NCBI RefSeq assembly: GCF_000144695.1
Contig: NC_014378.1
Coordinates: 656,781 to 720,780, forward strand
Direction: 5' to 3'
DNA from: Acetohalobium arabaticum DSM 5501
GTDB taxonomy: Bacteria; Bacillota; Halanaerobiia; Halobacteroidales; Acetohalobiaceae
Length of the DNA: 64,000 nucleotides
Shown here: one piece after another, positions 1-64,000 of the stretch
How positions within the stretch are numbered: position 1 is the first letter of the stretch
How the letters are laid out: every line of letters begins with the position of its first letter
Translations under genes and position numbers: made by a program
Notes under the pieces: generated by a model
Databases searched by the model: none
What the model was told of the DNA's origin: nothing
What the model saw: the letters and a program-made list of their open reading frames with translations, nothing else

Positions 1-2
1 TT

Positions 3-545
3 AGATCCAAAGTAGAACCGGAAGTAGAAGTAACCCTACTGCAGGGACTGCCTAAAAGCAGAAAGATGGATCTGATAGTAGAAAAATGTACTGAACTGGG
101 AATAGATAAAGTTATTCCTGCAGAAACTAAAAGAAGTGTAGTTAAACTAAAACCAAGTAAAGCTAAACGGCGTCGAAAACGGTGGCAGAGGAAGGCAGAA
201 GCTGCTGCTAAACAGTCAAAGCGGGCTCGGATTCCTGCTGTTGGTCAGCTAATGAATTTAACTGATTTATCTGAAATAGCTACTGATTATGATTTGATTC
301 TTCTTCCCTGGGAGGAGGAATCAACCAGTAGTGTAAAAGAAGTATTGGGATCAGCTGCTGCAATAGAGAAGGTATTAATTATTATCGGGCCTGAGGGAGG
401 CTTTACTGCCGAAGAAGTTGAGACAGCAAAACAGCTAGGGGCTAAATCGGTTAGTTTAGGCCCCCGAATCCTTAGAACAGAGACAGCAGGTCTGACTACT
501 TTGAGTTTAGTTCTGTACGAATTAGGAGATTTAGGAGGCCAATAA
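3..545 (+). CDS. rsmE: 16S rRNA m3U1498 methyltransferase RsmE (5-prime truncated)
   Basis: Open from the left edge of the window, so the N-terminal PUA-like part is missing. The visible part reads VTLLQGLPKSRKMDLIVEKCTELG, shown here as two pieces: a VTLLQGLPK block and a KMDLIVEKCTELG block, both typical of the RsmE SPOUT domain. The knot region follows with IIIGPEGGFTAEEVE and SLGPRILRTETAG, the SAM-binding trefoil knot. The family methylates N3 of U1498 of 16S rRNA. The stop overlaps the next ATG by one base (TAATG), so it is translationally coupled to mtaB. An internal ATG at 66 is not the start because homology continues upstream of it. Confidence 0.93.
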   Translation, partial: RSKVEPEVEVTLLQGLPKSRKMDLIVEKCTELGIDKVIPAETKRSVVKLKPSKAKRRRKRWQRKAEAAAKQSKRARIPAVGQLMNLTDLSEIATDYDLILLPWEEESTSSVKEVLGSAAAIEKVLIIIGPEGGFTAEEVETAKQLGAKSVSLGPRILRTETAGLTTLSLVLYELGDLGGQ

Positions 546-1855
546 TGGAGCGAGTTGCATTCTATACCTTAGGTTGTAAGGTTAATCAATATGATACTGA
601 AGCTATGATTAATCTCTTTACAGCAGCTGATTATGAATTGGTAGACTTTTCTGATGAGGCTGATGTCTATGTTATAAATACCTGTACTGTTACTCATCAA
701 GGAGCCCGTAAGTCCCGCAAGATGGTTCGGAGGGCTAACCGGCGTAATCCCCAGGCTATAGTAGCAGTAGTAGGCTGTTATCCACAGGTATCACCAGCAG
801 AGATTTTGGAGATTGATGGAGTGGATTTGATAGTAGGGACTGAAGGTCAGAGCAGGATAGTTGATTTAGTTGAACAGGCTAAACGTGCTGATGAATCCTT
901 GAATTTTGTTCGGGATATAAGTGAAGCAGAAGATTTTGAAGAGATACCGCTTGATAAATTTGAAGAGCGGACCAGGGCTTCCTTGAAGGTGCAAGACGGC
1001 TGTGATAATTTCTGTGCCTACTGTATTATTCCGTATACCCGCGGTTCAGTTCGCAGTCGAAGAATAGAGGATGCTGTGGCTGAAGCTAAGCGGCTGGCTG
1101 CCAGCGGTTTTAAAGAGATTGTTCTAACCGGAATACACTTAGGGGCTTATGGTAAAGAAGTAGAGGAAGAGATTGATTTAGTTACTCTATTAAAGGAATT
1201 AATAGAAATTTCGGGGCTGGAACGGATAAGATTAAGTTCTATTGAAGCAACTGAAGTAACTTCAGATTTAATTGACCTAATAGCAACAGAAGAGAAGCTC
1301 TGCCGTCATCTGCATCTTCCTTTGCAGAACGGCAGTGATAAGATACTTGCAGCTATGAATCGGGACTATACTGTTCAGCAGTATGCCGATAAGGTAGCAG
1401 AAATTAGAAGTAATATTCCTCAAATTGCCCTTACTACTGATGTTATGGTCGGCTTTCCTGGGGAAACAGATGAGGATTTTGAAGCTACTTATCAGTTGAT
1501 TGAAGAATTAGCTTTTAGTGATCTTCATGTTTTTAAGTATTCCAAACGAGAGGGTACTGCCGCAGCTAAATTTTCCAATCAGGTGCATTCGAAGTTAAAA
1601 AAAGAGCGGAGTGCTAAATTAAGAAAACTAGCAGATGACCTTGCGTCTCAGTACCGCAAGAAATTTTTAGGTGCGGAACTGGATGTTTTAATTGAAGAAG
1701 AGCGGGATGGAAGTACGGATCTGTTAACCGGTTTAACTGATAATTATCTACGGGTAATGATTGATGATCAGGATCAGTACCGAAAGGAATTAATAGAGGT
1801 TGAACTGAATAAGTTACAAGAAGATTACTTAATTGGAAAGATTACGAAGGGTTAA
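545..1855 (+). CDS. mtaB: tRNA t6A37 methylthiotransferase MtaB
   Basis: A 436-aa methylthiotransferase with the three family domains in order. The N-terminal UPF0004 domain starts TLGCKVNQYDTEAM and carries Cys residues for one Fe-S cluster (also INTCTVT and VVGCYPQ). The radical SAM domain has CxxxCxxC in DGCDNFCAYCIIPYTRG at about residues 150-160. A C-terminal TRAM-like segment ends the protein. MtaB adds the methylthio group to N6-threonylcarbamoyladenosine 37 of ANN-decoding tRNAs. The GCK motif and the company of rsmE, HIT and yqeY separate it from MiaB and RimO. The start overlaps rsmE by one base. Confidence 0.92.
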   Translation: MERVAFYTLGCKVNQYDTEAMINLFTAADYELVDFSDEADVYVINTCTVTHQGARKSRKMVRRANRRNPQAIVAVVGCYPQVSPAEILEIDGVDLIVGTEGQSRIVDLVEQAKRADESLNFVRDISEAEDFEEIPLDKFEERTRASLKVQDGCDNFCAYCIIPYTRGSVRSRRIEDAVAEAKRLAASGFKEIVLTGIHLGAYGKEVEEEIDLVTLLKELIEISGLERIRLSSIEATEVTSDLIDLIATEEKLCRHLHLPLQNGSDKILAAMNRDYTVQQYADKVAEIRSNIPQIALTTDVMVGFPGETDEDFEATYQLIEELAFSDLHVFKYSKREGTAAAKFSNQVHSKLKKERSAKLRKLADDLASQYRKKFLGAELDVLIEEERDGSTDLLTGLTDNYLRVMIDDQDQYRKELIEVELNKLQEDYLIGKITKG

Positions 1856-1915
1856 AAGAGGATTTTTCTCTATTGATCAAGAATATATTGAAAATGTAGG
1901 AGGAGGTGTTGGATT

Positions 1916-2260
1916 ATGTCCAACTGTATCTTCTGTAAAATAGCTAATCATGAGATGGATAGCGATATTGTCTATGAAGATGAGAAGGTAGTTGCTTTTA
2001 GAGACCTTGAACCGCAGGCGCCAGTACATATTCTAATAGTACCGAAGAAGCATATTGCAACTGTTCTGGATCTGGCTGAAGAAGATAATGAATTGGTAGG
2101 CCATATTTATCAGGTAGCCAGTAAGATAGCTGAAGAAGAAGGAATTGCTGAAGATGGATTTAGAGTAGTTAATAATTGTAATGAAGCTGGGGGACAGACT
2201 GTCTTTCATCTACATTTTCATCTATTAGGCGGTAGAGATCTACAGTGGCCGCCGGGGTAA
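1916..2260 (+). CDS. HIT family nucleotide hydrolase (HinT-like)
   Basis: A 114-aa histidine triad protein. It opens with CIFCKIANHEMDSDIVYED, shown in part as CIFCKI with two cysteines as in zinc-type HinT, and ends with the catalytic triad HLHFHLLGG. HinT proteins hydrolyse purine nucleoside phosphoramidates and adenylated lysine products. A strong AGGAGG lies 5-10 bases before the ATG. The gene sits between mtaB and yqeY, the common order in clostridia and relatives. The product is slightly short at the C-terminus but complete. Confidence 0.93.
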   Translation: MSNCIFCKIANHEMDSDIVYEDEKVVAFRDLEPQAPVHILIVPKKHIATVLDLAEEDNELVGHIYQVASKIAEEEGIAEDGFRVVNNCNEAGGQTVFHLHFHLLGGRDLQWPPG

Positions 2261-2300
2261 AATTTAAGTTAGTTTGTAAAAGAGCAGAGGAGGAAAAAAG

Positions 2301-2744
2301 ATGTCTTTAAAAGATGAATTACTTGCTGATATGAAAGAAGCTATGAAGAACGGAGATAAGCAGAAACTGTCAGTTATCAGAATGACAAGAGCAGCTATTA
2401 AAAATGTAGAGATTGAGGAAAGTAAAGATTTATCTGATGACGAATTGATTGAGGTTTTAGCTAAAGAAGTAAAACAACGGAGAGAGTCGATTGAGGAATA
2501 TAAGAAAGCAGGCCAGGAGGATACAGTCGAAGAATTAAAAGAAGAGATAAATATTTTAGAAGAATATCTTCCGGAGCAGCTTTCTGAGGAAGAGTTAGTT
2601 GATTTAGTTGAAGAAGTGATTGCTGATGTAGGAGCCGAAGATATGAGCGATATGGGCAAGGTTATGGGAGCTATCATGCCCAAGGTTAAGGGGAGAGCTG
2701 ACGGCAGTAAAGTTAATGAGTTGGTTAGAGAAAGACTTCAGTAG
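2301..2744 (+). CDS. yqeY: GatB/YqeY domain protein
   Basis: A 147-aa YqeY-family protein, MSLKDELLADMKEAMKNGDK at the start, then SVIRMTRAAIKNVEI and a C-terminal block with DMGKVMGAIMPKVKGRADG. The family matches the C-terminal tRNA-binding domain of GatB of the amidotransferase and is probably RNA- or tRNA-linked, but its own role is unproven. AGGAGG lies 8 bases before the ATG. It is the last gene before a terminator-like hairpin at 2771. Confidence 0.92.
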   Translation: MSLKDELLADMKEAMKNGDKQKLSVIRMTRAAIKNVEIEESKDLSDDELIEVLAKEVKQRRESIEEYKKAGQEDTVEELKEEINILEEYLPEQLSEEELVDLVEEVIADVGAEDMSDMGKVMGAIMPKVKGRADGSKVNELVRERLQ

Positions 2745-2770
2745 TAAAATGAGATATGTTATTGATTATA

Positions 2771-2806
2771 CTCGGTGCTGATGATAGGTGCCGGGTATTT
2801 TATATT
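2771..2806 (+). terminator. possible rho-independent terminator after yqeY
   Basis: CTCGGTGCT and AGGTGCCGGG can pair across a GATGAT loop with several G-U pairs, followed by TATTTTATATT. The stem is imperfect, so this is a moderate call. It separates the rsmE-yqeY group from nfeD. Confidence 0.4.
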
Positions 2807-2824
2807 AGAAAGGACTGAAGTAAA

Positions 2825-4135
2825 ATGGTGGAGTATTTAAGGTTAAATCAGCGGTGGATGGCTTTAATATTAATCTTAGTGATAGGACTGTTACTTTCTT
2901 TTTCAGCCGTTGGTGAAGCTGAAGCAAAGACTATTTATGAGATTCCTGTTGAGGGAGAGATTAATCTAGGTTTGGCTAGATTTGTAGAACGCGGTATTGC
3001 TCAAGCTGAAAACAGTCAGGCTGAGGCTATTCTATTGACAGTGGATACCTTTGGCGGTTTAGTTAAGGCAGCTACTATGATTAGAGATGATATTTTGGGG
3101 ACTGAGCTGCCGGTGGTTGCCTATGTTAAGAATAGAGCCTGGTCGGCTGGGGCATTAATAACTATAGCCAGCAGTGATATCTTTATGGATTCCGGCAGCA
3201 GTATAGGAGCAGCTGAAACTAGACCCCAAGAGGAGAAGATTATTTCTGCTTTTCGCAAGGAGTTTCAGACTACTGCTGAAAAGAGAGGAAGGGATTCAGG
3301 AATAGCTGCTGCTATGGTAGATGCTGATATAGAGATTGAAGGAGTAGTAGAGGAAGGAAAGATATTAACCTTAACAGCTAATGAAGCTGAAAAGTTAGAC
3401 TTCATAACTGGAGTTGTAAATAGCAGACGGGAAGCTATAGCTGCTGCTGGTTATTCCCAGGCTGAAATTGAAAAGATAACTCCTAATCTGCGTGAGCAGC
3501 TGGCCCGGTTTGTTTCCAGTCCGGTAGTTAGCAGTATTCTATTAACTATTGGCTTTACAGCTTTAATTATTGAAGGAATCACTCTAGGTTGGGGTGGAGC
3601 CGGAACAGTTGGTATACTTTCTTTAGGACTATACTTTGGCGGTCGGTTAATGGCCGGCTCTGCTGGTTTAGGATTAATCTTCCTCTTTATAGTAGGAGTC
3701 TTTCTGCTAGGACTGGAAGTTTTAGTGGTGCCGGGGTTTGGCATAACAGGAATTGGCGGCCTTACAGCTGTTTTAACCAGTCTCTTCTTTACTTTTGAAA
3801 GTCAGCAGACAGCGGTCTATGTCTTAAGTATTTCTCTATTGACCAGTGTAGTAGGTTTAATAATAGCAGCCAAATACTTTCTAGAGAGTACTATCTGGAA
3901 GAAGATAGAATTAGGAACATCACAGACCAAAGATGAAGGTTACTCTAGCCATCAGGAAGCTAAAGAATTAGTCGGCAAACAGGGTAGAGCAGTTACTCCC
4001 CTTAGGCCGGCAGGAATAGCCAAAATAACAGGAAAAAGAAGGGATGTAGTTTCCCAAGGAGATTTTATTGCTGCTGGCGAAGATATAGAAGTAGTATCAG
4101 TTCGAGGTAGGCGGATAGTAGTTAAAAAAATTTAG
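2825..4135 (+). CDS. nfeD: NfeD-type membrane serine protease, long form
   Basis: A 436-aa long-form NfeD (NfeD1b). A signal segment runs to about residue 34 (WMALILILVIGLLLSFS). A ClpP-like serine protease domain follows, with catalytic Ser in NRAWSAGALI and the GSSIGAA loop. After about residue 225 come four to five membrane helices, and the last 70 residues form the OB-fold NfeD domain ending RGRRIVVKKI. The family cleaves hydrophobic stretches of stomatin-like proteins. The next gene encodes flotillin-like FloA, the standard NfeD partner, starting 18 bases after the stop, so an operon and membrane microdomain role are likely. Confidence 0.93.
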   Translation: MVEYLRLNQRWMALILILVIGLLLSFSAVGEAEAKTIYEIPVEGEINLGLARFVERGIAQAENSQAEAILLTVDTFGGLVKAATMIRDDILGTELPVVAYVKNRAWSAGALITIASSDIFMDSGSSIGAAETRPQEEKIISAFRKEFQTTAEKRGRDSGIAAAMVDADIEIEGVVEEGKILTLTANEAEKLDFITGVVNSRREAIAAAGYSQAEIEKITPNLREQLARFVSSPVVSSILLTIGFTALIIEGITLGWGGAGTVGILSLGLYFGGRLMAGSAGLGLIFLFIVGVFLLGLEVLVVPGFGITGIGGLTAVLTSLFFTFESQQTAVYVLSISLLTSVVGLIIAAKYFLESTIWKKIELGTSQTKDEGYSSHQEAKELVGKQGRAVTPLRPAGIAKITGKRRDVVSQGDFIAAGEDIEVVSVRGRRIVVKKI

Positions 4136-4152
4136 ATTAAGGAGTGAATTCT

Positions 4153-5136
4153 ATGTTTGGAACTTTAATTATTGTAATTTTGGGATTGACTGGATTTGTA
4201 TGGTTATTCAGCTATGTGATTCCGGTAGGACTCTGGTTGTCTGCTTTAGCTTCCGGGGTTAAAGTCAGTATCGGTACTTTAATTGGAATGCGCTTCAGAC
4301 GAGTACCTCCAGCAGAGATAGTACGACCGATGATCAAATCACATAAAGCAGGTGTAGAGTTGGGAATTGACCGTCTGGAAGCCCACTATTTGGCTGGTGG
4401 AAATGTAGATCGGGTAGTTGATGCTTTAATTGCAGCCGAAAGAGCCGATATAGATCTTACTTTTGAGAGAGCAGCAGCTATTGATTTAGCCGGTAGAGAT
4501 GTGTTAGAAGCAGTACAGATGAGTGTTAATCCTAAAGTAATTCAGACGCCGATGGTAACAGCTGTAGCTATGGATGGGATTCAGGTTCAGGCCAATGCTA
4601 GGGTTACAGTTAGAGCCAATATCGACCAGCTTGTCGGGGGAGCCGGTGAAGAGACCATTCTAGCCCGAGTAGGAGAGGGAATTGTTACTACAGTTGGTTC
4701 GGCCAATGCCCATACTAAGGTCTTGGAGAATCCTGATTCTATCTCCAAGACAGTATTGGAGAAAGGATTGGATTCCGGAACAGCTTTTGAGATTCTTTCG
4801 ATTGATATCGCTGATGTTGATGTAGGTAAGAATATTGGAGCCCAGCTGCAGACAGATCAGGCTGAGGCAGATAAAGAGATTGCTCAGGCAAAGGCTGAGG
4901 AGCGCCGGGCTATGGCTGTAGCTCAGGAACAGGAGATGAAAGCAGAAGTACAGGAAAAGAGGGCCAAAGTAGTTGAAGCAGAAGCCGAAGTTCCACTAGC
5001 TATTTCTCAGGCACTGCGGGAAGGAAAGATGGGCGTTATGGATTATTTAAATTATCAAAATATCAAAGCTGACACTGAAATGAGAAACAGCATCTCCGGA
5101 GAAGAAGAGACTGTAATGACAGATGATGAAGAATAG
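4153..5136 (+). CDS. floA: flotillin-like protein FloA
   Basis: A 327-aa FloA protein. One N-terminal membrane hairpin or helix ([18 protein letters not shown]) is followed by the SPFH domain and a coiled coil rich in Ala, Glu, Gln and Lys ([20 protein letters not shown] region). FloA organises membrane lipid domains and oligomerises through the coiled coil. A GTG at 4144 is also in frame, but it overlaps the AAGGAG ribosome site at 4139-4144; the ATG at 4153 has normal spacing and was chosen. It lies directly behind nfeD, and a small coiled-coil gene follows. Confidence 0.93.
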
Positions 5137-5159
5137 ATTAATAGGTAAGGAGGATTAGA

Positions 5160-5696
5160 ATGGAGCTTTTAGTTCCAATTTTGATCTATTTTGGATACAG
5201 TATATTGGTAGCTGTAATAAAGAAATTAAAGAGTGAGTATCAGGAGTCTGATTTGGCTTCTTATACGCCTGATGAAATGCCGAAGTCAGAGAAACCTGAA
5301 GCTAACAAACAGCCTATTAATGGAGAAAAGAGTAAGGTTGAAGAAAGAAATAAAATTGAAGAGCCAGCAATAGAGATAAATAAAAAAGGAACAGCCCAGT
5401 TGGAATTGGAAGAAAAACGCCAGGAGCTGGAAGCCAGAAAGGCTGAAGCTGAAAAGAAGCAGCAGGAGGTAAGAGAAAAATTAAAATCTAAGCAGGAAAA
5501 GACTCCATCAGTAGCCAAACAGAATAATGGAAGATTAAATATAAAGAATCTGGACCGAAATATGCTGCGGCAGGGGGTTGTACTGGCTGAAATACTACAG
5601 CCTCCCCGTGCTAAGCGGCCTTATCAAGCAAAAGATTCTTCAGTCAGGGGGTTAAGTAAAGGGAAAGATGTTTCAGAACTTTATAAAGATGACTAA
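5160..5696 (+). CDS. hypothetical membrane-anchored coiled-coil protein in the nfeD-floA operon
   Basis: Not a family I can name. The 178 residues begin with one hydrophobic helix (LVPILIYFGYSILVAVI) and continue with a highly charged linker and a long Glu/Lys/Gln coiled coil (about residues 75-120, AQLELEEKRQELEARKAEA). The C-terminal 50 residues contain LNRNMLRQG-like text read as LDRNMLRQGVVLAEILQPPR, which resembles the tail seen on small proteins in FloA operons. AAGGAGG sits 7 bases before the ATG. Position and topology suggest a FloA/NfeD partner; that is inference. Its 3-prime end overlaps the start of the next gene by 29 bases. Confidence 0.75.
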   Translation: MELLVPILIYFGYSILVAVIKKLKSEYQESDLASYTPDEMPKSEKPEANKQPINGEKSKVEERNKIEEPAIEINKKGTAQLELEEKRQELEARKAEAEKKQQEVREKLKSKQEKTPSVAKQNNGRLNIKNLDRNMLRQGVVLAEILQPPRAKRPYQAKDSSVRGLSKGKDVSELYKDD

Positions 5697-7329
5697 AGGT
5701 TATGGGCTGACAGATTTAAGAGATGATTTATTAGCTGGACTATCGGTGGCTACTATTGCTTTACCACAGAATATGGCTTATGCATTGATTGTAGGGGTTG
5801 ATCCTGTTTATGGCCTTTATACTTCTATAGTGTCTATGATTGTTGCTACTTTTGTTGGAGTTTCCAATTATATGGTAGTTGGGCCGGCTAATATGATTGC
5901 ATTGGCTATTGCCAGTAGTTTAGCTGCTTTTGAGGGGATTAATTACCTACAGGGAGTACTGTTGTTAACAATGATGGTAGGGTTGATTCAAATAATTTTA
6001 GGAGTTTTAAAGTTAGGTGACTTAGTTAAGTATGTTTCCCATTCAGTAATTGTGGGATTGACGACAGGAGTAGCCTTGATGATCGGTATTGGCCAACTAG
6101 GCAGTTTTTTGGGAGTAGCAGTAGAGAGCAGTACAAATATTTTTATAACAGTTTATCGATTGGGGATCAATCTTGACCAGCTCAATTATTATTCTGTAGC
6201 GATTGGTAGTTTAGCGATGATAATTATTATAATTAGTAAACAGATAGATTCCAGGCTGCCTTCATATCTATTAGCAGTTGTTGTTTCTATGTTAGTAACT
6301 TATTTCTTCAATTTAGATCAAGAATTAAAAGTAATTAATCAATTCTCATCTTCGCTACCTAGCTTTAGTCCGGTTAAGTTTGATTTAACTTTGGTACGGC
6401 AGTTATTTATTTCTGCATTATCCATTGCGATCTTAGGTTTTATTCAGGTGGTTTCAATAGTTAAGTCTTTAGAAAAAGAGACTGGCCAGGAAGTAGATCT
6501 AAACAGGGAGTTTATAGGTCAGGGAATTATCAATACTGTCTGTTCTTTCTTCAGTAGTTTTGCTATCTCTGGTTCATTTACAAATTCCTTTGCTAATTAT
6601 GAGGCTGGAGCTAAAACCAGGTTTTCGGAATTGATTATTGCATTAGTTATGTTATTATTTATTCTTCTATTAAATTCTTTAGTGGAGTATATTCCTGTTG
6701 CTGCTTTAGCGGCAATAGTGATTATAGTAGCTTATAACATGATAGATATAACAGAGATAGTAAAGACCTTTAGAACTACCAAGTATGATGCAGTAGTTCT
6801 ATCCACAACGCTGTTAACTACTATTTTAGCACCCCGTCTTGATTATGCTATCTATTTAGGTGTGCTAATTTCTACTATTATAGTTTTAAAGGATACAAGT
6901 GATATCAATTATTCTCATATCAGTTATGAGCAGGAAAAGAGCAAGTTTGTTGATCAGGACTTTGAAGAGGTTAAGAATGATGAATTGATAGTTATCAACT
7001 TGGCTGGAAATTTAAATTTCAATACATCGGAGAATTTAAAAGAGGAACTGGATGAAAGCTTTCAGGAGAATAAGATCTTTGTAATTAGAACTCGGGATGT
7101 AGAAAGTATTGACTTTACGACTATTAGAGAACTGGATAATTTCATTGATCGCGTTCAAAGATACGGCGGTGAGGTAATGATCTGTGGACTAGGAGATGAT
7201 ATCTTTGATCCGCTGGAAGAATCAGGTGTAATCGATAAAGTTAATCGCAGTAATGTCTTTAAGGCTGATGATTATATCTTTTCCTCAACTCAGGAAGCAA
7301 TTAATGAAGCAGAAGACCGGCAGAACTGA
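5668..7329 (+). CDS. SulP/SLC26-type anion transporter with STAS domain
   Basis: A 553-aa SulP permease. It has the SulP signature region early (DLLAGLSVATIALPQNMAYA, VDPVYGLYTSIV), roughly 10-14 membrane helices to about residue 410, and a cytoplasmic STAS domain to the end (LIVINLAGNLNFNTSENL, FVIRTRDVESIDFTTIREL). The family moves sulfate, bicarbonate or other anions; the substrate cannot be read from sequence. An AAAGGG site precedes the ATG at 5668, inside the previous gene's tail. A small membrane peptide gene follows. Confidence 0.92.
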   Translation: MFQNFIKMTKGYGLTDLRDDLLAGLSVATIALPQNMAYALIVGVDPVYGLYTSIVSMIVATFVGVSNYMVVGPANMIALAIASSLAAFEGINYLQGVLLLTMMVGLIQIILGVLKLGDLVKYVSHSVIVGLTTGVALMIGIGQLGSFLGVAVESSTNIFITVYRLGINLDQLNYYSVAIGSLAMIIIIISKQIDSRLPSYLLAVVVSMLVTYFFNLDQELKVINQFSSSLPSFSPVKFDLTLVRQLFISALSIAILGFIQVVSIVKSLEKETGQEVDLNREFIGQGIINTVCSFFSSFAISGSFTNSFANYEAGAKTRFSELIIALVMLLFILLLNSLVEYIPVAALAAIVIIVAYNMIDITEIVKTFRTTKYDAVVLSTTLLTTILAPRLDYAIYLGVLISTIIVLKDTSDINYSHISYEQEKSKFVDQDFEEVKNDELIVINLAGNLNFNTSENLKEELDESFQENKIFVIRTRDVESIDFTTIRELDNFIDRVQRYGGEVMICGLGDDIFDPLEESGVIDKVNRSNVFKADDYIFSSTQEAINEAEDRQN

Positions 7330-7346
7330 AGTAAGGAGGGATAGCT

Positions 7347-7463
7347 GTGAATATTGGAATGATTATTGTCAGTATTCTGGTTTTACTGTTCTGGCTATGG
7401 GATGAACTTATTGAGCAAGGAGCTAAAATCAGTTTCCCTACAGCCTCCATGGCTTCGGATTAG
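7347..7463 (+). CDS. small predicted membrane peptide
   Basis: A 38-aa open frame with a GTG start placed 7 bases after a strong AAGGAGGG site and 18 bases after the SulP stop. It encodes MNIGMIIVSILVLLFWLWDE and a short polar tail, so one membrane helix. The good ribosome site and close coupling support translation. The function is unknown; it could be a small SulP-associated subunit. It could also be the remnant of a longer gene, since the frame stops abruptly. Confidence 0.45.
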   Translation: MNIGMIIVSILVLLFWLWDELIEQGAKISFPTASMASD

Positions 7464-7633
7464 TTTTAAGAGTCGCTCCAGAGAAATGTTGACTATTTGT
7501 AATAGATATATTGCTATGGTTATCATTAATGAAAGTTGCTGTAAGCACATATTAACTATTTGCGGTATTATAGAACAGAAATTTCATTGATCTGTGGTTT
7601 TAAACGCTTCCTCCAATAATTTTTGCACAATTA

Positions 7634-7779
7634 GTTGATATCTTGCAACAAGCAACTTTAAAGCAGCCCCATAAGAGAGAATAATTACCATATAAGCTAG
7701 AGTTTTAAAGTGCAGTTATAAGAGTAATTTATTGCTAATTGATTAGGGCTGATTTTTGGAGCGTTTGCAAGATATCAAC
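7634..7779. repeat. 15-bp perfect inverted repeat enclosing a second stem
   Basis: GTTGATATCTTGCAA (7634-7648) and TTGCAAGATATCAAC (7765-7779) are perfect complements 116 bases apart. Inside them CAGCCC (7664-7669) pairs with GGGCTG (7746-7751). The stretch between 7464 and 7945 has no gene that I can support. The nested arms could be a miniature transposable element or a structured RNA. Confidence 0.55.
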
Positions 7780-7819
7780 TCTAAACTGCAACAATATATC
7801 AATATTTTATAAAGAGGAG

Positions 7820-7841
7820 TGGCCGAAAGGCCATTTTTTTA
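7820..7841 (+). terminator. rho-independent terminator
   Basis: TGGCC-GAAA-GGCCA hairpin with a stable GAAA tetraloop, then a run of seven T. It closes the transcription unit of the SulP region and insulates yqfC. Confidence 0.8.
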
Positions 7842-7945
7842 TATTTAGAAACTATATAAATTGCGGAAGAGATTTGTTACTTTTAGTGATGATTATCCTT
7901 TTTCCGGCATAAATTTAGTACAAGAAGCGGTAAGGAGGGGTTTAG

Positions 7946-8233
7946 TTGTCTCAAGATAGAGAGTTTATTGAAGAACTTAAGAATAAATTTGCTGAGCTGT
8001 TTGAGATGCCGAAGGATACAGTTTTAGATGCTCCTCGAATCTCTATGGTGGGTAATATGGAGTTAACCTTGGAAAATCACCGGGGAATTATTGAATATAC
8101 AGAGGATCAGGTTCGAATTAGAATCAATAGCGGACAGGTTGTTATTTCTGGGGCAGAATTAATTATTGCAGATTTAACCAAACAGACAGTTAATATTAAA
8201 GGACAGATTATAGATATTAGTTTTAAATTTTAA
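7946..8233 (+). CDS. yqfC: sporulation protein YqfC
   Basis: A 95-aa YqfC-family protein with a TTG start 5 bases after GGAGGGG. The sequence has the family pattern: a short helical N-terminus, then LPRIS-like text read as DAPRISMVGNMELTLENHRGI, then a beta-rich C-terminus (VVISGAELIIADLT, VNIKGQIIDISF). In Bacillus yqfC is a SigE-dependent mother-cell gene and lies directly before yqfD, as here. Its presence implies that the organism can form spores. Confidence 0.88.
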   Translation: MSQDREFIEELKNKFAELFEMPKDTVLDAPRISMVGNMELTLENHRGIIEYTEDQVRIRINSGQVVISGAELIIADLTKQTVNIKGQIIDISFKF

Positions 8234-8251
8234 TTAAAGGAAGTGATAAGG

Positions 8252-9496
8252 ATGATCTTTAGATTATTATGTTTAATACGGGGGTATGTGATAGTTCAAA
8301 TTTCGGGCTATGGTAAGGAGAAGTTAATTAATTTTTTAATGCGTAGTGATTTTAGAGTTTGGAATGTGAAACATAAGAAAGATCATTTTGAAGCTAAATT
8401 GAAGATGAAGGATTTTAAACAAATTCGTCCTTATGTGAGGAGAGCAGACTGTAAGGTGCGGATTAAGTCTAAACACGGTCTGCCTTACTGGTTGAGAAAG
8501 TTAAAGGTTAGAAAGTCTTTATTGGTAGGTGTAGTAGTAGCGGTAATGATGCTTTATTTACTCTCTTCTTTTATCTGGTCAGTTGAGATTCACGGTTTAT
8601 CTGAACTTTCTGAAGAAAAAATAGTAAATTTATTAAAGGATTCTGGTTTTGAATATGGAATGTTAAAGCATACAGTAGATATTGAAGAACTGGAAAAGAA
8701 GATTGAATCCCATCGTAAGATAGCCTGGGCTGATATTGAGCTACAGGGAACTAAATTGGATGTTGAGATTGTAGAAAAAGTATTAGTTGAAGAAAAGGAT
8801 AGAACTGATAAAGTAGTTGATGTAGTAGCTAAAAAAACAGGTTTGATTGAGGAAATTATTGTTTTAAAGGGAAAACCGGTAGTTAAAGAAGGGGAATTAG
8901 TACAGGCAGGAGAAAGATTAATCAGTGGAACGAGAAAGTATTATCCACAGGTTCCACAGCAAGAAGAATTATCTACCGAAGAGAAGGAGGAGTTGGAACC
9001 GAAGATAGAAAAGATGGCAGCCGATGGAATAGTTAAGGCTAAGGTATGGTACAGGAGCTATGCTGAAGCTAAGCTAGTTGATTATTATCAACAGGAAACT
9101 GCTGAGGTATTAGATAGTATTAGTGTTAGGTATAATAATTCTGAGTTCAATGTTTATGGACCGGATAAGCCTCCTTTTGCCCAGTTCAAGATTGAAATAG
9201 CGGTTAAATCTTTACCGTCATGGAGGAATATTGATTTTCCTATCGAATTAATTAGAAGGAGATATATTAAAGTCAAAGATTTTAAGGAAAGATTGAGTTT
9301 AGCTGAAGCAAAAGAACTGGCTAAGAAAAGAGCATTGGAGAAAGTACTGGATAGGGTCAGTGAAGATGCAGAGATAATTAATAAAAAGTTTGAGATAATA
9401 TCTGAGAACCAAAAAGTGAATAATATAGTTAGAATTAAAGCATTAATTACAACTAAAGAGGATATTGCATTACAAAAAGTAAAAACTGTTCAGTAG
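8252..9496 (+). CDS. yqfD: sporulation protein YqfD
   Basis: A 414-aa YqfD protein. The N-terminal 90 residues carry RGYVIVQISG and a Cys-containing RADCKVRIKSKHGLPYW block, followed by one membrane helix (LLVGVVVAVMMLYLLSSFIW) and a large outer domain with VEIHGL and a stage IV-like fold. The gene is coupled to yqfC and precedes phoH, the classical order. An in-frame GTG at 8243 abuts the AAAGGAAG site; the ATG at 8252 has better spacing and was chosen. Confidence 0.9.
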   Translation: MIFRLLCLIRGYVIVQISGYGKEKLINFLMRSDFRVWNVKHKKDHFEAKLKMKDFKQIRPYVRRADCKVRIKSKHGLPYWLRKLKVRKSLLVGVVVAVMMLYLLSSFIWSVEIHGLSELSEEKIVNLLKDSGFEYGMLKHTVDIEELEKKIESHRKIAWADIELQGTKLDVEIVEKVLVEEKDRTDKVVDVVAKKTGLIEEIIVLKGKPVVKEGELVQAGERLISGTRKYYPQVPQQEELSTEEKEELEPKIEKMAADGIVKAKVWYRSYAEAKLVDYYQQETAEVLDSISVRYNNSEFNVYGPDKPPFAQFKIEIAVKSLPSWRNIDFPIELIRRRYIKVKDFKERLSLAEAKELAKKRALEKVLDRVSEDAEIINKKFEIISENQKVNNIVRIKALITTKEDIALQKVKTVQ

Positions 9497-9505
9497 GAGG
9501 TTAGG

Positions 9506-10453
9506 TTGGAATTGGATCAAGAAAAGATAGTACTACCTACTAATGAAGTAGCGAAGAAGATATTTGGACAACATGATCAGAATTTAAAATTGATTGAAGA
9601 AGAATTTGGGGTTGATGTTTTTGCTCGAGGTAACCAAGTACAAGTAGAAGGCGATAAAAGAGATGTTAAAAAAGTAGTTAAATTATTTGAAGAGTTAAAT
9701 AAGATTACGGGTAAGAACCATACGTTGGACCAACAGGAAATGGAGTATGCAATTGAATTAGCTGTTGAAGATAAATTTGATTTAGAAGAGGTTTATTCTG
9801 ATGTAGTTCAGGTTACTTATCAAGGGGAGAAGATAAAGCCTAAAACTTTAGGCCAGAAGATATATATCGATGCTATTCGCAACCATGATATTGTTTTTGG
9901 AATTGGACCAGCGGGCACCGGTAAGACTTATCTAGCAGTAGTAATGGCTGTTAATGCTTTGATGACTAATCAGGTAAGTAGAATTGTATTAACTAGACCT
10001 GCTATTGAGGCAGGAGAGAATCTCGGTTTTCTGCCTGGAGATTTACAGGAGAAGGTAGATCCTTATCTTAGGCCGTTGTATGATAGTCTGTATGATGTTT
10101 TGGGCACACAGAAAGTAACTGAACTTCTAGAACAGGATATTATAGAGATTGCTCCTTTAGCTTATATGCGGGGCAGAACGCTGAAGAATTCTTTTGTTAT
10201 TTTGGATGAGGCCCAGAATACAACTTCAGCCCAGATGAAGATGTTTTTAACTAGGTTAGGAGTTAATTCAAAGGCTGTAATCAACGGGGATATTACGCAG
10301 GTTGATCTGCCTAGCCATAATGCTTCTGGTCTAGCAGAAGTACGTACAACTTTAAAGGATATTGAAGGAATTGAATTTGTATATTTGACTAATAAAGATG
10401 TAGTGCGGCACCGGTTGGTAAAGGAGATTATTGATGCGTATGAAACCCCATAG
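9506..10453 (+). CDS. phoH: PhoH family ATPase
   Basis: A 315-aa PhoH-like P-loop NTPase. An N-terminal KH-like segment is followed by the ATPase domain with Walker A GPAGTGKTYLA at about residue 135 and Walker B FVILDEAQNTT at about 230; VINGDITQVDLP and GSGLAE-like text (NASGLAEV) close the core. The family is linked to RNA metabolism, alongside YbeY and Era. The TTG start lies 5 bases after GGAGG. It sits between yqfD and pgpH. Confidence 0.92.
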   Translation: MELDQEKIVLPTNEVAKKIFGQHDQNLKLIEEEFGVDVFARGNQVQVEGDKRDVKKVVKLFEELNKITGKNHTLDQQEMEYAIELAVEDKFDLEEVYSDVVQVTYQGEKIKPKTLGQKIYIDAIRNHDIVFGIGPAGTGKTYLAVVMAVNALMTNQVSRIVLTRPAIEAGENLGFLPGDLQEKVDPYLRPLYDSLYDVLGTQKVTELLEQDIIEIAPLAYMRGRTLKNSFVILDEAQNTTSAQMKMFLTRLGVNSKAVINGDITQVDLPSHNASGLAEVRTTLKDIEGIEFVYLTNKDVVRHRLVKEIIDAYETP

Positions 10454-10465
10454 GGAGTGTAGCTA

Positions 10466-12670
10466 ATGGGTTTGTTAGATGAATTTAAGGATAAGATCGA
10501 ATCTGATGAATTACAGTTTACTCAGAATTCTACTGTTAGAAATTGGACCTGGGGAATTGTAGTTTTTCTTGTTTTAACTTTAATTTTAACGATAGATTTT
10601 ATTCCTAATCAAGTTAATTTGGAAGTAGGACAAGTCAGTCCTAAAGATGTAGTTGCTCCTAAGACGATTGAATATGTTGATAAAGAGAAGACGGAAGAAC
10701 TAAAGCAGAAGGCTGCCCAATCTGTTTCGAAGGTGTATATTGAGAAAGGGAATGTAATTAATAAAGTTCAGATTGAACTGAGCAATTTATTTCAGGTTGT
10801 TAGAAAGTATAATGATATTATTGCTGAGTCAAATAAGAATGAGGAAAATAAACAGAATAATGATGAAGAAACAGAAACCAGCAGTCAGAAGTTATCGAAA
10901 ACTAAGAAGATAAAACAGATTAAAGAAGAAATCGAAATAGATGTTTCTGATCAGGTGATCGGCCGCCTTTTGGAAGTTGATCGGAATACATTTGATTATA
11001 TCGAAGAAAAGACAAATAATATTGTAATTAAGTATGTAAAGCGCGGAATTAAAAGTGATGTTTTGAATGAGATTAGAGAGCAGATGAAGGCTGATGTGGA
11101 GTCGCTTTCGGCAAGTAGCCAGTATAAGTATGTTATTCAGGAATTAGTTCAGCAGGTGATTAGGCCTAATTTAATTCTAAATCAGGAAGAGACAGCCAAA
11201 CGCAGGCAACAGGCCCGGAAATCGGTAAAGCCGGTTACAAAAAGGATTCAGAAGGGCGAAATAATTATTCGCCATGGAAAAGTAGTTACTGAAGAGGATA
11301 TTAAGGTCTTAACAGAACTGGGATTGCGCCATAAGCAGATTAATTTCTTTGCGATTATAGGTTTGACTTTGACAGTAGCTACCTTTGTTATTATGTTTGT
11401 TGTTTATCTATTGCAGCATCAATCTAAAGCAGTAGATGATGAGGGAGTAGTAGCTTTATTAGGTATTCTACCGATTTTAACTCTGCTTTTAGCTAAAATT
11501 ATGACCTTTTTTCCGATTGATAGACAGAGTTATTTAGTACCGGTAGCTGCCATGTCAATGCTGCTTACTGTATTGACTAATTATAACCTGGCTATTATGA
11601 TAACAGTATTTGTAAGTTTCCTGGTTAGTTTAGTAACAGGAGGCGGTATATCAGGAGCGGCTGTTGGGGTAGTTGGTGGTTTAGCAGGAATCTACAGCGT
11701 TTCTAAGGTTAGTCAGCGTTCGGATTTGGTGCGGGCTGGATTCTACGTCAGCGGAGCCAGTGTAATGATGATTTTAGCTTTTGAGTTAAGCACTTCGCCG
11801 TTTAATCTATTGCATATATTGGAAATGATAGTCTGGGGGATCCTAAATGGAGTGTTAGCAGCAGTAATTACTAATGGATTTCTGCCTTATCTGGAGAATA
11901 CTTTTGGAATTACTTCGGCTGTTAAGCTGCTAGAGCTTTCTAATCCAAATCAGCCGCTGTTAAAGAAGTTATTGGTAGAAGCACCGGGAACCTACCATCA
12001 TAGTGTAATTGTAGGTAATTTAGCCGAGGCAGCAGCAGATGAAGTAGGAGCTGATTCTTTATTTGTTCGAGTAGGTTCTTACTATCATGATATCGGCAAG
12101 ATTAAACGGCCGTATTTCTTTACTGAAAATCAGTTAGGTGATGAGAATCCACATGATAAATTATCGCCGACGCTGAGTACATTAATTATTACTTCCCATG
12201 TGAAGGATGGGATCGAACTGGCTAAGAAGTATAGACTACCGACAAAAGTGATTGATATCATAAAACAGCATCATGGAACCAGCTTGATTTCTTTCTTTTA
12301 TCAAGAGGCCTGTCATGATGAGAAGTATGATAATATAGATGAGAAAGAATTTAGATATAATGGTCCTAAACCGCAGACTAAAGAAGCAGCTTTAATTATG
12401 CTGGCTGATATAGTAGAAGCGGCAACAAGATCGAAAGCGGAGGTGCAGAGTAATCCTGATAAATTAGAAGCATTAGTAAGAGGCTTAATTAGAAATAAAC
12501 TGGATGATGGTGAGTTAGATGAATCGGACTTAACTCTTAAAGATTTAGATAAAATAGCTACTACTTTTGTTAAAGTATTAACAGGAATCTTCCATAGTCG
12601 AGTGGAATATCCCGATAATTTAGCTGAAGAGATTAAGGAGGAGAAGAATTTAAATGGAGGTTCAGATTAA
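10466..12670 (+). CDS. pgpH: 7TM-HD c-di-AMP phosphodiesterase PgpH
   Basis: A 734-aa protein of the 7TMR-HD family (YqfF). A single helix near residues 25-45 leads into a large extracellular 7TMR-HDED domain, then about seven membrane helices (residues 290-480), then a cytoplasmic HD domain with HHSVIVGNLAEAA and YYHDIGKIKRP. In Listeria PgpH hydrolyses c-di-AMP. The extracellular domain contains a Glu/Gln/Lys-rich insertion around residues 120-150. The 3-prime end overlaps ybeY by 17 bases. Confidence 0.92.
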   Translation: MGLLDEFKDKIESDELQFTQNSTVRNWTWGIVVFLVLTLILTIDFIPNQVNLEVGQVSPKDVVAPKTIEYVDKEKTEELKQKAAQSVSKVYIEKGNVINKVQIELSNLFQVVRKYNDIIAESNKNEENKQNNDEETETSSQKLSKTKKIKQIKEEIEIDVSDQVIGRLLEVDRNTFDYIEEKTNNIVIKYVKRGIKSDVLNEIREQMKADVESLSASSQYKYVIQELVQQVIRPNLILNQEETAKRRQQARKSVKPVTKRIQKGEIIIRHGKVVTEEDIKVLTELGLRHKQINFFAIIGLTLTVATFVIMFVVYLLQHQSKAVDDEGVVALLGILPILTLLLAKIMTFFPIDRQSYLVPVAAMSMLLTVLTNYNLAIMITVFVSFLVSLVTGGGISGAAVGVVGGLAGIYSVSKVSQRSDLVRAGFYVSGASVMMILAFELSTSPFNLLHILEMIVWGILNGVLAAVITNGFLPYLENTFGITSAVKLLELSNPNQPLLKKLLVEAPGTYHHSVIVGNLAEAAADEVGADSLFVRVGSYYHDIGKIKRPYFFTENQLGDENPHDKLSPTLSTLIITSHVKDGIELAKKYRLPTKVIDIIKQHHGTSLISFFYQEACHDEKYDNIDEKEFRYNGPKPQTKEAALIMLADIVEAATRSKAEVQSNPDKLEALVRGLIRNKLDDGELDESDLTLKDLDKIATTFVKVLTGIFHSRVEYPDNLAEEIKEEKNLNGGSD

Positions 12671-13079
12671 TAATCTACAGGATAAAATAGAGATTAATGA
12701 TGGAGTAAGGGAGTTAATAACTGAAGTGGTTAGGGAAGTAGAGAAGAGTGAAGGAGTTAAGGCGCGAGAAGTCAGCATTGCCTTAGTAGATAATGAATAT
12801 ATTAAAGAGTTGAATGCTGAATACCGTGGATTAGATGAACCGACGGATGTTTTATCATTTCCATTAGGAGAAGAGATGTTAGGTGATATTATTATTTCAT
12901 TAGAGCGGGCTGAGAGCCAGGCTGAAGAGTATAATCATTCGTTGGATAGAGAAATGGGCTTTCTAACTGTCCACGGCATGCTCCACCTTTTAGGCTATGA
13001 CCATAAGGAAGAGGAAGCCAAAGAAGAGATGAGGAATAGAGAAGAGAAAGTATTAAACAAGCTTGATTTAGAAAGATAA
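12654..13079 (+). CDS. ybeY: endoribonuclease / rRNA maturation factor YbeY
   Basis: A 141-aa YbeY protein with the zinc motif HGMLHLLGYDH (HxxxHxxGxDH) at about residue 108 and the upstream LNAEYRGLDEPTDVLSFPL block. It acts in 16S rRNA 3-prime processing and late 70S quality control. The ATG at 12654 lies 10 bases after AAGGAGG inside the pgpH tail. It lies upstream of corC and era as in many Firmicutes. Confidence 0.95.
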   Translation: MEVQINNLQDKIEINDGVRELITEVVREVEKSEGVKAREVSIALVDNEYIKELNAEYRGLDEPTDVLSFPLGEEMLGDIIISLERAESQAEEYNHSLDREMGFLTVHGMLHLLGYDHKEEEAKEEMRNREEKVLNKLDLER

Positions 13080-13108
13080 TAGGGGGTTAAATTTAGAGGA
13101 GGACTGAG

Positions 13109-14395
13109 ATGGGGAATTTAACATCTATCTTAGAACTAGTAATGTTAGGATTTTTATTTATTCTGTCAGGCTTTTTCTCTGGTTCAGAGACGGCTTTGAT
13201 GTCAGTTAATAGAGTTAAGATAAGACATTTAGCCCAAGAGGATGATTCTAAGGCTAAAATTGTAGATAAATTATTAGGGCAGCCAAATAAGTTATTGACT
13301 ACCATTTTAGTAGGCAATAATCTAGTTAATGTTGCTGCTTCTTCGATTGCTACTGCTTTGGCTATTGAAATTTTTGGGACTAAAGGAGTAGGAATTGCTA
13401 CTGCTGGAGTAACACTTTTTATTTTAGTCTTTGGTGAGATTACGCCTAAATCGTTTGCTACTCAGAATGCTGAACTGGCATCTAAGTGGGTAGCAGGCTA
13501 TATTCGGATCTTTTCTTATCTATTCTTTCCTTTTATTAAGGTTTTAACCTTTGTAACTAACTTTATTATTAAGGCTTTAGGCGGTCAGCCGCAGAAGAAT
13601 GAACCGTTTGTTACCGAAGAAGAGATTAAAAAGTTCGTTACTGTAGGAGAGAAAGAGGGCGTTATTGAATCTGATGAAAAAGAGATGATTAATAGCATTT
13701 TTGATTTTGATGATACGTTAGTTAAAGAGATTATGATTCCCCGGATAGATATGGTCTGTGTTGATATTGAGACTTCAATTGATGATTTAGTGGAGCTTAT
13801 TATTGATTTGGGTTATTCCAGAATTCCGGTGTATAATGATACAGTGGATAATATAGTTGGAATTCTTTATGCTAAGGATCTGTTGACCTTTTTGAATACT
13901 GAAGAACCGACGGAGTTAAGAAAGATTATGCGACCGGCTTACTATGTACCGGAGACTAAAGAAGTAGATACGCTGCTTACTGAGCTGAGAAAAGAGAGAA
14001 TTCATATGGCTATTGTACTGGATGAATATGGAGGGACTGCTGGATTAATAACAATTGAGGATCTTTTAGAAGAGATAGTCGGTGATATTCAGGATGAGTA
14101 TGATGAGGAGGAAAACTTAATTGAGGTTATTTCAGATGATGAGATTCTAGTAGATGCTAGAATTGATATTGATGAAGTTAATGAAGTGCTTAATATACAT
14201 CTACCGGAAGAAGATTATGAAACTGTCGGTGGATTTATTCTCAGTACTTTAGGTTATGTTCCGGAAACTGGCGAAGAATTGGAGTTTGAGAATCTAAAAT
14301 TAATTATTGAAGAGACGATTCAGCGTAGAATTTCTGAAGTAAGAATCAAAACCAAAGTAGAAGAGGAAGCTCCAGAATCAGAAAAACAAGATTGA
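13109..14395 (+). CDS. HlyC/CorC-type CBS domain transporter (CNNM/DUF21)
   Basis: A 428-aa protein. Four membrane helices form the DUF21/CNNM domain (FFSGSETALMSVNRVKI, VFGEITPKSFA). Two CBS domains follow (MIPRIDMVCVD, VVDEYGGTAGLITIEDLLEEI-like text read as VLDEYGGTAGL), then the CorC_HlyC C-terminal domain. The family exports Mg2+ or related divalent ions. AGGAGG precedes the ATG by 7 bases. MgtE for Mg2+ entry is encoded a few genes downstream. Confidence 0.92.
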   Translation: MGNLTSILELVMLGFLFILSGFFSGSETALMSVNRVKIRHLAQEDDSKAKIVDKLLGQPNKLLTTILVGNNLVNVAASSIATALAIEIFGTKGVGIATAGVTLFILVFGEITPKSFATQNAELASKWVAGYIRIFSYLFFPFIKVLTFVTNFIIKALGGQPQKNEPFVTEEEIKKFVTVGEKEGVIESDEKEMINSIFDFDDTLVKEIMIPRIDMVCVDIETSIDDLVELIIDLGYSRIPVYNDTVDNIVGILYAKDLLTFLNTEEPTELRKIMRPAYYVPETKEVDTLLTELRKERIHMAIVLDEYGGTAGLITIEDLLEEIVGDIQDEYDEEENLIEVISDDEILVDARIDIDEVNEVLNIHLPEEDYETVGGFILSTLGYVPETGEELEFENLKLIIEETIQRRISEVRIKTKVEEEAPESEKQD

Positions 14396-14429
14396 TGGGT
14401 GTCTGTTGTAAAGTGGAGGCGAAAGGATA

Positions 14430-15047
14430 ATGCTAAAAAATCTGCGTAATTATCTAATTACTGGATTGATAATTCTCCTACCTCTAGTAGTAACTATTTA
14501 TATAGTAACCGTAATCTTTAGTGCAGTAGATGGGTTTTTAAGGCCGGTAATCGAGCTAGTAATCGGTAGATCGGTTTATGGTTTAGGCTTTATATTGACT
14601 TTAGCTGTAATTTTAGGAGTAGGGATTATTGGTACTAATGTTTTAGGTAAACGGCTTATAGAAGTAGGAGAGAAGTTTTTAACTAAAATTCCTTTAGTTA
14701 AGAATATTTATGTAACAGTCCAGCAGATAATCAATGCTTTATTTTTGAAGAATAAGACTGCCTTTAGAAAGGTAGTAGTGATTGAATATCCGCGTAAGGG
14801 ATTATACCAGTTGGGGTTTTTAACCAGTGATGGGGTAGGAGAAGTCCAGCAGAAGACTGACGCAGAAGTTGTTAATGTCTTTGTGCCGACTACTCCTAAT
14901 CCTACTTCTGGAAAGCTGGTCTTAGTGCCTCATAAAGAGATTACATATTTGGATATGACAGTTGAAGAAGGATTGAAGTTTATCATTTCTGGCGGAACAG
15001 TAGTTCCCAAAAAGAATGATATTAATCTGTTAAATAGTAAAGACTAA
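14430..15047 (+). CDS. DUF502 family membrane protein
   Basis: A 205-aa DUF502 protein: two membrane helices (LITGLIILLPLVVTIYIV and YGLGFILTLAVILGVGIIG), then a soluble domain with KIPLVKNIYVTVQQI, VVVIEYPRKGLYQLGFLT and VFVPTTPNPTSGKLVLVP. These are the conserved family blocks. The function is unknown in bacteria; plant relatives (COV) act in membrane trafficking. It is part of the corC-cdd run. Confidence 0.92.
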   Translation: MLKNLRNYLITGLIILLPLVVTIYIVTVIFSAVDGFLRPVIELVIGRSVYGLGFILTLAVILGVGIIGTNVLGKRLIEVGEKFLTKIPLVKNIYVTVQQIINALFLKNKTAFRKVVVIEYPRKGLYQLGFLTSDGVGEVQQKTDAEVVNVFVPTTPNPTSGKLVLVPHKEITYLDMTVEEGLKFIISGGTVVPKKNDINLLNSKD

Positions 15048-15072
15048 AGAAAAGATAGGAAGGTGCAAAATT

Positions 15073-15480
15073 ATGGAAGATAAGCTGCAGGACAAGTTAA
15101 TCAAAGCAGCTATTAATGCTCGTAAGAATGCCTATGTACCTTATTCGGAATTTGCTGTAGGTGCAGCTGTTTTAACTGAAGAAGGAAAGATTTATGGCGG
15201 TTGTAATATTGAGAATATCTCTTATAGCATGACTAATTGTGCTGAAAGGACGGCTATTTTTAAGGCGGTTTCTAATGAAGAAGATACAAAGATTAGAGCA
15301 ATTGCTATTGTAGCTGATACAAAACATCCCTGTGTTCCCTGTGGTGCCTGCCGGCAGGTAATGATTGAGTTTGGAGATCGGGACCTAGAGGTGATCATGG
15401 CTAATTTAGCCGGAGATACTTTAATTAAAGAACTGGATGAATTATTCTGGGGTAGTGTCAATGAGGAGATTTTAGGATAA
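15073..15480 (+). CDS. cdd: cytidine deaminase
   Basis: A 135-aa homotetrameric-type cytidine deaminase. The zinc site is complete: CAERTAIF (Cys and catalytic Glu) and PCVPCGACRQVM (two Cys). It also has YVPYSEFAVGAAV and the N-terminal GGCNIENISY block. It converts cytidine or deoxycytidine to uridine forms for pyrimidine salvage, matching deoC downstream. AGGAAGGTG lies before the ATG. Confidence 0.95.
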   Translation: MEDKLQDKLIKAAINARKNAYVPYSEFAVGAAVLTEEGKIYGGCNIENISYSMTNCAERTAIFKAVSNEEDTKIRAIAIVADTKHPCVPCGACRQVMIEFGDRDLEVIMANLAGDTLIKELDELFWGSVNEEILG

Positions 15481-15482
15481 AC

Positions 15483-15938
15483 ATGGATTATGAAATTAGA
15501 GTAATAACAGAGTATAGTCAACAACTTTTGGATGAATTGATTCAAATAGAAGTTGATGCTTTCGGTCGGGGTGGCTTGAATAAATGGCATTTAGTACCGA
15601 TGATTAACCACGGTCGGGTTTTTGTAATCTATAATAAAGATAAACCGGTAGGTTTAGCTGAGGTGCTGCGTGATTTTGAGGATTCTGAACTGGTTTATCT
15701 ATTTGGCCTTTCGATTCGCAGAGAGTATAGAAATCAGGGGTTGGGAAGTAAGCTGTTGGAATATATTCTCCAGCAGCTGAGAGAAGAAGGATTTGATAAA
15801 CTGGAGCTTACTGTTGCCCCTGATAATCAATCCGCTTATAGTCTTTATAAAAGTAAGTTTGGATTTGAAAAAGAAGAATATAGACCAAAAGAATATGGTA
15901 GAGATGAACCTCGTTTTGTAATGAAAGTTGATTTATAA
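15483..15938 (+). CDS. GNAT family N-acetyltransferase
   Basis: A 151-aa GNAT protein with the acetyl-CoA motif A in FGLSIRREYRNQGLGSKLLEYIL (R/QxxGxG/A) and motif B ELTVAPDNQSAYSLYKSKFGF. The substrate is unknown. It starts two bases after the cdd stop and depends on a weak ribosome site (AGGAT), suggesting translational coupling to cdd. It fills the place often occupied by dgkA between cdd and era. Confidence 0.88.
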   Translation: MDYEIRVITEYSQQLLDELIQIEVDAFGRGGLNKWHLVPMINHGRVFVIYNKDKPVGLAEVLRDFEDSELVYLFGLSIRREYRNQGLGSKLLEYILQQLREEGFDKLELTVAPDNQSAYSLYKSKFGFEKEEYRPKEYGRDEPRFVMKVDL

Positions 15939-15959
15939 TAAATGGAGTGTGATGAAACC

Positions 15960-16862
15960 TTGAATAAAGAAGAAAACTTTAAATCAGGATTTGTTACAGT
16001 AATAGGTCAGCCTAATGTAGGAAAGTCTACTTTAATTAATCATTTAATCGGACAGAAGATAGCTATTACTACTCCTAAAAAACAGACAACTCGCAATAAG
16101 CTCCAATGTATTTTAACTCGTGATAACGCCCAGCTTATTTTTATTGATACGCCGGGAGTTCACCGGCCTAAGGATAAGATGGGGGAATATATGGTAGATA
16201 CTGCCTATAAAGCTTTAAAGAAAGTAGAGCTTATTTACTTTATGGTTGATGCCCAAAAAGGAATTACTGATTTAGAAAGAAAGATAAATAATCAGTTATC
16301 TGGGATACAGACACCTACGATTATAGTCTTAAATAAGATTGATCTTGTTTCTAAAGCTAAATTAAAGGATGTAATTGAGTCTTGCCGCCGGTTGGGTGAT
16401 TATGCCGAACTTATTCCTGTGTCAGCTGAAACCGGTGAGAATACTAATACATTAATAGATAAAAGTATTGAACTCTTACCTGATGGTCCTAAGTATTATC
16501 CAGAGGATATGGTTACTGATCAGATTGAACAGTTTGTGATTACAGAATTGATTAGAGAAAAGATTATGTACTTAACCAGAGAGGAAGTACCCCATTCTGT
16601 AGCTTTAGAAGTAGTTCAGATGGGTGAGAGGGAAAATAAGGATTTAATTGATGTTAATGTTAATATCTATGTGGAACGGGAGTCACAGAAAGGGATTATT
16701 ATCGGTAAAGGCGGCAAGAGGCTCAAAGAGATTGGAAGGAGAGCTAGAGAGGATATAGAAGCTCTGTTAGGAAGCCAGATCTATCTTGATCTATGGGTAA
16801 AAGTAAGGAAAGACTGGAGAGATAAGGAGGATGCCTTGAAGATGTTAGGCTATCGGGGGTGA
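15960..16862 (+). CDS. era: GTPase Era
   Basis: A 300-aa Era GTPase. G1 is GQPNVGKSTLINHL, G3 is DTPGVHRPKDKM, G4 is NKIDLV, and the C-terminal KH domain carries ERESQKGIIIGKGGKRLKEIG. It binds 16S rRNA and helps assemble the 30S subunit. An ATG at 15942 is in frame but lies on top of GGAGTG; the TTG at 15960 has a ribosome site at 15945-15950 and gives the family-typical N-terminus, so it was preferred. ybeY and phoH are nearby, as is usual. Confidence 0.94.
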   Translation: MNKEENFKSGFVTVIGQPNVGKSTLINHLIGQKIAITTPKKQTTRNKLQCILTRDNAQLIFIDTPGVHRPKDKMGEYMVDTAYKALKKVELIYFMVDAQKGITDLERKINNQLSGIQTPTIIVLNKIDLVSKAKLKDVIESCRRLGDYAELIPVSAETGENTNTLIDKSIELLPDGPKYYPEDMVTDQIEQFVITELIREKIMYLTREEVPHSVALEVVQMGERENKDLIDVNVNIYVERESQKGIIIGKGGKRLKEIGRRAREDIEALLGSQIYLDLWVKVRKDWRDKEDALKMLGYRG

Positions 16863-16870
16863 GGTAGACT

Positions 16871-18211
16871 GTGGAAGAGATGACAGCTGAAATCAAGAAG
16901 TTAATTGCTAGAGAAGATGAAGCTTTACTACAGCAGAAAGTAGATGAATTATATCCAGCAGACTTAGCGGAAGTATTAGTGGATACAACAGAAGAAGAGA
17001 CAGAAGTTTTAGTAGATTTAATTGAAGAAGAAAAATTGGCCCATATTCTAGCAGAAGTTGATTATGAAGTAGAGAAGAAGCTGCTTAAGTTCTTATCCAA
17101 TAATCGGTTAACCTATATTCTTGACGAAATGTATTCTGATGATGTAGTTGACTTATTAGGTGCGCTTAATATAGGTCAGACTAAAGAGTTTTTGACTCTG
17201 ATGAAGCAAGAGGAAGCAGAACAGATTCAGCATCTATTGGGTTATGATGAAGAGAGTGCCGGGGGTCGGATGACCACTGAATATATTGCTATGAAGCAGG
17301 ATAAAACTGTTGCTGAATCTATTCAGAAGCTGCGGGATATTGCTCCTGAGGCAGAGATGATCTATTATATCTATGTAGTAGATGAGAAACAGGAGCTTAC
17401 AGGTGTACTGTCGATGAGGGAATTGATTGCAGCTTCCCCGGAAAAGAAGGTCAAGGATATTATGCATGAACAGGTGATTACAGTAAATCTTAGTTTAGAC
17501 CAGGAGGAAGTTGCTCAGATAATATCTAAGTATGACCTATTGGCGGTACCTGTAGTTAATAGACAAGGACTTTTATTAGGAATTATTACTTTTGATGATA
17601 TTCTTGATGTTATAGAAGAAGAGGCTACCGAGGATATGCATAAGATGGCTGGAAATGTTGAGGTTGATGTTGAGCATGAAGGTGAAGTTATTAATGGAGT
17701 CATAAGGAGACTGCCCTGGCTGATTATTCTTCTGTTTGCCAGCTTATTATCGGCAAATGTACTTGAGTTTTTTGAAGATGTACTGAATACAGTTGTGATT
17801 TTAACCTTCTTTATGCCGACGTTAGCGGGTACAGGAGGAAATGCTGCTACTCAGTCTTTGGCAGTAGTTGTCCGTGGTTTAGCAATTGGAGATATAAAGT
17901 CAAAAGAGATTTTAGGGTATCTATGGAATGAACTGAAGGTAGGAGTTTTGATTGCTCTTTCCTGTGGATTGATTATTGGATTGGTAGCTTTTATCTGGCA
18001 GGGGAATTATATGTTAGGTACGGTTGTTGGCTTAGCAATGATAGGTAATATAATAACAGCAACTGTTATAGGTACAGCTATGCCTTTTATTATAAATTAT
18101 TTTGGAGCTGATCCTGCGGTGGCAGCAGGCCCTTTTATTACGACTTTAATAGATGTATTTGGCTATTTTATTTACTTTAGTCTTGCTAAATTATTTATAA
18201 ATTATTTATAA
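16871..18211 (+). CDS. mgtE: magnesium transporter MgtE
   Basis: A 446-aa MgtE. The N-terminal superhelical domain has DLAEVLVD and repeats, two CBS domains follow (residues about 135-255, LRELIAASP and LVVNRQGLL-like text read as VPVVNRQGLLLG), then the plug helix and five membrane helices with the pore signature MPTLAGTGGNAATQSLAVVVRGLA. The family forms a Mg2+-gated Mg2+ channel with the N and CBS domains as sensors. The GTG start has a GGGGTGAGG ribosome site. Confidence 0.94.
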   Translation: MEEMTAEIKKLIAREDEALLQQKVDELYPADLAEVLVDTTEEETEVLVDLIEEEKLAHILAEVDYEVEKKLLKFLSNNRLTYILDEMYSDDVVDLLGALNIGQTKEFLTLMKQEEAEQIQHLLGYDEESAGGRMTTEYIAMKQDKTVAESIQKLRDIAPEAEMIYYIYVVDEKQELTGVLSMRELIAASPEKKVKDIMHEQVITVNLSLDQEEVAQIISKYDLLAVPVVNRQGLLLGIITFDDILDVIEEEATEDMHKMAGNVEVDVEHEGEVINGVIRRLPWLIILLFASLLSANVLEFFEDVLNTVVILTFFMPTLAGTGGNAATQSLAVVVRGLAIGDIKSKEILGYLWNELKVGVLIALSCGLIIGLVAFIWQGNYMLGTVVGLAMIGNIITATVIGTAMPFIINYFGADPAVAAGPFITTLIDVFGYFIYFSLAKLFINYL

Positions 18212-18237
18212 AAGATTATGTGGGGGAGTGAATTAGA

Positions 18238-18948
18238 ATGGCAATTAAACCGAAAGATATGGCGAAGATGCTTGACCATACTATTCTGAAGCCTGATGCT
18301 ACTATTCAGGAAGTAAAAAAGAAGTGCGAAGAAGCTAAGGAATATGACTTTGTTTCGGTCTGTGTCAATCCCTGTTATGTACCGCTAGCAACTAAATTAT
18401 TAGAAGACAGTTCTGTTAAAGTCTGTACAGTAGTTGGTTTTCCTTTAGGCGGAAGTATCACAGAGGTTAAGGCTTTTGAGGCTAAGAATGCAATTAGAAA
18501 TGGTGCTCAGGAAATAGATATGGTGGCTAATATCAGTGCAATTAAGTCGGGAGAGTTTGGAGTAGTACATGATGATATTAAGACAGTAGTAGATGCTACT
18601 AAAGTTTCTGGAGTTACAAGAGAAGTAATTACTAAGGTAATTATCGAAACCTGTTATCTGACTAAAGAAGAAATAATTAAGACCAGTGAGATAATTAAGG
18701 ATATAGGCGCTGACTTTGTAAAGACTTCGACAGGCTTTGGACCTGAGGGAGCTACTAAGGAGAATGTTGGCTTGATCAGAAAGACTGTCGGCCGGCCTGT
18801 GGGTGTTAAGGCAGCCGGAGGTATCCGTAACTTTGATGATGCTTTGGATATGTTGGATGCAGGAGCTAACCGGATAGGTTCGAGCAGCGGAGTAGCAATT
18901 GTGACTGGTAAAAGAAGAGAAGAGGATGAGGAAGAAGAGGAAGAATAG
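18238..18948 (+). CDS. deoC: deoxyribose-phosphate aldolase
   Basis: A 236-aa DeoC. It contains LDHTILKPDAT, VCTVVGFPLGG, the catalytic Lys in KVIIETCYL and the Schiff-base Lys in DFVKTSTGF, with VGVKAAGGIR near the end. It splits 2-deoxyribose-5-phosphate to glyceraldehyde-3-phosphate and acetaldehyde. The C-terminus is odd: after the usual end SSSGVAIV there is a tail GKRREEDEEEEEE of mostly Glu and Asp. GGGGGAGTG lies before the ATG. A strong terminator follows. Confidence 0.95.
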   Translation: MAIKPKDMAKMLDHTILKPDATIQEVKKKCEEAKEYDFVSVCVNPCYVPLATKLLEDSSVKVCTVVGFPLGGSITEVKAFEAKNAIRNGAQEIDMVANISAIKSGEFGVVHDDIKTVVDATKVSGVTREVITKVIIETCYLTKEEIIKTSEIIKDIGADFVKTSTGFGPEGATKENVGLIRKTVGRPVGVKAAGGIRNFDDALDMLDAGANRIGSSSGVAIVTGKRREEDEEEEEE

Positions 18949-18978
18949 AAGCTAATCAAATTAGAATTTAGGTTATAG

Positions 18979-19031
18979 AAGCTATATAGCTGACTACTTA
19001 TTATTAGTAGTTAGTTATATAGCTTTTTATT
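18979..19031 (+). terminator. rho-independent terminator after deoC
   Basis: AAGCTATATAGCTGACTAC and GTAGTTAGTTATATAGCTT form a long near-perfect stem with a short TTATTATTA loop, followed by TTTTATTTT. It ends the corC-era-mgtE-deoC run. Confidence 0.88.
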
Positions 19032-19077
19032 TTACATAAAAATTCTATCTAAATTTACTTAACTTATGGGTTAAGTA

Positions 19078-19105
19078 TTGATATACTAATTATGTCTTGT
19101 ATAAG
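19078..19105 (+). promoter_or_regulatory. candidate promoter for the cysteine desulfurase gene
   Basis: TTGATA (19078-19083), 16-base spacer, TATAAG (19100-19105). The -10 lies within an ATACTAA/TTAGTAT inverted repeat that could be an operator. The leader to the TTG start at 19224 is about 110 bases and shows no riboswitch that I recognise. Confidence 0.45.
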
Positions 19106-19223
19106 TTAGTATATTCAAAATTTTTCTAATTTGTAATGATTAAAATCACAAAGTTTAGGAGTGGACATAAGATAATTAATAACTAATTATTCATATATAA
19201 ATTTCAAATGGGGGGTAAATAGG

Positions 19224-20597
19224 TTGAGGAAGCGCTTTGTTAACCGGATTCGGCGGGAGATTATAGGAGTTGGGACCAAAGTACCATTAAATAATGGACG
19301 CCATATTCAGTATATAAATTTTGATAATGCTGCCAGTACTCCAGCTTTTAGAAGAGTTAATCATAAAGTTGAAGAATTTTTGGCTTGGTATTCTAATGTT
19401 CACCGCGGTTCTGGGTTTAAGTCCCAGTTGGCTACTGAAGTCTATGATAAAGTACGTAGGCTGGTTGCTGATTTTGTAGGGGCTGATTTTGAAGAGAATA
19501 AAGTTATCTTTTTAAAGAATACTACGGAAGCAATTAATAAACTGGTTGCTGCTCTTGATTTATCCCAAGATGATGTAGTAATTACTACTGTAATGGAGCA
19601 TCATTCTAATATGCTGCCCTGGCGCAGTCAGGCAGAAGTAGTCTATGCTGAGGTAGATAAGAATGGTAGATTAGATATTAATGATCTAGAAAAGAAATTA
19701 GCTACCTATCACTCTAGGGTGAAGTTAGTGGCAGTCTCTGGTGCGTCCAATGTTACTGGATATTTGAATCCAATTCATAAGATAGCCCGCCTGGCTCATC
19801 GGTATAATAGTCAAATTTTAGTTGATGGGGCTCAACTGATCCCCCATCGATCTGTAGAGATGAAGGCTAATTCAAATACTGAACATATTGATTACCTGGC
19901 TTTTTCGGCCCATAAGATGTATGCCCCGTTAGGCTGTGGGGTGTTAGTGGGGCCAAAAGAGTGCTTTGCTGGCCAAGAGCCGGATTACAGCGGTGGAGGA
20001 ACGATTGAAGCTGTTACTCTTGATGATGTCGTCTGGGCTGAGTCTCCGGAAAAAGAGGAAGCAGGGACCCCTAACATTGTTGGTGCTGTAGCTTTAGGGG
20101 CCAGTATTAAGATGATCCAAAAAATAGACTGGGAGGCCTTAATCGAGCAGGAGGAGAGGTTAAGAAAGTATCTGTTAAAACAGCTACAGCAGTTAGAAGA
20201 GGTAAAACTGTATGGAGCAATGGCTAAAGGAGTTCCTGACAATCAGGTAGGAGTGATATCCTTTAACCTTGACTCCTTCCATCATTCATTAGTAGCTTCT
20301 ATTCTTGGTAGGGAATGGGGAATTGGGGTAAGAAGCGGCTGTTTCTGTGCTCAGCCTTATCTACACCGGTTACTGGATTTAGCTAATAGGGAGATAGAAG
20401 AGTTTAAGGATAAATTAAGGAGAAATGAAGATGTTAAAAGACCGGGATTAGTCCGGGTTAGCTTCGGATGTTATAATACGATTAAGGAGATACAGCGGTT
20501 AATTAAGGGCCTACAGTCAATTATTGACCGCCAGAAGAAGGGAGCTGATTTTAATGATGAACAGGAGTATGATTTTGAGCAGTATTTTAAACTATAA
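19224..20597 (+). CDS. SufS/CsdA-like cysteine desulfurase (aminotransferase class V)
   Basis: A 457-aa PLP enzyme. Motifs: NFDNAASTPA near residue 35, EHHSNMLPWR, VDGAQLIPH, the PLP lysine in FSAHKMYAPLGCG at about residue 232, and the catalytic Cys in RSGCFCAQPYLHRLL near residue 372. This is the group II (SufS/CsdA) layout. It is longer than SufS (about 405 aa), with a basic N-terminal extension and a charged C-terminal tail. There is no sufBCDU next to it, so whether it serves Fe-S assembly, selenium or another sulfur user is open. The start is TTG after GGGGGTAAATAGG. Confidence 0.88.
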   Translation: MRKRFVNRIRREIIGVGTKVPLNNGRHIQYINFDNAASTPAFRRVNHKVEEFLAWYSNVHRGSGFKSQLATEVYDKVRRLVADFVGADFEENKVIFLKNTTEAINKLVAALDLSQDDVVITTVMEHHSNMLPWRSQAEVVYAEVDKNGRLDINDLEKKLATYHSRVKLVAVSGASNVTGYLNPIHKIARLAHRYNSQILVDGAQLIPHRSVEMKANSNTEHIDYLAFSAHKMYAPLGCGVLVGPKECFAGQEPDYSGGGTIEAVTLDDVVWAESPEKEEAGTPNIVGAVALGASIKMIQKIDWEALIEQEERLRKYLLKQLQQLEEVKLYGAMAKGVPDNQVGVISFNLDSFHHSLVASILGREWGIGVRSGCFCAQPYLHRLLDLANREIEEFKDKLRRNEDVKRPGLVRVSFGCYNTIKEIQRLIKGLQSIIDRQKKGADFNDEQEYDFEQYFKL

Positions 20598-20715
20598 GTA
20601 CATAATTAATAGGGGGTTAAATAATTTAGTGCTATCATAGGCTGCATCAATTACTAGAAAGTGAGCAACTTTTCCTTTTTGAATTGGAAATATCTTTTAT
20701 TCAACAACCTACTTT

Positions 20716-21104
20716 AAAACAAAAAAAGACAGCAACGATCTACGCTCCAGCTACTGCAGACTCTAAGGAACCTATAGCAATCTCTCGACTACTATAGATC
20801 CTTTCCGAGCCTACAATAACCTTTGCTCGAACATGATAGAGCTATCTTGAGACCATGGGCAGTCTCTTGACTGCTAACCATGATCTTTACAGACTCTATC
20901 ATGTTCTCAGGTCGATCAACATAGATCTCTGACGAGCCTAGGCAATAACCTCTTCGGGCTAAATTGTAGACTCTTTCAAAACCTATGCTGATCTTCGCAT
21001 TGGCCATTATAGACCATAACAGCCTATAATGACCGCTGCTCGATTGGTTCAGATCCTAAATAAGATTTAGAACCTGAACCAATCTTCCCTCGACCGTTGC
21101 TGAC
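20716..21104 (-). ncRNA. candidate novel structured RNA, about 385 nt
   Basis: Ends at 20730-20740 and 21092-21102 pair as an 11-bp closing helix. Inside lie six more helices: 21042-21084 (a 20-bp hairpin with a 3-base loop), 21002-21012 with 21024-21034, 20914-20924 with 20983-20993, 20829-20841 with 20894-20906 (13 bp perfect), 20806-20810 with 20825-20829, and 20765-20777 with 20792-20803. In five helices the non-Watson-Crick pairs are G-U on the minus strand and A-C on the plus strand, which fixes the strand. A 7-T run at the minus-strand 3-prime end acts as a terminator. Two loops share AGGTTATTGnnTAGGCTCG. I do not recognise it as tmRNA, RNase P RNA, 6S, SRP RNA or a group II intron. 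Confidence 0.7.
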
Positions 21105-21270
21105 TTCTTTTTCACTAACTATAATGTGCTGTAAAATAAGAAATTATACAGGTAAATATTGTATTTTTTGCTATAAAATCAAAGATAAAGATTGAATTCT
21201 GTTGTAATGGAAGTTTTAGAAACAATTCAAGTATTGGAATTAAATTATCTTATAATAATTTATATATAAT

Positions 21271-21299
21271 TTGACAATTACTTATGAAGTTGCTAAAAT
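21271..21299 (+). promoter_or_regulatory. sigma-A-type promoter for the ABC transporter operon
   Basis: TTGACA (21271-21276), 17-base spacer, TAAAAT (21294-21299). It points at the transporter genes starting 270 bases downstream. A TATGAAGTT/AACTTCATA inverted repeat overlaps the spacer and the region just downstream, a possible operator. Confidence 0.6.
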
Positions 21300-21419
21300 A
21301 ATATGCGGTATGAGTTAAAAACTTCATAGTAATATTTTTTTGCTCTAGATATAAATAAATATTATATTCAAAATAATTTATTCTTTGATTTAGTGAGAAG
21401 GATTATTTTAATTACCATT

Positions 21420-21437
21420 ACATAATCATGATTATGT
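21420..21437. promoter_or_regulatory. 18-bp perfect palindrome, candidate operator
   Basis: ACATAATCATGATTATGT is perfectly self-complementary and lies between the promoter at 21271 and the first transporter gene. A dimeric regulator binding in the leader is plausible; the regulator is not encoded nearby. Confidence 0.45.
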
Positions 21438-21569
21438 ATTAATTAGTAGTTATGAAGTTCAAATTGAATTAGTAATTGATTATAATTTAGCTATTAGAAA
21501 GGGGTGTAATAATCTCTTTAAATCGAGGCCGATATTATTATTGAAAAAATTATGTTAGGAGGAAGACAG

Positions 21570-22532
21570 TTGTTTAATTATATTATTAAACGGCTAATTT
21601 TTTTGATTCCTGTGGTTATAATAGTGGCAATTGTTGCGTTTCTAATTACGCATGTAATACCCGGAGATCCAGTTAGAGTTATGTTGGGTAATTTTGCTAG
21701 CGAGGATCAAGTTATGCAGTTAAAGAGTCAGTTAGGAATGAATAAGCCGTTACATCTTCAGTTTATGCAGTGGATTACAAGGATAGTTAAGGGGGATTTT
21801 GGAAAGTCTTTATTTTTGAATATACCAGTAACTGAAGCTATATTAAGTAGAATAGAACCTACATTTATACTTGCTATAATAGGAGAAATTTTAGGCATAG
21901 GTATAGGGGTTCCAATGGGAGTTATTGCTGCGGTTAATCATAAAAGTTGGATTGATCAATTATCAATAACTGTGTCTTTGGCAGGAGTATCAATTCCGAG
22001 TTTTTGGCTATCATTGATGCTTATTTTAGTTTTTGGTGTAAAATTAAGGTGGTTTCCTGTATGTGGTTACGAACCGTTAGCAAAAGCAGGTTTAGGTTCA
22101 ATAAAGTATTTAATATTGCCAGGAGTAACTTTAGGTTTTATGCAGAGTGGATTAATTGCAAGGATGACAAGAAGTGCTATGTTAGATGTTTTGAAGCAGG
22201 ATTATATTAGAACAGCCAGGAATAAAGGGCTTGCTGAAAGAGTTGTTATTGCTAGGCATGCTATGAAGAATGCTTTAATTCCTGTAGTAACAGTAATAGG
22301 GCTTAATTTAGCAGTCTTACTTGGCGGAACCTGGATTGTTGAAACTGTATTTAATATTCCCGGAACTGGTTCATTAGCAATAAATGCAATTATGAAGCGA
22401 GATCTACCTGTTATTCAAGGATGTATGATATTTATAGCAATATTATATGTATTGATGAATCTGTTTGTTGATATAAGTTATGCCTTCATAAATCCGAAAG
22501 TTAGATATAAAAATAAAGGGGGCGGAGCATGA
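21570..22532 (+). CDS. dipeptide/oligopeptide (or nickel) ABC permease, DppB/NikB type
   Basis: A 320-aa permease with six membrane helices and the inner-membrane BPD motif near residues 190-260 (LGFMQSGLIARMTRSAML, TARNKGLAERVVIARHAMKNALIP). The N-terminus FNYIIKRLIFLIPVVIIV is the standard DppB start. An in-frame ATG at 21552 lies before AGGAGG, so the TTG at 21570, 7 bases after it, is the likely start. It is the first of five transporter genes. Substrate class is peptide, nickel or a similar small solute. Confidence 0.92.
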   Translation: MFNYIIKRLIFLIPVVIIVAIVAFLITHVIPGDPVRVMLGNFASEDQVMQLKSQLGMNKPLHLQFMQWITRIVKGDFGKSLFLNIPVTEAILSRIEPTFILAIIGEILGIGIGVPMGVIAAVNHKSWIDQLSITVSLAGVSIPSFWLSLMLILVFGVKLRWFPVCGYEPLAKAGLGSIKYLILPGVTLGFMQSGLIARMTRSAMLDVLKQDYIRTARNKGLAERVVIARHAMKNALIPVVTVIGLNLAVLLGGTWIVETVFNIPGTGSLAINAIMKRDLPVIQGCMIFIAILYVLMNLFVDISYAFINPKVRYKNKGGGA

Positions 22533-23371
22533 AAGATATAAATGCCTTTCTTAAGGAAGTAAAGCAGCATCCCTACATAATAATAGGAGGGACAATAGTG
22601 ATTGTAGCAATCTTGATGTCATTATTGGCCCCATTTCTTACTTCCTTTAATCCAACGAATGTAGATGCTAAGAACAGACTTCTTTCACCTTCAATTACCC
22701 ATCCTATGGGAACTGATCAATACGGAAGAGATATTATGAGTAGAGTATTATTCGGAACAAGAAGTTCTATTGAAGTGGGGGTATCTGTTGTATTGCTGAC
22801 TACGATTTTAGGTGGTATTGCAGGAATTGCAGCTGGATATTTTCCAAAATTGGATAATGTAATAATGAGAGTACTTGATGGATTCATGGCATTTCCAGGA
22901 ATTATTATTGCCATTTGTCTAGCAGCTATCTGGGGAGCAGGAAAACTAAATATTATTTTGGCATTATCTTTTGCTTACTTTCCTAAAATGGCTAGAATAG
23001 TGCGTAGTTGTGTAATGACAGTAAAAGAGTCGGACTGTGTTGAATCCGCTAGATCAGTTGGAGCTAAAAATATGTATATAATTTTCAAATATATATTATT
23101 GAATTCATTATCGCCAATAATTGTACAAGCTACTTTTAGTTTTGCAATGGCTATATTAGATGAAGCAGCTTTGAGTTTCTTAGGAGTAGGTATCACTCCT
23201 CCTAATCCTAGTTTAGGTGGAATGATTACTGATGCTAGAGATTTTATGGCTGTTGCCCCATGGGGGATATTCTTTCCAGGATTTATGATAATAGTAATTG
23301 TTTTAGGATTGAATCTTTTAGGTGATGGACTGCGGGATGTATTAGATCCCCGGTTACAGGGAAAGTATTAG
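22529..23371 (+). CDS. dipeptide/oligopeptide ABC permease, DppC type
   Basis: A 280-aa permease that overlaps the previous stop by four bases (ATGA). It has the DppC landmarks: HPMGTDQYGRDIMSRVLFGTR, FMAFPGIIIAI, the ARSVGAKNMYIIFKYI coupling loop and the C-terminal GLNLLGDGLRDVLDPR. It pairs with the upstream DppB-type protein to form the membrane channel. Confidence 0.93.
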   Translation: MKDINAFLKEVKQHPYIIIGGTIVIVAILMSLLAPFLTSFNPTNVDAKNRLLSPSITHPMGTDQYGRDIMSRVLFGTRSSIEVGVSVVLLTTILGGIAGIAAGYFPKLDNVIMRVLDGFMAFPGIIIAICLAAIWGAGKLNIILALSFAYFPKMARIVRSCVMTVKESDCVESARSVGAKNMYIIFKYILLNSLSPIIVQATFSFAMAILDEAALSFLGVGITPPNPSLGGMITDARDFMAVAPWGIFFPGFMIIVIVLGLNLLGDGLRDVLDPRLQGKY

Positions 23372-23394
23372 ATAATAAAATGGAGGAGTTATAA

Positions 23395-23547
23395 GTGAAA
23401 AAAATTTCCCAGATAAAAAATAGAAGTGAAAAGTTAAAGAATATAATAGCACTTTCTATAGCTTTCTTTTCAATCATTATGCCTGTTGTGATTTTCAGTG
23501 TAAGTACAGTTTTTATATTTTTTATAATTATTAAAATATTAGTTTGA
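23395..23547 (+). CDS. small membrane protein inside the transporter operon
   Basis: A 50-aa frame starting with GTG 6 bases after TGGAGGAG. The first 18 residues are basic (KKISQIKNRSEKLKN), and the rest is a hydrophobic stretch with a Pro in the middle (SIAFFSIIMPVVIFSVSTVF), so one long or two short membrane helices. It lies between the DppC- and DppD-type genes with tight spacing. I do not know a family for it; a small accessory subunit of this transporter is possible. Confidence 0.6.
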   Translation: MKKISQIKNRSEKLKNIIALSIAFFSIIMPVVIFSVSTVFIFFIIIKILV

Positions 23548-23563
23548 AAAAGAGGGATAAAAT

Positions 23564-24559
23564 ATGAAGTCAAGATTGCTTAAAGTAAATAATCTTAGGA
23601 CATGTTTTCATACTAGTGAGGGAAAGGTTCCGGCTGTAGATGGTGTGAACTTTCATTTGAATAAAGGAGAGATTGTAGCTATAGTTGGAGAGTCGGGAAG
23701 TGGAAAAAGCGTAACTGCACTTAGTATAATGAATTCTATACCTAGTCCGCCTGGAAGTATAGAAGCGGGAGAAATAATATTCAATAATGAAGATATATTA
23801 GAAAAGTCCGAAAAAGAAATGAGAAAAATTAGAGGCAACGAAATTTCAATGATATTTCAGGATCCAGGGACTGCTTTGAATCCAGTCTTTACTATCGGAC
23901 GACAGATTAGTGAGTCTCTTGAACTTCATAAAGGATTAAGTAGAAAAGAAGGGAAGAAGCAAGCTGTAGAACTTCTAAGAATGGTGGGGATTCCGTCGCC
24001 GAAAGAATGTATTAGTGAATATCCTCATCAGTTAAGTGGTGGAATGAAACAGCGGGTGATGATTGCGATGGCTTTATCATGTAAGCCAGAGTTGTTAATA
24101 GCAGATGAACCTACAACTGGACTTGATGTTACTATTCAGGCTCAGATCCTTGAGATAATGAAAGATTTGAAAGAAGAATTGGAGATGGCTATTCTTATAA
24201 TCACCCATGATTTAGGTGTTGTTGCCGAGATGAGTGAAAGGGTTGTTGTTATGTATGCGGGAAAGGTTGTTGAAATAGCTGAAGTTAAGGATTTATTTAA
24301 GCATCCTAAACATCCTTATACTCGAGGATTATTGGCTTCAATACCAAGTTTAACTAAATCAGAAGATAGGCTTAATGTAATTGGGGGATCTATACCTGAA
24401 CCTACTGAACTTTCCGAGGGATGTAGTTTCTATGAAAGATGTGAGTATGCTAAAGAAATATGTAAAAAAGAAGAACCTTCTCTTAGAAATATAGCAGATA
24501 ATAGATATTTAAGCTGTTGGATAGATACAAAAGAGTATATAAGTGAGGTAGTAGTATGA
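23564..24559 (+). CDS. oligopeptide ABC ATPase, DppD type
   Basis: A 331-aa ABC ATPase: Walker A GESGSGKSVTA at about residue 45, Q-loop FQDPGTALNP, signature LSGGMKQRV, Walker B LLIADEPTTGLD, H-loop ITHDLGVV. The C-terminal oligo_HPY extension has CSFYERCEYAKEIC with the cysteine cluster that binds an Fe-S centre in some family members. It overlaps the next gene by four bases. Confidence 0.94.
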   Translation: MKSRLLKVNNLRTCFHTSEGKVPAVDGVNFHLNKGEIVAIVGESGSGKSVTALSIMNSIPSPPGSIEAGEIIFNNEDILEKSEKEMRKIRGNEISMIFQDPGTALNPVFTIGRQISESLELHKGLSRKEGKKQAVELLRMVGIPSPKECISEYPHQLSGGMKQRVMIAMALSCKPELLIADEPTTGLDVTIQAQILEIMKDLKEELEMAILIITHDLGVVAEMSERVVVMYAGKVVEIAEVKDLFKHPKHPYTRGLLASIPSLTKSEDRLNVIGGSIPEPTELSEGCSFYERCEYAKEICKKEEPSLRNIADNRYLSCWIDTKEYISEVVV

Positions 24560-25539
24560 TAGATAAACAGCAAGATGATAATATTTTGAAAGTAAAAGAT
24601 TTAGTTAAATATTTTACCGTTACCAGTGGTATTTTCTCCGAAGAAGATAGTGTTAAAGCTGTTAATGGAATTAGTTTTAATGTAAAAAGAGGAGAGACAT
24701 TAGGGATAGTTGGAGAATCAGGCTGTGGAAAATCAACCGCTGGTAGAACTATCTTGAAATTACTTGAACCTACAGAGGGGAAGGTGATCTTTAATGGAAA
24801 AAATATATATGAAATGACTGATGAAGAATTGAGAAGATTAAGAAGGAATATGCAGATAATTTTTCAAGATCCGTTTGCTTCTTTGAATCCAAGAATGAAA
24901 GTAGGAGAATTAATAAAAGAGCCTTTAAGAGTTCATGGAATTGAAAGTAAAAAAGAAAGAATTAATAAAGTTAAAGATATCATTGAGGTTGTGGGGCTCA
25001 ATGAATCCCATTTAAACAAGTATCCTCATGAATTTTCTGGGGGCCAAAGGCAGAGAATCTGTATTGCAAGGGCGCTTATACTGAATCCTAAATTCATTGT
25101 TTGTGATGAAGTAGTTTCGGCTTTGGATGTATCTATTCAGAGTCAAATTATAAATCTTTTAAAGGATCTCCAAGATCAGTTTGGACTGACTTATATATTT
25201 ATTTCTCATGATCTTTCAGTTGTTAAACATATAAGTGATAGAATAGCAGTTATGTATTTAGGTGAAATAGTTGAGTTAGCTTCAATAGATGAACTTTTCA
25301 ATAATCCAGTTCATCCATATACAAAGGCGTTGTTATCGGCTATTCCGGTTCCTGATCCTGAGGTGAATAAAGAAAGAATAATTCTTGAAGGTGATGTGCC
25401 TAGTTCTAGAAATATGCCTAGTGGATGTAGTTTCCATACTAGATGTCCTTATAATGAAGAGATTTGTTCTTTAGAAAAACCAAAACTTAAGGAAAAGGGA
25501 AATGAGCATTTTGTTTCGTGTCATTTAAAGTGTTCTTAA
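24556..25539 (+). CDS. oligopeptide ABC ATPase, DppF type
   Basis: A 327-aa ABC ATPase: Walker A GESGCGKSTAG, Q-loop FQDPFASLNPRM, signature FSGGQRQRICIARAL, Walker B FIVCDEVVSALD, and the C-terminal SGCSFHTRCPYNEEIC cysteine block. DppD and DppF form the heterodimeric motor. It starts inside the upstream gene's stop codon (ATGA). Confidence 0.94.
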   Translation: MIDKQQDDNILKVKDLVKYFTVTSGIFSEEDSVKAVNGISFNVKRGETLGIVGESGCGKSTAGRTILKLLEPTEGKVIFNGKNIYEMTDEELRRLRRNMQIIFQDPFASLNPRMKVGELIKEPLRVHGIESKKERINKVKDIIEVVGLNESHLNKYPHEFSGGQRQRICIARALILNPKFIVCDEVVSALDVSIQSQIINLLKDLQDQFGLTYIFISHDLSVVKHISDRIAVMYLGEIVELASIDELFNNPVHPYTKALLSAIPVPDPEVNKERIILEGDVPSSRNMPSGCSFHTRCPYNEEICSLEKPKLKEKGNEHFVSCHLKCS

Positions 25540-25579
25540 ATGAAGCTTATTAAATTATAAAACTAGAGGAGGAATTTAA

Positions 25580-27220
25580 ATGAAGAAAGTATCTAAAGTA
25601 TTAATATGTATTTTAGTACTTGCGCTGACATGTACAGTAATAAGTGCATGTTCATCCAAACAAGCTGGTGTTAATGAAGCTGCAAAAAAATCTAGCCCCC
25701 AAGAAATGTCAAGTGAAGATAGCCGCTATGGTGGTACAATAACTGTAGCTAAAAAAATGTCAGTTCCTCATTTAGATAGTGATAAATCAACAGACTGGCA
25801 AATTTCATCAATAATGAATCATGTTTATGAAGGCCTTTTTGAATTTGATAGTAACTTCAAAGCTCAGCCCCATTTGGCTAAAAGCTATAAAATATCTGAT
25901 AATGGAAAGGTTTATAATATTAAGTTAAGAAAAGGAGTTCTATTTCATAATGGAAAGGAAATGACAGCCGAGGATATATCAGCTTCTTTTAATAGATGGC
26001 TTAAGAATAATGGTGCTGGGAAGATGGTTGCTCCGTATTTTGATAAGGTTAAGATACTTGGAAAATACGAAATTGTTTTTAAATTCAATGAACCGTATGC
26101 TCCCTTTATAAATATATTAGCATCTCCTGTTTCAAATCAAAAATTGGTAATTAGACCACAAGAAATTATAGAGAAGTTTGGAGATGAGGTAATTACAGAA
26201 CATATTGGAACTGGTCCCTATAAGTTGGTTAAACGGATACCAGATCAAAAAGTTAAATTGACTCGATTCGAAGATTATGTACCAAGTGAATTACATTCTT
26301 CTATGTATGCAGGAGAAAGAAAAGCATATGCCAAAAATATTGTATTTAAAATTGTTGATGAACAATCAGTAAGAGTAGCTGGAGTAAAGAGTGGTCGATT
26401 TCATTTTGCAGAGGAAGCACAACAGGATCAATATGAAATTTTTAAAAGTAATCCTGATGTAAAACCAATAGTAGTTAACCCTGATTTAATGGAGATGTTG
26501 ATAATAAACTGTGGCAACCCTCCCTTTGATAATATAAATGCTAGGAGAGCATTAGTTCATGCTATAGATATGGAAGAACTAGGAAGTGCAATGATTGGTA
26601 ATGAAGCATTCTGGGATACTGAAGCCTGTTTACATCCAAAAGGAACTATTTGGTATGATAAAAACGCAGGAAAAGGTATCTATAATAATTATGATTTAGA
26701 AAAAGCTAAAAAATTACTAGATAAAGCTAATTATGATGGGTCTCCAATTGTTATTTTAAGTGGTCGAGATGATAAAGTAGAAAAGCAGGGGGCAATAGCC
26801 TTAAAAGATCAGTTAGAAAAAGTTGGCTTTAAAGTAAATCTTAAATTGTTTGATAGACCAACTGTAGTTGAAAAACGTTCAAAAGAAAAGGGATGGAATC
26901 TTCATTTAACTATGTTTTCTAAAGCAGTTCCAGACCCCCAAATTCATGCTGCCTGGACTGGAACAGATAAATGGATTTCAAATTGGGATGATAAATATTC
27001 ACATCAAATGGATAAAATATTTGCAAAGATGATAAGAGAAACTGATTATGAAAAAAGGTATAAAATTGTAAAAGAATTTTATGATAAATATTGGGAAACT
27101 GTTCCTTATATTAATTTAGTGGATTATAGTAGATTACATCTTATAAATAAATCACTTAAAAATTATAAAAGTAGTCCTCAAGCATTTTTCTGGAATACAT
27201 GGATAAAAAAGAAACAATAA
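25580..27220 (+). CDS. peptide-type substrate-binding lipoprotein (SBP family 5)
   Basis: A 546-aa binding protein. The N-terminus has a lipoprotein signal, KVLICILVLALTCTVISAC, with the lipobox Cys at about residue 24. The mature part has the SBP5 landmarks YGGTITVA, HVYEGLFEFD, LRKGVLFHNGKEMTAED and GTGPYKLVK. It delivers the solute to the DppBCDF complex. AGGAGG precedes the ATG. Peptide ligands are the default; the neighbours (a URO-D methyltransferase and a molybdoenzyme) could indicate another small solute. Confidence 0.92.
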   Translation: MKKVSKVLICILVLALTCTVISACSSKQAGVNEAAKKSSPQEMSSEDSRYGGTITVAKKMSVPHLDSDKSTDWQISSIMNHVYEGLFEFDSNFKAQPHLAKSYKISDNGKVYNIKLRKGVLFHNGKEMTAEDISASFNRWLKNNGAGKMVAPYFDKVKILGKYEIVFKFNEPYAPFINILASPVSNQKLVIRPQEIIEKFGDEVITEHIGTGPYKLVKRIPDQKVKLTRFEDYVPSELHSSMYAGERKAYAKNIVFKIVDEQSVRVAGVKSGRFHFAEEAQQDQYEIFKSNPDVKPIVVNPDLMEMLIINCGNPPFDNINARRALVHAIDMEELGSAMIGNEAFWDTEACLHPKGTIWYDKNAGKGIYNNYDLEKAKKLLDKANYDGSPIVILSGRDDKVEKQGAIALKDQLEKVGFKVNLKLFDRPTVVEKRSKEKGWNLHLTMFSKAVPDPQIHAAWTGTDKWISNWDDKYSHQMDKIFAKMIRETDYEKRYKIVKEFYDKYWETVPYINLVDYSRLHLINKSLKNYKSSPQAFFWNTWIKKKQ

Positions 27221-27261
27221 CAGTTAATGATAAATAACACTAAAAAATGATGATCTGACTT

Positions 27262-27380
27262 ACTAGTGTTGCATAGTTTTTTTATAAAAAATTCCTAAAA
27301 ATAAATTTCCTTTGATTTTATGGATGAGTACTTCAATTACAAAATCCATGAAATCAAAGGAAATGTATAAATGATTAAAT
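27262..27380 (+). mobile_element. decayed left end of an IS4-type element
   Basis: ACTAGTGTTGCAT (27262-27274) matches 12 of 13 bases of the left terminus of the intact element at 54714. Further in, a 20-bp hairpin (27306-27325 with 27344-27363) matches the hairpin that precedes the intact transposase (54765-54821), again followed by an ATG. No transposase frame survives after it. The hairpin may also act as a terminator for the ABC operon. Confidence 0.65.
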
Positions 27381-27479
27381 AGAAAACCATCTCAGAGAGG
27401 AAAATGGCTTAATATAGTGTCTAATTTAATGGGGAACCTCAAAGTGATATATTATCTTTAAAGGATGGTGTTGTGATTC

Positions 27480-28535
27480 ATGGAAAAATTAACTACAAAT
27501 GAAAGGTTGAGAAGATTATTTAAAGGAGATAAAATAGATAGAATACCGATTATACCATCTGCTAGTTTATATGCAGGTAATCTAGCAAAAGTAACATCAA
27601 GGGAGTATTTTTTGAATTATGAAAAGTCCTTTGAAATTAAAAAAATAGCAGCAGAAATATTCGGATATGATGAGAATCCTGAATTTAACTTACCTGGATA
27701 TATTTCCTGGGATTTTGGAGGGGAATTACATATATCTAATAAATTTAACATTGTAGAACCACAAATCATAGAGTATCCTGTAAGTGATAAAAATGATTTA
27801 GATAATTTATTTTTACCAGATTTAGATGAAGCACCAGGGTTTCAAAATAGATTGAACTTTCATAGAATTGCAAGAAAAAACGATTTATCAGTATCTATAT
27901 TTGCTGGTTCCCCATTAGAAGTAGTAGGAAATATAGTTGATATTAATACACTTATAAAATGGTTTTATAAAAAACCTGAAATTGTTCATAGCCTTTTAAA
28001 ATTAGGTGTTGAGTATATTCTTGAATCTGCTGATTATTATATTGATGAGTTTGGTGTCGAAAATTGTATTGCTTTTTCAGCTTATCCATTAGAGTCAAAT
28101 ACTATAATGTCTGAAAAAATGTTTAAGAAATTTTGTTTGCCATATATAATGGAAATATTTGAAAAGTTAATTCAGAAACAAATAAAAAGTTTTGGTATTC
28201 ATTTATGTGGAGATCATAGATTAAATTTAAAATATTTTAAAAATCTTCCATTGCCCGATAGAAGTTTTATTAGTGTAAGTGAAAAAATGGATATTGAACT
28301 TGTTGCACAAATGTTTGGTGACAAACACATTATTGGAGGTAATATTCCTACTTCTTTATTAATAAATGGTACTGCAAATGAGGTTTATAATAAAAGCACT
28401 GCAATTATTAATAAGATGAAAAACTATGCAGGGGGATTTGCTTTAATGCCTTCTTGTAATCTTCCTCCTGTAACTCCTCCATTAAATTTGTATGCAATGA
28501 TTAAAGCGGTCAAAGAAAATGGTATAATTAGATAG
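27480..28535 (+). CDS. URO-D family methyltransferase-like protein (MtaA/CmuA type)
   Basis: A 351-aa uroporphyrinogen decarboxylase-fold protein. It starts TTNERLRRLFKGDKIDRIPI, has FAGSPLEVVGNIVD, and carries a zinc-type site of HLCGDHRLN (about residue 240) and PSCNLPPVTPP (about 330). The His-x-Cys plus late Cys set is seen in corrinoid:CoM-like methyltransferases of this fold and not in true heme-pathway HemE. So it probably moves a methyl group from or to a corrinoid protein; no corrinoid protein is in the window. It lies between a peptide-type transporter and a molybdoenzyme. Confidence 0.8.
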   Translation: MEKLTTNERLRRLFKGDKIDRIPIIPSASLYAGNLAKVTSREYFLNYEKSFEIKKIAAEIFGYDENPEFNLPGYISWDFGGELHISNKFNIVEPQIIEYPVSDKNDLDNLFLPDLDEAPGFQNRLNFHRIARKNDLSVSIFAGSPLEVVGNIVDINTLIKWFYKKPEIVHSLLKLGVEYILESADYYIDEFGVENCIAFSAYPLESNTIMSEKMFKKFCLPYIMEIFEKLIQKQIKSFGIHLCGDHRLNLKYFKNLPLPDRSFISVSEKMDIELVAQMFGDKHIIGGNIPTSLLINGTANEVYNKSTAIINKMKNYAGGFALMPSCNLPPVTPPLNLYAMIKAVKENGIIR

Positions 28536-28602
28536 TTAGTTATTTTTCTAGAATACATGGGTAAAAGAAGAGTAATTTATGATATTTTAAAGGAGTAGAA
28601 AG

Positions 28603-30642
28603 ATGGAAGAAATTATAACTACCTATTGTCGTATGTGTTTAGAAGAATGTTGTATAAATGTTCATATCAAGGACGGAAAAATAATTGATATTAAAGGAAA
28701 TAAAAATCATCCTTGGAATGAAGGAAAGGTCTGTGTAAAAGGTAAAGCAGCAATGGACTGGGTTTATTCTGAAAACAGAATAAAAAAACCATTAAAGAAG
28801 ACTGAAGCTGGTTGGAAAGAAGTATCATTAGAAAAAGCTCTAGATGAAATAGCAGAAAAGATGAAGGGATTAAAAGAAAGATATGGTGCTGAATCTGTTA
28901 GTTTTTGGAAAGGTGAGGCTATAGGGTTTGGACAGCAAGAGGAATATATACGAAGATTTTGTCACGCCTTTGGAACCCCAAATTATTTTTCCTGTGATTC
29001 ATTATGTTTTGCTTCACGCTATATGGGGTATTCTTTAGTTGAAGGTAAGATGTCGACACCTGATTTTCAAAATTCAAATTATATTGTCATTTGGGGAAAT
29101 AATCCGGTAATTACTCATATAAATACAGCAGCTAGAATTAGAAAGGCTAGAAAGAATGGAGCAAAACTTGTTGTTATAGATCCAAGAGAAACAGAAACTG
29201 CTTCGCTTGCAGATTTACATATTCAAATTAATCCGGGGACTGATGGGGCACTTGCATTAGGAATAATAAATTTAATAGTAAAAAATAATTGGTATGATAA
29301 AGAGTTTGTCAGTGAATATACTATTGGATTTGAAAAATTAAAAAATTATGCTAAAAAGTTTTCTCCTGATTATGTTAAAGAAGAAACAGGAGTATCTAAG
29401 GATAGATTATATAGTCTTGCCAGGGATTTTTCTAAACATGCTCCCAAAGCTATAAATCATTCTGGAAATGGTTTAGAACATCATGAAAACGGAGTTAATA
29501 ATATAAGAGCAATTGCTTCTATAGGAGCTCTTTGCGGGTGTATAGATAAAAAAGGAGGCGAACTTTTGTTGGAAGGATTGGAGACTCGATCATTAACATT
29601 GTATGATGAGCTTCCTTTAGAAGATATTCAACCTATTGGAGCACAAAAGTTTCCGCTTCTTTATCAATATCGTAGGGAATGTAATACAATGCTTGGGATG
29701 GAAGCAATTTTAAATGGTGATCCTTATCATATACGAGGAATGATTATAACTGCGGCAAATCCAGCTCTTACAAATCCTAATTCTAATAAAGTTAAGAATT
29801 CCTTGAAGAATTTGGAATTACTAGTAGTAAGAGATTTATTTATGACTGAAACAGCAGAGTTTGCAGATTATGTACTTCCTGCTGCTTCATTTTTTGAAAG
29901 GTCTGAACTTGTGTTGAATTCGAACATTAAAAGGGTTGGACTTAGAAAGGAAATATTTACTTATAAAGACTGTCAGGATGAATATGAATTTTTAGAAAGT
30001 ATAGCAAAGAGAGTTGGAATTAAAGAATATTTTCCCTGGGATAATGAAGATGAGGTAAACAAATGGCTTTTAGAAGGAACAGAAGTATCTTATAAAGATT
30101 TAAAAGAAGCAGAATTAGGAGTTAAATACGGAGATATTAAATATAGAAAATATAAAGAACAGCCCTTTAACACTCTTTCCGGTAAAATTGAGTTTGCAGC
30201 TAGACATTTAAAGAATATGGGATTTAGTGCACTTCCTAAATATAAGCTTCCTTCATATGCTGGTGCTTTGAAACAGGAGTATCCATATGTTCTGATTACT
30301 GGAGCAAGAAAGATGTATCATGTGCATTCAAGAAATGGGACTATGCCTGATTACTTAAAGGACAAAGTACGACCGGAAGTTGAGATTCATCCAAAAGATG
30401 GAAAGAAGTTAGGAGTCAAAGATGGGGATATAGTAGAATTAAGTAGTAAAATAGGAAGTATAGAAATTTCTGCAAAAATTGTTGGCGAGGAAGATATAAT
30501 GCCGAAAGTTTTACAGATTACTCATGGCTGGAGAAATTTTAATGTTAATGAAATTACGGATGATTTTATGAATGATCCGCTTAGCGGATTTCCTGCGGTA
30601 AGGTCTTTGCCAGTAAAGGTTAAAAAAGTGAAAGGAAATTAA
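28603..30642 (+). CDS. molybdopterin oxidoreductase with N-terminal [4Fe-4S] domain
   Basis: A 679-aa member of the DMSO reductase family. An N-terminal Fe-S motif reads CRMCLEEC with a fourth Cys in GKVCVKGKA. The pterin-binding body has IVIWGNNPVITH, VVIDPRETETASLAD and INPGTDGALALG; the C-terminal molydop_binding domain starts at about residue 565 (YVLITGARKMYHVHSRN, EVEIHPKDGKKLGVKDGD). A Cys at SCDSLCFASR is a plausible Mo/W ligand. No Tat signal is present, so it is cytoplasmic. The substrate is unknown. There is no partner Fe-S subunit or membrane anchor beside it. Confidence 0.88.
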   Translation: MEEIITTYCRMCLEECCINVHIKDGKIIDIKGNKNHPWNEGKVCVKGKAAMDWVYSENRIKKPLKKTEAGWKEVSLEKALDEIAEKMKGLKERYGAESVSFWKGEAIGFGQQEEYIRRFCHAFGTPNYFSCDSLCFASRYMGYSLVEGKMSTPDFQNSNYIVIWGNNPVITHINTAARIRKARKNGAKLVVIDPRETETASLADLHIQINPGTDGALALGIINLIVKNNWYDKEFVSEYTIGFEKLKNYAKKFSPDYVKEETGVSKDRLYSLARDFSKHAPKAINHSGNGLEHHENGVNNIRAIASIGALCGCIDKKGGELLLEGLETRSLTLYDELPLEDIQPIGAQKFPLLYQYRRECNTMLGMEAILNGDPYHIRGMIITAANPALTNPNSNKVKNSLKNLELLVVRDLFMTETAEFADYVLPAASFFERSELVLNSNIKRVGLRKEIFTYKDCQDEYEFLESIAKRVGIKEYFPWDNEDEVNKWLLEGTEVSYKDLKEAELGVKYGDIKYRKYKEQPFNTLSGKIEFAARHLKNMGFSALPKYKLPSYAGALKQEYPYVLITGARKMYHVHSRNGTMPDYLKDKVRPEVEIHPKDGKKLGVKDGDIVELSSKIGSIEISAKIVGEEDIMPKVLQITHGWRNFNVNEITDDFMNDPLSGFPAVRSLPVKVKKVKGN

Positions 30643-30726
30643 TTATATTAATTTTAAAATTTATAGAGGTGAGGTTATTCAACAACCTATATAACTACAT
30701 AATTAAGAATTAATTTCTTCATACTA

Positions 30727-30755
30727 TTGACAAGAGCTAAAAAAGTTGTTATAAT
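30727..30755 (+). promoter_or_regulatory. consensus sigma-A promoter of the ilvBN T-box operon
   Basis: TTGACA (30727-30732), a 17-base spacer and a perfect TATAAT (30750-30755), placed directly before the T-box leader. Confidence 0.88.
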
Positions 30756-30764
30756 CTTCTTTAA

Positions 30765-31116
30765 ATAATCAAATAAAATCAAAGGTGATGATAGGGAGGG
30801 AAATAATCACTTCTGGATTACAGAGAATCGGGGTAGCTGAGAACCGATGTCCAAAAGGATTATTTTTGTAGCCCTTGAACTGTGAAATTAAAAGGATCAT
30901 TGGATTTGAGTAGATTTCGCCGGCTTCCTGGTCTTTCAGGAAAATGACATCCGTTATCATGTGTTGAAGTATGGGGGATACCTGTCTTCAGGTATGCTAG
31001 TACTTATTGAGGCTGCTATCGTAAGGTAGTAGCAAACTTGAGTGGTACCGCGTGAGTAAAACCTCTCGTCTCAGTTAATGGAATCATCCATTAATTGGGA
31101 CGAGAGGTTTTTTATT
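30765..31116 (+). promoter_or_regulatory. T-box leader of ilvBN with terminator
   Basis: A T-box riboswitch leader. The Stem I distal part AGAGAATCGGGG...GAGAACCGATG lies at about 30820-30850, and the T-box core GTGGTACCGCG at about 31042-31052. The terminator is a long hairpin, ACCTCTCGTC (31061-31070) with GACGAGAGGT, followed by a T run at 31108-31116. Uncharged tRNA pairing favours the antiterminator. The downstream product suggests a branched-chain tRNA (Ile, Val or Leu); I could not assign the specifier codon with confidence. Confidence 0.9.
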
Positions 31117-31155
31117 TTAATTAAAAAATTAATTTTATAATGAGGAGTGAGTAGA

Positions 31156-32889
31156 ATGGAGAAGTTAACTGGTGCTGAAATTGTTGTTGAGTCGTTTTAT
31201 GAAGAAGATGTGGAGGTTATTTTTGGTTATCCCGGGGCTGCAGTAATTCCTATCTATGATGTGTTGTATGATTCTGATTTGGAACATATTCTGGTCCATC
31301 ACGAGCAGGGAGGAGTCCACGCCGCCGATGGATATGCTCGTTCCACAGGTAAGGTAGGCGTCTGTCTTGCTACTTCTGGGCCGGGAGCAACTAATTTAGT
31401 TACTGGTCTGGCAACGGCTTATATGGATTCGGTACCGCTGGTAGCTATCACTGGTCAGGTGCCTCAATCGATGATCGGTACTGATTCGTTTCAAGAAGCT
31501 GATATTACTGGTATTACTCTGCCGATTACTAAACATAATTATTTAGTTCAGGATACCAAAGAGCTACCTCGAATTTTTAAGGAGGCCTTCCATATTGCCC
31601 GTACTGGCAGACCCGGTCCTGTTCTAATCGATATCACTAAAGATGTTTTAATGGATGAGGCTGAAGTTGATTATCCAAAAGAGGTGGAGCTACCAGGATA
31701 TAATCCCACATATCAAGGCCATGAACTCCAGATTAAGGAGGCTGCCCAAGAGATTAATGCTGCTCAGAAACCGGTGATCTATGCTGGAGGAGGAGTTATT
31801 ATCTCCGATGCTAGTTCTGAATTAAGAAAGTTGGCTCAGAAAGCTTCAATTCCAACAACTACAACGTTAACCGGTCTGGGAGCTATTGATGAACGGAATG
31901 AATTAAGCTTGGGAATGTTAGGCATGCATGGAACTGTTGAGGCTAATATGGCTATTTCCAATGCTGATTTAGTTATAGCCATCGGAGCCCGATTCGATGA
32001 CCGGGCGACAGGTGAGATGGACGGCTTTGCACCGGAGGCTAAAGTTATTCATATCGATATTGATCCGGCTGAAGTAGGAAAGAGGGCTCCGGTTGATATA
32101 CCGGTTGTAGGCGATGTCAAAGAGGTATTGACTGACTTACTTTCGTTAGTGGAAGAAAAAGAGACAGGCAGCTGGCAGGAGAAGATAGAGCAGTGGAAGA
32201 GAAGAGATGAAGATAATCAGGATTTAGAAGATGATAAGTTAACCCCCCGGCAGATTATTGAAGAGATAGATGATCTGACAGAGGGAGAGGCTCTAATTAC
32301 TACGGAAGTTGGTCAGCATCAGATGTGGACTGCTCAATTTTATAACTTTTCTAAGCCGCGTAGCTTCATCACTTCCGGCGGTTTAGGAACGATGGGTTAT
32401 GGATTTCCTGCTGCTGGCGGTGTCCAGATTGGTAATCCGGAGGAGACGGTCTTTGTTCTGGCAGGCGACGGGAGCTTTCAGATGAACCAACAGGAGTTGG
32501 CGACAGTTGTTAAGAATAAACTGCCGATTAATATTGTGATCTTTAATAATCAGTATCTGGGCATGGTAAGACAGTGGCAGGAGTTATTCAGTGATAAGAG
32601 ATATGCTGCAACCTGTTTAGGAAAAATGACTGACTGTCCTCCGAACTGTTCTTCGCCTGGTGAGGACTGTCCAGAGATGGTTCCTGACTTTGTTAAGTTA
32701 GCAGCATCCTACGGTATTGAGGGCCGAAGAATTACTAAGAAAGAAGAGATTAGACCTGCTCTGCAGGAAGCAATCGAGAGCGACGAACCTTATTTATTAG
32801 ATTTTATTATTGAAGAGGAAGAGAATGTATTTCCGATGGTACCTGCAGGTGGAAGTCTTGATCAGATGATTCTAAAGGAGGATGTGTAA
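31156..32889 (+). CDS. ilvB: acetolactate synthase, large subunit
   Basis: A 577-aa ThDP enzyme: GYPGAAVIPIYD, the catalytic Glu in LVHHEQGG, GPGATNLVTGLATAYMDS, and the ThDP motif GDGSFQMNQQEL with NNQYLGMVRQWQ. It condenses pyruvate (and 2-ketobutyrate) in branched-chain synthesis. The ATG at 31156 sits 8 bases after GAGGAG; the in-frame GTG at 31147 overlaps that site and was rejected. Odd feature: near residue 490, a cysteine-rich insertion CLGKMTDCPPNCSSPGEDC (four Cys) replaces the short loop of classical enzymes. Confidence 0.94.
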   Translation: MEKLTGAEIVVESFYEEDVEVIFGYPGAAVIPIYDVLYDSDLEHILVHHEQGGVHAADGYARSTGKVGVCLATSGPGATNLVTGLATAYMDSVPLVAITGQVPQSMIGTDSFQEADITGITLPITKHNYLVQDTKELPRIFKEAFHIARTGRPGPVLIDITKDVLMDEAEVDYPKEVELPGYNPTYQGHELQIKEAAQEINAAQKPVIYAGGGVIISDASSELRKLAQKASIPTTTTLTGLGAIDERNELSLGMLGMHGTVEANMAISNADLVIAIGARFDDRATGEMDGFAPEAKVIHIDIDPAEVGKRAPVDIPVVGDVKEVLTDLLSLVEEKETGSWQEKIEQWKRRDEDNQDLEDDKLTPRQIIEEIDDLTEGEALITTEVGQHQMWTAQFYNFSKPRSFITSGGLGTMGYGFPAAGGVQIGNPEETVFVLAGDGSFQMNQQELATVVKNKLPINIVIFNNQYLGMVRQWQELFSDKRYAATCLGKMTDCPPNCSSPGEDCPEMVPDFVKLAASYGIEGRRITKKEEIRPALQEAIESDEPYLLDFIIEEEENVFPMVPAGGSLDQMILKEDV

Positions 32890-32890
32890 A

Positions 32891-33370
32891 ATGAAGCATA
32901 CTCTATCAGTAACAGTAGCCAATGAAGCCGGTGTTTTAGTTAGAATTGCCGGTTTGTTTAGCAGGCGGGGATTTAATATTAATAGTTTAGCAGTAGGTAA
33001 GACGGAATCTGATGATATTTCTAGAATTACTCTAGTTGTTGAGGGTACTGATGAGACTTTAGAACAGGTAGTTAAGCAGCTTAATAAATTAATTGTTGTT
33101 CATAAGATAAGTGATCTGACTAATGTTTCAGCTATTGACAGGGGGTTAGCGCTGATTAAGGTTAAGGCTGATATTGATGATCGTTCGGAAGTTATGCAGA
33201 TTGTGAATACCTTTAGAGGTAAGGTTGTTGATGTAGCACAGGACTCAGTTACTATCGAAATTACCGGTGAGAAAGAGAAGATTAATGCTTTAGAGGATTT
33301 ATTACGGCCCTTTGGTATTTTAGAATTAGTAAGAACCGGTCAGATTGCTCTGGCAAGGGGAAAGAAATAA
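32891..33370 (+). CDS. ilvN: acetolactate synthase, regulatory small subunit
   Basis: A 159-aa IlvN with N-terminal ACT domain (TLSVTVANEAGVLVRIAGLF, RRGFNINSLAVG) and the C-terminal regulatory domain (ALIKVKADIDDRSEVMQIV, RPFGILELVRTGQIALARG). It activates IlvB and confers valine feedback. The ATG at 32891 has AAGGAGG 7-8 bases upstream; the ATG at 32882 lies on that site. Both genes end here: ilvC and the leu genes are not adjacent. Confidence 0.94.
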   Translation: MKHTLSVTVANEAGVLVRIAGLFSRRGFNINSLAVGKTESDDISRITLVVEGTDETLEQVVKQLNKLIVVHKISDLTNVSAIDRGLALIKVKADIDDRSEVMQIVNTFRGKVVDVAQDSVTIEITGEKEKINALEDLLRPFGILELVRTGQIALARGKK

Positions 33371-33390
33371 TTGAAGAGAAGGCTGATTAA

Positions 33391-33422
33391 GACCGCGGAT
33401 AACTCTGCGGTCTTTCTATTTT
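33391..33422 (+). terminator. rho-independent terminator after ilvN
   Basis: GACCGC-ggataactct-GCGGTC hairpin followed by TTTCTATTTT. Confidence 0.82.
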
Positions 33423-33475
33423 GAGGCAGGTAGAATCGGCCTATCTGCGGTATAATAATATATGGAGGGATAAGA

Positions 33476-34207
33476 ATGACTGCAGAGATTGATATTTATC
33501 ATTTATACCACAGTGGTATCTGTATTAAGACAGAGAATTACTGTCTGGTCTTTGATTACTGTAATGATCAGCCAGCAGGAGAGGAAAAAAGAATTGAGAA
33601 TGGCGTTTTGACTACTGAAGAGTTGGCCGAACAAGAGAAGGGATTAGTCTTTGTTACTCATAACCACGGGGATCACTTTAATCCTGTAATTTTTGACTGG
33701 GCAGAAGAGTTAGATACTATAGAGTATATATTAAGTAATGATGTGCAGGTACAAGATCAAGAGAACCGACATAAAGTAGGTAAGTATCAGGAACTTAAGT
33801 TGGATGATGTTTATATTGAGACCTACGGTACGACGGACCAGGGAGTTTCGTTTTATGTGGAAGTGGACGGCTTTAATATCTTCCATTCTGGTGATCTCAA
33901 CTGGTGGCACTGGAAGAAGTTTACGCTGGAGGAGCGAAAACAGGAGGAAGTGGAGTTTAAGCAGGAACTGGACAGACTAGAAGGTAAGGAGATTGATATT
34001 GCCTGTGTGCCAGTGGATCATAGGTTAGAAGAGCATTACTATTTAGCTGGGCGCTACTTTGCAGAAACTATTGAGCCGGAGATGATTGTACCGATTCACT
34101 TTCGGGATAATTATTATATAACCAGTGACTTTGTGGATGAGATTGCTGATTTACCAGTTAACGCTGTAGAGATAACAGAAAGAGGTCAAAAAATCATATT
34201 TAATTAA
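33476..34207 (+). CDS. MBL-fold metal-dependent hydrolase (UlaG-like)
   Basis: A 243-aa metallo-beta-lactamase-fold protein. The metal motif is VTHNHGDHFNP (HxHxDH), with NIFHSGDLNWWHW and a late His in VPIHFRDNYY. The fold is right for an UlaG/YycJ-like hydrolase but no substrate can be named. It converges with lplA on the opposite strand, the two stop codons overlapping. Confidence 0.85.
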   Translation: MTAEIDIYHLYHSGICIKTENYCLVFDYCNDQPAGEEKRIENGVLTTEELAEQEKGLVFVTHNHGDHFNPVIFDWAEELDTIEYILSNDVQVQDQENRHKVGKYQELKLDDVYIETYGTTDQGVSFYVEVDGFNIFHSGDLNWWHWKKFTLEERKQEEVEFKQELDRLEGKEIDIACVPVDHRLEEHYYLAGRYFAETIEPEMIVPIHFRDNYYITSDFVDEIADLPVNAVEITERGQKIIFN

Positions 34208-35241
34208 AAAATCACTTCTTCTAACTCGGATTTAAACCAGGTAATGAATTCTTTAGCTAATTGATTTTCATTTATTTTAGTGGGAAACTGATAATTAGCA
34301 AAAACATCTTCTACAGTCGCTAATATTACTTTTAACTTAAAGGGGCGTTCCTCTAGAGCTACTGAAATTTGTTCAATTAAGTCGCTATACATGGCATCAG
34401 AATAAATAGTTGCTTGTTCAATATAACCATTAGCTAACTTTAAATTTATTTCGACTTCTCCCCAGGTAAAGTGATTATCGATAGAAATATCACAGTCAGG
34501 AGTAGCTCCAAACCGCCAGTCCCAGTCAGAATATTTATCGTATAGTTCCTGTAGTTTCTCTTCTGTTGGGTCTATATTTATCTCAGTTAGCGGTTGCTCC
34601 TGATTGTAGCTTTCTTGAAAACTAGCCTGAATACTATCTTTAACTTGAGCTACTGTTAGGTTATTATCTATATCTGTTAAATTCATTACTCGAGATTTAA
34701 CTGAATCAATTCCCTTTGATTTAATCTTCTCGGAGGAAACCTTTAGATAAGAAGTTAGTTTATCGAGGTCAGTATCTACTAATACTGTTCCATGGATATA
34801 AGCTCCTTTAGTTCCATAATAAAAAGCATTACCAGAAATCTTTTTTCCGCAACAGACTATATCATTTCGTCCAGAAAATTCAGCTTCTATACCTAAATTA
34901 TTAAGGGCCCTTACAATTACAATTAGTTGTTCTTCCAGGTTATAAAATTTTTTCTTCATTAATAATGTGTAGTTTAGATTACCCAAATCATGAAATACTG
35001 CTCCTCCTCCGGATAATCTCCGGGCCAGCTTTCCACCGGCCCGCCTTAAGTCTTCAATATGGCATTCTTGCCATGCATTCTGATTGCGTCCAATTACTAC
35101 AGTGTTATCATTCTGCCAGAGATAGAGAATTATATCCTGCTTACCAATATGTTTTATCAAATATTCTTCTACGGCTAAATTATACCAAGGATTATAACTG
35201 GTACCAAACACTAGCTTTGAATTCAAAGCTTTATTCGTCAT
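34204..35241 (-). CDS. lplA: lipoate-protein ligase
   Basis: A 345-aa LplA-type ligase (after ATG at 35241). It contains WYNLAVEEYL, NTVVIGRNQNAWQEC, the RRLSGGGAVFHDLGNLNYT lipoyl-AMP loop and GNAFYYGTKGAYIHGTVLVD with the reactive Lys region, then a C-terminal accessory domain. It activates free lipoate and attaches it to lipoyl domains. It follows the double-lipoyl dihydrolipoamide dehydrogenase gene and overlaps its stop, so its first substrate may be that protein. An upstream in-frame GTG at 35253 was rejected because the AAGGTG site fits the ATG. Confidence 0.9.
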   Translation of the reverse strand: MTNKALNSKLVFGTSYNPWYNLAVEEYLIKHIGKQDIILYLWQNDNTVVIGRNQNAWQECHIEDLRRAGGKLARRLSGGGAVFHDLGNLNYTLLMKKKFYNLEEQLIVIVRALNNLGIEAEFSGRNDIVCCGKKISGNAFYYGTKGAYIHGTVLVDTDLDKLTSYLKVSSEKIKSKGIDSVKSRVMNLTDIDNNLTVAQVKDSIQASFQESYNQEQPLTEINIDPTEEKLQELYDKYSDWDWRFGATPDCDISIDNHFTWGEVEINLKLANGYIEQATIYSDAMYSDLIEQISVALEERPFKLKVILATVEDVFANYQFPTKINENQLAKEFITWFKSELEEVIF

Positions 35242-37162
35242 AGTGGAGAGCACCTTCTGGCCGGACGGCTAGTGCAGCTTCGTGAATAGTTTCAGCGCTG
35301 GTAGGATGAGCATGGATTGTCTCGATTACTTCTTCGGTAGTTAATTGATTATTGACTGCTAGAGTTATTTCTGCAATTAAGTCAGTTGCATGTGGTCCGA
35401 TAATGGCTCCTCCAAGAACTTGGTCTGTTTTGGCATCAGCAATGATTTTTACAAATCCGGTAGTTTCACCTAGAGTTAATGCTTTTCCGTTAGCTGCTAC
35501 TGGGAATTTACCTATCTTAACTGTATGGTCTGCTTTAGCAGCTTCTTTTTCAGTCATGCCTACGGAAGCAATTTCTGGTTTTGTAAAGATGGCTGTAGGA
35601 ATTGTATTGTAATCCATCTTTTCTGGTTGATCCATTATATTCTTGACTGCTACTATTCCTTGATGAGAAGCAGCGTGGGCTAACTGTGTCTTACCTGTTA
35701 CATCACCAATAGCATAAATATTATCTATTGTTGTTTGCATTCTATCGTTCACCTGAATTCCATCTGTCTCTTTATCAAGTTCGATTCCTAATTTCTCAAC
35801 TTCTAGACCACCTAAATCAGGTTTTCTACCTACTGCCATTAATGCCCGATCAGCTGTAATGTACTGTTCGCTATTTTGGTATTCAAATTTAACTAGACAC
35901 TGATCATCTGCTGTAGATGTAATCTGTTTAGCTTGAGCAGAAGTATAAATATCAATTCCTTCTGTTTGTGCTGCTTGAGTAATTTCTTCTGTAATATCAG
36001 AGTCAAGGAAGGACAGTACTTCATCTAAGTATTCAATTACTGTTACTTCCACATCTAAGCGAGAGAAAATAAAGGCAAATTCCAGTCCGATAACTCCACC
36101 GCCGATGATCACCATTTTTTCAGGTAGTTCATCTAAATCTAGGGCCTGGCGGCTGTAAAGTAGATGGTCAACTGCCTTGTCATCTATTATCGGCAGCTGT
36201 ACTGGCTGTGAACCAGTAGCAATAATCATCTGTTCGGTATTAACTATTACTTCTTCATCAGCAGTAGTAACTTCAACTGTTGTTTCATCTTTTAGTTGAG
36301 CAGTGCCGGAAATTACTTTTATTTCATGAGTAGTCAAGAGCTGTTCAATTCCCTGGGTTAGCTTAGTTACAATATTTTCTTTGCGTTCTAGTATTGATTC
36401 CCAGTTGAAATCTATATTTTCAGCTTGACAGCCGAATTCTTCTGCTTCTTTTAAATTAGTATATACTTGTGCTGATCGAACTAGCGCTTTAGTTGGGATA
36501 CATCCCCAGTTTAAACAGGTGCCACCTAGCTTTTCTTTTTCAATTAATGTTACGTCAGCGCCTAATTTAGCTGCTTTGAGAGCTGCTACATAACCTCCAG
36601 GACCTCCGCCGATCACTGTGATTTCTGTTTCAGTTTCGCTAGAAGATGTAGACTTTATATCTTGTTTATCTTTAGTTTCTTGTTGAGCAGGAGTAATCGT
36701 CAACAAGGTTTCTCCCGTTTGGACTGTATCTTCTTCAGCTATTTTTATCTCGGCAATTGTGCCTGATTGTTTAGATTCCAGAGTAATAGTAGTTTTATCT
36801 GCTTCTAACTCACAGATCACTTCTCCGGCAGTTACTTTGTCGCCAGTTTTTAGAGGTAAATTAGTTACTTGGGCTTCTTCTGTATCGTTCGGTAACTGTT
36901 CGGTTGATAGCTTAATAGGAATTGGTTTAGAGGCAATTTTTACTAGTGGTTGTTGAACTTCTATTTCTTCATCTTCTGTAACTAAAATTTTCTTTATAGT
37001 TCCTGATTTTTTTGATGTTAGAGAAATACTAGTCTTATCTGCTTCTAGTTGCATGATTACCGTTTCTGGTTTTATGTTTTCTCCTGGTTGCACACAAATC
37101 TCTGTTATTTTTGCTTGATCAGCATCTTCAGGTAATTGTTCAGGATCAAGTTTAATAAGCAT
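35231..37162 (-). CDS. dihydrolipoamide dehydrogenase with two N-terminal lipoyl domains
   Basis: A 643-aa fusion. Residues 1-78 and 80-158 are two tandem lipoyl/biotinyl domains, each with an EADKT loop (lysines about 43 and 123) for lipoate attachment. After a Gln/Ser/Glu-rich linker comes a full E3: FAD motif VIGGGPGGYVAALKAAKLG, redox disulfide GGTCLNWGCIPTKAL, NAD motif VIIGGGVIGLEFA, and active-site HAHPTSAETIHEA. E3 reoxidises dihydrolipoyl groups in 2-oxoacid, acetoin or glycine-cleavage complexes. One lipoyl domain on E3 is known; two is unusual. Start ATG with GGGGAGGAAG. Confidence 0.92.
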   Translation of the reverse strand: MLIKLDPEQLPEDADQAKITEICVQPGENIKPETVIMQLEADKTSISLTSKKSGTIKKILVTEDEEIEVQQPLVKIASKPIPIKLSTEQLPNDTEEAQVTNLPLKTGDKVTAGEVICELEADKTTITLESKQSGTIAEIKIAEEDTVQTGETLLTITPAQQETKDKQDIKSTSSSETETEITVIGGGPGGYVAALKAAKLGADVTLIEKEKLGGTCLNWGCIPTKALVRSAQVYTNLKEAEEFGCQAENIDFNWESILERKENIVTKLTQGIEQLLTTHEIKVISGTAQLKDETTVEVTTADEEVIVNTEQMIIATGSQPVQLPIIDDKAVDHLLYSRQALDLDELPEKMVIIGGGVIGLEFAFIFSRLDVEVTVIEYLDEVLSFLDSDITEEITQAAQTEGIDIYTSAQAKQITSTADDQCLVKFEYQNSEQYITADRALMAVGRKPDLGGLEVEKLGIELDKETDGIQVNDRMQTTIDNIYAIGDVTGKTQLAHAASHQGIVAVKNIMDQPEKMDYNTIPTAIFTKPEIASVGMTEKEAAKADHTVKIGKFPVAANGKALTLGETTGFVKIIADAKTDQVLGGAIIGPHATDLIAEITLAVNNQLTTEEVIETIHAHPTSAETIHEAALAVRPEGALHYDE

Positions 37163-37231
37163 AATCTTCCTCCCCTTTATATAAACTCTAAAGTAATAAG
37201 TGAAGTTTTAAACATTTGCATTATCTCTCTA

Positions 37232-37260
37232 ATTGTATCTAATTTTTACATTAACGTCAA
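37232..37260 (-). promoter_or_regulatory. sigma-A promoter of the lpd-lplA operon
   Basis: On the minus strand: TTGACG (37260-37255), a 17-base spacer, TACAAT (37237-37232), pointing at the dihydrolipoamide dehydrogenase gene. Confidence 0.75.
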
Positions 37261-37302
37261 GTTTACTAATCTAAGGTAAAAAAATAATTTAATATAAAGT
37301 TG

Positions 37303-37331
37303 TTGACAAAAACTAAAAATTTTACTATAAT
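37303..37331 (+). promoter_or_regulatory. consensus sigma-A promoter of the OsmC gene
   Basis: TTGACA (37303-37308), a 17-base spacer and TATAAT (37326-37331). Back to back with the minus-strand lpd promoter. Confidence 0.88.
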
Positions 37332-37384
37332 AATTATGATCATATTTTCACAAACTAATAAATTCCCACCTTAGGAGGGGTAAA

Positions 37385-37822
37385 ATGTCAGAAGAAACTT
37401 TTACAGCCACAGTCAATTTGCTGGAGGGAGTAACGGTAGAAGCAGAGAGTAGAGGACATAAAATAATTATGGACGAGCCAGAAAAAATGGGCGGTACTGA
37501 TGAAGGAATGAACCCTGTCGAATTAACTCTCTGTAGTTTAGGCGGTTGTCTTTCTATTTGTGCTAGTATGTTTGCTAAGAGCTGTGATGTAGAATTAAAT
37601 GATTTTTCTGTTGAATTAGAAGGAGATATTGATCTCAGTGGATTTAAGGGAGCTGATAATGTAGATCCTGGCTTTCAAGATGTAAGATTTACTCTTTATA
37701 TTGATTCTGATTCTCCGGAAGAAAATATCAAAGAATTAGTAGAATTAATCGAAAACCGTTGTCCTGTTTCTGACAGCTTACAGCGAAATATTACAATAGC
37801 TGGAGATTACGAAATAAAATAA
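37385..37822 (+). CDS. OsmC/Ohr family peroxiredoxin-like protein
   Basis: A 145-aa OsmC-family protein. The first Cys lies in the helix LCSLGGCLSICASMFAK and the second in NRCPVSDSL, the pair that reduces organic hydroperoxides using dihydrolipoyl proteins. The neighbourhood fits: lpd with lipoyl domains and lplA are divergently transcribed from the same intergenic region, so this may be a lipoyl-fed peroxide defence set (inference). A good AGGAGGGG site precedes the ATG. Confidence 0.88.
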   Translation: MSEETFTATVNLLEGVTVEAESRGHKIIMDEPEKMGGTDEGMNPVELTLCSLGGCLSICASMFAKSCDVELNDFSVELEGDIDLSGFKGADNVDPGFQDVRFTLYIDSDSPEENIKELVELIENRCPVSDSLQRNITIAGDYEIK

Positions 37823-37854
37823 ATGACTAGTTATTTTTAATATAAATTTAAGAA

Positions 37855-38160
37855 GTAAATGTCACCTTCTCCCCATTAAAATGGGAAGCTTGGGAAAATC
37901 ATTTTAGTGTAAGGTGTCCAGGGTAAGTTAGTTATCTAGCTACGTTATGGTAGTTACGATACCTTAAAGTGCCTCCCTAGCTTTAAGCTCTATCGCCTAG
38001 CATTAAATAACTCAATGGGAGTACAATAGAGTAGTGTGTTAAGCGTAAAAGCTACCATAACTTACCCGAAGGGAGCGTAGACATTACTTAAAAGTCTACC
38101 GTTACCTTATTTTAAGAGAGTAGATACCTTATCTACTTAACCTAAACCAAAAAAGGATGT
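37855..38160 (+). ncRNA. IscB-associated omegaRNA (HEARO-like)
   Basis: This gene-free stretch sits directly upstream of iscB, the place where IscB omegaRNA is encoded. It is rich in stems: CCCATTAAAATGGG near 37873; GTTATGGTAG (37944-37953) with CTACCATAAC (38052-38061), 10 bp perfect; and GGGTAAGTT (37921-37929) with AACTTACCC (38059-38067), which competes with it, so one could be a pseudoknot or alternative. CTCTAT and ATAGAG also pair (37988 and 38026). A guide would be read from the flank left of about 37855. Exact ends are uncertain. Confidence 0.72.
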
Positions 38161-38166
38161 GTTAAA

Positions 38167-39505
38167 ATGGTATTTGTGCTCAATAAAGACAAAACTCCAC
38201 TTAATCCTTGTCATAACGGTAAGGCTAAGTGGTTATTAGATAATAATTATGCTGTAGTGCATAAGATACAACCTTTTACAATCAGACTTAAAAAGAAAGT
38301 TACTAATCCTAATTTGAAGGACTATACACTTAAAATTGACCCTGGGAGTAAAACAACAGGGTTAGCTATCAATAACGGCAGTCAAGTAGCGTTTTTAGCT
38401 AATTTGCATCATCGAGCTGATACTATTAAGCAAAACTTACAAACCCATAGAGAACATAGGCGGTTTAGACGCTCTCAATTGAAGTATAGAGAAAAACGTT
38501 TTGATAATCGTAAGCGGGGAGATAACTGGTTACCACCGAGTGTTGATTCTATAGTTAATAACATTAAAACCTGGGTGCAGCGGTTAAAGAAGTTATGTCC
38601 TATTAGCAAAGTAGTAGTTGAAATGGTAAGATTTGATACCCAGAAAATGCAAAATCCTGAGATCGAAGGTATAGAGTATCAGCAAGGCACATTACGAAGG
38701 TTACAATGTAAGAGAATATTTACTTTATAAGCACAATCACACTTGCCAATACTGTGGGGGCGAAAGTGGTGATCCAGTTTTGGAAGTTGAGCATAAAATT
38801 CCTAGCTCACGTGGCGGTACAGATAGTATCAAAAACCTTACTCTATCATGCAAGACTTGTAATCAGGATAAAGATAATCGAACACTTAAAGAATGGTTAC
38901 AGGACTTAAAAGAGCAGGATTTCCGCAAAAAGCTACCTAAAGTTCGCTACAAAAATGTAAAGCAGATACTTGAAAGTAAAGTAGATATTTCACTTAAAGA
39001 TGCAGGTAGAGTCAATAGTTATCGTTATAAGTTGTTAGATCAGCTTAAAAGCATTTGTAGCAATATTGAAACATCAACTGGTGCTAAGACTAAGTATAAC
39101 CGCAATCAAGTAGCTGAATTAGAGAAAACTCATTATTTTGATGCGTTATGTGTTGGGACTGCTAAGCAAGAATATAGTTTTCAAAAAGGGTTTAAAGTGT
39201 TAAGTATTAAAGCAACAGGTCGAGGTACAAGACAGCGTACTTTGCTTGATAAGTATGGGTTTCCAAGAGCTTATCGTTCACGTAATAAGTATGTAGATAA
39301 CTTTAAAACAGGCGATTTAGTTAAAGCAGTAATTCCTAAAGGTAAAAACAAGGGAGTTTACTTTGCTAGAGTATCTACTCGCAAAAGTGGTTACTTTAGG
39401 TTAGATTGTTTTAATGGCAGTAAAGTTGATGGAGTAAATAGTAAATATTTAAACTTACTACAACGAGGAGCTGGTTATAGCTATAGTTTTGAAGATATAG
39501 CTTAA
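38167..39505 (+). pseudogene. iscB: IscB nuclease, broken by one frameshift
   Basis: Two frames together encode a full IscB, the OMEGA nuclease related to Cas9. Frame one (38167-38730) has the PLMP-like TPLNP start, RuvC-I LKIDPGSKTTGLAI, the Arg-rich bridge helix HRRFRRSQLKYREKR and RuvC-II VVVEMVRFDT. Near 38691-38693 the frame shifts by one base. Frame two continues YEGYNVREYLLYKHNHTCQYCGG, then the HNH site EVEHKIPSSRGGTDSIKNL with CxxC pairs, and RuvC-III HYFDALCVG. All catalytic residues are present, so only the frameshift inactivates it, unless a programmed shift or sequencing error explains it. The PID-like end has GTRQRTLLDKYGFPRAY. Confidence 0.85.
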
Positions 39506-39518
39506 AGTCAGAACCGTC

Positions 39519-39558
39519 GCCATTCCTCTCCTCAATAAATTAAGGAGTCTCCTGGCGA
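39519..39558 (+). other. hairpin at the right end of the IscB element
   Basis: TCGCCATTCCTC...CTCCTGGCGA with inner CTCCTCAATAAATTAAGGAG, a foldback typical of IS200/IS605-type right ends. It lies just after the iscB stop. Confidence 0.5.
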
Positions 39559-39580
39559 CATTTTCATGATTATATTATTA

Positions 39581-39608
39581 GCCATGAGTAAATACTCATG
39601 GCTTTTTT
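39581..39608 (+). terminator. rho-independent terminator
   Basis: GCCATGAG-taaata-CTCATGGC hairpin followed by six T. It can also work for minus-strand transcripts that end here. Confidence 0.75.
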
Positions 39609-39661
39609 AATTATCTGGAGTTTTTTTAAGAAATGGTGGTAAAGAAGAAAAATATTTCAAT

Positions 39662-39699
39662 AATGTGCAGGCATATATTTGATTTTATAGAAAATAATC
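39662..39699 (+). repeat. copy 1 of a 38-bp repeat (other copy at 42604)
   Basis: AATGTGCAGGCATATATTTG and the following 18 bases match the block at 42604-42641 at about 31 of 38 positions. The two copies flank the helicase-MazG pair. The AGG...GAA spacing also resembles a SigH-type promoter. Confidence 0.55.
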
Positions 39700-39709
39700 A
39701 ACAAATAAC

Positions 39710-39862
39710 TTAATCATCTTTTTCTAAAAAGTCGTAGATCTTTCGTGCAGATTTGTCCTTTAATAGATAATTAGTTTCATTTAACATCTGTTGTTTATTA
39801 ACAGGTTTATTGCCTAGCCAATCAATGAATTTGGTTAAAAGATTAGTATTATCTTTGTTCAT
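39710..39862 (-). CDS. small hypothetical protein
   Basis: A 50-aa frame with a strong AAGGAGG site 6 bases before the ATG. The product is charged and helical (MNKDNTNLLTKFIDWLGNKP, then KQQMLNETNYLLKDKSARK) with no membrane segment or known motif. It runs opposite to and away from the helicase gene at 39957. The ribosome site and coding-like composition support it; nothing more can be said about its role. Confidence 0.5.
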   Translation of the reverse strand: MNKDNTNLLTKFIDWLGNKPVNKQQMLNETNYLLKDKSARKIYDFLEKDD

Positions 39863-39956
39863 TATGGTTCCTCCTTGGTTATTGATTTTTAATTTGTTAT
39901 TAGGATAACCCTATATGTGATCTGTTATTATAGTAAAATAAATTGGAGGCACAAGA

Positions 39957-42164
39957 ATGTTAAATGCAATTACGGGCCGAAAAGAAAATTTATATAGTCT
40001 GTTTAAAAAAGAATTAAAACAGGCCCAGGAAGTAAAAATAATTGTAGCCTTTTTAAAAGAATCAGGAGTTAAATTAATTGTTGATGATTTAAAGAAGCAG
40101 GCATTAAAAAATGGTGCTGAGATAAAGATTATAACTGGCAAATACCTTAATATTACTGAACCTTCTGCTCTGTATTTACTTAAAGATAAATTGGGAGATA
40201 TGGTTGATCTGAGATTTTATGATAAAGATTCCATTTCTTTTCATCCGAAAGCCTACTTTTTGAAGAAGGAAGAAGAAAAAGTCTTATTTATTGGGTCATC
40301 CAATATCTCTGCTTCAGCCTTTACCAATGGAGTAGAGTGGAATTATCGAATGATAGATGAGGTTGATGAGGTAGCTTATGAAAGATTTGAACAGGAATTT
40401 GACCGTATTTTTGCCGAAGAGTCTACTGTGATTGATGAAGAAGAACTTAGAAATTATGCCAGCAGCTGGAGTAAACCCCAGGTAGAGATAGTAGAAGAGA
40501 AAGAAGAACCGGAAAGACCGGAACCACGGGGTGCTCAGATTGAAGCGCTGCATGAATTGAAGCTGGCCCGGAAGGAAGGAGTCAAAAAGGGGCTGGTAGT
40601 GGCAGCTACAGGAGTAGGGAAGACATATTTAGTTGCTTTTGATTCAATAAAGTTTGATAAAGTTCTGTTTGTAGCCCATCGGGAGGAAATTTTGCGGCAG
40701 ACAAAGAAGACTTATGAAAGCATAGAACCTGAGTTGGAAGTAACCTTCTTTACTGGTGAAGAAAAGGATGCTAGTGGTGATATAGTTTTAGCCAGTGTCC
40801 AGAAGCTGCGTAGAGAAGAGTATCTGGCAGAAGATCACTTTCTTCCGGATGAGTTTGACTATATTGTAGTTGATGAGTTTCACCACGCGGGAGCTGACAG
40901 TTATCTGAAAGTGCTTGATTACTTTGAACCGGAGTTTCTGCTGGGTAAGAAGGATTTGGAGAAGAAGCTTTCTACTCATAAGCGGGCTGATTTAATTTTA
41001 AGGAATTACCGGAATTTAGCCGGTCAGCGGACGTTGGGTTTCTGTGCTTCTATCAATCATGCCCGCTATATGGCGGAGTATTTTAATGAGAATAACATTA
41101 GAGCAGTCTGTGTCCACAGCTCAAGTGATCAGAGAGAGTACTTTATGGAACGAAAAGAAGCAGTGGAGAAGCTAGAAGCCGGGGATATTGATGTTATTTT
41201 TGCTGTGGATATCTTCAATGAAGGAGTTGATATTCCAGCCCTGGATACAGTATTATTTCTTCGGCCCACTGAATCCTATGTGGTCTTCCTCCAGCAGTTA
41301 GGCCGAGGATTGCGGGAGTATAAGGAGAAAGAGTATTTGAAGGTGCTTGATTTTATTGGCAATTACAAAAGAGCTCATTATGTTCCATTTCTTTTAGCTG
41401 GAGAGAATCCAATGAAGAAAGATAAGCAAGATTTAAAGAAAATAGATGATTTTGATTATCCCAATGGCTGCCAAATTTCCTTTGATTTTGAAGTTATTGA
41501 TCTCTTCAATGAGATACAGAAGCATGATTCATTCCGGGACCGAATGGAAGAGGAGTACTATAGGTTAAAGAAGTATTTAGGTCGGCGGCCGCTGCGGAAG
41601 GATATTCAGGAAGGAGTCGATATTGATACAAAGGAGTATATGCGCCGTACTTATCACGGAGAAAAAGGGTATTTGCGATTTTTAGCCAGTATTGATGAAT
41701 TGAAAGAAGGAGAAGAAGAGTGGCTGGATATAATAGTGGAGAAATTTTTATATAGATTAGAAAGGACAAGTATGAATAAATCTTATAAAATACCTACTCT
41801 TTTAGCTTTATTGGAAGACGGCAAACTGCAGCCAGAAGTTGATATTGAAGAGGTAGGGGAAAGCTTTATGAATTATTATTATAATTATAAGTTACACCAG
41901 AAGGATTTAAATAACAAGAAGCATGAAGGCTGGGAAGAATGGAGTAGAGAAGAGTTTAAAAAGGCAGCATTAGAAAATCCAGTTCATTTCTTAACTAAGG
42001 GGAGAGAAAGTAAGTTCTTTTCCTATGATGAAATCAATGAACAGTTTAGATTGAGTGAAGATTTAGTTCCTTATTTAAATGAAGATTTAGCAGAACACTT
42101 CAAAGATATTTTAGAATATAGAAGTAGAAGATATTTCAGCCGCAGGTTTAAGGAGGAAGGATAA
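39957..42164 (+). CDS. PLD-domain DEAH helicase missing helicase motif III
   Basis: A 735-aa superfamily 2 protein. Residues 1-160 are a phospholipase D-like domain with one HKD motif (HPKAYFLKKEEEKVLFIGSSNIS, given here in part: FHPKAYF and IGSSNIS). The helicase part has Walker A VAATGVGKTYL near residue 220, DEFH box YIVVDEFHHAG near 300 and motif VI QQLGRGLREY near 450. Between FEPEFLLG and KKDLEKKLSTHKRA the usual motif III (TATPER) and the following roughly 50-60 residues are absent, in frame. A DUF3427-like C-terminal part follows. It is coupled to the MazG-like gene. Confidence 0.88.
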   Translation: MLNAITGRKENLYSLFKKELKQAQEVKIIVAFLKESGVKLIVDDLKKQALKNGAEIKIITGKYLNITEPSALYLLKDKLGDMVDLRFYDKDSISFHPKAYFLKKEEEKVLFIGSSNISASAFTNGVEWNYRMIDEVDEVAYERFEQEFDRIFAEESTVIDEEELRNYASSWSKPQVEIVEEKEEPERPEPRGAQIEALHELKLARKEGVKKGLVVAATGVGKTYLVAFDSIKFDKVLFVAHREEILRQTKKTYESIEPELEVTFFTGEEKDASGDIVLASVQKLRREEYLAEDHFLPDEFDYIVVDEFHHAGADSYLKVLDYFEPEFLLGKKDLEKKLSTHKRADLILRNYRNLAGQRTLGFCASINHARYMAEYFNENNIRAVCVHSSSDQREYFMERKEAVEKLEAGDIDVIFAVDIFNEGVDIPALDTVLFLRPTESYVVFLQQLGRGLREYKEKEYLKVLDFIGNYKRAHYVPFLLAGENPMKKDKQDLKKIDDFDYPNGCQISFDFEVIDLFNEIQKHDSFRDRMEEEYYRLKKYLGRRPLRKDIQEGVDIDTKEYMRRTYHGEKGYLRFLASIDELKEGEEEWLDIIVEKFLYRLERTSMNKSYKIPTLLALLEDGKLQPEVDIEEVGESFMNYYYNYKLHQKDLNNKKHEGWEEWSREEFKKAALENPVHFLTKGRESKFFSYDEINEQFRLSEDLVPYLNEDLAEHFKDILEYRSRRYFSRRFKEEG

Positions 42165-42476
42165 ATGAAAGAGTATGATAAATTGATTCGCGATAGGATT
42201 CCAGAGATTATTAAAGAGGACGGTAAAGAGTATGAAGTTGAAGTAATGGAGAAGGAAGAGTATAAGGAGTATCTGAAAGAGAAGCTGCTGGAAGAAGCCA
42301 AAGAATATATAGAGTCAGAAGAAGTAGAGGAATTGGCTGATGTGTTGGAAGTGATAAAGACAATTGCAGAGGTTAAAGAGATTGGGTTTGAAGAGATAGA
42401 GGAGATGAGACAGAAGAAGGCGGATAAACGGGGTAGGTTTAAGGAGAGATTGAAGTTATTGAGGGTTTATGATTGA
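42165..42476 (+). CDS. MazG/HisE-like nucleotide pyrophosphohydrolase
   Basis: A 103-aa all-alpha NTP pyrophosphohydrolase-like protein: YDKLIRDRIPEIIKEDGK, KLLEEAKEYIESEEVEELADVLEVI (the EExxE..D metal-binding helices). This subfamily is often annotated as phosphoribosyl-ATP pyrophosphohydrolase-like. Its ATG directly follows the stop of the PLD-helicase, so the two are co-translated; such pairs occur in accessory regions. The substrate is unknown. Confidence 0.85.
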   Translation: MKEYDKLIRDRIPEIIKEDGKEYEVEVMEKEEYKEYLKEKLLEEAKEYIESEEVEELADVLEVIKTIAEVKEIGFEEIEEMRQKKADKRGRFKERLKLLRVYD

Positions 42477-42603
42477 CCTACTTCCTGTTCATTCCCAACA
42501 CCATAAGTTAGGATTCAAGATTATTTTTTTAATTAAAATTCATATAAAGAAAATATTTTGTTTGAAGGTGAAAAATGTTATAAAGTTTACAGCTTTTTTG
42601 GTC

Positions 42604-42641
42604 AATATGCAGGTATATATTTGAAATTATAGAAGGTAATT
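42604..42641 (+). repeat. copy 2 of the 38-bp repeat
   Basis: AATATGCAGGTATATATTTG and the following bases pair with the copy at 39662-39699, same orientation. The 274-base gap 42477-42750 holds nothing else that I can support. Confidence 0.55.
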
Positions 42642-42750
42642 AATGTGATTCTAAAATAATTTATTAATTTTATTTTTTTAAAGGATAATTAGTTATAATA
42701 TATAACCATGGTCAATAAATGGTTTCTATTTTTATAAAGGGAGAGGTAGT

Positions 42751-45700
42751 ATGAATATGAAAAACTCAGGAAATGATGTAGTTTATATTCCTGATTATTT
42801 AAAAAATAAATCTATACCTAAAAATAATGAAAATCCTTTATGTAGAATATCTAAAACTTATGAACTTAATCATTTTATAGATTTAACATTAGATATATTA
42901 AAAACAGTTTATAAAAAAGAAAAAACTTTATTTTGGAATTTGGTAAAACAGATAGCTTTTTATGGAGTTAGATTTAAAAATAAGTTATCAAAATATAATT
43001 ATGTTCATTCTAATGATATATCAGTTTTATATACAAAACAAAGAGATGAGTTTATTGATTATAATATGTTGGATAATTATGTTTTTAAAAATCAGTTAGT
43101 ATCTTTTGGATTGATTAAAATACAAGATATGGATGGGGTTTCATTAGAAGCTATTGAAAATATAAAGCCAAAGGATATAAAGGTAGATTTAATAAAGCAA
43201 TTTATTAAAGAGCAAGGATTTGAGTTAGTTACTCCAGAAGAATATTGTAATTATACTTATAAAATAAGTAACAAGAGTAAAATAAGGAACGAGGTTAGGG
43301 AAAATAGAAAACAATTAAATTTTAATCTTTCATTTGATTCAGATATTAAAACATTATATGATGAAATAAATTGTTATAAGGAAAATAATTTTGATATCGA
43401 AGATAGACTTTATTTTATTCAATTATTAATGAAAAAATTAAAAGAAGTAGATGTAAATAGATTAATAAAAAATATTATTTTAAATAAAAATGGAGATTTA
43501 TTATTAAATGAAATTAAAGATTACTTGTCTGTGGTAGGTATTAATATTTCTGTTAAAGAATTACAAAATAATATAAAACAACTTTTGAAAAAAAGTTCAA
43601 AATTTAATTTAATTGATTTTAATGAAAAGACAGCAATTATATTAAGTGATTATATAAAAGATTTATTAAATGATGGACCATTATGTTTAGTTGATTTAAA
43701 AATGAAATTAGAGTTGGAGGATAATTGGTATTTTTGTTTGTTTTCAGCATTAAAAAAAATAAATAATATTGGGCTTAATAAAAAAAGAAAAATTTGTTTA
43801 ACAAATAATTTAAATGCTCGCATTCGATTTTGTATTAATTCAGCTTTAACTAAAATTAAAAGACTTAAAAATAAAAAAATAGATAATTTAATAAAAAATC
43901 TTTTCATAAATTTGGAAACTCCTTTACTACTAAAAGAAATAAAAAAATATTTGATGTTTTTAAATATAGATTTATCGTTAGAAGAAATTGATGAATTGTT
44001 AAGAAATAATGCAGATTTTAAGTTAATTGATGTAAATAAATGGAGTTTAGATTCATGGGATGAATATCCTGAATTTAATGAAGAATTCAAGTCTACTTGG
44101 GAACAAATTTTATCTAGTTTTCCTGAAGAAAATAGGGAACGAGATATAGATATATTAAATAAGAGAATATTTAGTAATGATTATACTTTAGAAAAGTTAG
44201 GAGAAGAACATAGTATAAGTAGGCAGAGAGTTAGGCAGTTAGAAGAAAGTGGAATGAGAAAATTAGTTCATTATACAAGAATTAAATATATAAAACCTTT
44301 TTTAAGTTTAATTGAAAACTTATTCATTGATAGAATAATAATATCTTATAATGAATTTGATGAACTAAGAAAAAAATATTTTTTATCACTAAATATAAAT
44401 GAAGTAATTAATTTCTTTAATACAATGTTAAAAAGTGAGAAGAAGGGAGTTAGTTTTTCTAATATAATATCAGAAGTTGAATATAAGTTAAGAAATATTG
44501 AGGATAAATTTATAAGTAAAAGACCATTAAAGAATATACTAGGTTTAATTAATAAAATTATAAATGAGTATTTTGAAAATAATGAAGTTAAATATGAAAA
44601 ATTATCAAAATTATTGCGAAGAAATGGTATTAAAGATAAGAAAGTTATTGATGAATTATTAAAGGTAAATAACGATACTTTAAAAATTGAAAATATGGTC
44701 TATTTTATAAATAATGCAGGAAAAGATGATAAATGTGCTCTTATTTTAAAAGAGTTTTTTTCTAATGGAGTTAATATATCTAAAAAAAATGATGAAATTA
44801 AAGCATTATTAAATAAGTATTTTCCTTTAGATTTTAAAGAAAGTAGTAATAGAAGTATAACTGGAAATATACAAAGGAGTAATAAAATAATCAATTGGGG
44901 TAGAGGGGATTATATTCATATAGATAATGTTCATGTTATAAAAGATGATTTAATACAAGTGAAAAATTGGTTAAAAGAAAGATTAAATAGTGATTTGATT
45001 GAGATTTGGGCCAATGCTGCTTACAGGGAGTTTAAGCAATATCTAAAAGATTTAGGTATTCCTAATCAACATGCCTTATATTCTCTTTTAGAATTTTATT
45101 TTGGAGATGAATTTCATTTTTATAAATCACCGAGGATACTCCCGTTATCAAGTAAAGGGACAGAACCTAAACAAAATTCGGATGTTATTGAGGAATATTT
45201 ATTAAATGTAGGAAGGAAAGTGTCAAAAGGAGAATTAAAGAAATATTTTATAGAAGAAATGGGATGGGAAGATTATACCTTAAGTAATCATTTATCTCAG
45301 GCTGGTAATGTGATTGAATGTAACGATGGAATATATGTACATAGAGAGTATTTACAAATTGATATAGAAAAATTAAATCAAATTGCTGATGATTTGGATA
45401 ATATTTTAGAACAGAATAATTCTATTATATCTGTTTCTTTGATTTATGATAATAAACGAGTTACAGTTATGTCAGCAAATATAAGTAGTGAGAAAGAATT
45501 ATATAATTATTTAGAGACTATTCATTCTGATAGATTTTCATTTCCATTTTATCCAGTAATTGCTACCAAAAATTATAGTTCAATTCAGAGTAAGAAAGAT
45601 ATTTTTGAAGAATACTTTTCAAAATGTAATACCAGTATTTTTTATAATGAATTGAAAAATAAATTTAAAAAATTAGGTTTTGAATTAAGAGAAATATACT

Positions 45701-46221
45701 ATGGAGTTAGTCGTAGTGAAGATATTATTCCTTTAAAAAAGGGACATGAGTATATATATAAGGATAAATTAGCTTTAACTGAGGAGAAAAAGAAGTATTT
45801 GCAAGATTTAGTATTAGAGTTATTAGATGCTTCACAAAGACATTACATTAGTATTTCACGGACTATCTTAAATAATAAAAATCGAAGCAAATTACCTAAT
45901 TTGGGTAATAGCGTTAGTTGGAGAGAAGACTTATTAGTTTATTTCTTATCAAACATGAATAAATTTTTATTGTTGGGGACTAAAGATTATGTAGTTATGA
46001 AAAAAAATAATAAATTAGAGATAAAAGATGATAGTGATTTTATAGCTTATATTTTGAAAAATAAATTTAATGGTGCTACTAAGCTTAAAAAGATAGAAAA
46101 TTTTTTATCAAGGATTAATTTTATTTCTCATGATTTAGCAAAATCACATACAGAAGAGGTATCTTTATATGAAATTGATAATGGGGAAATTATTCATAAA
46201 GATTTGTTGGATAGAAAGTAG
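42751..46221 (+). CDS. large multi-wHTH protein with sigma-region-4-like helix-turn-helix
   Basis: A 1156-aa protein of no family that I can name. At about residues 475-515 it has a sigma-70 region-4-like helix-turn-helix (YTLEKLGEEHSISRQRVRQL). Around it are repeated modules of the form L-x-EI-K-x-YL with a small winged-helix pattern, at about residues 248, 308 and 388 (LLLNEIKDYLSVVGI, PLLLKEIKKYLMFLNI) and again near 811 and 949 (VSKGELKKYFIEEMG, IFYNELKNKFKKLGF). This suggests a long array of DNA-binding domains. Composition is AT-rich, unlike the flanking core genes. It is the first gene of a tight co-directional cluster (next start 8 bases after the stop). Confidence 0.8.
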   Translation: MNMKNSGNDVVYIPDYLKNKSIPKNNENPLCRISKTYELNHFIDLTLDILKTVYKKEKTLFWNLVKQIAFYGVRFKNKLSKYNYVHSNDISVLYTKQRDEFIDYNMLDNYVFKNQLVSFGLIKIQDMDGVSLEAIENIKPKDIKVDLIKQFIKEQGFELVTPEEYCNYTYKISNKSKIRNEVRENRKQLNFNLSFDSDIKTLYDEINCYKENNFDIEDRLYFIQLLMKKLKEVDVNRLIKNIILNKNGDLLLNEIKDYLSVVGINISVKELQNNIKQLLKKSSKFNLIDFNEKTAIILSDYIKDLLNDGPLCLVDLKMKLELEDNWYFCLFSALKKINNIGLNKKRKICLTNNLNARIRFCINSALTKIKRLKNKKIDNLIKNLFINLETPLLLKEIKKYLMFLNIDLSLEEIDELLRNNADFKLIDVNKWSLDSWDEYPEFNEEFKSTWEQILSSFPEENRERDIDILNKRIFSNDYTLEKLGEEHSISRQRVRQLEESGMRKLVHYTRIKYIKPFLSLIENLFIDRIIISYNEFDELRKKYFLSLNINEVINFFNTMLKSEKKGVSFSNIISEVEYKLRNIEDKFISKRPLKNILGLINKIINEYFENNEVKYEKLSKLLRRNGIKDKKVIDELLKVNNDTLKIENMVYFINNAGKDDKCALILKEFFSNGVNISKKNDEIKALLNKYFPLDFKESSNRSITGNIQRSNKIINWGRGDYIHIDNVHVIKDDLIQVKNWLKERLNSDLIEIWANAAYREFKQYLKDLGIPNQHALYSLLEFYFGDEFHFYKSPRILPLSSKGTEPKQNSDVIEEYLLNVGRKVSKGELKKYFIEEMGWEDYTLSNHLSQAGNVIECNDGIYVHREYLQIDIEKLNQIADDLDNILEQNNSIISVSLIYDNKRVTVMSANISSEKELYNYLETIHSDRFSFPFYPVIATKNYSSIQSKKDIFEEYFSKCNTSIFYNELKNKFKKLGFELREIYYGVSRSEDIIPLKKGHEYIYKDKLALTEEKKKYLQDLVLELLDASQRHYISISRTILNNKNRSKLPNLGNSVSWREDLLVYFLSNMNKFLLLGTKDYVVMKKNNKLEIKDDSDFIAYILKNKFNGATKLKKIENFLSRINFISHDLAKSHTEEVSLYEIDNGEIIHKDLLDRK

Positions 46222-46229
46222 GGGTATTA

Positions 46230-48329
46230 ATGCTTAAAGACTTAAATTTAAAGTCGGTGTATGATAGTTCTGAATGTAATTTAATTACAAAATTATTTAT
46301 TCCCTTATTATCTGAATCATTTTTATACAAAAGAGGGGTTGGTTATTTTACTTCTGGATGGTTGAGATTAGCGGCTAAGGGCTTAGATAGATTAGCGGAA
46401 AACGGTGGTAAAGTAAAGTTGGTTACATCACCACATTTAGAAACAAATGATTGGAAATCATTTGTTCGAGGAAATAAAGCGCAAAAAGATGATTTATTGT
46501 ATAAATCTTTAAGAAAAAAAGTTAGTAATTTAGGAGATAGTTTAGCTCAAAATACTTTGACAGCTTTAGCTTGGTTGATAGCTGATGGGATTTTAGAAGT
46601 AAAGTTTGCTATTCCTAACAATAATCTAGGAGATTTTCATGATAAATTTGCTATTTTTGAAGATTATCATGGAGATAAAGTAGCTATTCATGGATCATAT
46701 AATGATTCTATTAAAGGTAATTTGAATGGTGAAAGCTTTTCAGTTTTTAAATCATGGGTTAAGGGACAGAGTAATTATGTAGAACATCATATTGATAGAT
46801 TTGAGAATATATATAGTGACCAAAATGATTTTTTTCAAATTTATAATATGCCACAAGCTATTAGAAATGAAATAGTTAAATTAAGAAAAAATAAAAATCG
46901 TCCTTATAACCTTCCGGATAATCATAATTTAATAAAAAAACGTGGTATTGAGATTCCTAAAAAAATAAATTTATATCCTTTTCAAAAAGAGGCGTTAAAA
47001 AAATGGTTTGATAATGAATGTCATGGAATATTTGAAATGGCTACTGGAACTGGTAAAACTATTACTTCTTTGTCTTGTGCTGTTAAATTGTTTAAAAAAG
47101 TTAAACAATTAATTACTATTATCGCTGTGCCTTTTGATCATTTAGTTGACCAATGGAAGGAAGATGTAATTAATTTTGGATTTAATCCTATATTGTGTAG
47201 AGGAAGTTATAGAAATTGGCTTGGTAAATTACAATCTAAGCTTAGAGACTATGAAATGGGGTTTCGAAATAGCTTGTGCATTATAGTAACTCATAAGACT
47301 GCTGCTTCCGATAGATTTATCAAATTAGTAAACGATTGCAAAGAGGATATATTATTTATTGGTGATGAAATGCATTATTTAGGAGCTGAAAACTTAAGAA
47401 AGTCATTGAGGCAGAACTATAATTATCGGTTAGGATTATCTGCTACTCCTGATCGATGGTTTGATGAAGAAGGGACAGAATATATCAAAGAATATTTTGG
47501 TCAAATAGCGAAACGCTATTCTTTAAGAGAGGCAATTAATAATGGTTTTTTAACTCCTTATCAATATATTCCTCATATTGTTGAATTAAATGATAATGAA
47601 TTAGAGGAGTATAATGAGTTAACTCATAAAATAGTTAAAGTAAGAAATTCTGTAAATGATGAAGATAATGAAGTTTTAACTAGATTATTAGTTAAAAGAG
47701 CTGATATTATTGCTAAAGCTAAAAACAAAAAGCGAGTCTTAAAGGAATTGTTAGAAAAGCAAATACTTAATAAAGGAAAAGAAAGTCTTTCTCATACTAT
47801 AGTATATTGTGGTAGGGGAGAACATAAAGAAGTTTTGAAGTTGTTATCTAATTTAGGTATTCAAGCTCATGAATTTGTACATACTGTACCTACTAAAGAG
47901 AGACAGCGAATTTTAGATTATTTTGATGAAGGAGATATTCAAATCTTAGTGGCAATGAAGTGCCTTGATGAAGGAGTAAATATCCCCGCTACGAAAGAGG
48001 CGTTTTTTTTAGCTAGCACTAGTAATCCACGAGAGTTTGTACAGCGTAGAGGAAGAATCTTAAGAAGGTATTCTGGTAAACATGAAGCATTGGTTCATGA
48101 TTTTATTGTTTTACCTCAGACTGATAAATTAGACCATTTATCAGAAGATATGTTAAAAGATTATAAATCAATAGTAAAAAAAGAAATGCCCAGATTTGCT
48201 GAATTTTCTTTAGAAGCTAAAAATACTTTTCAAGCAAGAGATAAAATATATTCTATTTTAAAAAGGCTTAACTTGTTACATTTATTCGATAAAAAACCTT
48301 GGGAAGTATACGAAGAATATGATTTATAA
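46230..48329 (+). CDS. PLD/DEAH helicase of the seven-gene cluster
   Basis: A 699-aa SF2 protein. The N-terminal part is phospholipase D-like: YKRGVGYFTSGWLR, and a single HKD site in FHDKFAIFEDYHGDKVAIHGSYNDS (HxK, then GSxN). The helicase has Walker A MATGTGKTITS at about residue 270, DExH as LFIGDEMHYLG, motif III LGLSATPDRW and motif VI QRRGRILRRY. Unlike the 39957 helicase, all motifs are present. The PLD and helicase pairing is common in restriction-type systems; it may be a nuclease-translocase. Confidence 0.88.
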   Translation: MLKDLNLKSVYDSSECNLITKLFIPLLSESFLYKRGVGYFTSGWLRLAAKGLDRLAENGGKVKLVTSPHLETNDWKSFVRGNKAQKDDLLYKSLRKKVSNLGDSLAQNTLTALAWLIADGILEVKFAIPNNNLGDFHDKFAIFEDYHGDKVAIHGSYNDSIKGNLNGESFSVFKSWVKGQSNYVEHHIDRFENIYSDQNDFFQIYNMPQAIRNEIVKLRKNKNRPYNLPDNHNLIKKRGIEIPKKINLYPFQKEALKKWFDNECHGIFEMATGTGKTITSLSCAVKLFKKVKQLITIIAVPFDHLVDQWKEDVINFGFNPILCRGSYRNWLGKLQSKLRDYEMGFRNSLCIIVTHKTAASDRFIKLVNDCKEDILFIGDEMHYLGAENLRKSLRQNYNYRLGLSATPDRWFDEEGTEYIKEYFGQIAKRYSLREAINNGFLTPYQYIPHIVELNDNELEEYNELTHKIVKVRNSVNDEDNEVLTRLLVKRADIIAKAKNKKRVLKELLEKQILNKGKESLSHTIVYCGRGEHKEVLKLLSNLGIQAHEFVHTVPTKERQRILDYFDEGDIQILVAMKCLDEGVNIPATKEAFFLASTSNPREFVQRRGRILRRYSGKHEALVHDFIVLPQTDKLDHLSEDMLKDYKSIVKKEMPRFAEFSLEAKNTFQARDKIYSILKRLNLLHLFDKKPWEVYEEYDL

Positions 48330-48345
48330 AAGTGGAGGGAGATTA

Positions 48346-48513
48346 ATGGAAGAAGAGATTCATCAAAGAGTTGTAGATAAAATTAATGAATTACCAATTA
48401 CTGAGAGAGAATTAGCATTAAGAGCTTTGGAATTATCATTTCGAACTAATTCTTCTACTGTAGCTGAAAAATTATTTAGTGAAATAAATGAGATTATGGA
48501 TAAGGAGGAATAA
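48346..48513 (+). CDS. small helical protein of the seven-gene cluster
   Basis: A 55-aa protein with ATG at 48346, 7 bases after GTGGAGGGAG; an upstream in-frame ATG at 48319 lacks a site and was rejected. The sequence is charged and helical (IHQRVVDKINELPITERELALRA). It lies 3 bases before the start of the DndD-like gene and probably is a small subunit of the same complex. No family is recognised. Confidence 0.65.
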   Translation: MEEEIHQRVVDKINELPITERELALRALELSFRTNSSTVAEKLFSEINEIMDKEE

Positions 48514-48516
48514 AAG

Positions 48517-50571
48517 TTGAAAATAAAAGATATAGAACTCTGTAATTTCAAGCAATATTATGGAAAACAAAATATTGAATTTGCAGGTTATGATACAGAT
48601 AGCTCCGAAAATGTAACAGTAGTTTATGGAGAGAATGGAAGAGGAAAAACTAGTTTATATAGAGCACTTATGTTTGCATTATATGGTGATAAGTTTTTAG
48701 ACCAAGATAAGAATTTGCAAGGTTCTAGAAATAAAGATTTAAACCCTGATTTATATATAGTTAATATCAATGCTTTAAAAGAAGATTTTGAGGCAGAAAA
48801 TGATGGAGTAGAAGCATATGTAAAGGTTAATTTTATTAATGATAATATTGAATATTCATTATACAGAAGTATGTTTGGGATTCAAAATAGTCAAGATGAA
48901 ATTTTTGAAGAGGATGGTAAAGTAAAACTAACTGTTAAAAATGAAGATGGAAATACTAAAGTAATAGAAGATAAGGAAAAAATTGAACAAAAAGTTAATT
49001 CTATCTTAGATGGTAGAGTAAAGAGTTATTTTCTATTTGATGGTGAAAGGATTGAGCGATTAACGAAGGCTACTAAGGAACAAAAAGAAGAAGTGGCTGG
49101 AGGAATAAAAAATTTGTTGAAAATTGATGAATTAAATTGTTCTATTGATGCTTTGGAAAAGTTGAAAAAAAAGATTAGAAAAGAATTGAAAAAGATTTCG
49201 ACAGGAGATTATAGAAAGTCAATTGAAAAATTAGATAAATTGGATAATAAAAAAGAAACTTTAGAGAAAGATTTGGATAGTTTATCAGAAGAATTAAAGT
49301 ATGCCAGGAAACAAGAGAAAGATATAGAGAATGAATTAGCAAAATTTGATGAATATAAAGATTTGATTTACGAAAGAAAGTCATTAAAGAAAAGAAAAGA
49401 TGAATTAACTAATGACCGAGAGGAATTATCAGATAAAATTCGAAATTTTAATAATAAAGCTATTATGTTGTTAGCCGATGATATATTGGAGAACGTTTTT
49501 GCTGATATTAATAATAAAGATATTAGTGGAATTGATATTAAAGTTAAGAAAAAAGTAGTAGATAGAATTTTAAATCAGATGAAATGTATTTGTGGTACTA
49601 ATTTAAATTTAGATAGTAAGGAGCATAAAGCTTTAAAGGAATGGGCTAATGAGCCAGAAGAAAATGTAGTTGATGATAGGATAATGGATTTTCGAGATGA
49701 GTTAATTAAAGCACGGGAATATATTTCTAATAATAAAGATAACTGTGATGAGTTATTAGGTAGCTTTTCTAAATTAGATGGTAGTATAGAAGAAATAAAT
49801 TCACGTTTAGAACAATTAGATGCTGAAATTGATGATGTTTCCGATGAAGAATTTGAAGAAAAAAAAGAATATAGAAAAAAATTAATTAAAGATATAAGTA
49901 ACTTTGAACAGGAGATAGAAAATAAAGAGAAAAAAATATCTGAAGTAGAAAATAAAATTCAACAAGCAGAGAATAAAAGAAAGAATCTTGAAAAACAGCA
50001 GAATATTAAAAACGAATTTAGTAAGAAGTTAGAATTAACTGAAAATACTTTAGCTAAATTAGAAAAGATAAAGAACCTCTTTATTTCAGAGGTTAAAGAC
50101 GATTTAGAAGAAGAAGCTACCGCAATATTTAAAAGATTGATTGACTCTGCTACTAAAGATACATTTAAAAGAATTATTGTTAATGATGATTATAGTTTAG
50201 AAATTCTTGATTGGAATAACCGGCCCTTTTTAGCTAATATTTCAGCTGGACAGCGTCAAGTAATGTCGTTAGCTTTTATAACTGCTTTGGCTAAAATTGC
50301 AGGAGGTAAGGATATATTAGAGGTGCCATTATTTATGGATACACCTTTTGGGAGGCTTTCAGGAAATCATAGAGATAATTTATTAAAAGAGATTCCTGAA
50401 TTATCACCACAATGGATTTTGTTAGCTACTGATACTGAGTTTACTAGGGTAGAAGCTGAGGAATTACGTAAGTCAGGCAACTGGGGGAAAGTTTATAAAT
50501 TAGAATTAATAGAGGATGGTTATACAAAACTAAAAGAAGTTAGTGTAAATCAATTTAAACCTAAAAGATAA
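48517..50571 (+). CDS. DndD-like SMC/Rad50-type ATPase
   Basis: A 684-aa ATPase. Walker A GENGRGKTSLYRALMFALYGD (in part) near residue 40, a long coiled coil over about residues 200-560 with a hinge carrying KCICGTNL, and a C-terminal ABC head with signature FLANISAGQRQVMSLAF and Walker B VPLFMDTPFGRLSG. This is the layout of DndD of the DNA phosphorothioation system. Here no dndA, dndB, dndC or dndE gene is present in the window, so it may act in another modification or restriction complex. TTG start with AAGGAGG. Confidence 0.85.
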   Translation: MKIKDIELCNFKQYYGKQNIEFAGYDTDSSENVTVVYGENGRGKTSLYRALMFALYGDKFLDQDKNLQGSRNKDLNPDLYIVNINALKEDFEAENDGVEAYVKVNFINDNIEYSLYRSMFGIQNSQDEIFEEDGKVKLTVKNEDGNTKVIEDKEKIEQKVNSILDGRVKSYFLFDGERIERLTKATKEQKEEVAGGIKNLLKIDELNCSIDALEKLKKKIRKELKKISTGDYRKSIEKLDKLDNKKETLEKDLDSLSEELKYARKQEKDIENELAKFDEYKDLIYERKSLKKRKDELTNDREELSDKIRNFNNKAIMLLADDILENVFADINNKDISGIDIKVKKKVVDRILNQMKCICGTNLNLDSKEHKALKEWANEPEENVVDDRIMDFRDELIKAREYISNNKDNCDELLGSFSKLDGSIEEINSRLEQLDAEIDDVSDEEFEEKKEYRKKLIKDISNFEQEIENKEKKISEVENKIQQAENKRKNLEKQQNIKNEFSKKLELTENTLAKLEKIKNLFISEVKDDLEEEATAIFKRLIDSATKDTFKRIIVNDDYSLEILDWNNRPFLANISAGQRQVMSLAFITALAKIAGGKDILEVPLFMDTPFGRLSGNHRDNLLKEIPELSPQWILLATDTEFTRVEAEELRKSGNWGKVYKLELIEDGYTKLKEVSVNQFKPKR

Positions 50572-50598
50572 ATATTTTTTATTAGTAGGAGGAAAAAT

Positions 50599-51078
50599 AT
50601 GAGATTACAGGGAGATATAAGAGTTCAAATAGAAGAAAAATATAATGATATTTATAAAGATTTAACTCAAGATAATGGTATAAGAAAGCCAGTTTTTGAT
50701 AGTTATGGTAGGGTATTTGTTTTGTGTTCTTGTTTAGGATTTGAATATAATAAAAAAATACCTTTAGATAAATCTAAAAAATTATTTTGGACAGATAGTT
50801 TAAATAATTATAATCATGCTATTACAATTTTATTTTCTATTGCTATGTTAAATAAAGGAGAGGTTAATTATAAGATATTATCTAATGATGAAAAAATAAT
50901 TAAGATAACAGAAAAATATGCTAATGGCGGAATGAAAGTATTAATTGATGAAGTATTAGAGCCATATATTAAAGAAGATGATGAAAAATTTTATTTAGAT
51001 TATAGTAATTCTTCGTTTTTAGAAAAAGAAGTTTTAAGTTTTATAAGATATGAAATGAAATCTTCGCCTTTTGATTAG
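50599..51078 (+). CDS. protein resembling Dnd system-associated protein 4
   Basis: A 159-aa protein. The arrangement RKPVFDSYGRVFVLCSCLGFEYNKK, then NKGEVNYKILSNDEKIIKITEKYANGGMKVLIDEVLE (given in part: EKYANGGMKVL) resembles what I remember of the small Dnd-associated family. I could not check this. It starts 27 bases after the DndD-like gene with a AGGAGG site. A terminator follows. Confidence 0.5.
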   Translation: MRLQGDIRVQIEEKYNDIYKDLTQDNGIRKPVFDSYGRVFVLCSCLGFEYNKKIPLDKSKKLFWTDSLNNYNHAITILFSIAMLNKGEVNYKILSNDEKIIKITEKYANGGMKVLIDEVLEPYIKEDDEKFYLDYSNSSFLEKEVLSFIRYEMKSSPFD

Positions 51079-51089
51079 AATTTTTAAGG

Positions 51090-51118
51090 GTTTAAGAGTT
51101 ATTCTTAAACTCTTTTTT
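51090..51118 (+). terminator. rho-independent terminator inside the cluster
   Basis: GTTTAAGA-gttat-TCTTAAAC hairpin and a T run. It splits the cluster into a five-gene and a two-gene transcript. Confidence 0.75.
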
Positions 51119-51130
51119 TATTTTGGATTA

Positions 51131-51159
51131 TTGATCACTTGAAATCATTTTGATATAAT
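51131..51159 (+). promoter_or_regulatory. promoter of the radical SAM and Hsp90-like genes
   Basis: TTGATC (51131-51136), a 17-base spacer, TATAAT (51154-51159) with an upstream TGA (extended -10). It lies 46 bases before the radical SAM GTG start. Confidence 0.7.
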
Positions 51160-51204
51160 TTTATTAGTTAGTTTATTTATTAGTTAAGCTAGGAGTGAAT
51201 TATA

Positions 51205-53262
51205 GTGGTAAATATTCTTTTATTAGAACCAGATTACAAAAATAAATATCCGCCATTAGGATTAATGAAGATTTCTTCTTATCATAAAGAAAAAGGTGAT
51301 AGTGTAACATTTGCTAAAGGTCAGTTAAGAGATGATGAAAAAGAAAATGATAATTGGGATAGAATTTATATTACTACTTTATTTACTTTTGAATGGGATA
51401 AGACAATTGAAACTATTGAATATGCGAAATCCTTAATAGAAGATAAGGATAATATTTTTATCGGAGGAATTTTGGCAACACTTAAACCTAATGAAATTGA
51501 AGATAAAACTGGAATAAAACCAATTACACATCGACTTGATAATGATAATGAGGAAGCGAAGAGACTAATTGGTTATGATAATGACCATATAATTGATAAT
51601 TGTACACCTGATTATGAGATATTAGATGATATTGAATACGAATATCCTTATAATGATGCATACTTTGCTTATATGACTCGTGGATGTGGCATGAATTGTG
51701 AATTTTGTGCAGTACAAACACTTGAACCTGAATATGTTCCTTTTATTTCAATTAAAGAACAGATAAAGAAGATTAATCAACAACACGGGCCCAAAAGAAA
51801 CTTGTTATTAATGGATAATAATGTTTTAAGGTCTCCAAAATTTAATGATATAGTAGAAGAAATTAAAGAATTAGGTTTTGCAAGGGGAGCTACATATACA
51901 TATGAAAATGATAAAGGTAAAGTTATAACTCAAAAGAGATATGTAGACTTTAATCAGGGGTTAGATGCAAATCTTTTAACTGAAGAAAAAGCTAAAAAAT
52001 TAAGTGAGTTAGCAATTAGACCAGCAAGAATAGCATTTGACCATATTGAAGATAGAGATAAATATGAAAGAGCAATTAGAAGATGTGCTAAATATGGAAT
52101 TAAGTATTTTTCTAATTATATGTTATATAATGCAGATGATTTTCAAGGAAAAGGAAGTCAATATAAAGCAGATTCACCAGAAGATTTATATAAAAGATTA
52201 AAAATAACTATGGAATTACAGAATGATATTAATAAAGATAAAACAGAAGACAAGAAAGTTAAAATCTATTCTTTTCCTATGAAGTATATACCTCTAGAAG
52301 ATACAGACCGTAGTTATATAGGACCCAAATGGAATGCAAAATTTTTAAGAGCAATACAAGTGATGTTACTACCTTGCAGTGGTGTAGGTGGAGTGAGTGA
52401 AGAATTTTTTAGAAAAGCTTTTGGAGAGGATTTAAAAGAATATAAACTAAATTTAAGAATGCCTGAAAGTATATTAATGAGTAGAGGCAAATTTCTTCAA
52501 AGAGATGATGAATCTGAAAATGAATTGGAGAAAAGGTTGAATGAAGACCGTGGAGCATTAGTAAAAAGCAAATATTATAAAAAATGGAAAAGATTATATA
52601 AGAGCATGAAAAATGAAGATAAGTTATTAGAGGTAATTGGAGATAATAAATTTGAAGCTGATGGTTATTTTGAAATTGAAAATAATAAGATTAAAAAAAT
52701 ATATTTACATTATTTAAGCAAATCTAGATTTTTAACATTATTAAATAAGTTAGTTAGTAATAATTTAGAAAAGGATATAAATTTAGTCTTTGATTATGTT
52801 ACGGATGAATTTCCATTTTATATTGAAAGAATTGCAAAATATATTCATGATAAACGAATTTCACATAGGAAACTTAGAGGATATATAAAAGTTTTTGGAA
52901 AGTTTGGAGTCAAACTCATTTTGAAAAATTGGGTTAAAAATGATTTAGAAAATAAATATTTATTAAGTAGATTAGAAAAAGCTATGATGCATATTGGACA
53001 AGAGTTTATTAATATTAGCAAATTACGTGCGATGAAACGTTATATAGATTCTGGTTGTCTAAATAAATCAGAAATTGCATTAGTGAAAACATATATTAAG
53101 GATTTAAATGAAGAAGGCATAACTAGAATATTAAAAGATTATTTTAGTGATTTTAAAAGACAATTAAAATTTAATAATAGAGATGAACCTGGCTTCGAAA
53201 AAATCGAGAAGAAAATAGAAGTTTTGACTGCAGAACTTGGAGAACAGTTGTCGTTATTTTAG
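51205..53262 (+). CDS. radical SAM protein with N-terminal cobalamin-type domain
   Basis: A 685-aa protein. The N-terminal 130 residues look like a B12-binding domain of the BchE/Elp3-like class (ILLLEPDYKNKYPPLGLMKIS, then NIFIGGILATLKPNEIE). The radical SAM domain has TRGCGMNCEFCAVQ (CxxxCxxC) at about residue 165, plus later conserved RIAFDHIEDRDKYERAI and PMKYIPLEDTDRSYIG. The C-terminal 300 residues are unknown and AT-rich. Radical SAM enzymes in this class often methylate unreactive carbons. GTG start with TAGGAGTG; transcribed from its own promoter. Confidence 0.83.
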   Translation: MVNILLLEPDYKNKYPPLGLMKISSYHKEKGDSVTFAKGQLRDDEKENDNWDRIYITTLFTFEWDKTIETIEYAKSLIEDKDNIFIGGILATLKPNEIEDKTGIKPITHRLDNDNEEAKRLIGYDNDHIIDNCTPDYEILDDIEYEYPYNDAYFAYMTRGCGMNCEFCAVQTLEPEYVPFISIKEQIKKINQQHGPKRNLLLMDNNVLRSPKFNDIVEEIKELGFARGATYTYENDKGKVITQKRYVDFNQGLDANLLTEEKAKKLSELAIRPARIAFDHIEDRDKYERAIRRCAKYGIKYFSNYMLYNADDFQGKGSQYKADSPEDLYKRLKITMELQNDINKDKTEDKKVKIYSFPMKYIPLEDTDRSYIGPKWNAKFLRAIQVMLLPCSGVGGVSEEFFRKAFGEDLKEYKLNLRMPESILMSRGKFLQRDDESENELEKRLNEDRGALVKSKYYKKWKRLYKSMKNEDKLLEVIGDNKFEADGYFEIENNKIKKIYLHYLSKSRFLTLLNKLVSNNLEKDINLVFDYVTDEFPFYIERIAKYIHDKRISHRKLRGYIKVFGKFGVKLILKNWVKNDLENKYLLSRLEKAMMHIGQEFINISKLRAMKRYIDSGCLNKSEIALVKTYIKDLNEEGITRILKDYFSDFKRQLKFNNRDEPGFEKIEKKIEVLTAELGEQLSLF

Positions 53263-53283
53263 CTTAAGGAGGAAGGGATAATA

Positions 53284-54630
53284 GTGTTAGATGATATTAT
53301 TATAGGAAAACATACATTGGAATCATTAACTGCTGGTATGTACTCTGATGCTAAAGTGATTTATAGAGAGTATATTCAAAATAGTGTTGATGCAATAGAT
53401 GAAGCAATTAATTCAGGAATAACTGATAAATGTGAGGCTAAGATTGATATTGAAATAAATAAGAATAATTCTAAAATCACGATAAAAGATAATGGAACGG
53501 GAATTTCTAGTAAAAATGCTGTTAAAAAATTATTAGATATAGGAAATTCAACTAAAAATCCTGAAAGTACAATAGGATTTAGAGGTATAGGTAGGTTAGC
53601 TGGATTAAGTTATTGTCAAAAGTTAAAGTTTGTTACTTCGTATAAAGGTGAAGATAAGAAAACTATAGTGTCGTTTGATGCTAATAAATTAGAGAAACTT
53701 TTAATTCCAGGAGAATATACTGATTATGATTTATTAACGGTAATTAAAGAAGTAACTAAATCTAAAAAACACAATGAAAAAACAGACAAACATTATTTTA
53801 AAGTTATCTTAGAAGAGGTAAATAATATTGACCATATTTTGGATTATAATAGAATAAAAAACTATTTATCTCAAGTTGCTCCAATACCTTTTGATGAACA
53901 AAAGTTTCCTTGGGCAAAAGATATTAAGAATAAATTAGATTTGAAAGGCATTTTGCTTGATGAATATAATGTAATTTTAAGCGATGGAAATAAAAAAGAA
54001 AAGCTGTTTAAATTAAATTCAAATGAATTTGTTGCGGATATTAGAAAGAAAATATCTGATAATATTAAAGATGTTGAAATAAAGTTTATTGAAGATGACT
54101 TTAATAACTTAATAGCTTTTTTATGGTACACTAAATCTAATTTTTATGGAACTATGGTTGATAGAAAAAAGAAAGGAATAAGGTTAAGAAAGGGAAATAT
54201 TCAAATTGGAGATAGAAGTACATTGAATAAAATATTTAAAGAAGATAGATTTAATGGTTGGTTCCAAGGAGAAGTACATGTTTTTAATGAAAATCTTATT
54301 CCAAATGCTCGTAGAGATGATTTTGAAAAAAATTTAGATTATACACAATTGATTAGCCAATTAAAGGAAATTGGAAATAGTCTTTCTAAAGACATAAGAA
54401 AGATGTCTAAAGAACGAAATAATTTAAAGAAAAAGAAGCAATTATATAAGAAGTTTGATTATTTGAATGATAAGATAGAAAAAGTAAGTGACTTTAAAAT
54501 TTTAGATTTAGTTGATGATTTAAGTCAAAAGGAAAAAGAAGTTTTGAATAAAGTATTTAAGATAGTTGATGATAATTATGAACAAGAAAAAGTAGATGAA
54601 TTTGTAAAAAATATAGTTGAAAATTTTTAG
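53284..54630 (+). CDS. Hsp90-like (GHKL) ATPase
   Basis: A 448-aa GHKL ATPase. N box YREYIQNSVDAID (E..N), G1 IKDNGTGIS, G2 GFRGIGRLAG: the ATP lid and Bergerat fold are complete. The rest is a middle-type domain and a charged C-terminal helix. It follows the radical SAM gene with AAGGAGG before a GTG start. Hsp90-like ATPases appear in several anti-phage systems; here it could switch or assemble the complex. It is the last gene of the cluster. Confidence 0.85.
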   Translation: MLDDIIIGKHTLESLTAGMYSDAKVIYREYIQNSVDAIDEAINSGITDKCEAKIDIEINKNNSKITIKDNGTGISSKNAVKKLLDIGNSTKNPESTIGFRGIGRLAGLSYCQKLKFVTSYKGEDKKTIVSFDANKLEKLLIPGEYTDYDLLTVIKEVTKSKKHNEKTDKHYFKVILEEVNNIDHILDYNRIKNYLSQVAPIPFDEQKFPWAKDIKNKLDLKGILLDEYNVILSDGNKKEKLFKLNSNEFVADIRKKISDNIKDVEIKFIEDDFNNLIAFLWYTKSNFYGTMVDRKKKGIRLRKGNIQIGDRSTLNKIFKEDRFNGWFQGEVHVFNENLIPNARRDDFEKNLDYTQLISQLKEIGNSLSKDIRKMSKERNNLKKKKQLYKKFDYLNDKIEKVSDFKILDLVDDLSQKEKEVLNKVFKIVDDNYEQEKVDEFVKNIVENF

Positions 54631-54713
54631 ATTCACCAAAGAAATAATAAAATATATTTTACTGAAGCTCGGCTATAATTGAGTTTAGCTTTTTACTTTT
54701 TTATATAAATTTT

Positions 54714-56177
54714 CACTAGCGTTGCATCGAATTTTTAGTTAAAACTACCTTTGCAAAAAGAAAACTCCTTTGATTAAATGGAAGAGCACCTCACACAGCA
54801 CAAATCCATAAATCAAAGGAGCCAAAATTTATGAATAATTGTACCATGCTTTTAAACAAATTACTAGAGGTAATTGATATAAACTTTTTGGATAAAGTGG
54901 TAGATAAATATAATGCTGACTATAAGGTTCATAAACTTACAACTAAAGTCCATCTATTATATCTACTCTACTTTCATTTAACTGAGAAAAAGAGTCTAGC
55001 AGATTTTGTAGTCAATCTAAAAGTTGATTCAAATTTAAAAAAGGAATTACCTCAAATTAGTGTTTCTCAGCTGTCTCGTAAAAATGAGAATAGAAGCTAT
55101 CAAATTTTTGCTGATATTTTTTCTCATTTATTTGATAAACTTAAGAACAAACAGGGCTTTAAAGAAACTATAAAAGATATCGGATCAATAAAAATAATTG
55201 ATTCCTCTATTATTAGTTTATGCTTATCTCTTTTTGCTTGGGCTAAATTTAGAAAAAGTAAAGGTGGAATTAAACTCCATACCTTATATGATGCAGAAAG
55301 TGGAGCACCAGAAAATATAATTGTTACTAATGCTATAGTTCATGATAAAGAGATATTCGATAACTTAACTTTTGATTCTGGTTGTACTTATATCTTCAAT
55401 AGAGCCTATATAGATTATCAAAAATTCGATTACTTTATTGAGAATGATATTTATTTTGTGACTAGAACTAAGTCTAATACTAAAATTGAAGTTGTTAGAA
55501 CTTTAGAGCCTACTAAAGATGATAAAAAAGCTAACATTTTACTTGATGCTGATGTTATTTTAGGTTCTACAGATAAAAGAATGAAGCATGAATTACGGTT
55601 AATCAAAGTTAAAACTATTGACCGTCAAGGTAATGAAAAAGAAATTAAAATTATAACTAATCGTTTTGATTTACCAGCTCATCAAATAGCTCAGCTATAT
55701 AAAGAACGCTGGGAAATAGAACTATTCTTTAAATGGATCAAACAGCATCTTAAGATTAAGAGATTCTTTGGCCATAATAAGAATGCTGTTTTAATTCAAA
55801 TTTACAGTGCAGTAATTTTATATCTACTCTTGAAACTAATCAAGAAGAAAGCAAAGTTTAACGGTAGCCTGCTTAATTTAACTAGAAGAATTAAATACTC
55901 TATTTTAACAATTGTTCCAGATGCGTTTAACTGGAAAGACTGGTGTTATAGTTTTAGTTAAAAAATATTCTTGATAATTTCTTGGATTAGCATGACTATT
56001 TACCGAAATAATTACCATATATCCGATTAAAATGCTTTAATGGTAAATTGAATTAAAACATTTTAGACTTAAATTACATAAATGCTTTAAAACAAAAATC
56101 AATTTAATTTTTGTTTCTGGATATTCGATTTAGTACTAGAATAATCATTGTTGGTTTTTAACAATGCAACGATAGTG
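54714..56177 (+). mobile_element. intact IS4-family insertion sequence, 1464 bp
   Basis: Terminal inverted repeats are CACTAGCGTTGCAT at the left and, read inward, CACTATCGTTGCAT at the right. The element is flanked by the identical 9-bp sequence ATAAATTTT at 54705-54713 and 56178-56186, a target-site duplication. A hairpin (54765-54782 with 54804-54821) precedes the transposase, which probably blocks read-through transcription. The transposase is full length, so the element is likely recent and active. Confidence 0.92.
54831..55961 (+). CDS. IS4-family transposase (DUF4372 type N-terminus)
   Basis: A 376-aa DDE transposase. An N-terminal helical part with LYLLYFHLTEKKSLADFV and SVSQLSRKNENRSYQIF is followed by the catalytic core: first Asp in IKIIDSSIISL, second Asp in YIFNRAYIDYQKFD, and the YREK-type motif with Glu in QLYKERWEIELFFKWIKQHL. 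The gene fills the element between its inverted repeats. No frameshift or stop. Confidence 0.92.
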   Translation: MNNCTMLLNKLLEVIDINFLDKVVDKYNADYKVHKLTTKVHLLYLLYFHLTEKKSLADFVVNLKVDSNLKKELPQISVSQLSRKNENRSYQIFADIFSHLFDKLKNKQGFKETIKDIGSIKIIDSSIISLCLSLFAWAKFRKSKGGIKLHTLYDAESGAPENIIVTNAIVHDKEIFDNLTFDSGCTYIFNRAYIDYQKFDYFIENDIYFVTRTKSNTKIEVVRTLEPTKDDKKANILLDADVILGSTDKRMKHELRLIKVKTIDRQGNEKEIKIITNRFDLPAHQIAQLYKERWEIELFFKWIKQHLKIKRFFGHNKNAVLIQIYSAVILYLLLKLIKKKAKFNGSLLNLTRRIKYSILTIVPDAFNWKDWCYSFS

Positions 56178-56397
56178 ATAAATTTTGTATAAGTAATTAT
56201 TGTTTAGTTTATGGACTTTTCAGCAATATAAGATTAGCAAAATGTAATTTGGAAAACATAGATAAAAATCAAATAGGGGAACTAAATTTATTAATTGTTA
56301 TTCATTTTCTGATTACCTATTCCAGACAGATAAATAGGTCAAAACAATAACTGGTACTATCTCTGAAAGGATAGGCAGTAGAATGTATCCCTAGCGG

Positions 56398-56679
56398 GCA
56401 GCAGTCAATGATATAATTCTTTTTAATGCCCAGATAGGAGAGCTGATTCGAAACTATAATCAACTGTTAAATAAAAGAGTAAGCATTACAGGTTATCTAG
56501 GTAGCGGCAATATAAAGATGGGTAATCCCTTCGACCGTCAGGATGAGACTATAGAATTTAAGTAGGTATTCTATGTAACCAATATTATCGGTTGGGATTA
56601 TATCTGTGGCGATGCTACTAATGATGAGGAAGAAGTAGTTACTACTGATGTTTATCTTTGGGTTCGGGCTTCACAATAA
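56398..56679 (+). pseudogene. broken hypothetical gene (prophage-like debris)
   Basis: A frame with coding-like text (AAVNDIILFNAQIGELIRNY, then NKRVSITGYLGSGNIK) is cut by one TAG at about 56561, after which it continues DYICGDATNDEEEVVTTDVY to a TAA at 56677. No start codon with a ribosome site. No family recognised; a virion or tail-type protein is possible. The surrounding 56187-56889 holds no intact gene. Confidence 0.5.
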
Positions 56680-56729
56680 ATTATCTCAAAGTCGTCATTA
56701 TATATCTGTACTTACTGAAATACCTTAAA

Positions 56730-56764
56730 GCAGCCCATTCAGGGCTACTTATTGTTTTTTGTTC
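56730..56764 (+). terminator. possible terminator
   Basis: AGCCC-attc-AGGGCT hairpin followed by ACTTATTGTTTTTT. The T run is 7 bases away, so this is weak. Confidence 0.35.
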
Positions 56765-56889
56765 TAAAGTAGACGAAATTTATTACGGTTAATTACCCAA
56801 TAATTATAAAATTTAAAAAATAATGCAGGACTTTCAACCAGCTTATTTAAAATCAATAAAGTACTAAAGTGAGTTTTAGAGCAACAGAA

Positions 56890-57285
56890 CTATTCTGAAT
56901 AGTCTTGTTGCTCTTTTTTGATTATATTAATAATGTTTATAAAGTTATTGATAGATTTAGAATCGAAATTTTTCACTTGTTGTAATAAAAGTTGTAAATC
57001 TTTACGATCAGATATTATTTCCCACAATTTGAAAAGTTCTTGATTTTCAGATATAACTTCTTTAATTTCATCAGCAGTACGTTTTTCCTCAGTATTACCT
57101 AACAAATAATCTATAGACACATTAAAATATTCTGCTAATTCTATGGTTAGATCTATATCTGGTTTTCTATGGTTATTTTCATAATTAGAAAAAGTAGTTT
57201 TGCTGCGATCAAATTCATCTGCTAATTTCTCTAATGTTAGTCCTTTTTCTTTTCTTAGTTGTTTAAGTCTCTGACTAAAATTCAT
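56890..57285 (-). CDS. XRE-family repressor
   Basis: A 131-aa protein with an N-terminal HTH_3 domain (FSQRLKQLRKEKGLTLEKLADEF, then KTTFSNYENNHRKPD, NVSIDYLLG) and a C-terminal helical tail. The type is the cI/Xre regulator common at prophage and island borders. It is divergent from an XRE pseudogene, with a palindrome between them. AGGTG precedes the ATG. Confidence 0.9.
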   Translation of the reverse strand: MNFSQRLKQLRKEKGLTLEKLADEFDRSKTTFSNYENNHRKPDIDLTIELAEYFNVSIDYLLGNTEEKRTADEIKEVISENQELFKLWEIISDRKDLQLLLQQVKNFDSKSINNFINIINIIKKEQQDYSE

Positions 57286-57353
57286 TTATAACACCTCACT
57301 ATTATTAATTATATAAGATTTTTAATATTAATTGAATACTAGTTTTAAAAATG

Positions 57354-57369
57354 TGTAAATAAGTTTACA
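57354..57369. promoter_or_regulatory. 16-bp palindrome, candidate XRE operator
   Basis: TGTAAA-taag-TTTACA lies between the divergent XRE gene and XRE pseudogene, where a repressor would bind. Confidence 0.5.
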
Positions 57370-57386
57370 GAAATAGAATAATCCCC

Positions 57387-57415
57387 TTGTAATTTCCGTT
57401 AATGTATACTATAAT
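57387..57415 (+). promoter_or_regulatory. promoter of the divergent XRE pseudogene
   Basis: TTGTAA (57387-57392), a 17-base spacer, TATAAT (57410-57415). It is 18 bases downstream of the candidate operator. Confidence 0.6.
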
Positions 57416-57449
57416 GTAATTAATAAAATGTGGAAAGGAGGAGTGGATA

Positions 57450-57658
57450 TTGGAGCAGACAATAAATAGAAAATTAAAAGCAGTATGAGCAGAGATTAGA
57501 ATTACACAATAAGAAATAGCTAATCATATAGGGATATCAAAGAATTCATATTGTTCGAAAGAGAATGGAAAATTGATTTCAAAGAATCAGAGATAAATAA
57601 AATATTAGAATTTTTTCCTAATAAAAAGTATGAAAATATTTTTTGGATCAAAGTTCAC
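57450..57658 (+). pseudogene. broken XRE-family regulator
   Basis: After AAGGAGGAGTGGATA a TTG start reads EQTINRKLKAV, then a stop (TGA), AEIRITQ, another stop (TAA), EIANHIGISKNSYCSKENGKL and, after a frameshift, a C-terminal ILEFFPNKKYENIFWIK. It is clearly an inactive HTH_3 gene with two in-frame stops. The ribosome site and promoter are still good. Confidence 0.75.
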
Positions 57659-57849
57659 ATTTATAAAATATTATTGCCATGCTAGAAGATAAGTATTCAA
57701 TGAATTAATTATTTCTGCTAAATTAATAAGATAAAATTTTTTAGCTTTCTTATTTAGGGTCTTATAGTTGCACTTGTGTATCTATATTTTGTAATTACAA
57801 CTAAATTTCTATATATTATGATTATGAATAGAAAAGAGGTGAAAAATTA

Positions 57850-58030
57850 ATGCGATTATCCTTTAAATTTAAACCTAATTTAAGCCATAAACAATTAGAA
57901 ATAGTTAAAGAACTATCTTGAGCATTGTAGTAAACTATATAATATAGTCAATTATAAAATAAAAAATGGTGAAGAAATTAAACTACTCTTTACCAAACTA
58001 GAAAATAATTTTAAAGGAAAGAAGGTGAAC
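57850..58030 (+). pseudogene. N-terminal remnant of a second TnpB-like gene
   Basis: An ATG after GAGGTGAAAAATTA reads MRLSFKFKPNLSHKQLEIVKEL and stops; out of frame, the text continues SKLYNIVNYKIKNG, the usual N-terminus of another TnpB subfamily. A large internal deletion or frameshift followed. It lies directly before the intact tnpB and its ribosome site. Confidence 0.6.
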
Positions 58031-58033
58031 TAA

Positions 58034-59335
58034 TTGAAGTTAGCTAAGTATTTTATTCATAAACCTAATAAAACTCAACAAATTGTATTAAGTTGTTTAG
58101 CTTATGCTAGTGCTAGGTTATATAATATCGGCAACTATCAACGCAAAAAATGGTCTAAAGATAGTGATAATGATTATCCTGATTGGTATAAACAAAAAAA
58201 GCAATTAAAAGAAAATTTTTGGTATAAAAATTTACCTTCTCAAACAGCACAGGAAACACTTAAAATTTTAGCTGATAACTGGGATAGTTTTTATCAAAGC
58301 ATTGAGGATTATCAACATAATCCTAATAAATATACTGGTGAACCTAATCCACCTAATTATAAACCTAAAGACAGTAAATTTAACTTCCGTTATCTCAATA
58401 ATGGTTTTAAAATTATTGATGGTAAGTTAAGATTATCTATTCCTAAACAGTTAAAAAAGTATCTAAAAGAGGAATACTCTATTACCAACAAATTCTTATG
58501 GATAAGAGTGCCTAATGAGCTGTTATCCAGTAATAGAGATGTCCTTAACTCAACTACTAGAATTGAGTTTAAACCTTTAAGCGATGATACTTATAAGGTA
58601 ATTTTAACTTATAAAGTAGATACTCCTACTATTAAAGAAGATAACGGTAATTATTTAAGTATTGATCTAGGCATTAATAATCTAATGACTTGCTACAGCA
58701 ATCAAAATCAAGAAAGCTTTATTATTGATGGCGGACAGTATTTAACTATTAATCGTTACTTCGATAAAGAGATCAAACATTATCAATCTATTGTAAACGG
58801 ACAGGGTAAAAAGACTTCTAAACGTATTCAGAACCTATATAAAAAGCGACGCAAACAATTATTTCACCTAATTCATAGTGCAACTAAAAAAGTAGTTAAT
58901 TACTGTGTTGAAAATAATATATCTAGAGTAATCGTTGGTGATATTAAAAATATTCGTGATAATGCTGACCTAGGTAAACAGACTAATCAAAAGCTCCATA
59001 AACTACCTTTTGATATTATCTATCACCAGCTAGAGTATAAACTTAATTTACAGGGGATTACTTTAATCAAGAAGAGTGAAAAATATACCAGTCAATGCAG
59101 CCCTTACAGTAAAAAAGTAACTAAGAAATATGCCGATAAGTCTAATCGTATTAAACGCGGCTTATATGTAGACAAAAATAATAATCAAGCCTTTAATGCC
59201 GATAGTGTAGGTTCATTTAATATCTTACGCAAATACTTACAGCAGCGACGTAAAGGAAAAGATATTACTCTGCAGGTTAAAGGTTTATCAAATCCAGTTA
59301 AATATAGCTGGAATGATCATCAATTTGCAGCTTAA
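58034..59335 (+). CDS. tnpB: RNA-guided nuclease TnpB (IS200/IS605-type)
   Basis: A 433-aa TnpB. The N-terminal wedge-type region begins KLAKYFIHKPNKTQQIVLS. RuvC-I is LSIDLGINNLMTC, RuvC-II region VIVGDIKNIRDN, and RuvC-III FNADSVGSFNILRKYL, with a short zinc-type region SQCSPYSKKVTKKYAD. It is a transposon-encoded guide RNA nuclease that keeps the element at its site. No tnpA is present, so it cannot move by itself. TTG start with GAAAGAAGGTG. Confidence 0.85.
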   Translation: MKLAKYFIHKPNKTQQIVLSCLAYASARLYNIGNYQRKKWSKDSDNDYPDWYKQKKQLKENFWYKNLPSQTAQETLKILADNWDSFYQSIEDYQHNPNKYTGEPNPPNYKPKDSKFNFRYLNNGFKIIDGKLRLSIPKQLKKYLKEEYSITNKFLWIRVPNELLSSNRDVLNSTTRIEFKPLSDDTYKVILTYKVDTPTIKEDNGNYLSIDLGINNLMTCYSNQNQESFIIDGGQYLTINRYFDKEIKHYQSIVNGQGKKTSKRIQNLYKKRRKQLFHLIHSATKKVVNYCVENNISRVIVGDIKNIRDNADLGKQTNQKLHKLPFDIIYHQLEYKLNLQGITLIKKSEKYTSQCSPYSKKVTKKYADKSNRIKRGLYVDKNNNQAFNADSVGSFNILRKYLQQRRKGKDITLQVKGLSNPVKYSWNDHQFAA

Positions 59336-59475
59336 AAGTAACTCCAAGTCCAGTATTAACTGGATAGGAGTAGTGGCGTTGGACACGTCGAATGGGTAAC
59401 TTGCTTGATGTTACGGGTAACTCCCATAAAAGCAGGCGACCATGAAGCTCGGTATTTCAATGCCGAGTAGTTCAC
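59336..59475 (+). ncRNA. TnpB guide RNA (reRNA/omegaRNA) at the element right end
   Basis: The 3-prime flank of tnpB ends in the family-typical fold CATGAAGCTCGGTATTTCAA then TGCCGAGTAGTTCAC: a GCTCGGTATTTCAATGCCGAG-type hairpin (pairing CTCGGTATT with AATGCCGAG) before TAGTTCAC. The guide would be the sequence following about 59475 (TTTTGAGTAAATTAACC). The RNA probably begins within the tnpB 3-prime part. Known for IS605 TnpB; here by position and the terminal hairpin. Confidence 0.75.
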
Positions 59476-59717
59476 TTTTGAGTAAATTAACCACAGCTTT
59501 AATTAAAGATGGAGTAATGTACATATCAGTTAAATATGGCGATCAGGAGATTAAGCGGGATGATGGCAGATTATTTAATTATTATAATGATGACACCTTC
59601 TTAAAGCTGCAGGAAAAAATTGAGAATTTAAAAGTACTTAAGATGTGGAAGACAGTTGATGTGAGACAGAATAGAGAGGATGAGTACTGGCTTAATGTGT
59701 TAATGAGAAAGAAATAA
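59476..59717 (+). pseudogene. hypothetical gene fragment interrupted by the TnpB element
   Basis: After the element boundary the frame LLSKLTTALIKDGVMYISVK continues for 80 residues to TAA at 59715-59717. The first 12 residues of the open frame come from the RNA end of the element, so the true gene start was lost at insertion. The product is not recognised (VKYGDQEIKRDDGRLFNYYN). A terminator follows. Confidence 0.5.
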
Positions 59718-59744
59718 TAAAGTTGTTACTTATTTATCATTGGA

Positions 59745-59778
59745 ATGGCGGCTGATTCTAAATAGCCGTCATTTTTTT
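59745..59778 (+). terminator. rho-independent terminator
   Basis: ATGGCGGCT-gattctaaat-AGCCGTCAT hairpin followed by seven T. Confidence 0.8.
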
Positions 59779-59994
59779 ATTTTTCATTCATGAAAAACTC
59801 TCTTTTCTAATATTGATAAATAAGTGTCTCCCAGTTTTTTAATTATCAAAATTTGGCTTATTATCATAGAATATTTATAATTAGGTTTGTACGACAAGGT
59901 CACAAGGGAGTCAGAGTTTGTCAAATAGCTGTCGAAGCTAGGGCAGGCTACAAAGATTATTATCTGAATTTTCAAACAAGGAGGGGCTATTAAT

Positions 59995-61149
59995 ATGCCG
60001 GTTCTTTTTTGTAAAATTAATTTGATGGAATATTATGAAATCTTTGGTTCTATAATTCAGAAAGGTTTTCACTTTAAAAGTGGAGCAGAGCAGAGAAAAG
60101 AGGAGACTAGTTTCTTAAAGTCAGGTCCTTATTATAGAGGTTGGATACCGACAGGCGGAGAGTCGATTCCGATTGAAGAGTTAGGTGCAGCCAGAGGAGA
60201 TACAGCTATCGATAATATTCTTGTGGTCTGGTTAGCCGAGGATTTAAGAGATAACCAGACTAAGATTATAGGTTGGCATGAGCAGGCAAAGGTTTATCGT
60301 GATTATATAAATGCTCCCGATAGGCTGTATAATATTGAGGCTAGAAGGGAAGATACTACTTTCTTACCTTTAACAGATTGGGACTTTACTGTTTCTTTAG
60401 TAACTGACTGGGAACAGGAAAGAAGAGGTAGGGGCTGCTGGTATTCTGTTGGAGGAAATAAAGATTTAGTAAGGGAAATCAAGGATTATATTGCCGACTA
60501 TAAGAAGACTAATCAGGTCCAATATATAGATGATCGATTAAATGATATAGAACGGATCTGGAGGTTAGAACAGATGCTAGAAAAGAATTACTCCCTGCCG
60601 GAAATAAAATTTTTAGTTGAGAGCGGAATTGATCTTAATAGGAGATTAGAAGATAAGTATACCTTATTGATGGTAGCAGCCCAGTGTAATGATGATCCGG
60701 AAATAATTACTTCATTAGTAAATAACGGTGCTCATATACAGGTAGTAGATAAATATGGAGAAACAGCTTTAATCAAGGCCGCCGGCTGGACAGATAATCC
60801 AGAAGTAGTTGATAGATTGATATTCCACGGTGCCAGAATAGATTATAGTGCGGGAGAATGCGGATATACTCCCTTAATAATAGCTGCTGCCCGAAATAGT
60901 AATCCCGAAGTAACTGCAGAACTTGTTAAACAGGGAGCTGATATTGATCAGACAACCGACTTTGGTTTTACTCCCTTGATGGCTGCAGTTAAGAATAATT
61001 CTAATCCTAAGGTAGCAGAGAAGCTGTTGGATTCAGGGGTGGATGTTGGAGATAAAATTAATGGTCAAACTGTAGCTGATTTTGCTGAGAAGGATATTCT
61101 GCTTAGAAATAGTGATGTCTATTTTAATAATATTAATATGCAGGCATGA
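59995..61149 (+). CDS. ankyrin repeat protein
   Basis: A 384-aa protein. Residues 1-180 are an unrecognised globular domain (YRGWIPTGGESIPIEELGA, DRLYNIEARREDTTF). Residues 205-370 are four ankyrin repeats spaced about 35 residues: KYTLLMVAAQCNDDPEIITSLV, GETALIKAAGWTDNPEVVDRLI, GYTPLIIAAARNSNPEVTAEL, GFTPLMAAVKNNSNPKVAEKL (each cited in part). Repeats bind proteins. There is no signal peptide. AGGAGGGG precedes the ATG. It ends at a palindrome shared with the convergent protease gene. Confidence 0.88.
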   Translation: MPVLFCKINLMEYYEIFGSIIQKGFHFKSGAEQRKEETSFLKSGPYYRGWIPTGGESIPIEELGAARGDTAIDNILVVWLAEDLRDNQTKIIGWHEQAKVYRDYINAPDRLYNIEARREDTTFLPLTDWDFTVSLVTDWEQERRGRGCWYSVGGNKDLVREIKDYIADYKKTNQVQYIDDRLNDIERIWRLEQMLEKNYSLPEIKFLVESGIDLNRRLEDKYTLLMVAAQCNDDPEIITSLVNNGAHIQVVDKYGETALIKAAGWTDNPEVVDRLIFHGARIDYSAGECGYTPLIIAAARNSNPEVTAELVKQGADIDQTTDFGFTPLMAAVKNNSNPKVAEKLLDSGVDVGDKINGQTVADFAEKDILLRNSDVYFNNINMQA

Positions 61150-61153
61150 GGCA

Positions 61154-61191
61154 CAGATAAGCAGTGCTGGTTAACCAGCACTGCTTATCTG
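61154..61191. terminator. perfect 38-bp palindrome, convergent terminator
   Basis: CAGATAAGCAGTGCTGG-TTAA-CCAGCACTGCTTATCTG is fully self-complementary (17-bp stem). It lies right after the ankyrin stop and overlaps the last codons of the protease gene on the minus strand. A shared bidirectional terminator is the likely role. Confidence 0.75.
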
Positions 61192-61650
61192 TTTAATCTC
61201 TTTCTTTATTTCTGTAACTGCTTTAGGTAGTGCTTTTTTAACCGGAGAAGAAAGCTGAATATTGAGGCTTAGATCCAGCGGTTCTATACCGTAGATGATT
61301 ACTTCAATTGGAAAGCCGGTTCGTGCTCTAGCCAGTTCAATAACATCAGGCAGCGAGAAGCCGTGGGCGTCCTTTCTTGTTTCACCCTTTCTCTCAATTT
61401 CATCTAATGTAAAGCGGTAGATGCTGCCTGGCCCTTCTCCTCCATAGACTGCATCGATACCAATAATAATTTTGGAATTACTTATTTTCTCTAAGTAATT
61501 CATTGGTGAAGTTCCAACTTCTAGTAGCGGTACTTCTTTAAGCTCTTCATTCTCCTTAAGCTTTCTTAGAATCTGGATTCCTATCCCATCATCAGACTTA
61601 ATTAGACTACCCATTCCAATAACTGTAAGCTTAGATTTAGGTTTCATCAT
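61171..61650 (-). CDS. [NiFe] hydrogenase maturation protease
   Basis: A 159-aa HyaD/HycI-type endopeptidase. It has VIGMGSLIKSDDGIGIQIL (Asp/Glu nickel ligand region), IGIDAVYGGEGPGSIYRF (second Asp) and DAHGFSLPDVI (His). It removes the C-terminal peptide of the large subunit after nickel insertion. It is divergent from the small subunit gene with a 66-base gap. The likely client is the large subunit at 62687. Confidence 0.92.
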   Translation of the reverse strand: MMKPKSKLTVIGMGSLIKSDDGIGIQILRKLKENEELKEVPLLEVGTSPMNYLEKISNSKIIIGIDAVYGGEGPGSIYRFTLDEIERKGETRKDAHGFSLPDVIELARARTGFPIEVIIYGIEPLDLSLNIQLSSPVKKALPKAVTEIKKEIKQISSAG

Positions 61651-61716
61651 ATTTAATATTTATGGAGTAGAAAACATAATATGATTTAAGAAGGACAGAT
61701 ATTAAGGAGGAGTTTG

Positions 61717-62694
61717 ATGGAACAAGAAGAATTCGTCGATCTTTGCCAAAAATTAAAGTCGGCTGAAGATTATACTCTATCCCAGGAAGTATTATCAGCA
61801 GTTAACGAGTACCAAACAGATAATAGAGAGAAACTGCCAGTAGTCTGGTTGGAGACAAATGACAGCGGGGATAATAATATTTCGGTTATGAATACTACCT
61901 ATCCCTATTTAGGCCAGGTGTTTGAAGACTTGATTGATTTGTTATACAGCAATACCTTTATGGCAGCCCAGGGGCCGGATGCCTTTGCTGTCTTGCAGCG
62001 GGCAGCAAGAGAGCTGGCGGGAGAGTTTGTTCTAGTGATAGAAGGTGCGGTTCCTATTAAAGATGATGGGCTCTACAGCGTAGTAGTAACTACTGATGAA
62101 GAAAGGATTACTGCTCTGGAAGCAGTAAACTGGTTAGGGAGACTAGCCCGAGAAGTAGTGGCTATCGGCACCTGTGCCAGCTTTGGTGGAGCCAGTGCAG
62201 CCAAACCTAACGTCTCCGGCAGTGTTCCGGTAAGTGAAGTATTAGACCGACAGGTAATCAATGTCAGCGGCTGTCCTGTCAATCCTGACTGGTTTGTAGG
62301 GACGCTAGCCCATCTGTTGATGTACGGCAGACCGGAGCTTGATGATTTAGGGCGTCCTCTTTTATTTTATGGTTTTACTGTTCACCGCCACTGCCAGCGC
62401 CGTTCTTACTTTGATGCCGGTGTGTTTGCTGAGAAGCTAGGCGATATTGAATGTATGTTCAGCCAGGGCTGTGTAGGGCCCAGAACCGGAGCCGACTGTC
62501 CTTATCGGCAGTGGGTTAATCATGTTAGCTGGCCGGTAAAGGCCAATACTCCTTGTATTGGCTGTACTACTCAGGAGTTTCCTGATGGATCATCACCCTT
62601 CTTTGTCCCTCTACCAGACAAGAATAATCAGGAGCGGGAAAGAAGAGAAGAAGGTACAGCGGCTGACCAGAGGGGAGAGATTGATTATGACTAG
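61717..62694 (+). CDS. [NiFe] hydrogenase small subunit lacking two proximal-cluster cysteines
   Basis: A 325-aa hydrogenase small subunit. Proximal [4Fe-4S] site: the N-terminal WLExxxCxGC motif is WLETNDSGDNNIS, so both Cys are gone (DSGD aligns with CTGC). The other two ligands remain (GTCASFGG, SGCPVNPDW). Distal and medial clusters are present: HRHCQRRSYF, MFSQGCVGPRTGADCPYRQW, NTPCIGCTTQEFPDG. No twin-arginine signal, so cytoplasmic. The ATG at 61717 has AAGGAGG; an in-frame TTG at 61714 was rejected. It overlaps the large subunit gene by eight bases. Confidence 0.9.
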   Translation: MEQEEFVDLCQKLKSAEDYTLSQEVLSAVNEYQTDNREKLPVVWLETNDSGDNNISVMNTTYPYLGQVFEDLIDLLYSNTFMAAQGPDAFAVLQRAARELAGEFVLVIEGAVPIKDDGLYSVVVTTDEERITALEAVNWLGRLAREVVAIGTCASFGGASAAKPNVSGSVPVSEVLDRQVINVSGCPVNPDWFVGTLAHLLMYGRPELDDLGRPLLFYGFTVHRHCQRRSYFDAGVFAEKLGDIECMFSQGCVGPRTGADCPYRQWVNHVSWPVKANTPCIGCTTQEFPDGSSPFFVPLPDKNNQERERREEGTAADQRGEIDYD

Positions 62695-64000
62695 AGAAGA
62701 GATTAATTTCAGTCCAGTTACCCGGCTTAGCGGGCTGCTTTCGGTGGATGTAATAATGGATAATCTACAGGTAGTAGAAGCCGATGTTAAAGGAAATATG
62801 TTCCGCGGTTATGAAGAGATTATGGGCGGGCGGCAGGTAAGGGATGCTGTCTATATGACACAGCGCGTCTGCGGTATCTGTTCTCTGGCCCATGGTGCAG
62901 CTGGGAGCTATCTGCTAGATGAGTTATACGGTAATGAAATATCAGAGACGGCACAGTATCTGCGCAATATAATGTACGGTGCTGATTTTTTACAGAATCA
63001 TATTCGCCATTTCTATCTATTCAGTCTGCCTGACTTTGTTGATCTGCCCAATGAACCTCCTTTTCAGGATCAGAACTTAACTGATGCCCGGCTAAATCCA
63101 GAGGAGAATCAGCGCTTGATTGAACATTATTATGATGCTATTGAAGCCTCGCAGGAAAGCCACCAGATCTTAGCCTTATTCGGCGGTAAGGCTCCTGAAC
63201 AGCATAGCTTTCTTGATGGAGGAGTAGCTGTAGCCCCTACAGTGGATAAGATTAATCAGGCTAGGGCTTTAGTTGATGATATCTATGAATTTGTAACAGG
63301 AGCTATGCTGCCGGATACCCAGTTGATTGCTGATGTCTATAATGATTACTTCGATATTGGTGTTACTCCTAAACGTTTGCTTTCTTTTGGTCTCTTTAGA
63401 TTCGGTCCCAGAAATGAAGAGCTTTTGTGGAAAGGCGGAATCTTAGAAGATAATAGTTTGACTCCACCAGAGTTGGACTTAATTGAAGAAACAGTTATTA
63501 ACTCTTGGTTTGAAGATGAAGATGGCGATGGTGAAGTAGAGCCTAATCCCTATAAGCCCTATGCCTATAGCTGGATTAAAACAGTCCAGTACGGCGGAGA
63601 GTTTTTCGAAACCGGTCCTCTAGCTCGAATGCTGATTAACGGTTTCTATGAAGGTGGAACATCGACAATGGACCGTATTTTGGCCCGGACGATAGAAACA
63701 GTCAAGATTGTTGCTTTAATGAAGAAGTGGCTGGAAAGATTAAATCTCCAGTCTGAAGCACCGATTAATCAGAACCAGACTCCAGTTAAGAGTGAAGCAG
63801 ACGGTATTACTGGTGCTATGCGCGGGGGGCTGTTACACAGTGCCAGCATTCAAGATGAAGAGGTGGTTGAGTATGATATCATCACGCCTACTGTCTGGAA
63901 TTTTGCTCCTAAAGATAGATTCGGCAGCCGGGGGCCAGTAGAGAATGCTATAGTAGGAACAGAGATTCCAAGAGAGGATGAGATTTATACAGTATTAGGC
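62687..64000 (+). CDS. [NiFe] hydrogenase large subunit (3-prime truncated by window end)
   Basis: Open to the right edge, 438 codons visible. The N-terminus reads TREEINFSPVTRLSGLLSV and the L1 motif is RVCGICSLAHG at about residue 60, with two active-site Cys. HIRHFYLFSLPDF and DGGVAVAPT follow, as in group 1-type enzymes. The C-terminal DPCxxCxxH motif lies beyond the window. The ATG at 62687 overlaps the small subunit stop. It forms the catalytic H2 site with the preceding subunit. Confidence 0.92.
   Translation, partial: MTREEINFSPVTRLSGLLSVDVIMDNLQVVEADVKGNMFRGYEEIMGGRQVRDAVYMTQRVCGICSLAHGAAGSYLLDELYGNEISETAQYLRNIMYGADFLQNHIRHFYLFSLPDFVDLPNEPPFQDQNLTDARLNPEENQRLIEHYYDAIEASQESHQILALFGGKAPEQHSFLDGGVAVAPTVDKINQARALVDDIYEFVTGAMLPDTQLIADVYNDYFDIGVTPKRLLSFGLFRFGPRNEELLWKGGILEDNSLTPPELDLIEETVINSWFEDEDGDGEVEPNPYKPYAYSWIKTVQYGGEFFETGPLARMLINGFYEGGTSTMDRILARTIETVKIVALMKKWLERLNLQSEAPINQNQTPVKSEADGITGAMRGGLLHSASIQDEEVVEYDIITPTVWNFAPKDRFGSRGPVENAIVGTEIPREDEIYTVLG

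Follow-up and report, generated by a model that had tools for sequence, protein, structure and literature searches.

The interval discussed here lies in a stretch of 64,000 nucleotides of the Acetohalobium arabaticum DSM 5501 genome (NC_014378.1, positions 656,781 to 720,780), which we call the window. The question is whether the minus strand of this interval encodes a structured RNA, as was originally predicted from the DNA letters and, if so, when the RNA is made, how widely it is spread and what it may do. Positions are those of the window unless noted otherwise.

Fold, strand and architecture of the RNA

The minus strand from 20716 to 21104/21111 folds with a predicted energy of -196.7 kcal/mol, as compared to a mean of -107.4 kcal/mol for shuffled sequences (sd 5.5, z -16.2), and none of the 100 shuffles was as good. 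The plus strand of the same interval has a much weaker fold (-124.1 kcal/mol, z -8.6). The original prediction that about 385 nt of the minus strand form a structured RNA is borne out by this fold and by the covariation in 51 copies described below. The proposed 20-bp hairpin is found at 21084-21065/21061-21042. The closing helix had been given as 11 bp and needs to be corrected: it has 19 bp (21111-21092 with 20740-20721), so the RNA gene is expected to start about 7 nt beyond the interval considered at the outset. The gene and its parts, listed from the 5' to the 3' end of the RNA, are the following; the arms are taken from the fold and the consensus.

20716..21111, minus strand: structured RNA gene of about 390 nt, the extent of the whole transcript being deduced from the promoter, the closing helix and the U run
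21092..21111, minus strand: 5' strand of the closing helix P1, from the fold of the window copy and the conserved closing helix in the folds of relatives
21042..21084, minus strand: arm A, a hairpin of 20 bp (consensus about 16 bp)
20997..21039, minus strand: arm B, a short GC clamp followed by a 14-bp helix
20914..20993, minus strand: arm C, a 16-bp helix with a distal helix
20829..20906, minus strand: arm D, a 17-bp helix with a distal hairpin
20744..20826, minus strand: arm E, a GC clamp with a 15-bp and a 17-bp helix and a GAGA loop at 20786-20783
20721..20740, minus strand: 3' strand of P1, ending in a U7 run (20727-20721), from sequence and fold

The 3' strand of P1 probably doubles as a terminator stem; around the 3' end of the RNA a mean of 6.8 T per 12 nt was found in the 51 copies. 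Arm E is the most conserved part of the RNA and forms the basis of the search models R1 and R2 (see below). The distal loop of arm D is AAGA in the window copy and GNRA in most relatives. Some relatives, e.g. locus L103 (genome G044), have extra hairpin sequence inserted into this arm, the geometry of the remaining RNA being unchanged.

The evidence for pairing comes from comparing the copies. A total of 62 hits were folded together with their upstream sequence; four had no closing helix and were dropped, and seven of the remaining 58 were set aside owing to an implausible length (above 460 nt) or a cut contig. The 51 copies thus retained were aligned with MAFFT by sequence only (median pairwise identity 0.60, minimum 0.41), and the consensus structure calculated with RNAalifold contains 140 pairs. 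Canonical pairs make up 96.5% of the 7050 pair cells (5093 Watson-Crick, 1709 G-U, 55 A-C and 193 other). When the partner was slid by 1-3 columns, 29-44% of the cells were canonical, and when the columns were dealt anew the value was 76.8%; neither control removes kinship. At 109 of the 140 pairs both partners have changed between two Watson-Crick types, and each type is present in at least two copies. The covarying homologues that had been named beforehand as a check are thus present as full-length copies, and we consider it practically certain that this is a real RNA family under selection at the level of the RNA.

The same table of pairs identifies the strand. G-U outnumbers A-C at the consensus pairs by 31 to 1, and G-U pairs occur in most helices, which upholds the strand-diagnostic role originally ascribed to them. 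Since the opposite strand would turn every G-U into an A-C mismatch, the minus strand is the RNA.

It is conspicuous how regular the architecture is. The consensus consists of P1 (16 bp) and the arms A (16), B (2+15), C (16+14), D (about 15, a variable part and 13) and E (2+15+15). In single folds a helix span of 16 is the commonest (193 counts), followed by 15 (97 counts), and every other span is counted at most 43 times. Linkers of the type G(A/G)GC-NAAG, a loose pattern, connect the helices, with 4-6 per RNA in 39 of the 51 copies. The tetraloops are GNRA in 107 of 164 cases, and exactly two GNRA loops per RNA are seen in 37 of the 51 copies. Arms C and E share the sequence AGGTTATTG..TAGGCTCG because the arms are variants of one module; in other words, the sharing is a trace of a modular build. 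An extra 'nn' within this sequence is present in just one of the two copies. The sharing had been noticed in the original prediction, which placed it in two loops; the sequence in fact belongs to paired strands of the two arms.

Distribution among genomes and association with sporulation genes

A second copy of the RNA is found in the same genome (positions 1,328,734-1,329,066, 84% identity), in which arm A is shortened to a remnant. Within the GTDB family three of five genomes carry the RNA, A. arabaticum included, and there is no match to it in the genus-mate (G001). In the class it was detected in 10 of 59 genomes by blastn and in 11 of 59 by the model R2.

Two covariance models were used for the wider search. 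R1 describes the 3' arm (arm E) and was built from 13 copies; it matches 116 of 398 relatives, most of which merely belong to the same phylum. R2 was built from 58 phylum-wide rows selected among the primary hits, leaving out near-duplicates and the weak locus L109, and matches 171 of 398 genomes in an even sample of the phylum that overlaps the R1 sample. As an outgroup control we used the class of the genome behind locus L010 (Winslowiella), in which R2 matches none of 143 genomes; nor did R2 match any of four further genomes that were reached via a neighbouring permease. Conservation was to be checked in relatives, and many of these do carry the RNA, its spread extending far beyond the Halanaerobiales.

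Some genomes harbour more than one copy. In G003 two copies lie about 6.7 kb apart on one contig (locus L101, 6158-6269 and 12897-13008, minus strand), and two copies are also seen in several other genomes. The second match in G011 (locus L109, 5986-6090, minus strand) is weak; it has P1 and lacks most arms, i.e. it is probably a degenerate remnant of the RNA.

The presence of the RNA was compared with that of sigma-G, called with the spore_sigG model over the 398 relatives (E below 1e-60, our own cut-off, placed between clear groups and a few fragments). The R1-positive genomes comprise 115 with and one without sigma-G, as compared to 201 with and 81 without among the R1-negative ones (Fisher p 6e-13, kinship ignored). 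The single exception, G333, is a genome that is 61% complete. When the R2 matches (from part of the 398) and G058 were added, the RNA was present in 157 of 316 genomes with sigma-G and in one of 82 others, again ignoring kinship. Within the class the numbers are 11 of 27 with and 0 of 32 without sigma-G. The RNA is thus confined almost wholly to genomes that have a forespore programme. It is not essential to sporulation as such, since about half of the sigma-G genomes, including the genus-mate, gave no match to it. As to A. arabaticum itself, its genome paper states 'Sporulation unknown; not observed'. Sigma-G and three matches to SASP genes are present in its genome all the same.

Promoter

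Upstream of the RNA there are two elements that resemble promoters of the forespore sigma factors:

21145..21149, minus strand: -35 element GTATA of the forespore sigma type, from sequence and motif scan
21120..21129, minus strand: -10 element GCACATTATA, 15 nt from the -35 element, from sequence; the motif is conserved in register in the 51 copies

For the scan we used GYATA-N14/15-GGnnAnAnTA, which we take to be the sigma-F promoter consensus and which was written down after the sequences had been seen. The window -10 element GCACATTATA has 2 mismatches to GGnnAnAnTR. With this assumed consensus, the best motif in the 60 nt upstream has 0, 1, 2 and 3 mismatches in 13, 19, 18 and 1 of the 51 copies, respectively; the corresponding numbers for dinucleotide shuffles, scaled to 51, are 0.0, 0.4, 3.6 and 18.4. 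At most two mismatches are thus found in 50 of the 51 copies, as compared to 2.0 of 51 in random windows of the same loci, and in 50 of the 51 copies a distance of 0-10 nt separates the end of the -10 element from the folded 5' end.

The consensuses of sigma-A, E, K and H fit less well than that of sigma-F, and sigma-G, also a forespore factor, comes second. A housekeeping sigma-A promoter was rejected, with a mean of 3.8 mismatches as compared to 1.1 for the forespore type. According to PMC3789822, the sigma-F and sigma-G consensuses of Clostridium difficile are very alike and closely resemble their B. subtilis counterparts, sigma-F promoters being marked by a G that lies upstream of the -10 element. 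SASP genes were found in all 20 RNA-bearing genomes searched, and 30 SASP genes of RNA-bearing genomes served as a positive control. Their -35 elements are similar, and the -10 elements often have no GG. At most two mismatches were found in 23 of the 30 genes for the sigma-F form (3.5 expected) and in 22 of the 30 for the sigma-G form (8.2 expected).

Judged by the motif, the RNA has the sigma-F/sigma-G type of promoter that is characteristic of forespore noncoding RNAs such as CsfG and Bvs196. On computational grounds, its expression in the forespore appears very probable. The original prediction had contained neither this promoter nor the wide spread, the association with sporulation genes and the construction from modules of 15-16 bp.

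Proposed mode of action, alternative explanations and comparison with known RNAs

The neighbourhood was investigated by clustering 756 ORFs around the 62 hits in 60 loci. The most widely shared cluster, which by our own reading resembles an ATP-binding transporter component, occurs in 15 of the 60 loci at scattered distances. Each of the other clusters is found in at most nine loci, and several of them are frames inside the RNA itself. There is, in other words, no fixed gene neighbour and, as detailed below, no match in phages or plasmids, as one would expect if the RNA acts in trans and is neither a leader nor carried by a mobile element. On balance we favour an independently transcribed, trans-acting structural RNA that is expressed in the forespore and may form a scaffold or a ribonucleoprotein particle.

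Such an RNA would be transcribed on its own from the forespore-type promoter by sigma-F, perhaps being kept on by sigma-G, and transcription would end at the U run behind P1. In the folded transcript, short linkers of nearly the same sequence would connect the closing helix and the five arms, and most helices would measure 15-16 bp. We suggest that geometry rather than a message is under selection, because the helix lengths are nearly constant while the sequence changes freely. The repetition of the linkers further suggests that the same contact is made several times, either to a protein or between copies of the RNA. The rigid and repetitive fold might then act as a scaffold that forms a particle in the forespore, either by self-assembly or together with a protein, and this particle could act in trans in spore formation, dormancy or outgrowth; this part is a guess. 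That the RNA is a structural scaffold or RNP rather than an antisense regulator is a tentative preference, to which we give somewhat less than even weight. In its most specific form the proposal would describe an architectural endospore RNA, with a 15-16 bp module repeated around a near-symmetric six-helix junction, forming a self-assembling or protein-bound particle that belongs to the standard equipment of the forespore in a large proportion of the relatives that form spores. We regard this form as speculative and, taken as a whole, rather unlikely.

The most serious alternative is a small RNA of the forespore that base-pairs to mRNAs, like the Bacillus sRNA Bvs196. The promoter class of Bvs196, as given in PMC9147052, is the same as that of the present RNA, and the trans-acting layout would suit it equally. 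However, 280 of the 369 well-filled consensus columns are paired. Of the unpaired columns, 27 are conserved at 90% or more, and most of these are located in tetraloops and in the short linkers; there is no long open stretch that could serve as a seed. We consider such a regulator to be unlikely, although it is the best of the alternatives.

Secondly, the RNA might belong to a mobile element or phage, as do ROOL and GOLLD, and simply be carried along by spore formers. Its patchy presence, the two copies in some genomes and the absence from the genus-mate would agree with this. On the other hand, there was no match among 50,697 phage records (two queries) or 72,556 plasmid records (one query), and no gene is widely shared nearby. 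In viral contigs an exact pattern found nothing, and a second pattern returned one contig with an 18-base word, which is not the RNA. A mobile origin thus seems improbable.

The original prediction also conceived of a switch, in which a second stem next to the T run competes with the closing helix. A cis-acting switch or attenuator would fit the strong helix that ends in a U run, but other results speak against it. When folded by themselves, the final 75 nt do not surpass shuffled sequences (z +0.93); a conserved alternative stem was not detected, and the 51 copies examined retain P1. Moreover, the RNA has a promoter motif of its own and no constant downstream gene, the gene 3' of it in the window (19224-20597) being on the opposite strand. 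This explanation is very improbable. Least probable of all is a gene for a small protein, the 71-aa ORF at 20792-21007, since the compensatory changes and indels fit pairing and not codons and there is no Pfam match, even if the longest sense frame is slightly above that of shuffles (median 77 vs 61 aa).

Turning back to the structural RNA that we favour, the expectation that it resembles no known family was confirmed. At the gathering score none of the 4227 models of Rfam 15 matches it; up to E 10 the window RNA gave just weak, sub-threshold and chance-like matches, and up to E 0.1 ten distant relatives gave no match to the RNA itself. We take it that models of OLE, ROOL/GOLLD and raiA are part of this library; no covariance-model match assigned the window RNA or the ten relatives to any of these families. 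Next to the RNA in G166 (locus L047, 2483-2640, minus strand) there is a TwoAYGGAY-like RNA that scores 41.1, as compared to its gathering score of 43. The sole Rfam hit in the window is a HEARO RNA at 37861-38081 (plus strand, 128.7 bits). It is a feature separate from the RNA at 20716-21111, which is itself not a HEARO RNA. Behind the HEARO RNA lies an IscB-like gene that reaches up to 39505 (plus strand) and is split into two frames, an RRXRR part (38167-38730) and an HNH part (38780-39505), both of which match the IscB model; a frameshift may have disrupted the protein. The RNA at 20716-21111 was likewise not found in the accessible literature, including three genome-wide surveys of noncoding RNAs and excluding preprints, supplements and most subscription journals. 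It thus appears to be a new RNA class by sequence and fold, while CsfG and Bvs196 were compared by description only.

Few large structured RNAs are widespread in bacteria, and the discovery of new classes has tended to lead to unexpected systems. The present RNA has no counterpart in Rfam, is carried by a large part of the sampled spore-forming relatives, and comes with a ready hypothesis as to when and where it is made. Should it prove to be a component of the spore, then a structure that has so far been described almost wholly as proteins, peptidoglycan and small molecules would gain an RNA. With its regular helix lengths, the RNA also invites structural work.

Among the known systems, CsfG is presumably much smaller than the present RNA. 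It is a forespore sRNA under sigma-F and sigma-G with no target known, as described in PMC9147052, and has the control that is predicted for the present RNA. Bvs196/S547 of Bacillus is under sigma-F and sigma-G control, is restricted to the forespore and affects spore resistance. By its description in the same source it has the independent transcription and the sigma-F/sigma-G control predicted for the present RNA and a stable conserved fold like it, whereas it has 294 nt and -82 kcal/mol as compared to about 390 nt and -197 kcal/mol. OLE RNA of Bacillota is likewise large and ornate, with conserved helices, but measures about 600 nt. ROOL and GOLLD are large multi-helix RNAs of unknown role and provide a model for a particle made of RNA only; both form cages and GOLLD is borne by phages or prophages (PMC12286853), whereas the present RNA was not found in phages. 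The raiA motif RNA is also widespread in Bacillota; it has 205 nt in the construct cited in PMC12286853, and its disruption leads to sporulation defects according to the title of a paper cited there. The present RNA matched none of these in Rfam. As a functional kind, it would join the forespore RNAs CsfG and Bvs196 on the one hand and the large ornate RNAs OLE, ROOL, GOLLD and raiA on the other.

Follow-up and report, generated by a model that had tools for sequence, protein, structure and literature searches.

A cluster of seven AT-rich genes in Acetohalobium arabaticum raises the question of what genes related to DNA phosphorothioation and restriction do in a genome that encodes no phosphorothioation, and whether a radical SAM (rSAM) enzyme and an Hsp90-like ATPase at the end of the cluster take over the modification step. 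The stretch that we analysed, here called the window, is 64,000 nucleotides long and belongs to the single 2,469,596-base contig of this genome. All seven open reading frames (ORFs) lie in the order originally predicted on the forward strand between 42751 and 54630, and the low GC content ascribed to them was borne out (0.21-0.29, versus about 0.33-0.44 across most of the remaining window). The original prediction saw in them an undescribed defence or DNA-modification system; the defence-type character of the cluster stands, but profile scores, gene order and motifs identify genes 2 to 5 as the PbeABCD set, which is hence already known. It was described by Xiong et al. 2019 (PMC6459918) and is equated by Rakesh et al. 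2024 (PMC10853773) with their CxC ABC-ATPase/DndE system, both papers being cited here from excerpts. What is new, as judged from comparison of gene neighbourhoods, is the company that this core keeps, namely a conserved giant protein and a B12-fold rSAM enzyme beside PbeABCD in distant phyla. Our main reading, to which we assign a probability of about 0.45, is that this Pbe system is independent of phosphorothioate and that the rSAM enzyme marks self DNA in place of the usual modification arm, by a chemistry that we infer.

The PbeABCD core and its flanking genes

The features discussed below are as follows.

39957-42164, forward: PLD/DEAD helicase, SauUSI/RadD-like, possible extra member (homologues upstream of the giant gene)
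42165-42476, forward: 103-residue protein, possible extra member, MazG-like by eye (YDKLIRDRIPEII)
42751-46221, forward: giant protein of 1156 residues, sigma-70 region 4 helix-turn-helix (HTH) and tandem winged helices (Pfam, structural model, fold search)
46230-48329, forward: PbeA, HKD nuclease and SF2 helicase (PDLC02707, 807 bits; TIGR04095, 499 bits; motifs)
48346-48513, forward: PbeB-like small protein of 55 residues (location and size only; GGAGGG site upstream)
48517-50571, forward: PbeC, CxC ABC ATPase, DndD-related (PDLC02730, 750 bits; best DndD model, 203 bits)
50599-51078, forward: putative PbeD, DndE-like and dnd_assoc_4-like (TIGR04062, 45.8 bits, cut-off 74.25; place and size)
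51086-51114 and 51131-51159, forward: terminator-like hairpin and promoter-like site between genes 5 and 6 (sequence matches)
51205-53262, forward: rSAM enzyme, B12 fold, proposed modification enzyme (CGMNCEFC at residues 161-168; Pfam, 32.9 bits; model)
53284-54630, forward: Hsp90-like (GHKL) ATPase, partner of the rSAM enzyme (HATPase_c_3, 57.4 bits; Hsp90/HtpG profile matches)

The PLD/DEAH helicase, the 55-residue protein, the DndD-like ATPase and the relative of Dnd-associated protein 4 that had been predicted were each recovered, the latter two with scores below the cut-offs of the Dnd families; PbeC, the sole DndD-type match of the genome, reaches 166.1 bits against TIGR03185 (cut-off 245.85). 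PbeA keeps the motifs HDKFAIFED, GSYN, GTGKT, DEMH, SAT and QRRGRILR, and PbeC has a Walker A motif, a CIC at residue 357 (CxC hook) and an ISAGQ signature. Homologues of PbeD, for which a PADLOC scan gave no match with the window protein, occur in two related loci (L015 and L016), the second of which also holds a 21-bit homologue of the 55-residue protein. The absence of canonical phosphorothioation genes, predicted for the window, extends to the whole genome: DndC had no match anywhere in it (E <= 1e-3), and SspD taken from an Ssp operon next to Pbe genes matched nothing but ferredoxin-type stretches, through its residues 449-536. The genome thus does not encode phosphorothioation. Together with the DndD score below cut-off, this led us to reject canonical Dnd and Ssp as identities for the cluster. 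No DGQHR proteins were found in the genome either.

The giant protein was correctly described as carrying multiple winged helices and a sigma region 4-like HTH. The latter (Sigma70_r4, residues 474-505, Pfam 28.1 bits) sits before the winged-helix half of the protein, and the structural model (mean pLDDT 62.5) is reliable for the C-terminal half alone, which forms a row of winged helices. This model suggests that the protein reads or grips DNA, and we propose it as a DNA reader or scaffold; it may regulate transcription or target the complex. As a single query against genome contigs it gave no match, and a search of genomes of the phylum did find relatives; its gene precedes PbeA in nine loci (L015, L016, L046, L055, L060, L080, L095, L136 and L145).

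The extent given for the cluster appears to be too short at its upstream end, where a two-gene extension (39957-42476) was likely missed. In genome G018 (L015), homologues of the helicase (652 bits) and of the 103-residue protein (75 bits) directly precede the giant gene, so a related unit may begin at 39957. A homologue of the helicase lies directly upstream in L136 as well, and the 103-residue protein matches no Pfam family above cut-off. Alignment with the relatives in L015 and L136 revealed that the helicase of the window is missing about 60 residues bearing motif III (TATPxRxD), and its helicase function may therefore be dead. Further upstream (38167-39505), an IscB-like gene lies in two ORFs (38167-38730 and 38780-39505) and looks frameshift-broken.

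Genes 1 to 5 had been predicted to form one unit, with genes 6 and 7 under their own promoter behind a terminator. The hairpin and promoter-like site are indeed present in the 126-base gap between PbeD and the rSAM gene, but matches of both types occur at chance level across the region. Two transcription units are plausible from these signals, which would allow the rSAM enzyme and the ATPase to be expressed separately.

The radical SAM enzyme and its conserved neighbourhood

The identification of gene 6 as an rSAM enzyme draws on a Pfam match above cut-off, a radical SAM barrel fold and a CxxxCxxC motif whose cysteines (C161, C165 and C168) are invariant across 53 sequences. Its nearest folds over residues 1 to about 450 of a confident model (mean pLDDT 92.7) are AprD4, MgmA, MiaB, TsrM, CysS and OxsB, with Z scores of 17-21 and identities of 10-16% for AprD4, MgmA, TsrM, OxsB and MiaB; compared with these five, the window enzyme has an extra helical C-terminal part. 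AprD4, the best fold match, is not known to use cobalamin. The prediction of a cobalamin-type protein agrees with the B12-type fold of the model, and it is this fold that would place the enzyme in the cobalamin-dependent group. A sequence search of the PDB with the rSAM profile gave no match at E<=1e-4, and PADLOC none. The suggested role as a modifying enzyme is so far the most likely one. Gene 7 is the Hsp90-like ATPase that was predicted, with the nucleotide-binding motifs N, G1 and G2 present as EYIQN, DNGTG and GFRGIG; alignment indicates that about 55 residues found in its relatives before the C-terminal part are missing.

Whether these genes belong together was examined in relatives. 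The rSAM enzyme was found in six of 299 genomes of the phylum and the giant protein in five (one match being weak), and the three genomes with both have the same gene order. G018 (L015) encodes helicase, 103-residue protein, giant protein, PbeA, PbeC, PbeD, rSAM enzyme and ATPase, no PbeB being visible at the ORF cut-off used, and, two genes further along, a DGQHR protein similar to phosphorothioation-associated DGQHR protein 1 (TIGR04172, 182 bits, cut-off 450). G173 (L016) encodes the giant protein, PbeA-D and a short rSAM protein, without the ATPase. An rSAM alignment scan of genome contigs returned at least 517 relatives, and the best 80 of these, that is the nearest ones, were kept; many are contigs of metagenome-assembled genomes, and the rSAM proteins of L080 and L081 are identical. 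Among these best 80 of at least 517, the order giant-PbeA-PbeC-PbeD-rSAM occurs in records labelled Planctomycetota, Actinomycetota, Cryosericota and Macinerneyibacteriota, and in a Lentisphaerota contig that begins inside PbeA, the rSAM gene follows PbeA, PbeC and PbeD (L068). In all, an arrangement like that of the window is seen in L015, L016, L046, L055, L060, L080/L081 and L095, and in divergent form in L092. PbeD and the rSAM gene overlap or lie at most 7 bases apart in L016, L046, L055, L060, L080 and L095. Several Pbe-linked rSAM genes have no ATPase beside them, and two loci (L136 and L145) hold the giant and Pbe genes with no rSAM within the stretch read. The recurrence of the giant-PbeABCD-rSAM order in distant phyla speaks against these genes occurring mostly apart, and the rSAM-Pbe association is well supported by gene order.

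Defence modules and modification arms around the enzyme

The rSAM gene also accompanies modules other than Pbe. In 50 loci the ATPase gene lies directly behind it, with a median gap of -1 base. The pair closes DISARM-like operons with the order ATPase, UvrD-like protein, unknown protein, DrmA (568 bits), DrmB (176 bits), NERD-helicase, rSAM and ATPase; the rSAM gene follows a set of ParB-like protein, 136-residue protein, SNF2 helicase and ParB-like protein; and, in an ATPase-rSAM arrangement, it is found beside two proteins that we provisionally call HerA-like and NurA-like (no Pfam match). In Marinitoga camini virus 1 (L250, 4001-7827), an rSAM relative adjoins genes annotated as HerA and Rad50/Mre11-associated exonuclease. 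DGQHR proteins, which have been described in DNA systems based on phosphorothioate or deazaguanine, adjoin the rSAM gene in several loci. Automatic labelling of 85 loci, the window included under Pbe, assigned 26 to SNF2, 18 to DISARM-like, 12 to Pbe, 10 to DGQHR only, 8 to HerA-like and 11 to other partners, and in none of the 85 did more than one of the four main module types occur.

On a tree of the 85 rSAM proteins, the partner labels require 28 changes, compared with a minimum of 5 and a mean of 51.5 when shuffled, which shows repeated recruitment. The Pbe label alone requires at least 5 changes on well supported branches, and the window enzyme groups with DISARM- and SNF2-linked relatives, apart from the main Pbe-linked group. 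The cassette has thus swapped partners often, yet non-randomly. In the open-licence PMC literature, searches for an rSAM enzyme with DISARM, DrmA/DrmB, DGQHR, DndB or defence islands did not find the pairing, and no report of one linked to Pbe or DISARM was found.

In 77 of 84 rSAM loci, no ORF within 9 kb carries a DNA methyltransferase or PP-loop motif, bearing in mind that motif scans miss unusual methyltransferases. Of the seven exceptions, one is due to a chance motif in the ATPase; the remaining ORFs lie outside the named module families, some of them kilobases away. Eight DISARM-like operons with an rSAM gene (L022, L024, L025, L029, L035, L036, L042 and L049, with upstream parts L260-L267) have no methyltransferase motif even when followed upstream to the further ATPase gene; in most of these an Hsp90-like ATPase gene stands at both ends. 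The sampled phylum holds only six DISARM loci without an rSAM gene, three of them with a methyltransferase motif, which is too few for a test. We also considered phage relatives of the enzyme, a few individual records of which suggested proximity to DNA methyltransferases; across 80 viral loci there is no enrichment (6/134 near versus 24/424 far), so that the phage data lend no support to an action on DNA, and this line of evidence was dropped.

For Pbe itself, 22 full PbeA loci were drawn from 398 genomes of the phylum. Sulphur-modification genes accompany ten of them, an rSAM gene of this broad kind six, neither six and both none. Three of the six rSAM proteins are distant (L141, L146 and L147), recognised by shared motifs with profile scores of 46-109 bits. 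The chance of zero overlap between sulphur and rSAM genes is 0.012 if loci are taken as independent, which they are not fully. A full dnd set linked to the cluster in relatives was anticipated as a point against the prediction, and for the Pbe core this partly applies, as Ssp genes lie beside PbeA at 10 of the 22 loci; these loci are without the giant and rSAM genes. The ten (L132, L134, L135, L137, L139, L140, L142, L143, L144 and L148) combine PbeABCD with Ssp genes of the DUF4007/SspB type rather than Dnd genes. The scarcity of methyltransferases and the separation of sulphur and rSAM genes fit, without proving, a replacement of the modification arm. The six loci with neither arm imply that a linked mark may be dispensable for Pbe.

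Sigma-factor-like proteins of 360-485 residues are found repeatedly in loci of the Pbe, Ssp-Pbe and DISARM types (L138:13853-14953, with regions 2 and 4; L140:13861-14949; L147:3729-4838; L158; L159) and are perhaps a shared regulator.

Competing readings and known systems

Under the main reading, the rSAM enzyme, aided by the ATPase, would mark the cell's own DNA and so replace phosphorothioation or methylation. PbeC and PbeD would scan DNA, the giant protein would read target sites or keep the complex on DNA, and PbeA, with its HKD nuclease and helicase, would block or cut unmarked DNA, held in check by PbeB as a subunit; the role of the ATPase would be to load the rSAM complex or to switch its conformation. 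The rSAM and ATPase pair may in that case make a DNA mark that nobody has described. More tentatively, a mobile rSAM cassette, usually with the Hsp90-like ATPase, could write such a mark in place of methylation or phosphorothioation, repeatedly, in three or more restriction-type systems that are unrelated to one another (Pbe, DISARM-like and SNF2/ParB-like).

The best-surviving alternative, which we nevertheless consider unlikely, is that the enzyme serves defence without acting on DNA, by modifying a protein of the system such as PbeB or PbeC or by making an antiviral small molecule, with the ATPase as a sensor or chaperone. Enzymes with the nearest folds work on small molecules (AprD4, OxsB), on proteins (MgmA, RimO) and on peptides or tRNA (MiaB) rather than on DNA, an Hsp90-type partner suits protein handling, and the enzyme is common to many modules, as a general add-on would be. 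However, these modules already have nucleases and helicases as effectors, and such a role predicts neither the depletion of methyltransferases nor the separation from sulphur genes. Mere neighbourhood, with the rSAM and ATPase genes forming a stand-alone pair that often lands in defence islands while PbeABCD works, or does not, alone, we regard as improbable. The gap in the window with its terminator-like and promoter-like matches, the 11 of 85 rSAM loci labelled other and the Pbe loci with neither arm are what such a pair would leave, whereas many loci show an overlap of start and stop codons with the module upstream (PbeD, -4, -4 and -1; NERD-helicase; ParB-like), the end at which the rSAM gene stands is always the same in Pbe and in DISARM-like operons, and main module types are never combined at one locus. 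Very improbable, finally, is a decayed, inactive Pbe system orphaned by the loss of its sulphur-modification genes: the sulphur-linked loci of the phylum, the helicase at 39957 without motif III and the inactivity of solitary Pbe raised in the excerpted text of Xiong et al. (PMC6459918) would suit it, but the reading frames of Pbe, rSAM and ATPase are uninterrupted and their motifs intact, and distant phyla conserve this set without sulphur genes.

The main reading, marking of self DNA by the rSAM enzyme, bears on a gap in that literature. According to the part of PMC6459918 used here, 320 of 553 PbeAC pairs have no linked phosphorothioation genes, only 155 of these are near methyltransferases or other base-modifying genes, and whether the remaining solitary pairs work was left open. 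A conserved rSAM enzyme offers a testable partner for part of this remainder, and if it does mark DNA, a modification chemistry absent from current catalogues would be common to several defence systems.

Compared with PbeABCD, or the CxC ABC-ATPase-DndE system, as presented in the excerpts of PMC6459918 and PMC10853773, the window has the same order of PbeA, small protein, PbeC and PbeD and the same HKD-helicase and CxC ABC ATPase, with a putative DndE-like protein. It differs in that its genome has no DndCDEA or Ssp genes and in adding the giant protein in front and the rSAM enzyme and ATPase behind, none of which those excerpts mention for Pbe. The Ssp-linked Pbe loci of Bacillota have the PbeA and PbeC families of the window beside a would-be modification arm (SspBCD/SspA) and, unlike the window, are without the giant protein and the rSAM enzyme. 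The sigma region 4-like HTH of the giant protein recalls MzaA (32.2 bits) and the ATPase recalls MzaB (19 bits); an MZA identity was rejected, given cut-offs of 800 and 850 bits and no other Mza family among nine proteins scanned. The window contains no Drm protein, and no methyltransferase motif was seen in the DISARM-like operons linked to the rSAM gene; these DrmA- and DrmB-encoding operons of gut Firmicutes end, as the window cluster does, in an rSAM-ATPase pair.
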